This document shows positions 1 to 64,000 of a DNA stretch of 64,000 nt, one piece after another. This stretch comes from Gonapodya prolifera JEL478 (Eukaryota > Monoblepharomycota > Monoblepharidomycetes > Monoblepharidales > Gonapodyaceae): positions 171,718 to 235,717 of the forward strand of contig KQ965810.1 in assembly GCA_001574975.1 (NCBI GenBank), given 5' to 3'. The stretch's first letter is position 1, and each line of letters opens with the position of its first letter. The notes beneath the pieces were generated by a model, which worked only from the letters and a program-made list of their open reading frames with translations, did no database searches and was not told where the DNA came from. A program made the translations under genes and the position numbers.

Positions 1-377
1 TCTGTAGCGCTCACGAACCTCCGAATCTGTAATAGAAGCAGTTGGACAACTCGATTCCGATGGCACGACACCGGCTGGCGACTCACCACCCCCCGCACTT
101 CCATCTCCCCAAGATCCTCGTCGACCTGACTTTCTCGTCCCACTAGCACCCCGTACAAGGAGCATACATGCACTACGGGTGGGAAATTTGCTGGAATCAA
201 GCTTCGGACGTAGTGCAGGGCTGCGAGTGTGTCGGTGAGCTCTTCGAGGGCGGCGGAGAGGGCAGGAGAGTGGGTGGGTGCAGGAGGCCGTCGTGGAGGT
301 TTTCGTGGTCGCGATGCCAACGACGGCGGCATCACGGGTGAGTTTGGTGGTGGCAGGGGCTGGGAAGCTGAGACCAT
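1..377 (-). CDS. STK19-like winged-helix protein, 5' end only
   Basis: The minus strand opens with ATG at 375-377. A low-complexity Pro/Ser N-terminus leads into a helical segment with the core FPPVVHVCSLYGVLVGRES, then a region ending EVRGVIRRF across an intron at 27-86 (GTGAGT donor, TTACAG acceptor). The order 'FPP-hydrophobic-x-LY-x-L-V-R-x-x-V-D ... G-x-I-R-x-F' resembles STK19, a nuclear winged-helix factor linked to chromatin and transcription-coupled repair. The gene runs off the left edge, so only about 110 codons are visible and the diagnostic C-terminal part is missing. The spliced frame supports coding. The family name rests on a short motif match from memory and is moderate at best. 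Confidence 0.45.
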   Translation of the reverse strand, partial: MVSASQPLPPPNSPVMPPSLASRPRKPPRRPPAPTHSPALSAALEELTDTLAALHYVRSLIPANFPPVVHVCSLYGVLVGRESQVDEDLGEMEVRGVVSRQPVSCHRNRVVQLLLLQIRRFVSAT

Positions 378-529
378 AGCACTTTTGAGGGTTCTGTGAA
401 GACCAATTGTGAAGAAGACATTGAAATCAAATATGTACGAACTAACTTCTTAGGGTTAATTTTATGCAGGAAAATCAAAGACAGAAACGCAAGACTGAAC
501 ACTATGGCTAGTTGGCATGACAGTCGGGG

Positions 530-2022
530 TCACGCCTCGCTGACAACCTCCCACTCGGACGATTCCCCCCACTGACTACCTGCATCTGTTCCTTCTCCGG
601 CTGCTTCCTGGATCCGTTGGGTCTCCCCAGGCGGCTCTTGACTTCTAAGTGATGACCCAGGTGACGTCGGGTGGACGCCGCTCCCGGACTCCACAATTAC
701 CATCCTTTGCACGTCACCTATCGCGAGGTACGTTGCGTCGGTCGGATGTGGGTTTTGCCATGGTAGAGCCTGCTCCATTTCGTTTGTCACGACAGAACCA
801 CACTCTCTTGCTCGCAAGAGGCACTCACACTGGCAGGCGCATTGTAGTACCTCATCGCACATTCCTCCGCCTCTACATCCTGGCGCCGTTCCATCTCTCT
901 CCCTGCACGCGTCCGGCCTCTTCTCTCGGCTGCATCCCTTGCAGCGACATCTACCAGCGGCACCATACCACTGCGGCCGGCGAACGGAGCATTAAGCTCG
1001 ATTCGCTGGGGTAGGGTGTGTGGTGGATTTGGAGCGCGGAGCCCTTGTTCTACGGCTTGAGAAAGTACTTGGAGGGTGTGGGGAATGGGAGGGTCGCTTT
1101 GAATGGTTGCGCGACTAGGGAGGATTCCCCCCTCTGGCTATTGCAAGGAGAACGAGATGCAACTTGTCAGTAAAAAACGTGATATACATAGCTTCAAAAG
1201 ACCACAATCTTCACTGTTACTCGAGCTTCCAGCTCATCCAAGAGAAGTCTCACAGTCGCAACGAGGTCTGAAGTTTGCTCGTAGCGTACTCTCGCCTTTG
1301 CCACTGTTGCAGAATATCCCCACACAGAAAAAGGACGAAGCCATGGTGCAACAGTCAAAACTAAAGTTGGTTCCTAACGTACCACTGTCACTCACCGTCT
1401 AGTAACTGGGAAGCGTCAACTGCGCCGCTATGTCCTCGCCCGCGTCCCCGCTGAGTGGATGACGTTGTTCCAGTTCGGCCCGTGCCTCTTGCTTGTTCAA
1501 GACCCCTTCCATGTCTTATCCCGTCGTGTACAAGTGTGGGAACATTTGATGCTTCAACTTGTTCCTGTATTGCTCGCCTCCGCAGATCGGATCCACGTGG
1601 TTGGGCAATGTTTCTCTCGAGAGCAATCACGTGCCTTCTCTCTCTCCTACGCTCGCTCTCTGTTAACGGGCGACAATCAAAAACAGATCCGTCCACATCT
1701 AAAACATCGAAGAAAACGTTCGTACAATCAAGGGGAAAAGAAGAAGGCTTAATTGAGATATGCCAGTTAAGGAATCATCCAGCGTACCTGCAGAAGTACC
1801 CTCGACCTCGTTCTGAATGCTACCCGCTGCAATGCGCGGCAGCTCAGCGGGGACAGATGGCAGTGCCGATGTGGAACTTGCTGAAGGTATCAAGCTCTTT
1901 CACGTGATCCGAGTAAAATGTCGGTCACCAGGCAACTCACAGCGCCCGTCCTCGCTGTCAGACTCATGCAGAAGTGGTTTTCTTTTCGATGCCACTTTCG
2001 CGCTCGGATTCGTGCTATTCAT
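530..2022 (-). CDS. Unknown multi-exon, charged, probably nuclear protein
   Basis: I do not recognise this protein. Six exons splice into one frame: 2022-1941, 1880-1789, 1698-1396, 1303-1221, 1137-829 and 769-530. Donors are GTGAGT, GTACGC, GTGAGT, GTAACA and GTGAGT, and every intron ends in AG. The N-terminus (MNSTNPSAKVASKRKPLLHE) is basic and then acidic, like a nuclear localisation patch. A Glu/Arg-rich helix (ESERRRERRHVIALERN) follows, then a leucine-rich helix (DLVATVRLLLDELEAR), a Pro-rich linker and a second Arg/Glu-rich helix. The tail is Ser/Gly/Glu-rich and looks disordered. The design suggests a coiled-coil nuclear or complex subunit. The exon boundaries are my own reading and the last exon is least certain. 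Confidence 0.45.
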
Positions 2023-2315
2023 TGGAGAGAGTGCTAGTCCTGCGGCCAATCCCTCGGGTTACTTTCTCAGCCGAGGACTCTTTCTCCTTCATAAACGGTT
2101 TTACTTTCAGGTTGCAAGCTCTCACCAGTGGCAGCAGAGCCGCTTCTTATATGACGAGAACTTTATGGGAGCTAATGCGAATGTCGTTTGATGTTGTCAA
2201 CACTAGCTCCGGGCTGTTTCCAAAAGCAAAGATCTGTCCAACTACATAATGTGGACATGTACAAGATTGATAACTATGATAGAGGCATTAAAACACCATC
2301 ATTTACCACTGCAAT

Positions 2316-5300
2316 TTACAATAAACGTTTCAACGGCCGTCCAAACGACGCCGTCACAAGTGTCTGGACTTCTTGTGTCAACTCCTTGACACACTCGTCC
2401 CACCCCGCATGCCCCTCTGTTCTTCGTTTGAGGTATATGCAGATTGCCTCGGCACACTCTAAGTCCCCCACCTTCACCACACTCTGCAAAAACTTTCGCA
2501 CCTCCGAAGTGTCCTCTGGCAACGGCCCTGCACTTCCATCCAAATCTTCTTCGTCCTCTGAGCTCGACAACACCCACCGATCCAGGAGGGCCCGTACTCC
2601 GTCCATGTCAGAGCTCGGAACACCCATAAGCTTCGGTGTGTCGAGGGGAGCAGACGCTTTGTTGCTGGTCTTAGAAGATGCTGCTGCCCGAGAAGCGCCT
2701 TTCTTCACATTCCCATACGCCCCTTCGAGTTCTCTCCTGATGTCCTCTGGAAGTTCGTTCAAGACATTCACGTCCAGCTGTGATTGTGGTGGAAGTCCCG
2801 GCTGCGGCGCTCGAGACCCACCCACAAAGTTCTGCATCGGCAGGACCCCCTTTCCCTTGTTTCTATCCACGGGTAACCCAGGGTCGGTTTTCTTGACCTT
2901 TTGCCGCTTCGAAGGTGGTGACTTGGTAACCGAAGTGGATGCGCTTGGTCCACCATGCGACGTGGAACCCTTCATACCGTACTCCCGCATGATCTCTGCC
3001 CGGAGGTCGGCTGGTAGTTCTGATAGGACCGAAGGATCTATCTGCGATGGTGTGATGGGTTGCGGTACTGGTGGTCCAAAGGGTGCTCCGTTTGAGCGAG
3101 GAGTAGGAGCATCCCGAAGAGTCGAGGAGGAAGTGGAACGAGGTGGATCCACAAAAGGTGGGTTGCGTGGGGGTGCTGGCTTCTTTTCCTTGGGCAGCGG
3201 AACTTTGAATACTTGGTCTGGTAAAGTAGTAGTCATCAATTCATGGTATCAATGAAATAAAAGGGGAGGGATACCAACCAGGTTTCACAGCCCCGTCCTT
3301 CTGGGGGGCCATTGGCGTATTTGTTGTCGCAGTTTGAACAGACCGATCGATAGGAACATTGAAGAAGTCGAGTTTCTTTTGGCCATCTTGAAGCGAAGTC
3401 AGTCAGGAAACAAAGTCCTTGCACTTTGCTCAGAAATGCCACTGTACCAGATTTAGCTTCCACGAGTTTGGTCATTGAGATCCCCAATCCCCGAATATCC
3501 ATCGGTTCAATTTCAAAACTTCGCAAAAGTCCCAAGACCTCCTTTCCGATCACATCAGGGTCGTCTGTCGCGACACCAAGCTGTCTCGTTTTCGAGAATG
3601 AGTCGGTCCAGCCGTGCCCGAGAGATTTCGGCGGCGCGTTCGCTTCAGGCTTCCGTTTCATCAATTTGAGTGTTATCGCTGCACCCTTTTTCGTGACCTT
3701 ATTCAATCGCTTTACGACTTCTTTCGAAAGGTCTTGGGACAAGAACGTTTCCAGTTGTTCGTTGGTCTCGAAGCGGACACCCCAGTTACATTCAGCGGAA
3801 ACAGTCGATCTGGAAACCTCTCGCTGAAATGAAGGGGGAAGTTCATGACGTACTTGGTACCCCACAACAAGACCACAAAACCTACTTTGAGCACCCGATC
3901 ATCAATTCCCCTCTGAACAGATGACTTAGATAAAGGGGGTTTCTTTCCAGAAAGGATAACCAACGAACCGCATAGTTGTACAGCGACTCCCCAATCTTTT
4001 CGCCCAAATCTCTTTGAAGTTCCGCCTTAGAAAGCTGCGCGAGATCGCCGATCGTCTTAATCCCCTGTGAGAGATGGCAAGTCGTCAAAGAGTATGCCTA
4101 GCTTCCATCACCACCAACAACTCACCTTCTCATCCAACGTTTTGGCCGTTTTCCAACCCACTCCAGGCAAATTGTCAACTTTGAGATTTCGCATAACTGA
4201 TGGGCCATCTTGCAAAGACAAGAAATAAGCTCCATTCGGTTTTGCTTTCTTTGTAGCAATCCTGGTGTGAGGTAATGGTGAGCACAGACAAACAGCATGG
4301 TGACCAGCTCCAACAACCTTGCAAGGAGGATACTGCAAGAAACACCGACGCTCGCGTTACACCCAGTCCTCTGCCGAATTTTATTTCGAATCGTTTCTGC
4401 CAGTTGGAGAGCAGATTCAGAGGAAAAGTCAGGAACGCGGGATGTCACGTCCACGATTGCTGTGTGTCCGTGTCCGCTTGTTCAGTAAGTAAAGGCAGAG
4501 TCAACACTAAGTCACCCTTACCTTCGTCTATCGACTTCGCTTCAATGTCATCTGCATGTGACATAAGCACCTGAATTTTCATCCACTCTAAACATCGGTT
4601 GATTACATCGTACAGTGAACAACTCACCCGATACATCTCTTTGCTGCTTTCAACGTACTTGTCGAACTCGTACGGCACAAGTACCAACTCGGGGCACTTT
4701 CTCCTTGCTTCACCGAGCCACATTCCATTGCTCAGTCCGTACCTGCACCCAGATATGTCGTCACAAACCAAGCGTGCCAAACTAGTTTCAAAACCACCTT
4801 CGCGCCTCATAGTTGCAGCTTGCAATGTCCGCCCCGGAATCCTTAGCAGTCACGGAGCCGTGCGTTACAGCAACAGGCTTTCCATCCAACTCGGGCCGTT
4901 CCCGAATCGCAATGGAAGCGAAGAAGCAGTCCATGTCAACATGCTGGCGACAATAATGATCGGTTTGAAGCCCATGACGATTGTTTTGGGAAACAATGAG
5001 CGCACCATGTATATCCGCCGTTGTCCTTTCCGGTGCACCACTGGTGGCCTTCCTTGCATCTCGTTCTCCACAAACTCTTGCAGTTCCAGCTTTTGGGTCG
5101 ATATAAGATGAAGCCTTCATACCGATGGATTGTCACCGAAAGCGCTCACGACGACAAGAACAGGTAGCTCTCACCTCGATTGAGCGTAAAACTTATCCAA
5201 AAAGTCTACACTTAGGGTCGAATTCTTCCTCGCCCAGTCTGACTGAAGCTCCACAGTCGTTGGGTGATGCTCAGGCGCGGGATCTCCGGTCCGAAGGGGT

Positions 5301-6566
5301 GGGCGAGAAGGTGATGTGTTGAGACGTGGTCCATCGATACCTGCGGGGTCTTTGGTGGGTGATAATCCAGATGTTTCCAAGGGTCCAACTGGTGCTGCAG
5401 ACGGGGCTGCTCCAGCTGGGTTCTCCGTGATTGGCAACGGTGACGGTTCGTTCACGGCCGAGGAATGTGTTGTGAGTTGGTTAGCTGCACCTGCAAGATC
5501 AACATCCATCGCGTCCAGTTCGGGTTCATCAGATGATGACCCCACATTCCCTTCAAGCACGTCAAGACCATTCAATAATGTCACATCGCCCTCTCCGCCG
5601 CTCTGCACGGTCGAGTCCACACCTTCCCCTGCTGAGACTTCCCCATAAACCCCCGCCCCTCTCCGCCCCGTGTCCGACCTCACCCCCGTCACCCCCGTCC
5701 CCCCGGCCCCGATCCCCTGCAGCCCTCTGTACTGCGACGGGACGGTCGCGTGCTCCACGGTCACGGTCGAGGATATCTTTTGCTGCGAGCTCGACACGGG
5801 GACAAGCTTGTACCGATTCCAGGGCAGGATTTTCCCCGCGGCGACACTATCCGTGATCCAATTAGGCGTGACGATCTTGACCGTACTAAACAACGCGCGC
5901 CGTGAAAACACCTTTGCACGCCAGTGCAAGACGGAGGACTCACCCCCACTCGACCACCTTCCGCGCCGTGATGTTACTCGCGACGACGTGCGTGCACACG
6001 GACTTGCGGAAATACTGCTCGTGCTCACCCCCGGCTTTCACTTGTACGGAGGCGGGGTGCGTCAAGCCCCGGTGTACCTCCCCTCCGCCGCCGCACCCGG
6101 GGGGAAACTCACGAATCATTTTCTTCAAGTCGTGCGCGGGCGGGTTTGTCCATCCCTGTTCCGCCCGTAGCGTTACCATCCCACATACCACGTCCCACAA
6201 CCGAACTAGTCGAATTTGCGGCTTACTCACGTCAATATACACCTTGATCCCCTTCAGCACCCCGGACTCGGCCTCGGAATCTTGCACGTGCCGGTCCTGC
6301 TCCTTGAGCTTACGGTTTTTCTCCCGCATGTACTGTCGTCCGTTGTGTTCGTTCACAACCACGACATGGTTATAGTGCCACGCCAACGCCGGCAAGGAGC
6401 GCGGGGAGAGAAGCGCATCGATGAACATCGACGTATCGATCAGGAGGACCACACAGGACGAGCAGCTCACCTCCCCGAAATCGTTCCACATGCCAGACCC
6501 TCCGCCCATCCCTCCAGAGCCCCCTCTTCCCTGTCCGGAGCTTGCCACCCCGGCGATCACATTCAT
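2316..6566 (-). CDS. REV1: DNA repair protein REV1 (Y-family deoxycytidyl transferase)
   Basis: REV1 inserts dCMP opposite abasic sites and scaffolds translesion synthesis in the nucleus. The N-terminus reads MWNDFG followed across an intron by YMREKNRKLKEQ, a typical REV1 start. A BRCT domain follows, from GIKVYIDV to about TPNWITDSVAAGKILPWNRY (roughly 5.8-6.4 kb). The polymerase palm has the metal-binding HVDMDCFFASI (near 4.93 kb) and ARLVCDDISGCRYGLSNGMW. Helix-hairpin-helix and little-finger segments lie at 3.2-4.5 kb. The C-terminal exon (2316-3239) carries two ubiquitin-binding motifs, VLSELPADLRAEIMREYG and VLNELPEDIRRELEGAYG. It ends with a helical REV1 C-terminal domain that normally binds REV7 and other Y-family polymerases. 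There are many short introns; I set the start and the stop but did not resolve every splice. The size is normal for fungal REV1. Confidence 0.9.
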
Positions 6567-6918
6567 GGGTCTTGGTGGGCCTTTTCAAACAGGCAGTGTG
6601 GGGTGCGGTTGGGCGGACTTCGGTTGTCGATGGAAGGAACCAAATGGCGGCTTCGCAAAACGTTACAACAGACCCAACCCAAAAACCCATTTTCGACTCA
6701 AATTCTCAAACGGGACGACGGAACGAACATCTTAGTGCAATCACATAAGTGCAATTTCCCCGCCCGCTATCCTAGTACAATTACAGAGAACCGCAGGAGG
6801 CGTCCCACAAGCGAACGACGCGGACCCATCTCCATCTCCATCCTCCACCTTTTCGCACCCACACGCCTCACAACTCCACACCAAACACGCCGTGCAAGCA
6901 CAAGCACGAGAGACACGT
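6567..6918. other. Intergenic, REV1 promoter side and ubiquitin-L40 3' side
   Basis: About 350 nt between the REV1 start and the ubiquitin-L40 stop. Both genes are on the minus strand, so this is REV1 upstream sequence plus the 3' flank of the ribosomal gene. I see no further gene or repeat. Confidence 0.5.
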
Positions 6919-8052
<1,134 letters not shown>

Positions 8053-8755
8053 CTCGTGGACTGAGCGAGGTTTGTTCCGGATGGGTTTGAAGTTCCAAGG
8101 TTGAGGGAGCAGCCGGCGATGGCGAGAGAGGGAGGGACAGTCGAGGGCAGGGAGTGAGCGCGGAGACAGAGGGTGAGCCAACGAGTGCAAACGTCCGGTC
8201 TGAGTTGCGGTGGCAGTCACCTTTGTGATGGATGGATACGTCGAACGCGTCCAAACTTCAAAGAGGGGGGAGGGCCCGTGCACCAAGTTGCTTCGGTCAA
8301 GCACCATTCGGCCTGGCATTCTCTCTCCCAACACCCAACGTCTCGTCGGCAGCTCTTCGCTGCGGTCCAAGATTCGTGCAGACTGCGCTCATCACTGTGA
8401 CTCAATGGCTTCCAATTCTGAGAAACCCAACCACAACCAATGTTGCAAACTCGCATGGTGCAAACAACAGCCCACTCACGGACCTTGCATCCTGGAGTTT
8501 CAAGCATGAACCAGAGCTCTCTAAGAAAGAGAAAGATGCCCTCTCGTTGCACGAATCTCGAGTATCCTTTGACCTTGTTCCTCCCTGGACCTTGAACGAG
8601 GACAGAACCAAAAGGTCGAATCACTCTGCGGTCAGTTGGACCATTATTCTACACACGATTCTAAAACTGTATGGAGATCTGGATTAACTGGCTCGAGTCG
8701 GCTTTTTGCCACTTGTTCTTCAACTCGCGTGGAATAAACTTCATCTGTTGCGCTG
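8053..8755. other. Intergenic, upstream of ubiquitin-L40
   Basis: No open frame here has spliced continuity or a recognisable domain. It probably holds the ubiquitin-L40 promoter, which is C/T-rich on the coding strand next to the ATG. Confidence 0.4.
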
Positions 8756-8887
8756 TTCTTATCTTCAGTTGGATTGAACCGAAGGTAGCAATGTTCCCCT
8801 TGGTTCTTATTTTCAGTTGGATTGGACCTAGGGGAGCAATGTTCTCCTTGGTTCTTATCCAACCGAAGAGAGCAGTATTCCCCTTGG
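8756..8887. repeat. Tandem repeat, 48-nt unit, about 2.75 copies
   Basis: Units at 8756-8803 and 8804-8851 are 48 nt each and share TTCTTATNTTCAGTTGGATT plus a GAGCAATGTTC-like end. The third unit, 8852-8887, has lost 12 nt. The array reads through in one minus frame as a 16-residue repeat (core KIRTKGNIATFG), but I see no gene around it. Confidence 0.75.
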
Positions 8888-9019
8888 TGGCATTCATTCA
8901 ACTTTCTCGCGAGACGGGCCATCACACCTGAATGACCTCCAATCGCCTTCAGCCTTCAGCCATGGCGTGGACACGTAATACATCTGAATGGTTTAAAGAT
9001 AGAGAGAAGTTTCCTCTCA

Positions 9020-9660
9020 AGCAATTCATATGTTTTACGTGCCCATGGTGCTTGGCGCTTGCTTTGTTCATATCTGGAAAAAAAAATTGTACCATCTTCT
9101 GGTGCGGCGGGCTCGGGGTTAGTTCGGGAATGCCTCCTAGTCGCTCGACCGTGCTGGAGTGGTGGAAATTGCAGGCTCAAAGGTGTTTCAAGAAATTCAT
9201 GTGTTGCTTACATGAATCAGCATTCGGCACCACCGCACTGGTAAACGGACCCAATGCCGATTCACTGGAGGCAATATCTGAATGTCCTGTGACGCCTTTG
9301 ACGCGTAATTGGCCCGTAACGCACCTTCTCACCTTTCAACTCAAGTTGCTGCACGATTTAATTGAAGCCCCCGGGTTTACCAGTATACTCAAGGGTCATT
9401 CCACTCTCCTCTCTTTCGTCGAGCAATTCATTTGTTTACATGTCAATGGGTCCACACCCGCAATAGACATGTGTTTCCATCTGAATTTGTCGAAGAGGCC
9501 TGTGCGAGGGCGGAGGGAGTGCCTGCGAGTTCATCCCAGAGCCGCAGAGAGGTGGAAACTGAAGGCTCAAGTCTCAAAGGTACAAGCGAATTGTGTATGC
9601 TTGATAAATCAGCATTTCGTGACGGTCTACCACTGCAGTAGTTGCGAATGCCGATTACTC
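9020..9660. repeat. Diverged direct duplication, about 390-400 nt offset
   Basis: Several blocks recur at a nearly constant offset. CAATTCAT near 9023 recurs near 9424. GGTGGAAATTGCAGGCTCAA ending at 9180 recurs as GGTGGAAACTGAAGGCTCAA ending at 9570. AATGCCGATT near 9253 recurs near 9648. Sequence between the blocks has drifted, so this is an old tandem duplication. The long plus-strand open frame across it (8932-10158) shows no domain and is probably chance. Confidence 0.55.
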
Positions 9661-9801
9661 TCGGCTATAACATATAACTCATTGCGCCTGCGAGCGCGGG
9701 TCAATTCACTGGTGTATGTTACATTTATATGTTCATCTTTCAACCCAACCACTTTGTATCCGCGCCACAGTAATAATCAAGATACGTCCCCCACTCTTCC
9801 T

Positions 9802-10460
9802 TCAAACCCCCCCAAACCCCTTCTCGCCCTCAAACGGTTTCAGCACCACCCTGGCAACCCTCTCACCAAGCGCCTGTCCCTCCGCATCCGCAATCCTGAA
9901 ATGGATCCCGCCCACGATCCGCGACCGGGCGTTCTCGTTGGCGGCCGCGTTGAGGGACGTGTATGTTCGGTTCACGAAGCCGAAATTGTTGGTGGTGATG
10001 TTGATGCCGTACGAAATGGTGACATTGTCGGTGCCGAGCTTGAGTTTGGAGGACGGTGGCGAAGGCCCGGCCGACGGCGGCTTGGTTGGATACGTAGCTG
10101 GGTGGAACGCAAACACAAATTTGCGGGGAAATTTTTAATTCTTGTGGCTACGTCATGAAAACATAGCGCTTATTCAACAAACTCTTGGTGATCCGGAGTC
10201 GTATAACCTGGCGTCCACGTGGGATCAGGAAACCCGGTGACGTTCACGTCAAGTCAGCGGATCGCCGAAACGGGTCGCCAGGCATTGTACTGGAACTTGG
10301 CGTCCCACACCGCGATGCTCGTGCCTGCGATGGCGAAGGAGAGGAGCGCGAGGAGGCGGGCGGTGGAGCGGATGGAGAAGGTTCCGTTGGTGGAGATGAG
10401 GCTGTTGGTGGTGCTGAGGAGCCGCGCGGCGGAGGGTTCGAGCCTTGATTGGAGTCGGGG
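9802..10460 (-). pseudogene. Vanadium-dependent haloperoxidase/PAP2-like pseudogene (C-terminal half)
   Basis: The upstream segment reads IAVWDAKFQYNAWRPVSAIR, the hallmark of the PAP2/vanadium haloperoxidase family (normally AxWDxKYxYNxWRPVTAIR). It is followed by DVNVTGFPDPTWTPGYTTPD, matching the family's D-P-x-W-x-P-x-x-TP motif. An in-frame TGA sits immediately after the AIR motif and a TAA after DHQEFVE. The SGH block that should follow cannot be found. The C-terminal exon (9802-10116) is intact: RSRIVGGIHFRIADAEGQAL, the second active-site block, with the catalytic histidine. The N-terminal half of the family is absent upstream. Stops at conserved positions and missing catalytic parts point to a decayed gene, not an unusual splice form. 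Confidence 0.65.
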
Positions 10461-10919
10461 GGAGGGGATGGTGCGTTGGGAGGAGCACCACAATCGATGC
10501 CCTTTGTCACGTGTTTCCCTCACCAGAAGTATGCAGTCTCAGTCTCGTACGAGGAACGGTTTCCGCTCGTTTTGTTCCCGACAGTTGCGACTTCCAAAAA
10601 ATATGGAACGCAGCTTGCGTTGGTGACGTTTGGTGGAGCTGGGGGTGGTGCGCCAACAACTCCACACCACTCGAGCAATGATGCACTTGCTGTGCTTCAT
10701 AATACACCTTTTTGATGTATATAACAACTTGATTCTCGATGAATAATACGCATACACATCCGCGAGGAGACATCGTGCGTTAACTGCCCGCCTCTCCTTT
10801 CGGTTTGAGTGGAAAATTCTCGTGAATGCACGAAACTGCTGTGGCCACCCTTCAACCGCTGTCTTCACCTGCTCATCCCCCCCCTCTCCATCCTTTGTCG
10901 TACTCCTCGCTTCCCTCCC
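10461..10919. other. Intergenic, upstream of TAF7
   Basis: No domain or spliced frame seen. The last 100 nt before the TAF7 ATG are C/T-rich on the coding strand, as in many fungal core promoters. Confidence 0.4.
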
Positions 10920-12838
10920 ATGGATCTGTTCGATCCCCTCCGTCCGCGCCGTCTCGCCCAGCAGAATGCACTCGACTCAATCCAATCCCAGCAGATGCTC
11001 ATGTACGGGCCTCAGGGCGCGGGCGGCTCGCTCACGGGACCCGCACCGGGCGTATTCCCAATGGCATCCTCGTCTTTTGCGCCAGGACCGGCGCAACAGG
11101 CGGATTCCTCGGCGCCAGCACCTTCCACGACACAGAAGTCGTCCATCATCACGTTTCGAGTGTCGGGACAGAATGTGCAGACCGACAGGGATGCAGACTT
11201 TGATATCCATGTGGGTGGAGCTCCGGCAGGGATCATGGCATGTTGGTTGGACAACGAACTGGGAGAGGAGTGGTTGTCGTCTGCGACAAACTCTCCGAAT
11301 CCCTCTTAGAGCCCTACGTCCTCCTTAATCGTGCCTTTTACTCTTTCTCACATTCTCCTCTCGTCCCACTCTCTTTGTCTCCTCCCGCCCGCTGTCCCAT
11401 TCTCTACCCCAAGGTCGAAGACCACTTCATGCTCCGCCTACCGCCTGGCAAGCTCCGCGACTCGGCAAAAAAGATTGTGCGAGACCGCAAAGACGAAAAC
11501 CAGATTAAAATACGCTTCCACAGTGAGCCCTTGCTTCTCTCTTTCCAAACCCCAATCCGAAATCAAACCAGACCCAACACCCCCCCCACCCCCGAAAAGA
11601 CTCCCGCCAAGCCACCTTCACCCTCGGCACAACCTCACACCGCGCCACGCTGCACGACCTACCCACCGTGACGGAATCTCATGTGACGCACGACAAGAAG
11701 TCCATCTATAAAGTCGCTGACATCTCGCAGGTCCTCGTGGTCGACGCCGCGGGACCCTTCGAGCCCTGGGAGCTCGAAAAGAAGGTCGAGGGCGATAAGC
11801 GCGTCGAGCAGCGCAAGATGCAGGCTTTGTCCGACCTCAAGTATAAGTCCAACGACGGGATCACCCCGCCCATGAGGGGCGTGCGGAAGAGGAGGTTTCG
11901 GAAGAGAGCGGTGAAGAAGATGGTGCGTTGGGGTCGTCGTTTGTTGGGTGTTCGTGGTATTTTGACACCAACCTGTGGTTGTGATGGTGTGCGGTTACCT
12001 TTACCCGTATGTAGACGTACGACTCGGTCGAGTTGGAAACCATCAAACTGCTCGAAGAAGACGCCAAAGCCGTCCGGAGTGTATGGGGTATGTGCTTTTC
12101 ACTCAACAGCTTTGGAAGTCGCTCTCCACCTTTGCTCACCACCCACCACCCACTCCCCACCCCGCCACCGCAGAATGGACGGACGTGTACCCGGACGAAG
12201 AGCGCGGCACCCCCGACGACCTTACCTTCCCCTCGGGCGACCAAGGCACGCCCTCGTACGCCGGTCCGTCAACACCGGGAGACTTTGGCGGGGACGACGA
12301 CGGTCGGAGCGAGGTGGACGGAGACGGGGACGGCGACGGCGACGGCGACGGGGAGGATGACCTCGCGCTGGACATTGAGCGCGCCCTGGAGGCCGACTTG
12401 GCGCTGGAGGAGGAGGAGGAGGAAGAGGACGGGGAGGACGCGTCGAGCGTGGGGGGCAGCGAGCACAGAGGCCGCAAAGGGTCCAGCCGGGGGCGAGTCA
12501 ATGAAGTCGAGGAGGACGTTGAGGAGGAGGACGACGAGGAAGAGTGGGAAGACGTTGGAGGAGAGGACGGTGCTGAGGACGGCGGCGAGGTGCGCGAGCC
12601 ACGGGTCTCGCGTGCCGAGCTTGCGGCGCAGATCTCGCGTTTCCGTGCCGACCTTGCCGACCTAGAAAAGAAGCTTCGGGACAAGCAGAAGGAGATGCGC
12701 GAGACCCGCAACGATATCCGCAGGACGGCTCTCGCTCGGGTGTACCGCGACGTGCTTGACATGCGCGACTCGACCAAGAAGAAGCTCGAGCGCGCCGAGG
12801 AGGAGATGGAGGAGCGGAAAGGGAAGAGGAAGGACTAG
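10920..12838 (+). CDS. TAF7: TFIID subunit TAF7
   Basis: TAF7 (TAFII55) binds TAF1 in TFIID and restrains its activity during RNA polymerase II initiation. ATG at 10920 opens a Gln/Pro/Ser-rich extension (MDLFDPLRPRRLAQQNALDS). The TAFII55 domain begins VEDHFMLRLPPGKLRDSAKK and continues with ATLHDLPTVTESHVTHDKKS, YKVADISQVLVV and YKSNDGITPPMRGVRKRRFR. These are the family's core LRLPP, VESHKTxDKKxxYK and GLTPPMxxVRxRRFR motifs. Introns interrupt the region at about 11.2-11.4, 11.52-11.6, 11.92-12.0 and 12.09-12.17 kb. The C-terminal half is very acidic, with a run of Asp-Gly dipeptides near 12.32 kb and Glu runs near 12.41 and 12.53 kb. A basic coiled coil (ADLEKKLRDKQKEMRETRND) ends the protein. 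The exact first splice is unresolved. Confidence 0.88.
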
Positions 12839-13816
12839 GTGTGGGAGGCGGGAGTGGTGTTTTGTTGGAAGTTGTCAGGATGGGTTTTGCACCTTAATTT
12901 TTCATGTATAGGTCGGGTCCAATCGCTGCGTTATGCAAAAAGAATGGGGCAGGACAACGTTAGAGAGCTGCGCATTCCACCTTCGACAGCCCCATTCTCT
13001 CCCCTCACTTTTAGAACTACATTGAACCGAACTCATTTGCATAAATGTTAGGTATCTCTACTGTGTGAATAATGATATCAGGATCTGTTTGAGCTTTTGG
13101 CATTCTCTCATCGTACTCCGAATAAAGTCATCAGGTAACGCAAGATACGTCACTACGTGTGAATTCAGGTTCAGCAAGCTGCGGAAGGAACCACAATTCT
13201 TAGGCAACTCACAAAGTTCACCGTATCTATGGAGACTACTGGCTGGCTATGAGAAATGTTCTGACCACGCAAAGGAGGCCGTCTCAAGTCATGGGGAACC
13301 AGCTGCGTCGATGGACTTGTGCGCGGTGGTCCCGCTTGAACCGTTGGATATGACTCAATGCGTGGACCATATTGTCCATGGTGCGGTGGGGAAATGTTTT
13401 GCGAGTGCTGGAGACAGGCCGCTGGGAAGAACCCTTCAACGCCGCTATTTGCCTGTCGAATGGTGTTAGCGAGAGCGGTTCAGAAACAAGTGCTCGATAT
13501 TGGCCTCACGGCTTTCCCATAACACCAGCCGTCTCGGAAAACTCTGAGAAGATTCACAAAGTGACCCTGAAAGGATCACAGAATAAAGCATTGTGATTAG
13601 ACGGAGGATCACACCACCACAGAAAAACTCACAGGAAACAGGGCAATCTCATCTTCAGCCAGTGGGTTATGCTGAAATCATAAGTCATTGAATAAGCGCA
13701 GGTACCATCAGCTCGGTCTTCATACAAACTCTTGAAACCACTGGAAACACAGTGCCCGGCAAGTCTACATGAGGAAGATGGACGCCACTCGGCCCCGCAA
13801 GTTGCAAGAAAAACCA
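12839..13816. other. Intergenic, convergent 3' ends
   Basis: Lies between the TAF7 stop and the stop of the minus-strand membrane-protein gene. Open frames here (for example 13065-13469) have no domain, no signal peptide and no splice logic. I see no gene. Confidence 0.45.
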
Positions 13817-14990
13817 CTATGAAGAAATATACACTATGAGGGTTGGTCGTGTCATAAAGTGAATCGCCCCTACGTGTGGTTGGGACGCTTGAAATGGTAC
13901 ATTCTGGATGTTGTCATGGGGACCGTTTGGTGTCAGCTGAAGAGCTCCGTTCTGACGCTCGGTGTTACTAAAGCGCTCTTCGAGATTCCTCATCTGAGGA
14001 TCTTGATTCCAGAGTTCTACTTGATCGATATGATGTATGGGCTGGTCTTCGCCATCCACGTTCGAATGCGTGGATTGTAAATTGTCTTTCAAATGATTTG
14101 AAAGTAAGCTCTTGTCGATACCCTGTGCGAAAGCAGCCCCATGTAAACCCCTGCCAAATACAGAAGAAATGCAGTTTACGACATTTTCTCTCGACCAACG
14201 CTTGCTCCTACCTTATAGCAACAATTGCAAGTGTACCCAATGTAACGAGCAGGGCAATCGCTCCAAAAACCGCTCCAACAATGGTACCCACAGGTATTGC
14301 GTTAGTCTCAGCCTGACTAGTCGCCAACAAGGGCGTCGGTTGTGAAGATGCAGTTGTCGATGCAATCGCTAGATTTGTGCACAAATTGTCATTCAAGTAT
14401 GTCCCACTTGTACATGCTGCCAAGTTAGTTGGGTTACATAGATGGTGTGCAGTGCTGATTGCGAAGACAATCGTCACCTTTGTAGCATTGACCGATGGAG
14501 CAATATGCAGTGCCGCCTATGGGACTCTCACTGATTCATTTTCAGATAAGGTACGAAGGCATACGTGAAAAGCGACTGCGCACCAGAAGTTGCTACATCT
14601 TCCACAGTCGTTGTAAGAGTAGGACAAGCTGTGTTCATCATCCGGCCCAAGATCAATTGATGGCCAGGGCCCTCACAACAAAGGTTCAAAAGTACTCACT
14701 CGGTACACACAACACCACAACGTGAGGGGCAATTCCCTACGCATGTTGTTCCATTGCATTGGGTTCCTGCAGGACACCAGCTTCCTGCTCCACAGCAGAC
14801 TGCTTGTGATGGCATGTAGCCTTCACCGCAAGCGCTGAGTTGCGAGACACCCAGGTAGGCCCGTTTATCGAATACTGAACGGGATCAGTCCAAGTCAGTG
14901 ATTTCCTCCATGTCCCTGAAGGTGTGGTACTTCACCCGCAGCTATTGGCATGCTCAAAGTGCCAAGCGATCCAGTGAGAAAAACGATCCG
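13817..14990 (-). CDS. Secreted Cys-rich, single-pass membrane protein (family member B)
   Basis: Spliced minus-strand exons give a Cys-rich module ACGEGYMPSQAVCCGAGSWC followed by PAGTQCNGTTC and VGNCPSRCGVVC. A domain beginning ACPTLTTTVEDVATSG comes next, then a Ser/Thr-rich stalk. One transmembrane helix (IPVGTIVGAVFGAIALLVTL) is followed by a cytoplasmic tail of about 90 residues to the stop at 13817. Supporting introns are GTGACG...TTGGCAG before CTSGTYLNDN, and GTAGGA...TGGCAG just after the helix. Architecture and intron placement match the next gene to the right, so they are likely paralogues. The Cys-rich module resembles modules of fungal cell-surface proteins. Function unknown; a cell-wall or sensor-like surface protein is plausible. 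The start is not fixed: the first exon ends near GSLGTLSMPIAAG at about 14.94 kb and its ATG is uncertain. Confidence 0.55.
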
Positions 14991-16004
14991 TGCAAACGCG
15001 TTGTTGGGGAGCAAAGGTCAACGAGAAGAGGCACTGCGGACTTAGGGTGTTAGCCTTTTATTCGGACTATCTTCAGTAAATGTGCACTACTTAACAACAT
15101 AACTAAGGGGCAGGAACTACATAAGTATACCCTCTCATTCCACGTCTTTACTACTATTACTAGACATCAAGACTTTGTACTAAGTAACGGCTTAAGTTGA
15201 TAGAGATGCGTCGCGACTTGTCGGCGTGGATCCAAAAGGAGCATTGGGGAGTTGAATGCAATCCCTGAAAGCCATTTTTTTTCTTAGTTGAGCAAAAGAT
15301 TTCACAGGATCGAAGCAGTGCGCTCACAGAGGAAACATTCCAAACCTTCCGATGTTGAGCTGAAAATGCACGAGTTTGAGTGACGGCCCCACCAATCATT
15401 CAAGAAGAAAGAAGTTTACTCACTATTTGTCCAAATCCCCATCCATCTCTGAACACACGCTGTATCTCAACTTTCGAGCCCTTCGGAGCAACCATCAACA
15501 CACACGGTGAGCGAGAATCACCGGAGCGAGAACTCACAAAGTTCAAAGGAATTTCATCTTGGCGAGATGGTGCAAACTAAAGAAGCATTTCAATACGTGG
15601 ACGTCTCGTGAATTCCAGCAGATCACGACAGTTTACCTCAATCTTGACATCAAATGATGGTCCCTGGAATGGGACACTGATCGCACGAAGCAACTTGAGA
15701 GGAGTAGCAACTCGAACAAAGAACCACTAGATGCACAGTGAAGGTCCAAAGGAACATGTCTGACCTGTGCACAAGTAACCACCTATGACACTTACGTGGG
15801 GCTACGCATGCGCAATGTAGATTTAATTATAACTTCGAGCGACCACAAAACGCGAAATACGAACCTGTCGATCCTCAGAGTCCCCTCCGGGAGGAAGCAC
15901 GAGTGGTAGCAGCATCGGATCAAGCTGCTGTCCTGGTAGCGGGTTGCTTGGGTTGCATGCGCCTCGTTGACGGAGCTCTTACAGGAATTAGTTCGTTCCA
16001 TTAC
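14991..16004. other. Intergenic between the two surface-protein genes
   Basis: May contain the start and promoter of the gene to its left. Open frames at 15160-15399 and 15792-16001 show no domain or convincing splice sites. No repeats noticed. Confidence 0.4.
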
Positions 16005-17863
16005 TTACTTGGAGCCCCCGAACTCTACAGTCCTTGTTTGATTTCTGGAAAAGAAACTTCGTGAATCGCAAATACCTGAGCGTAGCAAGTGTGAACTCAC
16101 GAGCTAGCGGCCGGAACTGCATTTGAAGCTCCTCCATCCAGCAATGGAGAGGAAGCTTTACGATGACGAAACGTGTGAGTCCTCGAAAGCGTCCAATGTG
16201 GTAAGGCTAAAGACTTACGATCCCTATCTGGTCCTGGACGAACTGGGTTGACTTGACTTCTGTTTGGGAAAGGCCTTGTTGAATTGCTTTGTGCTGCGCC
16301 CAAAACCCCAGATCTGAAACAATAGCGACATTGTGTTGGGCTAGTCATGGTTCTTTCCACTGTGACATGGGATCCCTACGTTTTTGCAAGGATTGCAAGC
16401 AGAGCTGCCAATATGACGGCGCCGAGAGCCGCCCCGACGGCGATACCAATGGTTCGGCCCCTGTTAGAAGATCCGTTGCTTGTATCGAGTGCTGCATTAC
16501 CAAAAGTGGCATTCGCCACGACAGCTGTTGCTCTCGCACTGGTTGTGAATTGTACGATTCCGATTGTGCTTGGGTAGACGAATTGTGTTGTCGCTGGAAC
16601 CACGACATCCGTGGGGACATTGTCGGGGAGATTGTTTGGGGGAATTATCGCCGGTTCAGATGTTTTTGATGCCGGATTTTCGACAGGAGTTGGTTGTTGT
16701 GCGATAGTGGGCAGAGGGACAAGACCTGCACTGGTGAACACAATCGCAGCGGCAGTGGTTGGCGCTTTTGGCGGTGGCACACTTGAGCTTGGAACAACGG
16801 GAGCGTTTGAGGATGCCCCGATCGGAACGCATTGCAGTTTCGCCTGATTCCAAATGGTCGTGACTCCTTCGCCCGTGCAGCCGGAACAGTGATAACCGTT
16901 ACTTCCGGGATATGTGTACGCGAATTTGCCGTTTGAGAGCGTTGCGGAAAGTGTCAGCGTCGTACTGGTCGGACAGGTTGGATCTAACCAAATTTATCGT
17001 AAATGTTCATTCGACACAAGAAATAAAACCGTTTGGACTCACAGTCNNNNNNNNNNNNNNNNNNNNNNNNNNNNNNNNNNNNNNNNNNNNNNNNNNNNNN
17101 NNNNNNNNNNNNNNNNNNNNNNNNNNNNNNNNNNNNNNNNNNNNNNNNNNNNNNNNNNNNNNNNNNNNNNNNNNNNNNNNNNNNNNNNNNNNNNNNNNNN
17201 NNNNNNNNNNNNNNNNNNNNNNNNNNNNNNNNNNNNNNNNNNNNNNNNNNNNNNNNNNNNNNNNNNNNNNNNNNNNNNNNNNNNNNNNNNNNNNNNNNNN
17301 NNNNNNNNNNNNNNNNNNNNNNNNNNNNNNNNNNNNNNNNNNNNNNNNNNNNNNNNNNCCTATGGGGAGACACTGTAGTTTCGCCTGATTCCAGGTAGTA
17401 GTGACTCCTTCTCCTGTGCAGCCAGAACAGTAGTAACCACCGGGATACGTGTAAGCGAACTTGCCGTTTGAAAGCGTCGCAGTAAAAGTCAGTGTTGTGC
17501 TAGTCGGACAGGTGGGATCTGGTGCAATGTATCGTGAAAGCGCGTTCAAAACCGGAAACACTTGGACTTACAGTTGCAGCACGTTGTTTTCGATCCAACA
17601 CAAAAGTACTGAGGGCAAGAGGTTGGCACCTCATCTTTGTTGGGTCGAGTGCGTCAGCAGTTATCATCGGATTCAGGGCTGGCGCACTCACCGCTGCAGC
17701 ACTGGGCACAATCTTCGCATTGTCCCAACACGGCGACACCGACGCTGAAGCAGAAGACTACTATAGAAACTTTCGAAGGGGAAAAAAGGATTGAACGGTT
17801 TCGCAAAATTGGACGACCAACTGAATCCAACTCACCTACGAACTTGACAGATGTGAGCTGCAT
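16005..17863 (-). CDS. Secreted Cys-rich, single-pass membrane protein (family member A), with assembly gap
   Basis: ATG at 17861-17863. The first exon reads MQLTSVKF and splices over a 69-nt intron to VSIVVFCFSVGVAVLG, completing a signal peptide. The mature start is QCEDCAQCCSG, then DEVPTSCPQYFCVGSKTTCC. A domain exon follows: YPTCPTSTTLTFTATLSNGK, FAYTYPGGYYCSGCTGEGV, then TTTWNQAKLQCLPIG. A second copy of that exon, about 80% similar and preceded by its own intron, lies beyond the run of Ns. After a Pro/Thr-rich stalk comes one transmembrane helix (IAVGAALGAVILAALLAILA). A short tail over three more exons ends VEFGGSK with its stop at 16005. The product should be a type I surface protein with tandem Cys domains. 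Function unknown. The gap leaves the true number of domain copies open, or even whether two genes are merged. Confidence 0.6.
17047..17358. other. Assembly gap (312 Ns) inside a duplicated exon region
   Basis: A run of undetermined bases. Sequence on the two sides is paralogous: a domain exon ends at its right edge, and an intron plus a second copy of the same exon begin at its left edge. Tandem duplication probably defeated the assembler. Confidence 0.97.
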
Positions 17864-18742
17864 TTCGATTGAAGCACGATCCTGCGTCTTCGGATGCACG
17901 TAGCGCTTCACGGGCAAACGTTAGTGGATGTGTGTTTGTCCGGGAATGCTTGAGTCCGCGGAGTGGTGCTGCTAAGAATGCCTAAGCCTGGTTTCGCCGA
18001 ACACGAAGCATTGATGCACCCCCTTCCCGGTCTTTGAATGGGTATCAACTGTCATTGTCGTGCACCGTCCTCCCGAGGCAAATGTTTTCGCGTGCGGGGG
18101 CAATCTCTCGTGATTTATATCTTCCACGTTATGCACCTAAACAACGTCGGCAATACTGCCACGTGCTTTGTCGATGAGCGTGATAGGGGTGGTAAGAAAG
18201 CTACCTTTATGTCTTAAAGTATGCAACAATGAAAGGAGAGGTGCGGACGCATGACATCCTTGGCCACGGCACAAAGCCTAACTTTATTGGACAAACCACT
18301 CTTTGTGTATAGATCAGGATGGGAACACTTTATGTCAGTAGCGCGCTGAACAAGGCGTACCAAAGATCACCGACGAATTTTGAAGAAAGAAGTGTTTGAG
18401 TCCACTTTTTTCTGCACGGCATTCTTTGCACTTCCACTCCTCCCCTTTCGCCCCGCCACGAACTGATCCCGGTCAGAATAGAGATAATGAACAAAGCCGA
18501 GAGGAGCAGGAGACCACGATTAGTGCAATTATTATTGTGGTGTCGTGAGCAATACAAAAGTGTGAAAATACTTGTGAGGCAACGATTACCCATTCCATCA
18601 AAACAGACTCGCGAAAGTGCAACCGAGCTGTGATTTGTGAATCCAAAAAAAAAAAAATGGTCAAAAACCGCCTCTGCCCAAACTGAAACCGATGTCTGCT
18701 AAACAAGGTTCCACTGCATCTTCACACCCCTTCTCTCTCCTC
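17864..18742. other. Intergenic, promoter of surface-protein gene A and 3' flank of the kinase
   Basis: No gene recognised. Contains a 13-nt poly-A tract near 18645. The open frames here lack domains. Confidence 0.4.
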
Positions 18743-20538
18743 TCACACCGCATCCACGCCCTCGACGCGCGGCACTTTCACTTGAGTCTCGTCCGCCAGA
18801 GTCGCGAACGACTCCTCCGATACGCGCGCGACGGGGTTTCCGTGTTCCAAAGCTGGTCCCGTTCCTTTACTGCCCATCCAGGCGTGACGGAAAATCCGCC
18901 GCTTGATCTTGCCCACGACACGACCGATGCTCGCCCCAGACCACTCGGTTTCTGAAAGCACCGCTTGCTGGATAGTGGGCTTTCCACCTTGTCCGATAAT
19001 CAATTGATCCCACAACGCATTCCGCTCGGTTTCGTCGGCGATGCTCGCCAGCACGGCCAGCTGTCGGAACGCGACTTCATTCCGTGGATAATCGTGCGTG
19101 GTGGGGTCGGCTCCGTGGCGGTGGTGGTGGAGATTTGCCGCGACAGTGGCCTCCATCGCGCGTTGCCAGGCGACCGCTGGGTGCGGCTCTGGTACCGACC
19201 CCGCTTGCCCTCCCAGACACTGGAGCATAGAGCGAGCCAGCGAGACGGAGCGGCCCACGAGGGTTCGGCGCGATGGTGTGCGGGTCCCACTGGTCAATTC
19301 GGAGGCGAGGTGGCGGGCCTCCAAGCGGGAGGCAGAGCGGGCTGTATTAGGGAGTTTCATTCCCGTGCGTTCATTGATGCCGTTAGAGGCCGAGATCGAG
19401 GGGATCCGCCCGCAGAGCGCGGCCATGGCGGGGTCGTCGCCCAGCACCCGAATCAGTGGCCGTTGTGCTGGATCGCTGTCGACCATGCGGGCCACGAGGG
19501 GGGCGAGATCGGGTCTCGACTGGTCCAGGATCCGATGTAGCTCCTCGGGCGTGGGTTCGGTCCCATCGTCGTCTTCGGAGGGTTCGGGGTCGATCTCGCA
19601 GTCGAGGCGCAGGGCTCGAAGCACTTGGACCAGCGTCGTGCCGAGGGAATACACGTCCCAATTTTCGGCATCGACGGTGGTGAGGCTTCGAGGGTCTTCA
19701 AGCGCGCGAGCGACTTCAGGCGGGGAGTAAGGTGGACTCTGCCCTGGCGGAACGACCACATTCGAGTTGGCGAGCACGTGACCCAACCCCGGGTCGATCA
19801 GGACGGCGTTTCGCGGTGTGAGGTCCGAGTGCAGCTGCACGAGGATGTTGTCGGGTTTGATGTCGTTGTGGGAGACCCCGTGGGCGGCGAAGTGGCTGTG
19901 AGGGTGGGTGAGCGTTGTCTTTGCCCGAGGCGGTGCGAAGGCAGGCGATGGGCCACTCACCGAAGCGCGCGCATGACCCAAGCGAAAATGCGCCAAGTCT
20001 CGTCCTCAATATCGTCCCACGTCGCCATTCCCCTTCGAAACCTGCCGATTTGTACGGCGAGGAAGTCGTCCCATGACACTGCGTCCGTCACGAGTTCCGT
20101 GACCAGAACGGCGCTGTCACGCGTCACTAGCGTCTCGACAATGCGCGAGACGTTTGGGTGTCCAGTGAGAATTTTCCCAATGGCGGCCTCGTGTATGATG
20201 CGGGTGGGTGCGTTCGGCGTAGTCCAGAGCATGCGCCGCTTCAGTGCGACGAGCGCGCCGGAGCCATCGGAAAGTGCCGCGAGCTGAATGGCTCCCTCGG
20301 ACTGCCCTCCCGTGCCGAGTGCTTTCCCCTGGAAGCAGTAGCGTGACCAGACAACGCCGGCTGGAATCGCGTCTTCACCGGGCGAGGGAGAGGGGAAGTC
20401 CTCGCCGACCGCTGTGAATGCGGCGGAAAGGTGTGCAGGAGGCGGGGCGGTGGTGTCCCTGAGGTGTTTCTCGCGATGTGCACGCAAGAGTCGGGACGAT
20501 GGCGGGGCGACGGGATGGCCCGACTTTCTGGGTTTCAT
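18743..20538 (-). CDS. Protein kinase with DPG in place of DFG
   Basis: The first in-frame ATG (20536-20538) starts MKPRKSGHPVAPPSS. Kinase motifs follow in order: Gly-rich loop GKALGTGGQSEGAIQLA, the lysine strand LVALKRRML, an alpha-C helix HEAAIGKILTGHPNVSR, and the catalytic loop VSHNDIKPDNILVQLH. The metal-binding triplet reads DPG (VLIDPGLGHVLA). PPYSPPEVARAL stands for APE, and DVYSLGTTLVQVL for helix F. An intron of about 85 nt (19.88-19.97 kb) splits the domain before the YLHSHFAAHGVS-like segment. About 200 residues with no recognised domain follow. Lys, the catalytic Asp and Asn, and the metal Asp are present, so activity is possible. DPG is uncommon and may affect regulation. Substrate and pathway unknown. 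Confidence 0.8.
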
Positions 20539-20725
20539 GCGTGGGAGTCCGCGTTCCGAAGTGGATTTTGCTCTCTTCACGGTGACATGCGAAGAGTGCC
20601 TTCTCTTTAATGTTCCCTCGCGATGAACCTGGGGTTGTGCGGGGTTAGGGCATCATCGCGAAAAGTTTATCCGATGAGTCAAGCCAACTCAAGCCTTTGT
20701 TTCCACACCCCGATCTTCAACACAC

Positions 20726-22244
20726 ATGGCATCAGACGAACAGGCGTTCGACTTCTCAGAGGTGCGTCGATAGCTTTGCTCCCCGGGCGGCGGATTGGGC
20801 GACGTCGAACAAGTGAACAAGCTTTCTCTTTCCACCAGCACCCTCATCGCCGTTACAACCCACTCACTGACACATGGGTGCTCTGCTCGCCGCACCGCGC
20901 TAAAAGACCATGGCTAGGTTCGTCCAAGAAAGCGATGCTGCGTTCGGAATCGGATCTGAATCGGTATCTGGTGAAATGTCGTTAGGCCAAGTTGAGTCAC
21001 TGCCCCCGGACAATCGTCCACAACACGACCCAACGTGAGTCGGCCGATTAAATCTACTTGTAGCAGACTATCAGATTTGTGTTTCAGGTGCTACCTATGC
21101 CCCGGCAATACCCGCTCCGACGGGGCGAACCAGAACTCAGACTACACGTCCACCTTCGTCTTCACAAATGACTTTGCGGCCGTCAAACTGTCTCAACCGA
21201 ACTACCATAACGAGCTAGCGAACACGGTCGGAACTGGTGCGTACTCATCTGCTGGTCGTACACCGTTTTCCAAGCCTTTACGAATCAGTTTCCAAAGACT
21301 CCGAGGCCCAATCCCTCCTCTCGTCCCTCCTCAAAGTCGAATCTGTAACAGGCACTTGTCGTGTCGTGTGCTTCAGCCCGCGGCACGACCTCACTCTCGC
21401 CGAGATGGAAACCGAGCACATCCAGGAAGTTGTACAAACGTGGACACGCGAGACGGAGGATCTGGGAGCCGTCCATGGAGTCAACTACGTGCAAATCTTT
21501 GAGAACAAGGGCGCGGCGATGGGGTGTTCCAACCCGCACCCGCACGGTCAGATTTGGGCGACGAGCGATATTCCAACCGAGCCCGCCCGCGAACTCGCAT
21601 CGCTCGCCAAGTACCGCGCATCACACGACGGAGCGTGCCTGCTTTGCAACTACGTCAAACTGGAGTCCAAGGTTTCTTCCGCCGCCAAAACATCCTCCAC
21701 GCCCTCCTCCTCTCGAGTCGTCTTCTCAACCGAGCACTTCATCTGTCTCGTCCCATTCTGGGCCGTGTGGCCCTACGAAGTCATTCTCTTGTCCCTGCGA
21801 CACGCCTCTACCCTTGCTGAACTTACCCCCGCCGAGCAGCACGACCTCGCGGACTGTCTCCGCCGCGTCACGGCGCGGTACGATAACCTATTCGCGACCT
21901 CGTTCCCGTACTCAATGGGAATCCACCAGGCGCCCACGGCTGGGGAGCACAAGGAGGACGGGACGATGCACTTGCATCTGCATTGGTATCCGCCGCTGTT
22001 GAGGTCGGCGACTGTGCGCAAGTTTTTGGTCGGGTGGGTGGTGTTACGCTTTTTGCTTCACTGGCTTTTGTGTGACATTTTCAAAACTCACGTGTGCTGT
22101 GTGGGCGATTTATCCTTGCTCACCTTTGTAATGCTCCCAAACAGATACGAGATGATGGCCGAGGCGCAGCGAGACTTGACCGCCGAGCAAGCTGCCGAGC
22201 GACTGCGGCAGTGCTCCGAGGTGCACTACAAGACCCGCGGGTGA
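20726..22244 (+). CDS. Galactose-1-phosphate uridylyltransferase
   Basis: The Leloir-pathway enzyme that exchanges UMP between UDP-glucose and galactose-1-phosphate in the cytosol. Exon 1 (ATG 20726) reads [12 protein letters not shown], then a GTGCGT intron leads to [20 protein letters not shown], the classic GALT start. [12 protein letters not shown] supplies zinc-ligand cysteines. The active site is [18 protein letters not shown], containing the HPH nucleophile motif. [19 protein letters not shown] and [13 protein letters not shown] follow, then [19 protein letters not shown]. The last exon ends [11 protein letters not shown]. Introns lie at about 20.76-20.84, 20.91-20.98, 21.03-21.09, 21.24 and 22.03-22.14 kb. 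Length is normal. No galactokinase or epimerase is visible in the window. Confidence 0.93.
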
Positions 22245-22346
22245 ACGAGCGTAGCATAGCATAGCACCTCTTCCATGATTATTTTTCCACGGCACAAAAT
22301 GCAATTGCACCTAAAATACACGAAAAACGAGACTCTAAGTTTAAGT

Positions 22347-25300
22347 TTACAGCTCTTCCCGATCACGAGTGTCTTTGTCTTTGTTCGCCGCTTTGGTCGT
22401 CCGCGCCGACTTCCCCTCGGGTGTTTTCGCTGTCTGCGAGGAGGTCGGTTTGGTTGCAGGTGGCGGGCGGGGTTTGGGAATCGGGGGCCGCTTCCGTTTG
22501 GACAGTTTCAGCACGAGCGCGTCCAGGTCCACCGCCTTGTCTGTGGCTTCGCGAACGGTGAACGCAGGCTTGGCGTGGCCGGGGAGTTTCGATTGCTCCT
22601 TCTCACGCTGGGCCAGCCAGGATTCCGCCGCCGACGCGATCCCGAGCACGTCGGCAATTTCGTCGTCTGTGTAGATGGGTCGGAACACATCGATTGTTGG
22701 CGCGCTGCTGGTGGTCGCTTTGGCAGCAGGCGTGGACGCCGTGGTTTCGGCGCCGCCATCAATATCCTCTCCCGAATCCGCATCGGTGGTGGAGTCGTTT
22801 CCACGAGCCTCGGCGGTGGTGGCCGTGGATGTCTCGACCGTGACCTGGTCCTTCTTCTTCTGGTCTTCCTCCCACCTCGTTCGCGCCGCTGCGACCATGA
22901 GCTTGGCAGTTTCCGCCCACTTGTGCGCACTGCCAACAGCAAGTCGCAAGGCAGTCACCGCCGACGGGCGATCTCGCTTCTCGTCGCGCTTAAACTCCAA
23001 CGGCTTCCGCAGTCGCTCCAACCCGTGCAGCTGCTCCTTGAGGACAGAATAAGGCGCGTCGTCGCCCTCTTCGTACATCCAGTCTGACGTCGACGCCAGC
23101 TTTTCCTGAAGCGATGTCCGTTCAGCTTCCGTCGTGACCTCGAGGATATCCTCGCGTTCCAACAGGTCTCGGGATGAGTAAACGTACGCCTCCAGCCCGT
23201 TTCGGGCCTCTTCCCGCTGTCGCCGACGGAAGTCTTCGGCGTCGAGTGCCTCAAACCGTTTCAAAGACAAGAGTTTGACATCCGCCGACATCGCGGGCAC
23301 ACCGAGACTGTTCACGGTGAAATTGAGCGGAAGTGATATCGTTTTCAATTCGGGCTTGGCCGCCGCCGCAGTGGCATTGGCCGAAGTGGTCGTAGAGTTA
23401 TCCGCGTTCGCACCTTCTTCAGTCGTGGGAGCGTTGAGGCCTTCCCCAGAATCCTACCAGCGAATATAAATTCAATCTCTCGTCCATTGTCGTTCTCTAG
23501 ATGTGAAATTTGCCCCTCACCTCTTCCGTGGAATTATCATCCTTTTTGCCAAAGAAAGAGAGTACCCTGTCTACGAAGTGCGGTTGAGTTTAGTTCGAGA
23601 TCAAAACGAGCAGTTGGATCTTGCCACTCACCAGCAAACGTCTTCTTTTCCTTCGAGACTTCAACATCGATAAAGAGCGACATGCTCTTCACCTCCAAGA
23701 TTCCTGAATCGCTGAGGTGGACGAGGGCTTTGACCTTCGGATCCCCGGAAATTACAAGGGTTTCGTTGGCATGCACGGCTTCAATCGATTCCGTGAGGTT
23801 ACGAGTGGTCAATGTAAGGATCTTTTGGGGTCCAATCACCCTGCATGTGACCGTTGGTGGCAGCTTGCCCGTGCTTCCGCGATATTGAGTGTACTTACGT
23901 CGCATCCTGTTCGTCCTTGAACCCATACTCCAAGCTCCACTCAAAGTTGGTCGATCGCTTAAAGTTCATGAGCTTCTGGGAGTGCAAAGTTCCGTTCTTG
24001 CCGTAAAGCTTCACCCTGAACGTTTTGCTCGTTCCATCCTCACGCGGTTCCGAGTTGTATACCGCATCGATTGGGTACGATGCGATATCGCGAATGCGCA
24101 TTTTGTTCCTCACGAGGAACGATCTCGAGAGGGTCGCTCCGTGGATAACTGCACCCATGACAGCGGCTTCGTCCGAGTTGACATTCTTTGCCACCTTGTC
24201 CCTTTTAGTTTGGAGTACGTTTGTAAGGAGAGATTAGTTGTCTCTATTTAGTCGAGTGAGATCCGTGAGAACTTACTCGCCCACCAGAGATTTGAGTGCT
24301 GCTTGGATTGCGGGAACGCGGGTACAACCACCATGGAGGATGACTGAGCCAATATCACTCTAGAAGGACAAAAACAGCAATTGAGATGGGGAGGATGAGT
24401 CAATCATCGTTTGTGGGGGCACCCGCAACCGGAGACGTGGACCCACAAGCTCGAGTTTAGCATCTTGGAGAACTTCCTGGATAGGACGAACGGCACGATC
24501 AAGGAGGTCCCCAGTAATAGTTTCGAGTTCAGTTCGAGTAACTTTGAGTCTGAAGTCGAGGTCATCCATCAGATTTTCGATCTTGGATACCAAGGTGCAA
24601 GAATGAATTAGAGTGACGTGGCATTTCCCCGGTGATTCTGGCTTCCACTCACCGACGCAAAAGTCTCCGTGTTCGCGCTGAGAACCTCTTTCACTTTCTG
24701 AGCTTCACGCAGGAGCTTCATCATGGCGCGATGGTTCTTGAACACCTTTCCCGTACCACCATGCTTCTTATCGAACGCGTCTGCGAGGTGCTTTTGCAGA
24801 CGCAAATCGAACGCGTGGCCACCAAGTGTCCTATCGAAGCCCACGGCTTCCACCACGATCTCCTGCGTGGCGGAGCTGGTGGACGATGACGATTTGCCTT
24901 TGGAGTTCACGGGGGGCTTTTGGAACGAAATCAAGGCGGCCACGGTGGAGGATGCGCCGGAGTCGTAAAAGATGTGGTAGGCGGGTTTGTCGTCGGTCGC
25001 GAGGTCCGGGCGGTTGAGGGCGAAGTTGATGGCGACTGGAGAAGCAAGAGTTATAATGTGGACAAAGGCTTTGTGGGAAGTTAACACAATTCTGACCTGC
25101 CACGTCGTCGTGCATGAGACCCAAAACATTGAGTCCTGCGAGTTCCGCAGCGTCAAGGAGAGCTTGACGTTCATACTGGTTGAAAAAGCGGGGGACCTGC
25201 GATACACGGTGGAGCGTTCAGCTGGCCCTGAGAGTGATTCAATACCAAATACCAAATCTCACCGTTATCACACAATCTTTCACGAGCTCCCCGGCAGACA

Positions 25301-25881
25301 CCTCGACTTGATCCCGCGCATGCTTCAGCTGCATCGCGACAATTTCCTCCACAGCGTACTGAACTGTAACAGGATTGCCGTCGGCATCCACCTCATTATG
25401 TTCAAACGCCACGGTGTTTCGAAAAGGGTCAGCGACCATGGTGTTGTCAAAGGTGTCACGATATTCCACCGCGACCGGATCCTCGTACGGGCGTCCCAGA
25501 AGTGTCTTCACCGACGGGTACGAGTCATGTGGAAGTCGGACAGCCTGATTCAGGTCGGGCGATTCAATGAAGGACCGTCTCCGAAGCAGCTGCGGGGTGA
25601 GCTCTCACCATATTGATGGCCTCTGTTCCAAATAACCGTTCCCGACCTTTCACCACCACCAAGCTCTTGGTTTTCCGCTTGCTCTCCGAGTTGAGCACGA
25701 CATCGTACTTGTTGCCCTGTCCTGGCTTGAGTAATGCAACTTTGAACCATTCCGCGCCGTAGTCAATTCCTAGCACCCCAGCTGCTTCCACGGAGTGGTG
25801 CGGATTGAGCGATGGGAGGATGCATAAGAGGAGGAGGACGGAAGATAGCAACGGTATGAGAAAATTGGCTCGTCCACCCAT
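22347..25881 (-). CDS. ER lumenal Hsp70 of the LHS1/HYOU1 (GRP170) class
   Basis: The chosen ATG (25879-25881) starts MGGRANFLIPLLSSVLLLLC, a good signal peptide, followed by VLGIDYGAEWFKVALLKPG, the Hsp70 phosphate-1 motif in its LHS1/HYOU1 form. YHIFYDSGASSTVAALISF is the phosphate-2 block and VDVEVSKEKKTFAGE belongs to the substrate-binding half. A long Glu/Lys-rich helical domain is followed by a low-complexity Lys/Pro tail ending RDREEL. GRP170 proteins act as nucleotide-exchange factors for BiP and hold unfolded proteins in the ER. REEL could serve as a weak KDEL-like retrieval signal. Introns cluster in the N-terminal half (23.45-25.6 kb). An upstream in-frame extension to 26055 exists, but the signal peptide favours the inner ATG. 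Confidence 0.88.
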
Positions 25882-26902
25882 CAATAGTGGTGTGATTCGA
25901 TTGGGAAAACGGCAGGAACTAGGACGTCGTTTCAGAGCGATTCTCAAGCTCAAGGGGCCAGAAGGAGATGTGGCAATGTATCTGTAAGAAGGAGCACCGA
26001 ATTCGGATTGAATGATCGGGTTGGAGGTCGAATGTTTTCCACTCGGTTCCTTCAAATTCTGGTCATATGTGTTGTCAAAAGCTAATGGGACAAGCCTTCA
26101 CACTCGTCCCGAAAAGCTCGTAACTGCCACTGAGAAAAGCACGATAATTATTTTAACGCGTCGTGTGCAAGTGACTTCGACACGCTTGACACACATCACC
26201 TAAGAAAATCTCACAAATAATATAGAGCCTACCCCACAAATTTAATTGTAAGTGGTGCCGCATTGTTGCGCACTGCTTTGCGATGAGCATGCCAGCGATA
26301 CTGCGGTCACGTGGGTGGCGTCCCATTTAGCCGTGCCGGGATCGAACCGCGACTCAAAGTACATCTCCCCGACCCCGGACTATTCTATCTACAATTACCC
26401 AGACTATCAGCTACGCCGCAGCTCCTTTGACATTATGCTCATTCAGTACTTGAAGGGTAAGAGAACAAAATCGGTATCAAACTGAGGGACAGGGACTTGA
26501 CATCCATTTGCGCAACATTTGTATTGAAGCCGTTCCTTGGCGATGGGAGCATACAACGGAGATTTTGATGGCGGCGTGAAAATATCAAACCTTTTTGATC
26601 TATTTCAGCTGCCGCAAAGGCGTCAGTGCCAAGTGGTTGTCATCATGTGACATGACGTACAGGCAGGCTGATGAAGCCAAACACCACCAAATGTGGCGTT
26701 TAAAACATTCAAGTGAAGGAGGATCGGCGATTTACCGAGTTATTCTGCCTTTTCTTTTCTGAAACTGCAAGCAAAGTTCAGATTTCTCGTCTAAACTCAC
26801 GGCACGTTCGGCCTCGAAAAAGAGCCGATGTGCCGCGCCACAGAAGGGCTCCAGATAAACCCGTGACTGCAACCCAACGCGTCACCACATCGCGCATCTC
26901 CA
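25882..26902. other. Divergent promoter region between LHS1/HYOU1 and malate synthase
   Basis: About 1 kb shared by two divergent genes. It includes AT-rich stretches near 26.13-26.25 kb. I find no gene; the short open frames lack domains. Confidence 0.45.
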
Positions 26903-28933
26903 ATGGGTCTCCAGACTATTCCAGGCGTCCAAGTGCTCGCTCCCGTCACCCCCGTCCAGGCCGAGATTCTCTCCGCCGAGGCACAGTCATTCCTCGCGAA
27001 CCTGCAGCGCGCCTTCAATGGCCGCCGGAAGGAGCTGCTCCACCGTCGCACCCAGCGCCAGGCCTACCTCGACAAGGGCGGCCTGCTGGACTTCCTGCCC
27101 GAGACCAAGCACATTCGTGAGGACCCCAGCTGGAAGGGAGCACCTCCTGCGCCAGGCATGGTTGACAGAAGGGTGGAGATTACCGGTCCCGTCGACCGGA
27201 AGATGGTCATCAACGCCCTGAACTCGGGCGCGTCCACGTACATGGCTGACTTCGAAGGTGAGACTTGTTGTTTGCTCCCGTCACCCTCGCGTGCACGGAA
27301 CTTTCCGCGCGGCAAGGGATGTCATCACAAGCCGATGTCATCGAATTCGCTCCCGCTGACTTGTATCTCATTCTTTCTTCCAAAACCATCCTATTCTAGA
27401 CTCCAACGCCCCCACCTGGGAGAACAACATCCAAGGCCAGGTCAACCTCCGGGATGCGAACAACAGGACCATCTCCTTCACCGATGCCGCCCGTGGCAAG
27501 TCCTACAACCTCAGGAGTGATGGAAAGCTTGCTACGCTCATCGTTCGGTGAGTAAACCTCCCCTAACCGCTGCTCGAATCGGAAGGTAGTAAACTGACAT
27601 GTGATTTTTTGACACCTCCCCGCTTCCGTGCCGTTCTTCACTCCGAACGATCATATTTTCAAACAAAGACCTCGTGGATGGCACCTGGAGGAAAAGCACG
27701 TGCTCATCGACGGCGAGCCTGCTTCCGGATCCATCTTCGACTTCGCCCTGTACTTCTTCCACAACGTCCGTTCGTCGGTCGCCAACGGCACCGGACCGTA
27801 CTTCTACCTCCCCAAGATGGAATCCCACCTTGAGGCAAGGTTTGTAGAATTCCTCCGATTATTTGGATGAAATGGATGACTCAATGAAAACATTGTTTCC
27901 GCTAGACTCTGGAACGATGTGTTCAACCTCGCTCAGGACCTCTTGGGAGTCCGCCGCGGAACCATCCGGGGAACCGTTCTCATCGAGACCATCCCCGCCG
28001 CCTTCGAGATGGAGGAGATCATCTACGAGCTCCGCGACCACTCTTCCGGGCTCAACTGCGGCCGCTGGGACTACATCTTCTCCGTCATCAAGAAGTTCCG
28101 GTCCAACCCTGCCTTCGTCCTCCCGGACCGTGCCGACGTCGGCATGACCGCTCCCTTCATGGACGCCTACGTCCGCCTCCTCATCCAGACCTGCCACAAG
28201 CGCGGAGTCCACGCCATGGGCGGTATGGCTGCCCAGATCCCCATCAAGGACAACGCCGCCGCCAACGAGGCCGCCATGACCAAGGTCCGCAACGACAAGC
28301 TCCGTGAGGTGAAGGCCGGACACGACGGAACATGGGTTGCCCACCCCGACCTGGTCAAGATCGCCATGGACATCTTTAACCAGAACATGCCTTACCCCAA
28401 CCAGGTGCGTCTCTCAGTGTTGGCAACCGAATTTTGGATTAGTGATTTGACATCACTTGCTCCTTCAATAGCTCTTCGTCCGCCGCGAGGATGTGTCTGT
28501 CACCGCCGCCGATCTCCTCAACACCCGAGGATTGGGCGGAAAGATCACCGAGAACGGTATCAGGAACAACACCGAGGTCGCCCTTCGGTACATGGAGGCC
28601 TGGCTCAGCGGCAACGGATGCGTGCCCATCCACAACCTCATGGAGGACGCCGCCACCGCCGAGATCTCCCGCTCCCAGCTCTGGCAGTGGCAGAAGAACG
28701 CGGCCAAGACCGCGGAGGGCAAGATCGTGACCGTGGACTACCTGGCCAACATCCTTGAGGACGAGACGGCCAAGATCCGCAAGGCGATGGGAGAGGCGGC
28801 GTACAAAAAGTCAAAGTTTGACCAGGCCAAGAAGTACCTCGGCAGCACCATCCTCACCGAGAACTACGCTGACTTCCTCACCACCCTGTGCTACGACGAC
28901 CTCGTCACGGTCAGCAAGCAGCCCCGCCTGTAA
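26903..28933 (+). CDS. Malate synthase (glyoxylate cycle, peroxisomal)
   Basis: Condenses acetyl-CoA with glyoxylate to malate, allowing growth on C2 compounds and fatty acids. ATG at 26903 ([20 protein letters not shown]). Family blocks are all present: [69 protein letters not shown] and [20 protein letters not shown] (catalytic Arg and Glu). [18 protein letters not shown] follows, then [15 protein letters not shown] and [20 protein letters not shown]. The C-terminal domain carries the catalytic aspartate in [13 protein letters not shown]. There are four introns, all in the usual short class. The last three residues are PRL, a non-canonical form of the SKL-type peroxisomal signal. Length (about 540 aa) is typical of eukaryotic malate synthase A. 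No isocitrate lyase is visible nearby. Confidence 0.95.
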
Positions 28934-29059
28934 GGCTTGGTTGCGGTCTTTGTGTATAGGGCTAGTTTCAGGAATTTTGTATCTTCATGGATTTTCTGAG
29001 CCCCTTTGGCGAAGAAGAAAAGAAATCTTTTGCACTTGATCAACTTTGAACACAGTTTC

Positions 29060-31039
29060 TCATCGTGGTAAATTAGGCCGTCCATTTGTCACTTCTTCTT
29101 TCCATATATATTCTACCCACGATACAGGGAGCGGTTGGGCGGGGCAGTCGCAAACGTCCCCTTCATGCTCGGGTCCATGATCATGATCACGTAGGTGGTG
29201 GCCACCCTCGCCGCCCACCTGCGCGGACGCCTGTCCCTCCGTCGCAAACAGTCCTCGTCCAATCACAACTACCTTGGACTCCGTGTCCTCTCCCTCGAGG
29301 ACCGGCTTGGGGTCACCGATCTCATATGTCTCCCGCACGGCCTGCACGACGACACGATTGACGCTTCGTCGGGCGGGGTCTTCTGAGGAAGGGTCGGGTT
29401 CGATTGTAATGAGGGCTTTGAGGCGGAGGATTTCGCGTTCAGGGTGCGAGGAAGGGGTTCGGTCGTTGTCCGCAGGTGTCTCCGACGATGCTGCATGCTG
29501 GGTCTCGGGCTGCGCTTCCTCCCACAACACGCGTTGCAGGAACCGTTCCAGTCGACTCAGCGGTACAGGTGCGGTATGCCGCAGGGTGAGTGGGCGGACG
29601 GACTAAGTGGTGGGTGATGACAGACAGTTGCAGGACGAACACAATCCAGTCAAGGCCCGGACTGCACACTCACTCCGTCGTGACCGCCCCACCCCTCGAC
29701 GCCAATCACTTTTGCGGCCTCGGCCGCTTTGGCGGCAGTGCGGAGGCGATCGGCTGCGGCGGGAGAGGAGTGGTCATAAGCTTGGAGGGACAGAAGGGCG
29801 GGGAGCGGGAGTCTGGAAGTGAAGACAAATTCACATCGCCGAGTTTGTCTTCAATATCGCATGATATCGTCGCACCCACCTGCTCCTTTCACTACGCATC
29901 ACGCTCGCCATCGGGTTCGCCCCAGCGATCCACTCCTCGACGACCTGGACCTCACTCTCCGCGACCAAATCGCACTTGTTGACGGCAACGCCGTCAGCGC
30001 AGGCGACTTGGCGCCACCACTCGCGCTCTTGGCTGCTCCGCCGGGCCGTGGACGCGTCCACGACGCACCATACCCCGGCAAGGACCATGGGTGACTCGAG
30101 CGGGTCGTCCAGCCACAGTGTCGACAGGAGGGATGTGGGATCAGCGAGGCCGGTGGTTTCCACCAGAACGTGCGTGAGTGGAGGGTCGCGAGGAGTGGAG
30201 AGGAGTGCTGAGTAGGAATGGTGGTGGTGGTTGGCGGTGGGCAAAGTGCGAAGGTTGTGAGTCGTTGAGTCTCGAAAGCGCAATCCGAACGAGAGAACGT
30301 GTTCAGCGCGTGAACTTACTTTCGATCGCTTGAATGGTAGGCCCTCTTTCATTCATTTCGTGAGTTCAAATATGGTTATCAGACAATAATGATGCCTAAA
30401 TACAATATCATCATCACTCACTTCAACGTACAGCACATGCATCCATTCGGAAGCTCGATCCATTCCTCTGCAACTGGCGGCGAAATTGTTTCGCCACTGC
30501 TGGCAACGCCTTCGCCGGGGTTGTCAGCTCGACTTGCGACCTGCATCACGGGTTTCTCAATGCCACCCGAATCGCCAAATTCGTTGAGTATGACAGCAAT
30601 TCGGAGACCGTGCGGAGACTGCGTTGATGGTTTGGCGGCGTTCCGAGGATTGCATCACCCAGACAACGTAGGGGCACAAGAAGTCGTTCAGCAGGACGTG
30701 TTTGAAATGAATGTGAGTGTCAGGGGGTTTAAGCTCAAATCGCGTTCAGAAATAGAAGCCACGAACCGACAAAATATGGTTAAGAAGAGTTGTCTTCCCT
30801 GCCCCAAGGTATCCTGTTATGATTGTAAGGGGCACGGGCAGAAGTGGCTGAGAGTTTGAGGAAGCGGGTTGCTCCTGCGCTGCTGACGTTTGTTGATTCT
30901 GTGGAGGAGAGACCTGAGGTGAAGATGGAGCTTGACGCTGTGCCGCGACGTTTTCGGTGACATTGATCTCTGATTCGAGTTCCACGAGATCAGGTGCGTC
31001 ATCTGCGAGGTCATCGCTGAACACGGGTGCGTAAGACAT
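29060..31039 (-). CDS. CobW/COG0523-family metallochaperone GTPase (CBWD/ZNG1-like)
   Basis: ATG at 31037-31039 opens an acidic leader (MSYAPVFSDDLADDAPDLVE). After a Gln/Pro-rich stretch come the Walker A ITGYLGAGKTTLLNHIL, AVILNEFGDSGGIEKPVMQ, and the CxCC metal-binding block ELPNGCMCCTLK. Further on are VLVETTGLADPTSLLST (Walker B region) and GVAVNKCDLVAESEVQVVEE (NKxD guanine specificity). The C-terminal CobW domain contains VVVIGRGLF and ends in a His-rich segment GGHHLRDHDHGPEHEGD, as is usual for zinc-handling members. Eukaryotic relatives load zinc into methionine aminopeptidase, so that role is plausible here. Several introns split the gene (for example 30.33-30.45 and 30.60-30.77 kb). 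The final exon frame is open to 29060, but its last 30 residues are less certain. Confidence 0.85.
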
Positions 31040-31230
31040 TAGTTGAGTGTGAGCTTGAAGTGAAGGGAATGAGCGGACCAAAGCAAATTTACAAAAGTTT
31101 CCTAGGATGCCCATCAGTCCAATACAGCTCGGTAGGTGATGCATCGCGACTTGGTTGGTGAAGTAACTTGATTCTCACGACTCCTTGCCTTGAAAATCTC
31201 CAAAGATGACTCCAATGAGCGAATGGTCAA

Positions 31231-33651
<2,421 letters not shown>

Positions 33652-34077
33652 GGAATACCATGTCATCTGTACAATGTGATTGTATTTCGCGAACTAGCAG
33701 GAAGGGAAGGAGGAGGGGAAGAAGGGGGGGAGCTGGCCTACCAAAACTCATTCGAGTTTGGTGAAGCTTGAGAAGGATCGCAACTCAAAACAAAACACAG
33801 CGCCGGGCTTTTCCCGCGCTTGCCCGGGTTTCGAGCTCAATCCTACTTCTATTGCTCCTCTCCGACATCACGAGAGGCTTCGACGGATTGGAGACCGCGG
33901 AGTTTAGGTGTCTATCCACGAGTGTGTAACATCGCAGACCGCGCGCTGCGAGGGCCGAATTTCTGCAGGAAGCGAAAATCATCTCTGAGCAAGTCTTCCT
34001 ACTGCCGTTGTCCCTCTTCTCTCGCCTTGGCGTCGACACAACCCACCCCGGACACAACTCAGCAGGCAGGTCGGAGC
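33652..34077. other. Intergenic/5' leader of the cold-shock-domain gene
   Basis: No gene seen. A purine-rich strand lies at 33.70-33.74 kb. The sequence becomes C/T-rich before the ATG at 34078. Confidence 0.4.
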
Positions 34078-35939
34078 ATGACAGCCCCCCCGACCAGTCG
34101 TTATCAAGGAAAGGTCAAATTCTTCAAGTTAGTAAGCCTGTGCAAATTGGTTCAAATTCTTGGGGCACTTACATTTTGCGCCACCCTCACATCCTCATGA
34201 TCGATGGGACTTCAGTACCCAGAAAGGCTATGGGTAAGTGGCGATTTTCATCATTTGGCATCGTTGAGCTTGGCATTGATGTGTGGTCTGACGTTGCTGT
34301 GCGGGCTTCATACTTCTGTTGCCTCCCGCACTCGCCGAATGATTTCACGGATGCGATTTTCGCAACCCATCTTGAAGCTTCATAATACCCAATGAACCTT
34401 TAGAACTATCAAATCCGGAAGGTGAGGATGGGTACGGGAAGTTTAGTGTGGAATGGGTGCGGGGTGGCCCACAGTGGGATTCGTGTATTCGTGGACGTCG
34501 TGAAAGCGGGTTGTCAACGTGAATGTCCGAGAGGTCGACGATTGTAGAATGCGGGAGTTGCTCGTATGTCAAACCTATTTTATGGGAACTGACTATCCGG
34601 TCTCTGTAGTGTTCGTTCATCATACCGCAATTCTTTCGTAAGTAGCATGCTTGTTGGTTGCGTCCAATAAGAGTTGAGATTTATTGATGACATGGCCTCT
34701 CACAGCGGTGGCTTCAGGAGTTTAGCTGAGAGCGAAGATGTAAGCTTTCCTTACCGCTGCACGAGCATGATTGCGATGTCGTCTAACCTTCGTCCCAATT
34801 CTCAGGTTGAGTTTGATGTCTGTGAGTGGTGAATAAAATCATTCGATTATATGTACCACCAACCCCCCCACTTTAAATTTGAAGTCCGTGGACCGAAAGG
34901 ATTGCAGGCGTCAAATGTGACGGGTGAGCGTTGAAGCGATGTACTTGTGTCTCGTTCATGATTACTGAATGGCATTTCGAAAAGGACTCGGTGGATCCCC
35001 GGTCAGAGGTGATCCCAAAGTCAACTCCAGGGGTGCAGTGGCTGTGCCACGATCCCCATACTTCTTCCCGTCTGGTCAAAGTAGGTTGCTGTTGTACCAC
35101 GTTTTACTCTCGGCATCTCAAACATCTGTTGTGAAGTTGTGTACAACAGCCCGCACATTCCATTTGTGTATGCGGCTTCCCCTCCAAACACATTCGTAAC
35201 CAGCCAAGGTCTCATGTCGCCAGCGTCGTCTCCTTCCTTTGCCGGCTCTCCACCCATGATTTCTAGTCCATCGCCCATGTTACCTCCAGCCATGATGGGC
35301 CCATCTAGTCCAACTCAGGTCATCGCCCCTGGTATACCTATCAGCGGTGGTATTCCAATGTACCTTTCTCGGGGAATGGGTGGATTTGCTCAGTTTGCCC
35401 TGCCGGGCCCGGTGCGAGCGGAATCTCCTGCCGGTCCGCAGTCGCCTTTCCTACAACCGACCGAACCACCCCACTATATGCTCCAGTTGCAGCCTCGTGT
35501 GCAGCCCATGTCCCCTCCGCCAACACAACCTCTCGCGCATCAGCCACCTTCTCCATTGCAAGGATATCAACAACTGCCAGCAGGCTATCCGGGCTATGGC
35601 GGTCCAAGATCACTGCGGTATTCGCGCCAGGGCACGCACGGGGTACCCAATGCGGGGAGCTACGATTTGCAGAGTTCTTCATTGGCGAGTGGCTACCCTG
35701 GGTACACATCGCCTTCATCTTCTCGAGCAATAGGGGTAGTGGTGGGACTGCCTCCATCGGGTCCGAACGTATCTGCTGAGGAGCATTCCGGTCGGTCGGA
35801 GCTGGACCTGCGATTCGAACAGCTGGCTATAACATCGCCACAGGATACCGAAACTGAGGAGCAGGGGGCGGGCGTCAATGGAAGAGTTTCGGCGAGAAGA
35901 GATGAGTTGCCGAACGAAGAAATCGTCAAGGACGAGTAG
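34078..35939 (+). CDS. Cold-shock-domain (Y-box-like) nucleic-acid-binding protein
   Basis: Spliced exons rebuild a cold-shock domain. Exon 1 is MTAPPTSRYQGKVKFFN. An exon of about 18 nt near 34.22 kb reads TQKGYG (RNP-1 region). VFVHHTAILS (RNP-2) is near 34.61 kb, GGFRSLAESED and VEFDV near 34.71-34.82 kb, and VRGPKGLQASNVTG near 34.89 kb. A Pro/Ser/Gln-rich C-terminal region follows (35139-35939; for example VYNSPHIPFVYAASPPN and YPGYGGPRS), ending in an acidic tail EEIVKDE. Such proteins bind single-stranded RNA/DNA and act in translation or mRNA storage. The exon between GYG and VFVHH could not be phased with certainty. The domain is cut into at least five tiny exons, which automated gene finders may miss. 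Well supported as a CSD protein, less so in exact exons. Confidence 0.75.
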
Positions 35940-36154
35940 CTGTGGTATGGAGCGAAACGGGACAGGGACTTTAGAAAGCGGGATACAGTGAAAGAATCCG
36001 GTTTGTTTAAACGGAGGGAGAGATGGTTGCATGAAATGACTCTGGGAGCAGGGACACTACAATTGACACTGAAGGACGGTGCCTGTACAAACGTAACTCC
36101 TCAAACATTTTTATTGGTTGTCCGTGGTTGAAGCTGTACGGGATGTCACTACAA

Positions 36155-38375
36155 TTACAAACTCTGGTAATGCCCCAACCGATAGAGAAGCGCCTTGCCC
36201 TTGCTATTACCAATCGAGATGTATCCACCACCGGGTGAGAACTCGTGGCACGTGACGTGGCCCAGTGGTGTTCCTGCGGTGGGCCAGTTTTGGAACACGG
36301 TGCGTGTCGGCACGTGAAGCAGTCTAAGAGCGTCCTTCTTTGCGCGGGACGAGATTGCGAGCATCTCCGACGTCGCGTTGAACGTAAGCGCGGAAATGGA
36401 GGTGGTGAGGTTGCCAACAGCTTTGAGCGGTTTGGGCCGCTGGCTTGACATGGCCGTGGCAAGGTTGTACACGTTGACGATTCCCATCGTGTTGCTAGCA
36501 AGGCAAGGGAAAAGGATGAACGTGATAAGCAACTCGACAACACCAACTCGACAACACCACAGCACGCCACTACTGCTTACCCCGTGGCAAGGATCTGGTC
36601 GTTTGGTGACACAGCAATCGTGGTAGGCTTGATGGTGCCCTCGTCCACAAATGTGTGCATGCATCGCCGCGATCCGACATCCCAGACGTACACCACGCCG
36701 TCACCTGCGCGAAAGAGGTCAGGTCTCTATTAACTTCCCCCAAACACCGAATATATGGTGAGTCACCCACCTCCAATCGAAAACACCCTCTTCCCATCGG
36801 CCGAAAACTCGGCCGCAACCACACTCCCGTTCATCTTGAGGTCCCCCACCCACTGCTTGGTCCTCCCATCCACAAGATCTACATGCCCGTCTTTGCCCAA
36901 AAACGCCACCATGGGCTCACCCTCGGCCCCGCCCACCGTGAACGCATCCAGTAGGCGGTCGTCGTCGCGGCCCCTGATCCCGGCCACGCGTTCGACTTTT
37001 CCGGCTTCGACGTCGAACGCGTAAAAGTATTTTCGGCGACCCGTAGCGAGGACTTCGCGCCCGTCGCGAGAGAAGCGGGCACATGTGGGATGCAGGTCCG
37101 GGAAGGAGAGGGATTGGAGTTTGTTGTTGAGCTTGCCGTCGATGTGGAACAGGTGCAGCGAGGGCGTGGAAGAAGAGGCCGTGAGAAGGATGGGGTGGGT
37201 TGGGTGCCACGAGACAGAGCAGAGGGAGGTCTACGGTGGGGGCCAGGTAGGTGATGTCGAGAGGCACCACAGAGAAAGGCACGACAATGCTCACCTGAGA
37301 GTACTGCATCTGGTTCCCGTCCTTTGCTCTCACGACCTCCAAGATCTCGGGCGGGAGCGCGCCAACCCTCCGACTTGCGCGTTCCCCAATAAGGCTCTTT
37401 GACGAGCTGAAGATGTTGCCCTCGGCACTCTCCCCGTCGTCGAAGTCGTAGGCTGCGGCAGTGGACGCGGACGGGCCCCGCGTTGTGGAGGGGGGCGGGA
37501 AGGTGGGAAGCCCGAGCTTGGCACGTTCTGGTTGTGACATGGCCCATGTCGGTCGGGGGTATATCCTCTCGAACCTACTCTGGCTTAGTACCACAATCAC
37601 TACCCTCTTCCCCCACCGCACACTCACTGCTCGCGTAGCCGGCGGGAGTACTCGATTCCATCGACGGCCTTTTCTGACTCGTTCTGGCGCAACTTGCGCG
37701 CTCGCCGGATGTCGGCGATGGGGACGACGAGGCGGGCGTCGTGGGGGTCCTGCCATACGGGGGTCCGCTCGAGGGGGGCGGTGTGGGAGTCCGCGGGGGT
37801 GGGTTTTGGACTCGATTTGCGGTTGTCGTCGTCAGAATCCGAGTCGTCCATCGCGTCCTCCGCCTCGTCGGCGGCCATGTCAGCGTCCGAGTCAATAGCC
37901 CTGCTTGGGCGCGTGTCCACCACAAAGTCCTTGGAATCGTACAGGAGATGTGGACGGGAGTGCTGGGACAACCATTGGCGATTGAACTCACCAGCGCCCC
38001 AAAGTCCAGTCCGCCATCCTCGTCGTCATCATCGCCTGAGATGGCATTATCCTCGCCATTGTCATCGCCCAATCGCCGTTTCCGGTTGGTCGATGCTGTC
38101 CGATCCACACCTTCATTGCCCAAAAGGTCCATCACGCCATGGACGGCACCAGGTGTCGCGCCACCAAACACTGCGCGTTCGAGCTCGAGTTCTTCATCGT
38201 CCTTGTCGAGGATCCCAACCGAGTCGGCCGTGATGAGTGTGTTGGAGTCATCGAGAGGTTCAGCAACGGGACGCTTTTTGGGCTTGCGCTTTTTGGATTT
38301 CTTGAGTGATGCGACGCCCACAGAGGGAGTGGGCCTGTGAGCGGCGGGGATGGGCTTGGGGAGTGCCGAGGGCAT
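36155..38375 (-). CDS. UTP18: U3 snoRNP protein UTP18 (WD40, SSU processome)
   Basis: Nucleolar factor for 18S rRNA processing. The first in-frame ATG is MPSALPKPIPAAHRP (38375). A basic patch (KKSKKRKPKKRPVAE) leads into DKDDEELELERAVFG, the characteristic UTP18 N-terminal motif. VWQDPHDARLVVPIADIRRA and GIEYSRRLREQ follow and match the family's pre-propeller region. WD40 repeats include HPTHPILLTASSSTPSLHLF, DLHPTCARFSRDGREVLATG, VAAEFSADGKRVFSIGG, VVYVWDVGSRRCMHTFVDEG and ISALTFNATSEMLAISSRAK. The C-terminus reads CHEFSPGGGYISIGNSKGKA then LLYRLGHYQSL, with stop at 36155. Introns at about 37.55-37.62, 37.95-37.99, 37.23-37.30, 36.71-36.77 and 36.50-36.58 kb. Complete. Confidence 0.88.
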
Positions 38376-39099
38376 TGGTTTGATGTGTGGAGGATTTTCT
38401 CCTTTCCTGGTCACTCACTCACTCAACTGGCCGGTCGGGTCATCCCTCCAAACCCAAACGGCCGCACTTGATGAGACCAACTATAAGATGAGAGTGTGGT
38501 CAGTCGGAGTGCGCAAAGATGTTTCAGGTATATTTGACAATGGACTATCAAGCAGTTCAAGCTTAGACCATAAGCAAAAGAAACGCATCTCAAATGATGT
38601 AAATATGAATGCATTGTCGATTACAGAGCCAGAACCGACTGTATGAGTTCATTTGGAGTCTGCTGCGGTCGTGGGCAGATGAGTTCGTATTCTAAGAAAA
38701 GCGAACAATGTGTGTATCTAACAGGCATCTCAAAGCGCACAATTCTTTCATGTAATAATGTGGAACTGTGAAAAATAAAAAGGATATTCAGCACTTGATT
38801 CACCTGAAACTGAAAAGAAACCGTCCTTCGTTCAAAGTTCAAACTTCAAACAGGCAACCACACCAGGATTACTGAACCAGGTTCATTGCTGCGCAACCTC
38901 CAGCATATTCATCCATTCTATGAGCATTAGCGCAGCATGCCATGAAACCAACTTGATGTTCATTGAAACAGGCCTAACCAAACATTGAAAGGTCCATAGA
39001 AACTCTCCCAAGACTTTCCGTGTAATAAGGGAGACCCCAGGTTCCATGAATTAACTTGCTTTCCTTTATTGTCTTTGCTAGTCAATTTTTGTCCTTTAA
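38376..39099. other. Transition zone upstream of UTP18
   Basis: Contains the UTP18 promoter side. CpG frequency falls from genic levels to near island levels across this stretch. No gene recognised. Confidence 0.4.
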
Positions 39100-42000
39100 A
39101 TAAATACGATTCTTCAAAATACATCAGGCAACTGCCTGCGGATCAGTAAAACAAAGGAATGCTTGAAAACACAGGCTTTCTGCAATTTTGGATTGTCAAT
39201 TGAAGGCCTTGTTCTACTCTGAAGGAAGAGAGCACAGTGGGGGTGGGACCAAAGGACTAACTTGGCCCCACTAACTAATTTCGGGGGAGTCTCAGATAAG
39301 TTAGATGGCACAAGTGTGCACCACAGCAAGCCCATAAACCCCGCTCCAATCCCTTTCCCCCCTTCCCCCAAGGTGGTGATGTTTCTGTGCTCTCCACTGC
39401 GTTGTGTCACATCTTCCAACCTGTTTGGTGTCCAAGACAAGTGTGGCTGAGCAAACCACCACTCCACACAAAACCTGTCACGGACTGACCTTGTTACCAC
39501 AGATTGGCACTTCTTTATTAAAAACCCCTGAATATTGGATTGAATTGGGGGACTGCGCCAACCTTCAACCTTTGCCTTCATGTTCAGATGCATTCTGCCA
39601 AAACATATATAGTGTGAGTGTCCCTATTCCTACCTGTGCCAACTTTGCCACAAATCTAATTAATGTTAAAGCAGCACACTGTGGGTTGGCTGCTGTGTTC
39701 CCTGTGTGTCAGTAGTGTCACACTGACATCCACTAATGTGGAATATATAGAGTAGTATGAGTGTTGAGTGTTAGCTGCTGTGCCACTACTGTGGCCGCGG
39801 GTTTAGATGTGCACACCTGCAGGACATGCCCTAAGTTTGGCATCANNTTCCTGCAGGTGAGTTCCATGCACATTATGACTTGTTATGTATATTTGATCAC
39901 ACATACACGTTCCTGCAGATTACAGGCTTGTGCAGCTCACCTAGGTTGTGTAGCAATGCTGGCAGAGTGGATTGTGACTTGAGAAGGACTGCCAATTTTA
40001 TATTGGGAGCTGTCATCTCTTATCCATCCCAATTTGATGAATGCCAATATGAGAGCCAAAGTGGTCTCACAGCATCCTGGGACAGCTGGTTCCAACTGTA
40101 CAAACTGTGATGCTTTGGGGAAGACAATAATGTGGTGACTAAATAAAAAGTAAAGGTTGCTTGGTTTGAGTACTTAACTGATTATATTCCCAAAACTGGA
40201 TTCAGCTGGTATCTGGGGGTACCTTTAATTTTGCACTCACAATAAACTTTGCAAAGATCATGCATCAAGGAGAACCCAAGTTGGACCTGCCAGGCACTCA
40301 AAATCCACTGGCCCCAGCTGACGCCATGATCTGTGAGAGATTTTCCCACAAACACTGTTGTCCATGTTGCCACACTCAACAGACATGAGTCAGGAGTGCA
40401 CTCAGAATATATTTGGATGCAGAGAGACATGTTTATTTGGTCTCTATCATTAATGTGTTGGAAGTGATCAAATGCAAGTGATCCCCAGTCCCCACTTTGA
40501 AAACGTCTGTGCTCTGACTCACAGAGTGGCTGTAGATTGTTCCCTTCCTGCCTGTTTGTGGCCTACAATATGAATGACACAATGACATGGCAGCAATTAC
40601 CCCTCACAAATACCACCAAAGCAAGCAGGTGTTCAATTGCACTGTGCACAAGTTCACCTAACAACAAGGGTATTGCTGAGTGGGTAACTCTCATGAAGGA
40701 ATTCTCTCCTTGGACTAAACCATGTCCCAGGGAGTGCTCTGTCAAAGTGAATTCAAGGAAGGGCATCTTGGCACAGTCTGATTGGGCCCCTCTCATCTCT
40801 GTGACTGGGCAAACCACAAAATGGATGATTTGGGAATCCTGGAGCTCAGGGCAAAAGTGTCTTTCAATGAAGTATGTACCATTGTCTGTGCCCATGCCAG
40901 CAGGCTAGCTAAACCTTGGCGTCTTGGCTTCATTACATAAAACACCTGTCTCATCTCATTTCACCTCTTCCAAGATTCCCAATATCTGTCTGTTCACTCC
41001 CCTGTTGTCAACAACAAGTACTCTGCAGAGGGAATTGGCCACAATCATGCAAGCCAATGATGTGTCATCAGAGCAACAGCAACAGGGGATGGACAGGACT
41101 GAAGTTTGCCTGCCAACCAACCTTCCCACACAACAACTCCATGATGTATGCAACCCCCACATGTCCGCTTCCACTGACATGATGATTGAAATGGTGCAGA
41201 GGGCCATATCGTCTTGGCAGCACAATGTCCAAAGAATGTGTGACAAAACGTGGCTTGAAGTTGGTGGAATGCTCACAGTGGAAGATGGGAGGTTGAGGGA
41301 GTTGGAGGAGAGGTCTGCCAGGATGTGGTGGTGGAGAGCTTAAAATGACTTTGTGGTGTGTAGCAGGTCAAACGCCACCAAACCACAGAACTATCCCACC
41401 AGCATTGCAACAGGCTGTCACATCCTCCCCAAGTAAAATAATTGAAGCCCCTCACCTCCATGCAATTTGCTTCCGCTCCCTTGCTTCACTCAAACCAACA
41501 TCCTGGTGCCTGGTGTACATCCCTGCCTCTTTGGGCTCTAAGCTGCAGACTGTCGCAACAGGACGTCCTGCCAACAACCTGAAACAAAAACAGCTCTAGC
41601 AGATTAGAAGGATAAGAAGCTGTGGAGGGGCTGGGTGGGAGTTATCTTTAGGCTCGCAGTAAGTTCTTGAATGTTTGGGACTTACTGACTTGAGGGTTGC
41701 ACAGATAAATAGTGCAGCAACTGTTAAAAAGAAAGATTTCCATACCCCTCCAGAGCTTTTCTGAGGGACCCCCATGTTCACACCATGTGTCAATCTGGCC
41801 CATCTTCTTCAGGAAGGGTCAGACCAAGGACTGCCTGAGGCTGCCCCTTGCCTTGGATCCAACCATTTTATATCTGCTTGAGAATTCAATATCACAATAT
41901 GTGGTATACATCATTATGGGTATAAAATGAATCTGAAATGATATCTTTTCCTGGCTTGAGAATCAAGCCAAGATGGAGTTTCAAACCAAGCTTAAAAACA

Positions 42001-43130
42001 ACAGACCAGTGTCATTCTACAACCATAGAACTTGTGTTTGGATGGAGTACATTACGAATGTCAACATGTCCCAAACTTGCACAAATGTTCATTCCCCCAA
42101 ATGTGAGCATGTTGACATTGAAACTAGAATTATTGCACTGGACTTTGCTTACACGGCGCAGATGCTTTTTATGAGACAAGCAACATTGCGTTGAGCTGGT
42201 CAAAGACTTGAAATATATTCCTGATGAGGACTGCTCACTCATCTCAGAGGAGCTGCCAGGATGTCAAAATGGATTCCCTGTTGTTCAAGGATCAAAATGA
42301 AGCCCTCAATCCTTTCACTGTTTTCAAAATATTTTCAGGAAACACATGTAGATATATTGTAAAATTTTTGATGTTGTTAACATATCAAGTCAAATCATTT
42401 TGTGTCCTCCTCAACTAATTCACGTCTGAATGTGAAATACAATATCAGCTTGCATGGGCAAGCTCAAGGGCACAGCCCCACTATCTTATAATTAGTTTGC
42501 ATTGTACATGTACCAATCTGGGACGTGGCTGAACAAGGCTTTTGTGGGTGATGCAACCTGAGAGGTGCTAAGCACTGCAGTTGGAGGAGACAGGCAGAAC
42601 CAAGCAACCCCCCTCTCAGCAAAAACCTACTGCTCACCTGAATTCAAATCATGAGTTCAGGATCCAACATACCAGGTTGGTTGAGTCTTTTCCATCCAAC
42701 GTGCGTGGAGACCATACCTCAATCCTCCTCCCATGTGGTCCCATCAGGCTATTGAACTTGACACAGGCAGAGCTCATCCAACATCTGATGAAATCAGAAG
42801 AAGAGATCAAAGGATTCAAATTAACAAAGGAAAGTGATTGCCAGAAGAGTAAGTGTTTATCCTCTCAAACGTGGCATTCCTGGTACAAGTGAGCTGTCTT
42901 TATCAAGATCTTTTGCTCAGCTTGCGTAGCAGTGAGAGCCCTCTGTGGAGTATTGCTTGATAATTTTGTGGCCAATAAAGGTGAATTTACCAATCCTAGC
43001 ATTCTCATCTGTTTTTGGTGCATAAGAGGTCCACGATCTTGAGAAGAGCCTCACTTTTGGCAAATTGCCTCAAAAGTTCATATATCCTTGTTTGTTTTCC
43101 AGAAAAGTTTTGCCAAAATGTGGTCTTTCA
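39100..43130. other. CpG-depleted, gene-poor island 1 (probable relic transposable-element DNA)
   Basis: By eye only about 35 CpG dinucleotides occur in 4 kb, while TpG and CpA abound. Adjacent genes such as the GH30 gene or TAF7 carry that many in a few hundred bases. Open frames such as 39114-39593 (-), 40537-40908 (+) and 40924-41343 (+) show no domain that I recognise. A two-base N gap lies at 39846-39847. Loss of CpG to TpG/CpA is the expected scar of long-term cytosine methylation, usually on silenced mobile elements. I cannot name an element family. Confidence 0.6.
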
Positions 43131-43179
43131 TCATACTAACAATTATCACTCTTAGTGTTACTGGTTTGGATCTCCATAG

Positions 43180-43762
43180 CGTGGGAGCGGTTCAAAGTTC
43201 TCCAAGAGATTGAGAAGCAACTTGAATGGCTCAGCACCTGAGTGCAGAGAGCGCTCAAAGATATCATGGATCTCCAATCAGAGGGTGATCTTAGTGCGTG
43301 AAAATGAATGAGTTTCCATGTAGCAGATCCATCACTCTGCATTTTTTTTTTTTTTCCTTGCACTCTTTAGCCAAGTTCCTTGGCCAAGCGCTCAGCATTG
43401 TCAAGCAAATTACTGACATATTCACTGAGATGAACGAAACATTTCAAGAGCTCACGGACATTGGGAAAGCGGCAGTGCGATCAAAGACCAACAACACGAT
43501 TCGGTTGGGTTTTGCGTGAGTGTCAGTTTCCCTTCATCGGCACTCCACTTCAGAGTGTCATTTAGTACATGCTCCTTCCATTTCCAGCACTGGCGGCGCC
43601 GTGGTCTCCGTCGCAGCAGTCGCAGTAGTACCTTTTGCGGCTCCGGCTGTTGTCGCGGCCGCAGGGAGTGCTCTTGCCTTGGGGGAAGGAGCTGTGATTG
43701 GAGCCGGAGTCGGGGCTGGCGCGGTCGGGGTTGCCGCTGGTGCTGATCAGATTGCCTCTTGA
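43180..43762 (+). other. Possible broken gene: amphipathic helices plus Gly/Ala hydrophobic tail
   Basis: One frame gives AWERFKVLQEIEKQLEWLST, a TGA, then VQRALKDIMDLQSEGD. A second gives FLGQALSIVKQITDIFTEMN and ETFQELTDIGKAAVRSKTNN. After a GTGAGT intron (43515 to about 43588) comes TGGAVVSVAAVAVVPFAAPA, continuing as an Ala/Gly hydrophobic stretch to a stop at 43762. Coiled-coil or amphipathic helices followed by a hydrophobic hairpin suggest a small membrane-active or membrane-anchored protein. The internal TGA and lack of a clear start suggest decay. I do not recognise a family. Confidence 0.35.
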
Positions 43763-44123
43763 CCGGCTCCATTGGAAGTTTGGCAACTTTTGCACGGAGT
43801 CTTCGCGGTGGTGCCCTTTCAGAGTTTTGCGAGCATTGTAGGTGGTGCAGCTCGGATTGAGCATGTGCAGAAATGAATGCAAATAAAGCTTCTTGAATCG
43901 GTCCATTCTTGTCTGCGAGATGCTTCCACGAACGGAAAGTCAGTCCCACGTTTGGCGGCAGAACGGGAGTAAGCGCGCGACCGCAGCGTGGCTTTCCGTC
44001 TGCCCATTCACAGATCGCCGGCGCTCTCGCTCCCCCCACTTCACACGCCCCGCGCGCACTCTCCGCGCACTCCTCGTCCGCCCCTGCGATCTCGCCGCGC
44101 TGTCTCCCCCCGCAGCTGCAGCC

Positions 44124-45845
44124 ATGTCGCTCAACCTCACCTCCGTCGCTCTGCCCGTCCCCTTTGACGGTTTCGTGCGTGCTCCCTTCTCTTCCCTCTT
44201 CCCTCTCTCGCCTTCCTCCTTCTGATCCGCTCTCTCTCTCTCTCCCCTTTCCCCGTCTGCCCCTTCCTCCCCCCCGCACCCCCCTCTCTCCCCTCCCTCT
44301 CCCTCACAGGGCACGTCCCTCGCCTGGTGGGCAAACGGCGTCCTCTCTCAACCCGCACTCGACCGCATCCTCGACCTTCTCTTCTCCCCCACCCAACTCA
44401 ACCTGGCCATTGCCCGCTTCAACATTGGGGGCACCACCGACCCTACAAAGAACCCAAACTTCCGCACGGGGGCAAACGTCCCCGCCGACACGGCCATTTC
44501 CCCGCAACTCGCCGTCATGCAGCGCATCGTGGCCATCCGCTCTTCCTCCGCTGCCCCGCTGCACGTCGAGGCCTTCTCCAACTCCCCCCCGCAGAACCTC
44601 ACCATCTCGGGCACCTCGGCGGGCGCGGCCCAAATCCAAACCGATTGCATCACACCCGCAAACGTCCCCACATTCGCCCAATTCCTCCTCTCCAGCGTGC
44701 GCACACTCATCTCCTCAGGCGTGCCCGTCGAATCACTCTCCCCCATAAACGAACCCTCCGAAGTCGTCTGGGTAGCCGGAAACACCCAAGAAGGGTGCTA
44801 CTGGTCCAAAGACAACCGCGTTTCCCTCGCCACCACCTTACGCACCCTCCTCGCCTCGTCAGGCACGGGTGTCAAACTGGCCCTAGCCGATGAAAACAAC
44901 CCTTCGGCCGCGGTCGACAACGCCTACATGCTTGCCTACGCCGACCTGGTCAACATCCACACCTACACCGCGGCCCAGTTCACAAACTCATCCCTCGCAT
45001 CCTCCCTCGCCGCGTCCCAGGACACGGACGCCATCCGCGCCTCTCTCCTCTCCTCCTTCCGCTCCTCCACCCCCGCCTCCACCACGCGCAAACTCATCAT
45101 GTCCGAATACACCCTCGGGGGCACCATCGCCTCTTCCTCCCCTCAATCCGTATCCTCGCACGCCGTCGGTCTCATCCGCCACGTCGCGCGGGACTTGGCC
45201 ACCTTGCAACCGGCAGCGTGGGTGTACTGGCAGGCCGTGGAGGACTCTACCTCGGGCACCAACTACGGGCTTGTGCAGGCCCCATTCACGAATGCGGGGG
45301 AGGCGGGGGATGTGATCCTGGGCGCCCAGTACTACGCAATGTGGATGCTGACCCGCGTGCTCCCACCGGGAACGACCAAATTCGACCAGGTCTACGACAC
45401 GGCCCGCGTCGCTTTATCCAACCCCGCCGCTGGTACTATCCTGTTCGCAAACAGCGGCGGCGGGGATCCCTCCTCTGCCACGGGGGGCGGGGCACAGGCC
45501 ACGTTCTGGTTCCCGCAGCAGACGGGCCAATTCAACGTCACCCGGCTGCAGACCACGAACGGCGTCGCTACCCTGACCGCCGTGGGGTTCCAGACGGGAA
45601 CTCTTGGGGCCGCTGTGGCGATCGCGGCGGGGACCGTCGAGTTGTGGGTTGGGAACCCGAGTGCGGCGGTTGGGTTTCCGTCGAATGCGTCGGCCGTCGC
45701 CTCGACCGGGGGAGGTGCAGGGACGGGGGGGGGAGGGGGGAAGGGCGGTGCGGCGGTAGTGGGTGCGGCGCCCTTGTCCATGGTGTGGACCCTACTCTTG
45801 TGCCTTTTGGTGGCGTTGATGGTGGTGAGGAGTCCGAGGCGGTAG
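44124..45845 (+). CDS. GH30-family glycoside hydrolase with C-terminal membrane anchor
   Basis: Exon 1 (44124-44174) encodes MSLNLTSVALPVPFDGF. A 135-nt pyrimidine-rich intron (GTGCGT...CACAG) leads to GTSLAWWANGVLSQPALDRI, giving 528 residues. GH30 marks: GFGTSLAWWA, ARFNIGGTTDP, acid/base Glu in LSPINEPSE (about residue 164) and nucleophile Glu in IMSEYTLGG (about residue 282). PAAWVYWQAVEDSTSG and a beta-rich C-terminal region with NVTRLQTTNGVATLTAVG follow. The protein ends with a Gly-rich linker and a hydrophobic helix (LSMVWTLLLCLLVALMVV) plus RSPRR, so it is membrane- or GPI-anchored. Closest remembered subgroup: endo-beta-1,6-galactanase-like enzymes. No signal peptide is visible from this ATG; an upstream start or exon may supply it. 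Confidence 0.82.
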
Positions 45846-47401
45846 ATGGGTGGACGCGGGACGGGGAGGTGGGGGGATGGGGAGATGGGGACGGAGGGGG
45901 CGGGGGGGGAGGGGGCGGGTAAACGGGGAGATGGGTTGACGGGGAGATGGGTAGACGGGTTGAAGGGTAGACGGTAGATTGTGTTGTTTGCGTTCGCCTA
46001 TTTTTTTCTTTTGGTTGCTGGCACTGTAATTCGAACCCACGTGCATTTGGTGTTTCGTTTGGTGGGGAAGGGGGGAGGCAGCTCTTGTACGACCTGTGCT
46101 GCGCGTTGAAAAACTTGGAGCAACTATTTCTGACAAAAAAATACGTGTAGGGGAAGCGGAGGTTGCATTCGGATCACGGGCGAGATGAAACGTCACGTTG
46201 GGCACGGACAGATCAAGAAATTTACAAGTTTCTCCATGCAATTCATGTATTTAGGTGACCTCGCTTCTGTATGCTCGTTGACTTTTGAATGGATTAGAAA
46301 AATAAAATGGAGAGCCGCTTCATATTGTTGTATTTTACGTCAGCTGTGTACTTTGGTCACCACTTGCATTATCCCTGACCGGCGCATGTGACCAGAAAAT
46401 GACAGCAGAACCGCACGTCCCGCCATCGCTTCAAGGCACGGAACGAACCAACAAGACAAAATACTAGAGCGAAGGCGGAGCTCCGGGTTCAAACAGAGAG
46501 AGGGAGAGGAACGGAGCGCAGGTACATACCTCCACTTGTTTTCCTCATTCCAACAGTTAGTGGACGTTGACGTGACACTCGCGATATCGCTGGAGATGTG
46601 GAGGAGGACGATTCAGGGAGACATGGCCGGGGCCAAGTCGTTGGGCATGACGGGTGCAAAGAACGGCGCTCCGAAAGTGGGTAATCCGAACACTTTCGTG
46701 GCACATACGCGTAGCGCATTGATACGAAACGGCGTCTCTTTGATTAAAGGATTCGATTGAGTTGGGTGATGCCGCATTGAGCGCTCCCCGGTCGGGTGAA
46801 GGGACAGCTGAGGAGTTGGAGAAAAGCACCAAGCAGGTAAGCCGTTCGTGAACCATACGAGGTATCGGGCTTCTGCAAGGTGCTGAATGTTGCTCATATT
46901 GCGTTCAGGGCTCACATGTCCCAAAATCATATGGAAGTCCGAGCGGAACCGGCAGAATCCCACAAATTTATTGAAGAAAATCACCAGCGGCAAGCCAGAC
47001 GTCAAGGACAATGCGTTGGAAGGTCACCCAGAGCGCCCTGGCCATGATCGCCCGAATGCGGTTCTCCCAGTGCTCCATTCCGGCATGGACCAACTAGGCG
47101 TCCATACTCGAGGGTGTGAGAGTCGGGGTGGGCGAGGCTTCAGTCAGTCACAAGAGAACGTTGCAGCAAGCCTTTGGAAAGGATCGACCTGTTGATGTTT
47201 CGCGGACCAAAAGAGCTGCTGGGCGCTCACCCAATACGCAATTGAATAATCGTCAAGTGAGGCAGCCCCACAGAAGACTTTCAAAAGACATTGAATCTAT
47301 CATGGAGGAGAAGAAGGAGTGCGCCAAAATACAAGGCAAATAACGGGGAGATCCCCTCGACCGTCATATTTTATAACCTTCAATCTCTTGTTTGGCCGTG
47401 C
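45846..47401. other. Region without a clear gene, some exon-like segments
   Basis: 45.85-45.96 kb is a G-rich degenerate repeat (GGGGAGATGGGTNGACGG-like). From 46.5 to 47.35 kb several open segments look like disordered coding sequence (for example SGEGTAEELEKSTKQ before a GTAAGC donor at about 46838, and RRLSKDIESIMEEKKECAKI near 47.3 kb). They may be N-terminal exons of the kinase that follows, but I could not phase them into it. Confidence 0.35.
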
Positions 47402-48562
47402 AGATGAAGATGAAGAAGCGAAAAAAATTTTCGCCTTCGCACGAAAGAAACTATCCTTGGCTTTCGGATCGGTACAAAATAGAGCGTATACTTGGATATG
47501 GCCGAAACGGAGTGGTCATGCAAGCTGTTCGCAGAAGCGATAACATGGTTGTGGCGATCAAGGCGTCATATCATTCATTCAAAACCAGGGAAGAAGAGAT
47601 TTTAAAGCGTATTTCACATCCGGCAATCACACCGCTCCTCGAATCCTGGGACGAGGTTGAGACTCAGCACAATTTCTGGTGTTGGGCCACGCTGGCACAC
47701 CATGGTATCCGTACGTCGGCGGTGGACAGTTTCAGGTTCCGAATGTTGGTGGCCATGGTGCATACTGGATTGAGTTTGGCGGTTGCAACTCCAACACTCT
47801 CTGCGAATGTGAGTCTTTTTTTTTTTTTGTCTTTCTCTTTTGGAGAAACGCTCACAAGTGGTCATTTTATGGTTTTCGGTGCTATAGTCCTTGCTTTTCA
47901 TCGAGAGAGTCTTGCAGTTGAAGAAATCATCAAGATTTTTAACCTCTCGCCCTGGCGGTTGCGTACCTACATTCGCTCAATATTGTTCACTACGACCTGA
48001 AGGCTGACAACGGTAAGAGGTTCATAAGAGGCCTTCAACGTTTTCTGATGAGTTGATCTCACAGTCATGGTATCCGCGGAGCTTGATACAACACTCGCCG
48101 ACTTTGGGCACGCCGGTGTTGTGAATCGAAGGAACAAGATGTCGCAATACGCAACTTTGTCCTTAAGTCCACCAGAAATGCCCTACCCTTTTCTTGGTCG
48201 CAAAAGGGGTAGACGTCTCTCCGGTTTCCAGTCTGACGTGTGGGCCTTGGGTTTGTTACTCTACCAACTTCTATATGGATGTCTCCCATTCAACCACCAC
48301 GATAAAATGAGGGCGGTGTGCAAATATCCCGAATTTTTCTCTTATTAACCAGGGCGGTGGAATGTTCAGGAAACGCCTCAATCCCGGGGTGAGTTATTTC
48401 TCCTGCATTGCTCGAACAAATTTCGTTGCGAATTAACGGTACTTGTTGCAGCTTGCCTCATTGACCTCGCACAACGAATGCTCACTGTGGATATGTCCCG
48501 CCGTATCACGATGGAAAACGTTATTGCGCATTATGCTCTGAAAGACACACCGACGGATGGAT
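47402..48562 (+). CDS. Protein kinase with one frame break
   Basis: Starts MKMKKRKKFSPSHERNYPWL. Motifs: RYKIERILGYGRNGVVMQAV (Gly loop), NMVVAIKASYHSF (lysine), REEEILKRISHPAITPLLES (alpha-C), and AYWIEFGGCNSNTLCEF (hinge). AVAYLHSLNIVHYDLKADN is the catalytic loop, with HYD in place of HRD. TLADFGHAGV is DFG, and LSPPEMPYPFLG is the APE region. DVWALGLLLYQLLYGCLPF is helix F, and the end is MLTVDMSRRITMENVIAHYA. An 80-nt intron with an unusual GTTGAG donor (about 47655) and TTTCAG acceptor repairs the first frame change. A second change, between EEIIKIFN and LALAVAYLHS (about 47945), needs one extra base, so it is a real frameshift or an assembly error near TTTTT. Catalytic residues are otherwise intact. 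Confidence 0.6.
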
Positions 48563-48900
48563 AATAGATTATGTCACATGGTTCGCGATGTCTATCACCC
48601 TTTCCACGATGCCCAAAATAGTCTAAATCTACACTAAGAATGAATATCTGCTTTTTTACATAACTTTTTTGCGAAAAAATGAAATGACGGGTGAAATATT
48701 CTCCAGCCCCGGGGATTTGCACTCAACCAAAACCGACCCCATCTGCACGTATCGTTCCCCGCCTCTTTTCTTCGCGCAAGAGCGGTATTCGTCACTCCCA
48801 GAGCACCACTTACACCGTGAGGGCTGGTTTCCCTCTCCACAGCCGTCAACTAGAATTCGCGTGTCGTGAGAAAATCATCGATCCAGCAGACACCGACGCC

Positions 48901-51099
48901 ATGGCACTTGCAGAGCAGGAGGTACCTCTCGATGGCCTGCAGGAGGAAGAGGAGGACGAGGTGAGCTTTTCAGCGGGCGCTATGACGTTGGAATGAGGGT
49001 TGGTGGGTGTGAGAGTTGCGTGGATACCAAGGAAGCCCGGAGAGGGATTGAAAGGAGCGACAGAGAATGAATTGGACTGCGGCGAGTGGATATTTCTGAG
49101 AGAAGTAAGGTTAAGGCAGGACAGAGTTTGTTGGGACTGATGGCTGCCTCGTTCTCACAAAACGTTGACTGTGCGGTTACCATCACCACCTTCACCCACA
49201 AACTGCCCTACTTTCCTCGCATAACATTATCTCCCAAACCACTACTCAGCTTTTCTTTACCGACGTTGACGAGCTCCAGAAGCAGGGAGTTGGAGCGGCA
49301 GACAGTGAGTACAGTGGGAAGTCAATTTCGGGATGATTCACAAGAGGATGTCATTCTCCTCAACCCATACACTGTGCGCTCACTTCCTGCTGCAACTTTT
49401 TATATTTCCTCAGTCACAAAGCTCAAGGCTGCAGGCATCGCAACTATCAGAGGGGTGCAGATGGTCACCTCCAAAACCCTCCTCAAAATCAAGGGCCTCT
49501 CCGAGGCAAAAGTGGACAAGATCAGAGAGGCTGCCAACAAGGTCATGAGCGCTGGATGGTGGGTACACTTCTCTCCCCTTCACACTCATCCTCCCAAGTG
49601 TGACATTGCCCCATCTAGGGTCACCGCATCCGAGGTTGGCATCCGCAGGCAAAATGTCCTCCAAATTTCTACAGGCTCTAAAGAGCTCGACAAGTTGATC
49701 GGTGGGGGTGTGGAAAGTTTGTGTTCCGTCCTGCCACATCGCCGCCTGTCCATTTCTCACCTGGGACATCGATCTATCACGGTTCGCCAAGCAGCCATGT
49801 CCATCACGGAAGTATTCGGCGAGTTCCGCACGGTGAGTAGAGAATCAGACTTTGGGATCGCTCGAGCTGCCTGGCTCACGAATCCCCACCTCCTTTCGTC
49901 CTTGATATCAACACCCCCATGACCCTAACTCCTTCCACGCCTTTTGCACTTATAACAGGGCAAGACTCAACTCTCCCACACTCTGTGTGTCACCTGTCAA
50001 CTCCCTCGATGTGAGTTTCGTTCACTGGCCTGTTTTCTCTCCTTCCTTGCTCACAATGCTCGATTACTTCGGTTAGCCATGGGCGGCGCCGAAGGAAAAG
50101 TTGCCTTCATCGACACGGAAAACACGTTCAGGCCAGACCGTGAGTTGATCTGAGTTGACTTCCAATGCCAACACCCCCTTTAATTCAAACACCTAAAATC
50201 CAATCCCTTCTCTCTCGGTGCATACACTTCAAAATCACCACGCAATTTCTCTGTCGGCCGTCTCCAGGTATAGAAAAGATCGCCGCTCGTTTCGGAGTGG
50301 ACGGTGAGGCGTGCAAAGAAAACGTGAGAAAATCGAAGTTCTACCGAAATTGCCACTCGAATTGTATTCTTATCGTTGCTTTGATCTACTTCACCCACCA
50401 CATCGTACCCGGACACCAGATCCTCGTTGCCCGCGCATTCAACTCGGAGCATCAAAACGACCTCATCTTTGAACTTGGCGCCCGCTTTGCCGAAGAACGT
50501 GGAGCTTTCCGCTTACTTGTGGGTTTCCCTCGGTTTTCTCCGGTCCTTTGCCTCTTATGTAGTGCGTTGGTCGCACCTCAGATCATCGACTCCATCATCG
50601 CCCTGTTCCGAACTGATTACTCGGGGAGAGGAGAGCTGGCGGAGAGGCAGCAAAAACTGGGACAGCAGCTTGCGAGACTACAGAGACTGGCGGAAGAGTT
50701 TAACGTGGCTGGTGCGCAAGGTTGTTGAGCGGTTACAGTTTCGGATTTTCACACGCTTGCTATTTTCACCCCAATCAGTGTTCATCACGAACCAGGTCTG
50801 CTCCGACCCAGGAGGTGGTATGACCTTTGTTGCAGACCCCAAGAAGCCTGTTGGAGGTTTGTTGCCCCCTCAAAACACAGAGGATCGGTCACATTACCAA
50901 GTCACTTACTCTTATTCCCCCCCTCCTTCCATTGCACCCACTAGGAAACATTCTCGCCCACGCATCCACCACGCGTCTCTCTCTCCGCAAGGGTCGTGGT
51001 GAGCAGCGTGTGGCCAAGGTCTACGACAGCCCTGACATGCCTGAGGCGGAGGCAGTGTATGCGCTTGGAGAGGGCGGGATTGTGGATGCAAAGGATTGA
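48901..51099 (+). CDS. DMC1: Meiotic recombinase DMC1
   Basis: RecA-family recombinase for strand exchange in meiosis. ATG at 48901 ([20 protein letters not shown]), then [17 protein letters not shown] and the helix-hairpin-helix [19 protein letters not shown] and [19 protein letters not shown]. Next come [20 protein letters not shown] and the Walker [21 protein letters not shown], split by an intron inside the motif. [49 protein letters not shown] (Walker B) and [20 protein letters not shown] follow. [40 protein letters not shown] and [20 protein letters not shown] close the core, ending IVDAKD. The EGGIVDAKD end and the TENTFRP context favour DMC1 over RAD51. About ten short introns. Its presence implies meiosis in this fungus. 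Confidence 0.92.
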
Positions 51100-51343
51100 G
51101 TAGCGTGTGCTTTAAAGGAGAACGGGTCCAAACTAAAGAGAGAAGCAAAAAGAGAATCACATTTGAGCTGGTGTAAAAAGTAGAACAAATACGAATTGAG
51201 GGTTTTTTCCTTTCATAGAGCAAAAGACATTGTTCAGTGTAGGACCAATAGCAATCAAAGTCTTTTATCGAGCAAACCATATCAAAACACGTGACTATCT
51301 CAAACATTTACGTCCTCCCTCTGACCCTGGTCTCCGACTTCTG

Positions 51344-53234
51344 TCACCACCTCCCATGCACGTGCTTCCGAATGTAGCTATCGTATACCTCTTGCACGTC
51401 TTGCATCTGCTTGTCGGTTAGTGGGGAAAGCTGGGCGGCTGACACGTTGTCGAGGACCTAAAGATTGGAGGTTGGTGGAAACAAAAGGAAGGCTTAAAAC
51501 GTGATACTCGGCACTCATTTCTTTTTCCTTACCTGCCCCTTGGTCCGACATCCCGGAATAACCACACTGACACCTTGAAACATCAGAATCCACCTCAACG
51601 CGAACGCGCTCAAGGGCACACCACCCGCGATCTGCTCCAATTTCCCAACAGCGGGAAGCGCGGTGTCCTCGAGCACGTGCCCAAGCCCAGACCAGGTCTC
51701 CCCCGCGTCAAACACCTGCCCCGTCTTGTTGAACGTGCGGTGGTCCGAGTCTGCTAGGGACGAGATGTAGCTGGGTGTGATCTTGCCCGTGAGAAGCCCC
51801 GACGCAAGTGGGACGCGAGGAATGATGGCGACGGATTTGGACTGGGCGAGGGGAAGAACCTGGAGAGCGAATTGGTGTTGTGGAGATAGTGAGTGTGATC
51901 GGTGGGTCGTGCAAAGCTACATGACATAACCAACGCACCTGCGCTGCCACCTTGAGTCTGAACGCGTTGAAAATTATTTGTATCGACGCTAAGTCGGGAA
52001 CGTTCTGGTGGGTGGTGAGGGTGGTGTTACAATGTTTGGTAGATGGAAGCCGACCGCGAAGAACAGTATAAGTGGATTAAAAGAGCGAAGAGCGGGGTTG
52101 GAAGGAGAAATACCGATCAGCTCCAGCTGGGTTTACGGCTTTATATGAAACCCGATTCCTTGCTACGGTGGTAACCCCCTTCCCAGGCAACCACAGGCTT
52201 CACCACATGCTCTCTCTATCTGTCATCAGCCTTGCGCCCGAGACTGGGCTTACCAGACCACCACCGCTTACTTCTTTTCCCTGTGTAAGCTCCAACCCTC
52301 GAAGCTCACAACCCACTTCCATCGACGCGCACCACTTCTTCATCTGCGAACCCACCTCCAAGCACCACACGGCCTCTTCGCACGTCTCCACGCTGACCCC
52401 GAAATACTGCAGCAACCGATTCTCGTCCCGGAGTTTCCGCAGCGCGTCGAACACGGACCCATCCTGAAGGACGGAGAAGGGAGGGCAGTGCAGCTGGAGA
52501 AGGTCGAGAGTGGTGACGCCTAGGCGGCGGCAGCTGGGGGGTTGAGTGAGTGGGATGGGTGCGCGACAAATATCGTGTCCAGAAAGAAGCACCCGTTTTG
52601 ACTTCTAACTCGGTACCGCGATATATGCTCCAACAAGAGCTCCACTTTCCACCTCAGTCAAACATCAATTGTCAAATTTGATTCTTGAGGAGCCCCTCAA
52701 AGTGCTATCTGCCGGCTGCGGTGGCAGATTCTTTGACCCTCGTCGCTTCCACATCTTCTGACGCCAATTTCTTCTTACCTTCCCTGAGCTGACGCCTTGA
52801 GTGCCTCGTAAGTATAGTTCTGCGGACCGTGAGGTTGGGACGAGATCGGGCTTTCGACATCCCCGTGGCACCTTCCAGCCTTGGTGAGGACGTAAATCTT
52901 TGGTGCGTCGGGGGGCCGCTCGGCAAGCACTTTCCCGATGATGCGTTCAGAGGTGCCATCGCCGTATACGTTTGCGGTGTCGAAAAGGTTTCCACCCGCG
53001 TCGAGGTAAGCCTTTGCGGCCTCGATGGACTCGGACTCGGTGGAGTTCTGCCAGGATCCACCGGGACCTTGGAAAAGCAGGGGCGATGTTGGACGGCCGA
53101 ATGAAAATGTTGGAGAATTGAATCGAGCAGCTTCTCGGTCACTTACCAGCGAGCTGCCAGGCACCGAATCCGATTTCTGAGACCTGCCAGCCAGTCTTAC
53201 CGAACGGGCGAAGCGGAATGGAGGTCACGGTCAT
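51344..53234 (-). CDS. Aldo-keto reductase
   Basis: ATG at 53232-53234: MTVTSIPLRPFGKTGWQVSE then IGFGAWQLAG, a standard start. Exon 2 has GGNLFDTANVYGDGTSERII (catalytic Asp and Tyr) and APKIYVLTKAGR (Lys). Near 52.52 kb is LDLLQLHCPPF (His). Later exons give SVAIIPRVPLASGLLTGKIT, SAFALRWILMFQGVSVVIPG and a C-terminal helix DKQMQDVQEVYDSYIRKHVH ending GRW. The tetrad Asp-Tyr-Lys-His is complete, so an NADPH-dependent carbonyl reductase is expected. Introns near 53.08-53.15, 52.58-52.80, 52.0-52.26, 51.86-51.95 and 51.46-51.53 kb. Physiological substrate unknown. Confidence 0.85.
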
Positions 53235-53824
53235 CGTCGCGTGGGGGTGATTGAGCGTCGATCACAGAATGGGCTGATCGAGAGCTCGGGTTTCCTTCCG
53301 AAGTCATGCTTTTTTCTGGCCGAGGATGTCCACACCGCAGCGGAGTGATGATCACGTTGCGCGGGGGCTTCGAAAGAAGCACCTCGTGGGTAATACATTT
53401 GAGAAGAGTGGATTCGAGTTGCGAGTTCGAGAGCTGTCGTTATCTGCGTGTAGAATTTCCCCCCCCTCCAGGGCCCGCGGAAGACTATATTTTGCATTAT
53501 CTTTTTTTAGCTGACGGAAAAAGATTTATTGGAGCGTTTTATTGCGTTTCAGTCGTGCGACGCATCCTTCACATTGTTGTCATGCAGCATCCATTTCCAC
53601 CGATTCTCACATAACTTTTACACTTGTTAACTCTGGTTCTCTTTGAAATACAAATTGACATACTACTCGATAATTGAGCTTTTATCACTGCTAAAAACAC
53701 ATAACTGAAAAACATTTACAAGCAGACAAGCGAGGTCACGTTACAAATGACCAAACAAAAGAGACTCTTCCCAACAGCAAGACCGCGATACAACACCACT
53801 TCCATCCCGCATCCCTCAACGCAC
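53235..53824. other. Intergenic, AT-rich
   Basis: Promoter side of the aldo-keto reductase and 3' flank of the RdRP gene. AT-rich from 53.50 kb. No gene seen. Confidence 0.45.
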
Positions 53825-56800
53825 TCAAACGTCCTCCCCCTCGTTAGTCCACTCGATTCCACTCATCCCCGCCTCCACGGGCACCTCATCCACATTGAAT
53901 CCCGTCCTGAAGCCCACCGACTCGACTTTGAGCCTCATCAAGGGGGCGAACTGCGCCGCGACGCTCAACGACGGGCCCTGCAGCGACCCGGCCAAGATTG
54001 AACGCAGTTCGTGCCCGCACACCTCCCACACGTAGCTGCTGCGGCTGTGCTTGTAGATGAGTGCGGCTTTGAGCTTGAGCAGCCGGTCGCGCCCGTTGGT
54101 GCCCCGCAGGGCAAGCGAGTGCAGTTCTTGGTCGGCAGGGCTGGTTTCGAACAGTTGTCGGAACCGCGCCATCACGGCGTCCCGCCCAGTCAGGCCCTTC
54201 AAAACGGTGAGCTCGTTTTCCACGTCGGGGTTTTCGGGGGCGGCTGCTTGAGCGGAGGATGTGGGTATGGGACCTAGTTTGGCGTTGAGCTCTTCTTTCC
54301 AGTAACCGGCCCAGAGAGGAAGCTCGGTGGCAAATATTGAGTCCCGCACCAAACGCATGTCATGAGCCCAGTGCTTGTCCGATCCGAACAGGGCGTCGTC
54401 ACGGTCAAAGTATTCAATAATTTCGGGACTGAAGACCAACCATCCAGGATGTCAGCACGAGCACAACAAAATGCCCGTGAGAAACACGACTCACCACTGG
54501 GTAGCCTTGCTCAGTCCAGCCACGCGCTCTTGCAAAAGTTGATCGGATCCGGCAGCCAACTCATGCAAGAAGCGAGCGTACTTGGGCTGCGTGGCGGCGA
54601 CCTGTTTCGCCTTGCTGGATCCCGTCTTCCACCAAACAGGAGGCTGGCCCTTGTGATGCTTCAGAAAAAAGTCCTTGTGCATCTTTTCGACCTCGGAGTT
54701 CAGGAACTCGCCATTCTTCCGAGCGTCTAAAAGTCTGGATTGTGTCGACATGCGTAATATTCATCAGCAAGGTTGGATTCTCCAATCCACTTGCGCGGCG
54801 CAAAACCGACTCACCGAGCCGCAATATGGGCAAATCGTAATGCTGACGGACTGTCCATCCCCCATTTATCCACCGCAGCAGCCCACAGCATCGTGTACCA
54901 TCCGACCTTGGCATTGGTGGCAGTAGACCACTCCAGGACGCCCCGTGCCAAGAGTGGCCGGCCGTACTGCTCTCCTGTATGGTCCTTTACCAGATCCTTG
55001 ACGACCTCTTTTGATTGGGAGAATGATTCTTCCACATCATCGGGCGTCTTCGGGACGTCCCGCTGGCACTTGAACGAGTCGACAATTTCCTTGAGCCAGA
55101 TAACAACGGCTCGGTCCCCGTCGTAGTCACCCCCGGCAATGCGCGAGGCCTCGCGAACGTCTCCTTCAACCTGGCGAGCAAGTGTTTATCACCAAACTCT
55201 ACCATGTCGTTCATGGTCACACGTGACACTCACAGACATCATGCACACGTCATCGTATCCTGCAAGTTGGGGATAGTCGCGGATGTCGGCCACCCTGAGC
55301 TTTTGTCCGTCTGTGGGAAGCACGGCCGGGTTTCTCAGGATGACGACTTCCCGGCCTGCAAGAGCATTGGTGAACCCTGGAACTTGAACCAAAATTTCAC
55401 CCTCTTTGAGAGTTCCTTTTGGGGCAGGAACAATGGTGTACATTCCGGCCTCCTGGATGGGAATGTGGGCGCTGGTCCACATTGGGGAGAGTTTCCACTG
55501 GATGTGATCGACGAGTTTGCTCCGAATGTAAGGTTCTTTGGCGTCAAAGCCAGCGCAAAGGTTGTGCGCAAGGCGACTAAAACCAGACAGGCCTGCTGAC
55601 ACAGGCTGGGTCATGAGCGCCTGGATCGCGTTTGGGATCATGTTGGGTTGGAGGAATGTGTCGATGAGAGTTTCTGTGGCTTTGGCCTGCAACCAAATAA
55701 TGTCATGTGGCAATAAGGCGGATACGCGATTGTCGAATTTCAACACACCACAAGATTGCGAAACGGCTCTTCAGGCACACCACCGCACTCCAACACGTTC
55801 ACCAGCTGCTGATTTAAATTAGCGAGGCTGACGTGTGTGAGCTTATATGGTATTGGGGGAGTAAATTTGAAAATTTCGAGCCAAACAACAATCTTGCGAC
55901 AGCGTATGAGTAACTTACAGCGACAACCTCCAAAGTTCCCGGCTGGCTCAATTCTTCTGGCGGAGAGACATACTTGTGCATCGACTTTCTAAATGCGATG
56001 TCGGGCTGTTGATTGCATTCAAGGTGTCCTTTTTAGTGGTCGTCACGAATCATATCGCCCTGCACCGAACTTCAACCCTCACCGTACGCCCATTCAGCTC
56101 CTCCCTCCTCGTCCTCCCAACTTCACCCAGCTCGTCTGTCCTATCCATCACGAGGAGGCCCTTGAACCCCAAGTAGCGGATCTGCATCGCATTGGGGAGA
56201 GACCCAGTGCGCCCAAGGGCACTGCACACGTGCTCCATCACGCGACGACTGACCAGCCCCGCGCCGTCTGTCATAGCCTCCCCCGGGTTTCCCGCTGGGT
56301 GCACGTCGTCGAGGTCGTACACGATCGCGATATCAGGCGGGAGTTGTACTGCGTCCGTGGAGCTCCCCCAGAGATCTAAGCGGGCAAGGAACTTGCCCGT
56401 GAGTTGGGACAGGTTGCGAGGAAGAGGGGGCATGTGGCGCGAGAGAAGGAGCCACGGCGGGAGAAGGTCCGGGAGGTGCGCGGGGCGGGAAGAGTGTGCG
56501 GAAAGAAGATATATCCCATACTGATGGGGAGTTGGTATGTGGATTAATAGCGACCAGCTCGTGTTCACAAGGTCAAAGGACTCACATCTGTCGCGGCTGC
56601 ACGCATAGATACCGCTTCTCTGTCCCCCTGATAAATCAAAGCATGTGAGATCTTTTACGCCTTTCACACCACACGCGCAACTCTTTCACGTACCTGCACC
56701 ACCTTGAAATGCAAGAACTCAAATACGCCACCTGCCAACTCGACCGTCCGGAGGCTTTTCTTGATGGACCTTCTTTTCTGGTCTGGCTTCTCTCCTGCCG

Positions 56801-57409
56801 ACTTTCCCTGGACTTGTCCCTTGCCTTCCGGCTGCGGGTCAGACGCCACCATCCCAGCATCCACATACACCTGCAGCACGCACGACGATCCGACACAACG
56901 CAGGAGGCGGTTTCCCTTTGCCAAGATAAGTGGGGGAATCACCTCGACAGCCAGCGTGGTCACCGTGTCGTTGTTGGAGTCCCCGCTGCTGATGTTGGTA
57001 CTGGGGGAGACGGGGTACACCCGCATCCCGTAGACCAAAGTGCCTTTCAAGAACGCCGTCGATGGTTCAACCGGCGGTGGTGAGAGCGCGGCGATGGTGT
57101 CGTAACCCGGGTTCAGAGACGGGATTTTGCCGCCTCTGCATCTGAGCAGGGTCCACGCGGGGCGGAACCCGTCCCATGTAATTGGCACAGTGGAGGCGGT
57201 CTTTGCACTCTCAACCGCTGCAGCGCCCGCGAACGCATGAAGCACTCTCCCGACAGCATCAAATGGGCCCTGCGGGTCGTTCAGAGCCGCAACGAGGATT
57301 GCGTCCATCGCAGCCGGGTGCTCGTATGCGAATGCTCGATAGCGCGTGGCGTCAGTGGTTGTGGTTATGGTGAGTGGGTAAAGCAGGGCCAGGTGGAGGG
57401 TGTACACGA
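53825..57409 (-). CDS. Eukaryotic RNA-dependent RNA polymerase (RNA silencing), C-terminal part of a probable chromodomain fusion
   Basis: Copies RNA into double-stranded RNA for Dicer. Motifs in order: LAKGNRLLRCVGSSCVLQVY, VVQ-GDREAVSMRAAATD across an intron, LTGKFLARLDLWGSSTDAV, EAMTDGAGLVSRRVMEHV and AMQIRYLGFKGLLVMD. After another intron: PDIAFRKSMHKYVSPPEELS (the RxSMxK signature), then REVVILRNPAVLPTDGQKLR and VADIRDYPQLAGYDDVCMMS. The catalytic loop IAGGDYDGDRAVVIW lies at about 55096-55137, with DYDGD matching the family DxDGD. TGEQYGRPLLARGVLEWSTA and the last exon (IEYFDRDDALFGSDKHWAHD) complete the domain to a stop at 53825. Every catalytic element is intact. No ATG lies near the start of the coding-like frame; the first in-frame ATG (AAMDAILVAA) is about 25 codons inside it. 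Upstream the same frame runs into the chromodomain segment. Confidence 0.88.
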
Positions 57410-57580
57410 CTGCGGAGTGGGCGAGTAAATCGGTTGTGGGTTCGAATTGAAAACGAAGCGATGTGTCATAAATGCGAATGACAATATCAAAGTCGAGTCA
57501 GTCAGGTGAACGCACAACCTGTTCCCAAACACCACTTATTCCCCAATCCACCATGCCCCCCTCCCTGCCGATTGACTCAC
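57410..57580 (-). other. Predicted 171-nt intron joining chromodomain and RdRP frames
   Basis: Donor GTGAGT, acceptor CCGCAG. It removes the in-frame TGA at 57498-57500 and keeps phase 1 on both sides. It is longer than most introns nearby. The unspliced sequence is also open apart from that single TGA, so retention would give a truncated chromodomain-only protein. Confidence 0.55.
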
Positions 57581-58765
57581 CGTCCCAATCCAGCTGCGTC
57601 TCACACATCTCGGCCAAGTGCTGCATTGTGGCGGACGCGCGGTGGCCCAACGAGGGACCACGTACGTCTGCGGTGGGGAGCAGGACTTGGTAGGATGGTT
57701 TGGGTGTAGGAGTAATGGAGGTTGGTGGTGGTAGTGCAGCACGCTTTGGTGCGGGGAGAGCAGCCTCAAAACCCCCATCATCGTCGTCCGGGCGCTTTCG
57801 CTTGAGTGAGTTTGAAGAGGGCGGGAGAGGGAGAGTGGTTGTGGGGTTTATCATCCGGTGTGAACTAGAGTCCTCCGGGAGGTTGGGTGCACCTGGCAGC
57901 ATCGCATTCGGCTGCCCCTGCGCCTGCGCCTGCAGGGTGCCACGGAGGCCGACCTGGAACTGGGAGTTTGTGTTGATGGGGACCATTGCCGGGCGACTGC
58001 GCTTCTCTGCACATCGGAGGTCGTATGCGGCCACCTTATCGCGGTCTACTTTGAGGAGTTCGTGGCGGGGTTCCCAGGTCTGGGTTTTTTTTGAGGTGAG
58101 AGAAATCCGGTGTAAGAACAAGAGCAGAAGCCGGAGTGGGAGTAGCAGCACAAGTGGGAACAGGAGCAGGAGCAGGACAGCAAGTGTCAGCGACGCTGAA
58201 ATGGAAACTGAGCCTGTCGAAATCTCCCCTCCTCCACCACCAAGTGCACCAACACGATATATTCCCCCTCCCCCCACCACCTTCTCCCCTTTCAAGTAAG
58301 AAAAACTCACGTCTTTCCATTCACTCTTTCCTGCCGGATCGACCCATGAGACCTTGTACCACCAGCCTTTTTGGCCCTTTACGTTTTCGCGAGCCTTGAA
58401 TGCGCCGATACGGCGATTTGACCATCTGCGATGGAAGTCTTTGAGCACGCCGTAGTCTGTAAAAACCGATTTGGGCTCCCATGTCTGTGAATCATTTGCA
58501 TGTGAGGCCGGAGGTCGGATGTTAAGGTGATGGGAAGAGCGCTCACGTCGTCCCAGATGCGGCCATCCGAGGGATCCCACTCAACACGGTAAAACCGATC
58601 AGCGTCGCCCGGGTCCTTGTAGCCGTAAGCGTTGATGCGGCGAACAGACCTGCGTGCAGGTGAAGGCAGGCAGGAGTGAGGGCAGGCAATGCATCCGTGG
58701 CAGAAACTGGATGCCTACCATTCGCGATCGCCGATCGAGTCTGAGCTCGAGTCCGGTTCGGCCAT
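57410..58765 (-). CDS. Tandem chromodomains, probable N-terminal part of a chromodomain-RdRP fusion
   Basis: Exons 58765-58719, 58649-58547, 58484-58311 and 58079-57581 splice in frame. After MAEPDSSSDSIGDREW, chromodomain 1 reads SVRRINAYGYKDPGDADRFY then RVEWDPSDGRIWDD, and across an intron TWEPKSVFTDYGVLKDFHRR. Chromodomain 2 reads NRRIGAFKARENVKGQKGWW then YKVSWVDPAGKSEWKD, and across an intron TWEPRHELLKVDRDKVAAYD. Both keep the Y-x-V-x-W and TWEP core that forms the aromatic cage for methyl-lysine. A linker with a nuclear signal (SLKRKRPDDDD) leads to QHLAEMCETQLDWDG. A GTGAGT donor (57575-57580) and CCGCAG acceptor (57410-57415) then join GAC-G to TC-GTG of the RdRP in phase. Unspliced, the frame hits a TGA at 57498-57500. 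An acidic stretch upstream (to about 58930) may extend the N-terminus. Confidence 0.75.
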
Positions 58766-59975
58766 TCCGCATGCAATCTGGCAGAGGTGTGGGCCCCATT
58801 CTGCAGCCTCACACTGGCCTCCTGCGGACTCACAAAATGTAAGTCTCAATTCTTCTTCTTCCTCCTCTTCCTCCTTCGCCCTTTGGCGGTCATGGTCCAA
58901 ACGAGAGTGAAGGTCGTGAAAATAAATTAACTGGGAGGATTGTAGCTGTTTTCATTACTCATTTGCATAACAATACATGCTTTTTACTGAATGTACAGCC
59001 AGATTCTGCGAAACTGGACTGCGGATACGCAGGATGCCACTTGCAAACTTCATTTCTCATTATCTTCCAGGTTGTTGGGTTGGAAGACATCGACCTCTGG
59101 ATGTCGCCCACAGTCCTCCCAAACAGAACATAGGAAAATGGTGCCCCGCTGTGAAAAGAACAGTGGTACCAGAACAGGTGGAGACGCTATACATTGCTTC
59201 TGTTTCTTTATTGATTCTGTCTCAAGGTAAAACTGCACATGTACAACTGAGAGGCCCACTATTACATTTTCATTTTGCGCTTTCATTGGCGTGCTTCGTG
59301 CTTCTTCAGCGAGGCGCTGCTCACAACAGTTGCGCCAGCAGCAGGCCTCTGATTAATCAATTTGTTCGCTTTGATGGAAGGTGAAAACGACGCTCATAGG
59401 TTCAGTCCGCGAGCAGCAAGTGAGGACTACTCACTTTTGATCACGTGAGCAGCGGTGAACTTGTCTTGTATGTATACCGCCCACTTCCGTCACAATAGAC
59501 CTTCGTCTTTTCAACCAGGGCTCAACAAGCAAACGCACTTTTCGCATCGCTATGAGAGCAACAGTGGTCTGGCGATACGAAAGAAAGGCGTGCACTTGAT
59601 GTGGATCGGCGACACTGCAACGACACGTGCTGCCATTATTGTGGAATCAATGCCGCAACGATCACCCCCAGACAAGTTAGATAGCGCACCTTGCGGGGTT
59701 GAGATGAGCTGCTTTTTATGGTTTGCCGCTTGAGTCGCCCATTGAATGAATAATTAGGCTGCAAAATGATGGACAGGGACAAGTCCTGACCAATTTCGCT
59801 TCACCCCTTCCCGTCCCATTTCCTCTTTCCCACACTGGGGATTACTATGACCAAACTTTGATATGCGATGTCTACCGTGCTCGCTATTCCATTGCTGCAG
59901 AAGTGACGGTATTGCGTCAAGGGAAGGAGAAGAGGACATCCCTGTCCTTGGCGCCTTGGCGGTGCCTTACCTGTT
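58766..59975. other. Promoter side of the chromodomain-RdRP gene, and intergenic
   Basis: The first 165 nt may be coding on the minus strand (acidic Glu run). Beyond that I find no gene; open frames lack domains. A GC/AT mix typical of intergenic DNA. Confidence 0.4.
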
Positions 59976-61029
59976 ATGAATTGCCTTTATCTCAGGGAAT
60001 CCGCCTTCATCTCCCGCCCGCTCTCTCGTCTTCCAAGCAAAGTTCATTCCATATGCGCGCTTGCTGCGTCCCTCACTCTCCTATGCGCTCTCTCCACACG
60101 CGTGGCGCCAGCAGACACAAACCTTTCTTCACTTGTCTCCAAATTTGCAGCAAACCCATCTGTCGGCCCAACGGCAATGGCCTACTGCTCCTCCATTCTC
60201 TCCATCAAAATGCCTGGAATTGCATTCACTGGCACGTCCACCCACTACGCTCACACGGCCACATCCACAGTCTTTGTGGCCGCACATCCAATGACCACAC
60301 TCATCACAGTCAGGCAAGTTCTCTCCATTCTGCCAGAGCGTCCGCTGGTTTCTTGTTTATTTACCAAAAATTCAATCTTCTCCCATCAGCAAAGTTCCTG
60401 CTCCAACTGCGTCACCACCGCCATCCCAGTTGAATATACATCTGTTTCAAAGCCCCCCTGGCTTCCCTGCAAACAACTCTGTGCCTGTGTCCTGCGCCTG
60501 TTTGTGTCTTAATCTGACAACACCACTGCCAGCTCTCACAAGCTGCAGACAGACACAATAACCCTTTTGGTGCTTGCCATGCTATATCTTACTTCCACTA
60601 CCACAGCAACCACTTCCACAACTACGGCAACCACTACAACTGCCATGGCAACCACAACCGCAATAACAACTACCACCATGATGCTGTGCCCTTCCAGACA
60701 ATTAAACTGCAAAAACACATGCAAGAGCCTCAAATCAGACAACTTCAACTGCAGGTCATGTGGCTACATGGTACTTTCAACTATCACCTGCATTCTTTTT
60801 CCCTCAGGCTCAGCCGGTCCCAACATCCCTATTGCCCACTTGCCACCACAGTGACCCTCCAGCTCCACCTGCCAGGGCAGATTCTGCACCTACACCACAC
60901 TATGCAACACAACACCTGCTCTACCTGGAACAAGTGGTTGCTTTGTCCAGATTGACTACTTTGAAAGATGCACATACATGGGCAACCTGACTGTCAAGGT
61001 GGACAATGTCATGCCCAGTACCACATTTT
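59976..61029 (+). CDS. Predicted secreted Thr/Cys-rich protein running into a CpG-depleted island
   Basis: From ATG 59976 the frame gives a hydrophobic leader (VHSICALAASLTLLCALSTR) followed by VAPADTNLSSLVSKFAANPS and GPTAMAYCSSILSIKMP, a pattern seen in small fungal secreted proteins. At about 60314 an AG|GCAAGT site looks like a GC-AG donor, with acceptor CCATCAG near 60390. Spliced, it continues KVPAPTASPPPSQLNIHLFQ and PVSCACLCLNLTTPLP to a TAA near 60560. Further right another Cys-rich segment, TCQGRFCTYTTLCNTTPALP then GCFVQIDYFERCTYMGNLTV, ends at TTF-stop (61029-61031). It could be a later exon of the same gene. A Thr-rich simple-sequence stretch (60590-60680) lies between. Exon structure is uncertain and the 3' half may be decayed. 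Confidence 0.4.
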
Positions 61030-63060
61030 GACAGGACACATATGTGGCTTGTGTGCCAGACTCAAACCCTCAGCTTAAGGATTGCAAGACAGGCTCATTA
61101 ACCTATTGAACAACAGTGGCAGAGTGTTGGAGTCCTATTAATCCCTAACAGCAAAGCATTCAACTGCTTTGGGGCTGGGCAGAACTAGTGGTAAAATGTC
61201 AAACAATGTCCATATACCAAAATCCTAAAGGATCCAGAGAAAGAGAGACTGATAGAATTCCTAGCAGTACCCTTGTGCCACCTGATATCTCATGAAGGAC
61301 TTTGGCCTCTTTCTTTTGTCTCATATACTGCACTTGCTTCTGCCTCTAACACATATCTTGAGCTCCCTCCCACCCACCCACTTCATGAGTATGGCACCAT
61401 GAGCCTTGAGCATAAGTGGTAGGCAACTTACACTTTGATACAGTTGGGCCTCAAGCCAGAATTGTGTTGCTGGGCACATTCCCTCACTTTTCACATGACC
61501 CATCTGTGCAGGTTGTTGGGCCCTCACCTGTACACAAGAAGCTTCATGGGATTCATCATGAGCTGACAGTGCAGGAGTAAAAGATGCAGTGCCTGATCCT
61601 GTCTCCACTTGTGTCTTGCTCTTGTTTATGTGCGTTGGTGCTTGTGCAATTGGGTGACGTGGCCTAATGCTACACCATAACAAACATGGCACCTGCAACT
61701 GTGTTGACCACCAGCATGGGCATCTGGCTGATCCCCCCACTGATGAGCATATTGGCACTCCATTCTTCCTGGGGTGCAGGTCAATGACACTTCAGTCTTA
61801 GACAACAGCAATTTTGGACTCTAGCCAGAGCATTGCTTGGTGCTGGACTGTTGTCATGTTTTTTAGACCCCCCATGCAACTGAAGCCCCCCACCCTGTGA
61901 ATCAGTACCCCCACATACTAAATTGGGCTTATGCCTTACTGTGTTGTGACCTTTGTTTGCTAAGAGTTTGTATTTGTTTTCAGAAGGCTAACAAATCTAT
62001 TGCAAAGCAGTGGAGGAGATCCAGTCATTTTGAGCACATGCCTTGCCATTCCATCCATCTACACAGTTCCATGGATTTCTTAACTGCACCTTGATTCTGT
62101 GGATGGTAATCCCTATCATGAACATTACAAACTCCCAAGCAGGCACAGGTGGCAGCAACAATGCCTTTTTAAATTTAGCTATATTGACACTCAAAATCCA
62201 TCATCATATATGTAGTAATTTCATATGTTGGTTGTGCAAAAAAAACAGTTGCTTCCAATTTGGTGGGAGTCAATTTTTTGCATGACCAACATTGTCAATA
62301 AAAAGAAAAATTTTTTTTTTGCAAAAAGTTGGCTCTCACCAAATCGGTAGAGACAGATTTTTTGCACAACCAACATGTAAAATTTTTACAATGTTGGTCA
62401 TGCAAAAAATTGACTCCCACCAAATTGGTAGCGACTGTTTTTTTTGCACAACCAACATATGAAATTACAACATATATGATGATGTTGATGTTGGATTTTG
62501 AGTGACAATATAGCTAAATTTAAAAAGGCATTGTTGCTGCCACCTGTGCCTGCTTTGGAGTTTGTAATGTTCATGATATGGATTACCATCCACAGAATCA
62601 AGGTGCAGTTAAGAAATCCATGGAACTGTGTAGATGGATGGAATGGCAAGGCATGTGCTCAAAATGACTGGATCTCCTCCACTGCTTTGCAATAGATTTG
62701 TTAGCCTTCTGAAAACAAATACAAACTCTTAGCAAACAAAGGTCACAACACAGTAAGGCATAAGCCCAATTTAGTATGTGGGGGTACTGATTCACAGGGT
62801 GGGGGGCTTCAGTTGCAAGGGGGGTATGAAAAACGTGACACTGTCTTTGGGGGGTGACATGGGTTTCAGAAGTTTGAGTGAACAAACACTTGCATAGTTT
62901 CTTTACCCTTTATTGGATCATCTGTTGAGCCCAAAACTACAGGGGTTCTTGCTACAACAACAGATGGGGAATGAATCCCCCTTTACATGCCTTAAATCTA
63001 TGTGCAAGTGCTGTGGGCCCGACATTGAACTTTAAAACTGGCTGCAAGCCTTGCCTATAG
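60541..63060. other. CpG-depleted island 2 (probable methylated repeat DNA)
   Basis: By eye about nine CpG dinucleotides in roughly 2.5 kb, including an 800-nt stretch (about 60820-61630) with none. TpG and CpA are frequent. No conserved coding domain was recognised apart from the secreted-protein remnant at the left end. The island encloses the inverted repeat. Confidence 0.65.
61850..62845. repeat. Large inverted repeat (foldback), arms about 440 nt, spacer about 110 nt
   Basis: Left arm about 61850-62285, right arm about 62398-62845. The 80-residue open frame at 62043-62285 (+) is repeated at 62398-62649 (-) with only a few changes, and GGGGGGCTTCAGTTGCA-type ends match at the outer edges. 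Arm identity is about 98% over the part compared by eye. The spacer (about 62286-62397) contains further copies of a motif, GTGGGAGTCAATTTTTTGCA or its complement, so it is self-complementary too. A transcript would fold into a long hairpin. Confidence 0.85.
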
Positions 63061-63404
63061 ATGTAGAGGAAAAGAGTGCTTGTCCCTTTTGTGCTTTGCT
63101 TATCAGAAGTTCAGAGATTGATGGTGTCTGTCAGACAAAGTGCCTGGGTGACATAGAAAGGGCCACTGTACACTACAATCCTCTAAATGTTGAAAACAAG
63201 GCAAAAACAAAGCTATTTGCAACTGAGGGAAAGCAACTGGAGGCGAGTATGGACTGTCCCATGGCTCACTTACCCCCCCTGTACAGAGATACCCCCATGT
63301 TTGAGAGAAGTACCCCCACCCCTTCTGGACCAATATTCTTTGTGCAGTACCACAGGTTTTTTTTTCCATTGAAAAGAAAAAGTAGATTACACTTTGCGTA
63401 AATT

Positions 63405-64000
63405 TTATTTCCTAGTTCTCAACTTTCTACCACTTCCCTCATCATCTGTGCCCTTCTTACGCTTGTTCCTAGCACCCAAAGACTTTGATCTTGGCACATT
63501 TGCAGCTGTTGCAGGCCTACCAGGACCCCTCCTGGGGTGGTGTGCTTGGTGTCCTTGAAAGTCCAAAAGTTTGTTAAAGACTTTGGTGAAACATTCAATG
63601 GTAACCCACTAGATTTCTCATCTTCATCAGAAGACTCAGAGTCTGCATGCTGAATATTCTTCTTGGCATGAACAGTAATGGCATCTTCAAAATTTTTGAA
63701 TAGAACAGGTAAGCATAAAATAAATCATTAGGAGCAAAATACTACCTTCTGCTCCACTATTATCGATATCATCTCCAGAGTCGTAAGCTCCAACTTCTTT
63801 AGCCTCTGTGAAGATGTAACGAGCAACTGTAAAATGAGATTAGAGAATGTGAAAGCAATAAAAAATAGATTCATACCATCTTTTGGAATCTTAGGAACTC
63901 CATCATGGTAATTGTCTCCAGCCTCTTCCTCTTCCCCATCCTCTTCCTCATCCTCAACCTTTTCAGAACTTAGCCTCTTCTCTGAGGAAGTCTTCTCTGG
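63405..64000 (-). CDS. Acidic protein with AT-hook-like basic tail, 3' end only
   Basis: Minus-strand exons: PEKTSSEKRLSSEKVEDEEE, an intron (GTATGA...TTTACAG), VARYIFTEAKEVGAYDSGDD, and a second short intron (GTAGTA...TTGAAG). DAITVHAKKNIQHADSESSD then EDEKSS follow. After this the original frame leads to a different ending. The neighbouring frame gives TIECFTKVFNKLLDFQGHQA, HHPRRGPGRPATAANVPRSK and RNKRKKGTDDEGSGRKLRTR-K-stop at 63405. RRGPGRP is AT-hook-like and the end is rich in nuclear signals. An alternative TCTAG acceptor near 63.61 kb or a one-base slip would join them. The start lies beyond the right edge. Family not recognised. Confidence 0.45.

Follow-up and report, generated by a model that had tools for sequence, protein, structure and literature searches.

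A probable fusion of a tandem chromodomain unit to a QDE-1-like RNA-dependent RNA polymerase in one gene of Gonapodya prolifera

A minus-strand gene within the 64,000-nucleotide stretch of Gonapodya prolifera JEL478 DNA analysed here (the window) probably encodes a chromatin-tethered RNA-dependent RNA polymerase (RdRP) of the QDE-1 type, which carries at its N-terminus the tandem chromodomain unit of a family with two RdRP-less members (C46 and C109, named after their contigs) in the same genome. We assign a probability of roughly 60% to this reading, including its model of guidance by H3 lysine 9 methylation (H3K9me). The fusion architecture itself is well supported at the sequence level by the introns shared with the paralogues, the codon bias across the junction and the absence of the paralogues' C-terminal motif, and on these grounds the proposal of the first-pass annotation that chromodomains and RdRP are fused in one gene appears sound. 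The hand-built model (Table 1) has no internal stop in its 1272-aa reading frame, all 12 of its introns are GT-AG, a stop lies in frame upstream of its ATG (58954-58952), and the region contains no N. Re-reading of the sequence reproduced the annotated coordinates and strand, the start codon (ATG 58765), the stop (53825), the two TWEP motifs (58484-58473 in chromodomain 1 and 58079-58068 in chromodomain 2) and the GGDYDGD motif. The basic stretch KRKR...PKR in the linker is a putative nuclear localisation signal.

Table 1. Features of the chromodomain-RdRP gene, numbered from the first letter of the window.
Feature	Position	Strand	Description
Chromodomain-RdRP fusion gene	53825..58765	(-)	13 exons, 1272 aa, hand-built model
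Exon 1	58719..58765	(-)	start codon into W16 codon
Exon 2	58547..58649	(-)	chromodomain 1 body; codon bias ranks this frame first of six
Exon 3	58311..58484	(-)	chromodomain 1 TWEP and helix, chromodomain 2 body
Exon 4	57581..58079	(-)	chromodomain 2 TWEP, linker, chromodomain-side end of junction
Joining intron	57410..57580	(-)	phase 1, GTGAGT...CCGCAG; links chromodomain exon to RdRP exon
Exon 5	56694..57409	(-)	N-terminal part of RdRP half and start of Pfam RdRP match
Chromodomain 1	58422..58723	(-)	aa 15-71, introns inside; homologous to C109 tandem
Chromodomain 2	58005..58424	(-)	aa 71 to about 133, one intron inside
Basic stretch KRKR...PKR, linker	57741..57803	(-)	from translation; NLS-like
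RdRP domain PF05183	54620..56930	(-)	aa 435-1030, introns inside; coordinates hand-derived from exon table
GGDYDGD catalytic motif	55114..55134	(-)	aa 886-892; aligns with GGDYDGD of QDE-1

The C46 and C109 proteins (442 and 299 aa, hand-built models) are homologous to the fusion protein in their N-terminal unit. In two-sequence blastp, the spliced N-terminus of the fusion product aligned with C46 at 2.9e-14 and with C109 at 1.5e-13; exon-by-exon comparison of the fusion gene with C109 was weak (E 0.02-0.05), and strong alignment was obtained only for the spliced products. The positions and phases of the 5' introns of the fusion gene are shared as well, three of three with C109 and two of three with C46. 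The first exons of both paralogues also end in a W codon in phase 2, the intron before the first TWEP is common to the fusion gene and C109 in position and phase, and the intron before exon 4, which opens with the second TWEP, is common to all three genes. The 231-nt intron 58310-58080 can be read through without in-frame stops, giving a hydrophobic stretch, but we rejected this reading, as both C46 and C109 carry a phase-matched intron there. The second intron of C109 has a weak donor (GTCACA); a GT 9 nt upstream would keep phase 0 with the same pre-TWEP acceptor. Unlike the fusion protein, C46 and C109 end in a C-terminal motif of their own (58% over 26 aa, 1.8e-6), and an RdRP family search gave no match on either contig. 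This motif was not found at positions 53001-61000 of the window, where the best hit (E 0.11) fell in the low-complexity linker. The fusion point would lie inside the exon opening with the second chromodomain's TWEP, the family C-terminus having been lost and the RdRP having taken its place.

The predicted in-phase joining of the two halves by a GTGAGT donor (57580) and a CCGCAG acceptor (57410) was borne out at the sequence level: they delimit a 171-nt phase 1 intron, which contains a stop. Among all frame-keeping GT-AG pairs enumerated for introns of 40-400 nt (n = 27), this pair alone combines a 6/6 GTGAGT donor with a CAG acceptor; two further pairs (57604-57410 and 57515-57270) have a 5/6 donor with CCGCAG. 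A stronger argument for fusion than in-phase splicing comes from the exon that opens with the second TWEP: it corresponds to the last exon of the two RdRP-less tandem genes and is here open in frame up to the junction, with no stop before the donor. None of 1000 shuffles reached the codon bias of the 201 nt around the junction (102 nt at the end of exon 4, 99 nt at the start of exon 5), and the joining intron scores negative in each of its three frames, like non-coding sequence. For exon 4, no shuffle in 1000 attained the in-frame codon score; within it, the block 57782-57684 shows little coding bias (in-frame score -0.17), and the score of the 3' 204 nt was equalled by 52 of 1000 shuffles.

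We also considered two head-to-tail units, namely a short chromodomain protein ending at the stop 57498 after read-through of the 57580 donor, and an RdRP with its start in exon 4 or at ATG 57308, so that the fusion would be an illusion of annotation or one isoform. The statement in the first-pass annotation that the RdRP half has no credible ATG was too strong in this respect: the in-frame ATG 57308 (M309) has G at both -3 and +4 and stands 126 aa ahead of the Pfam RdRP match, and it is one of seven in-frame ATGs preceding that match (57986, 57902, 57854, 57626, 57608, 57308 and 57026). The match begins only at aa 435, and the joining intron is longer than 10 of the 11 others, which likewise speaks for two units. 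However, the coding signal extends upstream of ATG 57308 through the 201 biased nucleotides, the possible RdRP start codons of exon 4 fall within the chromodomain protein's own frame, which is open from the second TWEP to the donor, and the paralogues' C-terminal motif was not found at this gene. We regard a pair of separate units as improbable.

The RdRP half matches Pfam PF05183 with an E value of 4.1e-70 (237.5 bits against a cut-off of 23.8), covering positions 11-559 of the 582 in the profile, and its DbDGD catalytic motif is intact as GGDYDGD. The nearest solved structure is that of QDE-1 (1.1e-20). For the part of this half ahead of the Pfam match, a 376-aa query gave no phmmer match in the PDB, and the alignment with a sister RdRP on contig C13 was weak, 2-3% of shuffles being as good for a hand-chosen segment. 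One exon-4 segment was equalled by 23/1000 shuffles, longer segments were at chance level (753/1000 and 301/1000), and tblastn at the C13 RdRP locus found nothing for the N-terminal RdRP part. Homology is therefore no proof that the 3' end of exon 4 is part of the RdRP, and we set the C13 gene aside as a witness for this part and for the intron at 57580, the alignment being weak and its segment hand-chosen. Read without a gene model, the C13 gene shows in-frame stops, a point in favour of regarding the fusion as a misassembly of two halves or as a decaying gene. This explanation is very improbable for a region free of N with 1272 codons without a stop, GT-AG borders at 12/12 introns, an intact catalytic motif and coding bias flanking the joining intron on either side, which should be rare for a random join. 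At the other three RdRP loci of the genome, no chromodomain-type N-terminus was detected. The RdRPs on contigs C1 and C111 have N-termini that look RRM-like by eye in their ORFs. Pfam finds no RRM in the fusion product, whose N-terminus is chromodomain-like, so it is not of the RRM type.

Both chromodomains of the fusion gene are divergent, and their identity rests on paralogues and profiles. The two chromodomains with TWEP described in the first-pass annotation hold as regards the motifs and the homology to C109 and fail as regards recognition by Pfam: the tandem by itself reaches 17.2 bits, below the Chromo (PF00385) cut-off of 25.1, the second domain alone scores 12.2 bits, and a scan of the spliced product, proposed there as a check for both families, calls PF05183 and not PF00385, with no Chromo match for aa 1-75 either. 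C109 reaches 39.5 bits over two stretches, above the cut-off, whereas C46 reaches 16.8 bits, with 22.0 for its first domain alone. With the N-terminal 162 aa as the phmmer query against the PDB, CDYL2 was matched at chromodomain 2 with an E value of only 0.029, and a two-sequence profile of the fusion gene and C46 was also weak (best E 0.0092). When the profile was built from all six domains of the family, 51 of the 52 PDB sequences at E <= 0.01 were chromodomain proteins by name or, for some of them, presumably so.

The top structures matched by the six-domain profile include CDY, LHP1, Clr4 and MPP8, which are methyl-lysine readers. In all six family domains, the first two expected positions of the aromatic cage, placed as in HP1, are both W; the third aromatic is not conserved at its usual position, which differs from WKGY. 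Many divergent chromodomains bind other marks, RNA, DNA or protein partners. It is conceivable, though unlikely, that the fusion protein is real and its chromodomains read one of these instead of H3K9me, the RdRP being recruited elsewhere or regulated in cis. The low tandem score and the altered third cage position are consistent with such a role, and in Cryptococcus neoformans the production of endo-siRNAs is reported to be independent of H3K9 methylation (PMC6643885). The two conserved tryptophans and the methyl-lysine readers among the best structural matches argue instead for H3K9me, as does a SUV39/Clr4-like locus on contig C65 of this genome, where a Pre-SET domain and a chromodomain lie about 0.5 kb apart.

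Because the genome holds Piwi matches on 8 contigs and Dicer-dimer matches on 2 contigs in addition to this SUV39/Clr4-like locus, it is plausible that one chain acts as reader and polymerase and couples dsRNA synthesis to H3K9me. In the mechanism that we propose, the chromodomains would bind a methylated H3 lysine (H3K9me being the likeliest mark) at repeats and transposons, and this binding would keep the polymerase beside the nascent transcripts of the marked loci. As expected from its enzyme family, the RdRP would turn these transcripts into dsRNA, from which Dicer and Argonaute would make siRNAs, as the pathway predicts, sustaining silencing and methylation. We put at even odds the further proposal that the protein is a self-sufficient chromatin-reading RdRP, in which recognition of the H3K9me nucleosome and conversion of the nascent transcript into dsRNA would replace the RITS-RDRC bridge of fission yeast. 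The RdRP-less tandem-chromodomain paralogues could compete at the same marks or act there as adaptors.

Outside fission yeast, to our knowledge, the link between RNA silencing and histone methylation is largely an open question. If true, a natural fusion would provide direct evidence for joint action of a chromodomain reader and an RdRP at shared loci, and the reading of methylated chromatin and the start of RNA silencing could sit in one protein and not in two linked complexes. It would also suggest that histone marks are able to recruit the pathway's RdRP half without the help of Argonaute, and it predicts that C46 and C109 also function in an RNAi or heterochromatin pathway. The coupling of reader and RdRP could be tested with this single gene by its removal or expression.

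No chromodomain-RdRP protein was found in the literature searched by title and by the start of the abstract, and the main texts of PMC4290597 and PMC6396948 each contain 'chromo' 0 times. Two non-fungal collections yielded no relative, whether searched with the chromodomain and RdRP alignments (viral contigs) or with the RdRP alignment (genome contigs). The sole genome-contig match, in a proteobacterial MAG (L038), aligned with the fusion protein around WDDTWEP (E 0.005 over 25 aa); it was rejected as chance, since it lies in a long bacterial-looking ORF, C46 shares 7 residues with it and there is no meaningful RdRP match.

Neurospora QDE-1 and its structural homologues (PDB 2j7n, 7y7p and 5fsw) align with the catalytic half, including GGDYDGD, at E values of 1.1e-20 to 2.5e-18, whereas the N-terminal tandem chromodomain unit sets the fusion protein apart from QDE-1. 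We know of no chromodomain described in QDE-1. Chromomethylases are likewise silencing enzymes with a built-in chromodomain, represented by PDB 4fsx ('DNA (cytosine-5)-methyltransferase 1', which we take to be maize ZMET2; E 0.0092 with the family profile), but their enzyme is a DNA methyltransferase and that of the fusion protein an RdRP. The family profile also matches PDB 3g7l (Chromo domain-containing protein 1, presumably Chp1) at E 0.0098, and the chromodomain is the sole link to Chp1 examined. In Schizosaccharomyces pombe, silencing involves Chp1, Ago1, Rdp1 and Clr4, pairing an H3K9me-binding chromodomain protein with an RdRP (PMC7763443). The RITS (Chp1-Ago1-Tas3) and RDRC (Rdp1) complexes resemble the proposed working of the fusion protein in bringing an H3K9me-reading chromodomain and an RdRP to the same chromatin, but reader and polymerase are separate proteins there, whereas a single chain is predicted here.

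The window gene, on the minus strand, was modelled by hand as 13 exons running from ATG 58765 to a stop codon at 53825 and encoding 1272 amino acids with no internal stops. GT-AG borders are found at all 12 introns, an in-frame stop precedes ATG 58765 by 62 codons with no other in-frame ATG between them, and the gene region contains no Ns. Its contig (C80) belongs to an assembly of 47.6 Mb in 207 contigs, which gene content and introns mark as probably fungal. With codon usage trained on Pfam-supported stretches (nine from the window plus an exon of the C46 gene, a tandem-chromodomain paralogue), the model frame ranked first among the six for 10 of the 13 exons; the other exons, of 42, 60, and 87 nt, are all in the RdRP half. 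The neighbouring genes look ordinary (Table).

Table. Locations of the paralogues, 5' introns, dispersed chromodomains, and window neighbours
Feature	Location	Phase
Tandem-chromodomain gene, no RdRP	C109:121756-122831 (L019 2757-3832)	
Tandem-chromodomain gene, no RdRP	C46:169775-171342 (L018 3776-5343)	
Window-gene intron 1	within W codon	2
Window-gene intron 2	before chromodomain 1 TWEP	0
Window-gene intron 3	before chromodomain 2 TWEP	0
Near-identical chromodomains	C193, C14, C104, C68, C35, C123, C161, C9 (L022-L029)	
Galactose-1-phosphate uridylyltransferase	window 21219-22241	
Malate synthase	window 26867-28755	
GH30-like hydrolase	window 44226-45842	
Rad51-like	window 49071-50999	
Aldo/keto reductase	window 52778-53224	

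The first-pass annotation had proposed searching the spliced product for both Pfam domains. The RdRP part was borne out (residues 435–1030 match PF05183 at 4.1e-70), but the tandem chromodomains score 17.2 bits, below the Chromo cut-off of 25.1. The closest solved structures to the RdRP half are QDE-1 and its homologues (E 1.1e-20 to 2.5e-18), with RdRP 2 entries ranking behind them at about 4e-6, and the GGDYDGD motif lines up with that of QDE-1. For the part of this half preceding the Pfam match, no PDB homologue was detected, and the alignment with a sister RdRP on contig C13 is suggestive at most. At least four RdRP loci occur in the genome, on C1, C13, C80 (the window gene), and C111. By the pieces compared, the nearest relative is that on C13 (50% identity over 149 residues taken from C13), while those on C1 and C111 look like the RRM type by eye. 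When read without a gene model, the C13 sister (L010, C13:185500-193000) contains in-frame stops and switches of frame, which may reflect decay or just a large number of introns.

A phmmer search of the chromodomain half against the PDB gave 0.029 only. The N-terminal 142 residues retrieved the C46 gene from the genome (40% identity, 5.7e-9) and the C109 gene weakly (0.03; exon by exon, E 0.02), and the C46 unit as a query clearly retrieved C109 (1.2e-8). As spliced proteins in blastp, the window product matches C46 at 2.9e-14 and C109 at 1.5e-13, and C46 matches C109 at 1.3e-22 (two-sequence E-values). A Pfam scan of the C46 product found Chromo alone, also under the cut-off (16.8 bits, or 22.0 for its first domain by itself), whereas C109 passes it with 39.5 bits in two stretches. 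A profile of the six family domains matched 52 distinct PDB sequences at E ≤ 0.01; 51 of these belong to chromodomain proteins, and the remaining one is a lectin. An earlier four-domain profile agrees, with three of 52 matches at E ≤ 1 outside the chromodomain proteins (two antibody chains and one lectin). Judged from these sequence comparisons, the chromodomain identity of the N-terminus is settled by its family and not by the window copy itself; the two chromodomains noted earlier stand through homology to C109, although they are themselves under the cut-off.

Counterparts of all three 5' introns occur in C109, where the second-intron donor is weak, and those of introns 1 and 3 occur in C46. 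The 5' part of the model, including a stop-free 231-nt intron, is therefore backed, and exon 4, which starts at the second TWEP, is the counterpart of the last exon of the paralogues. In both paralogues, that exon closes with a common motif, G-L-x-R-K-W-[ST]-G-V-E..W-S..M-x-W (58% identity over 26 residues, 1.8e-6), followed by a stop. A search of window 53001–61000 did not find this motif (best E 0.11, within the low-complexity linker). Exon 4 of the window gene instead remains open as far as a GTGAGT donor, across a linker that is rich in proline and contains a KRKR...PKR stretch. The in-phase join proposed in the first-pass annotation holds at sequence level: it is a 171-nt, phase 1 intron, and none of the other GT-AG pairs that keep the frame (27 in all) unites a 6-of-6 GTGAGT donor with a CAG acceptor (two of them combine a 5-of-6 donor with CCGCAG). 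The codon score of this intron is negative in all three frames. Exon 4 in full has a coding-like score (reached by 0 of 1000 shuffles), and so do its final 102 nt (4 of 1000), the opening 99 nt of exon 5 (16 of 1000), and the latter two combined (0 of 1000). To the contrary, the proline-rich block 57782–57684 has an in-frame score of −0.17, and 52 of 1000 shuffles score as high as the 204 nt at the 3' end of exon 4. The RdRP half had been described as lacking a credible ATG; ATG 57308 could in fact begin a shortened RdRP, but there is coding signal upstream of it. We favour a truly fused gene, with a probability of roughly 0.87 as predicted from the sequence.

The remaining three RdRP loci, each taken with about 3–4 kb upstream, showed no N-terminus like that of the window gene. 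When the whole product was compared with them by tblastn, residues 1–125 gave nothing better than E 1.9. Local alignment of either chromodomain by itself reached 41–43 at best; by comparison, a score of 145 is obtained for the longer tandem with C46, and shuffles have a mean of 34 and a maximum of 78. One of the four RdRP loci found, and one of the three tandem-chromodomain genes found, is thus fused.

All six family domains have W at the expected cage positions 1 and 2, with position 3 displaced, in a layout that we take from HP1. If the gene is fused, the protein probably has a methyl-lysine tethering role, most likely on H3K9me. The genome holds matches for the rest of the silencing pathway, with Piwi on eight contigs, the Dicer dimerisation domain on two, and, at C65:49382-50250, a Pre-SET domain preceded on the same strand, at a distance of about 0.5 kb, by a chromodomain, the layout of the H3K9 methyltransferase SUV39/Clr4. 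Eight contigs carry chromodomains that are almost the same ([35 protein letters not shown]), one copy with a stop; they resemble retrotransposons with a chromodomain that have spread recently, and RNAi and H3K9me would probably target them.

No true relative was found in the viral and genome contigs scanned, which are non-fungal; L038, a hit among the genome contigs, was rejected. No chromodomain-RdRP protein was met in the literature searches, and the funRNA survey, which covers fungal RNAi genes, does not contain "chromo" in its main text. Both parts are of known kinds, and their combination is, as far as searched, undescribed; if expressed, the fusion is of high interest. For Cryptococcus neoformans, the production of endo-siRNAs is reported to be independent of H3K9 methylation (PMC6643885), which advises caution on an H3K9me-coupled role. 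In fission yeast, proteins with a chromodomain, Chp1 of RITS among them, bind H3K9me, and RNAi components are recruited so that silencing spreads (PMC7763443). Whereas the fission yeast reader is Chp1 in RITS, the predicted reader of the window gene would lie within the polymerase chain, as part of the RdRP itself.
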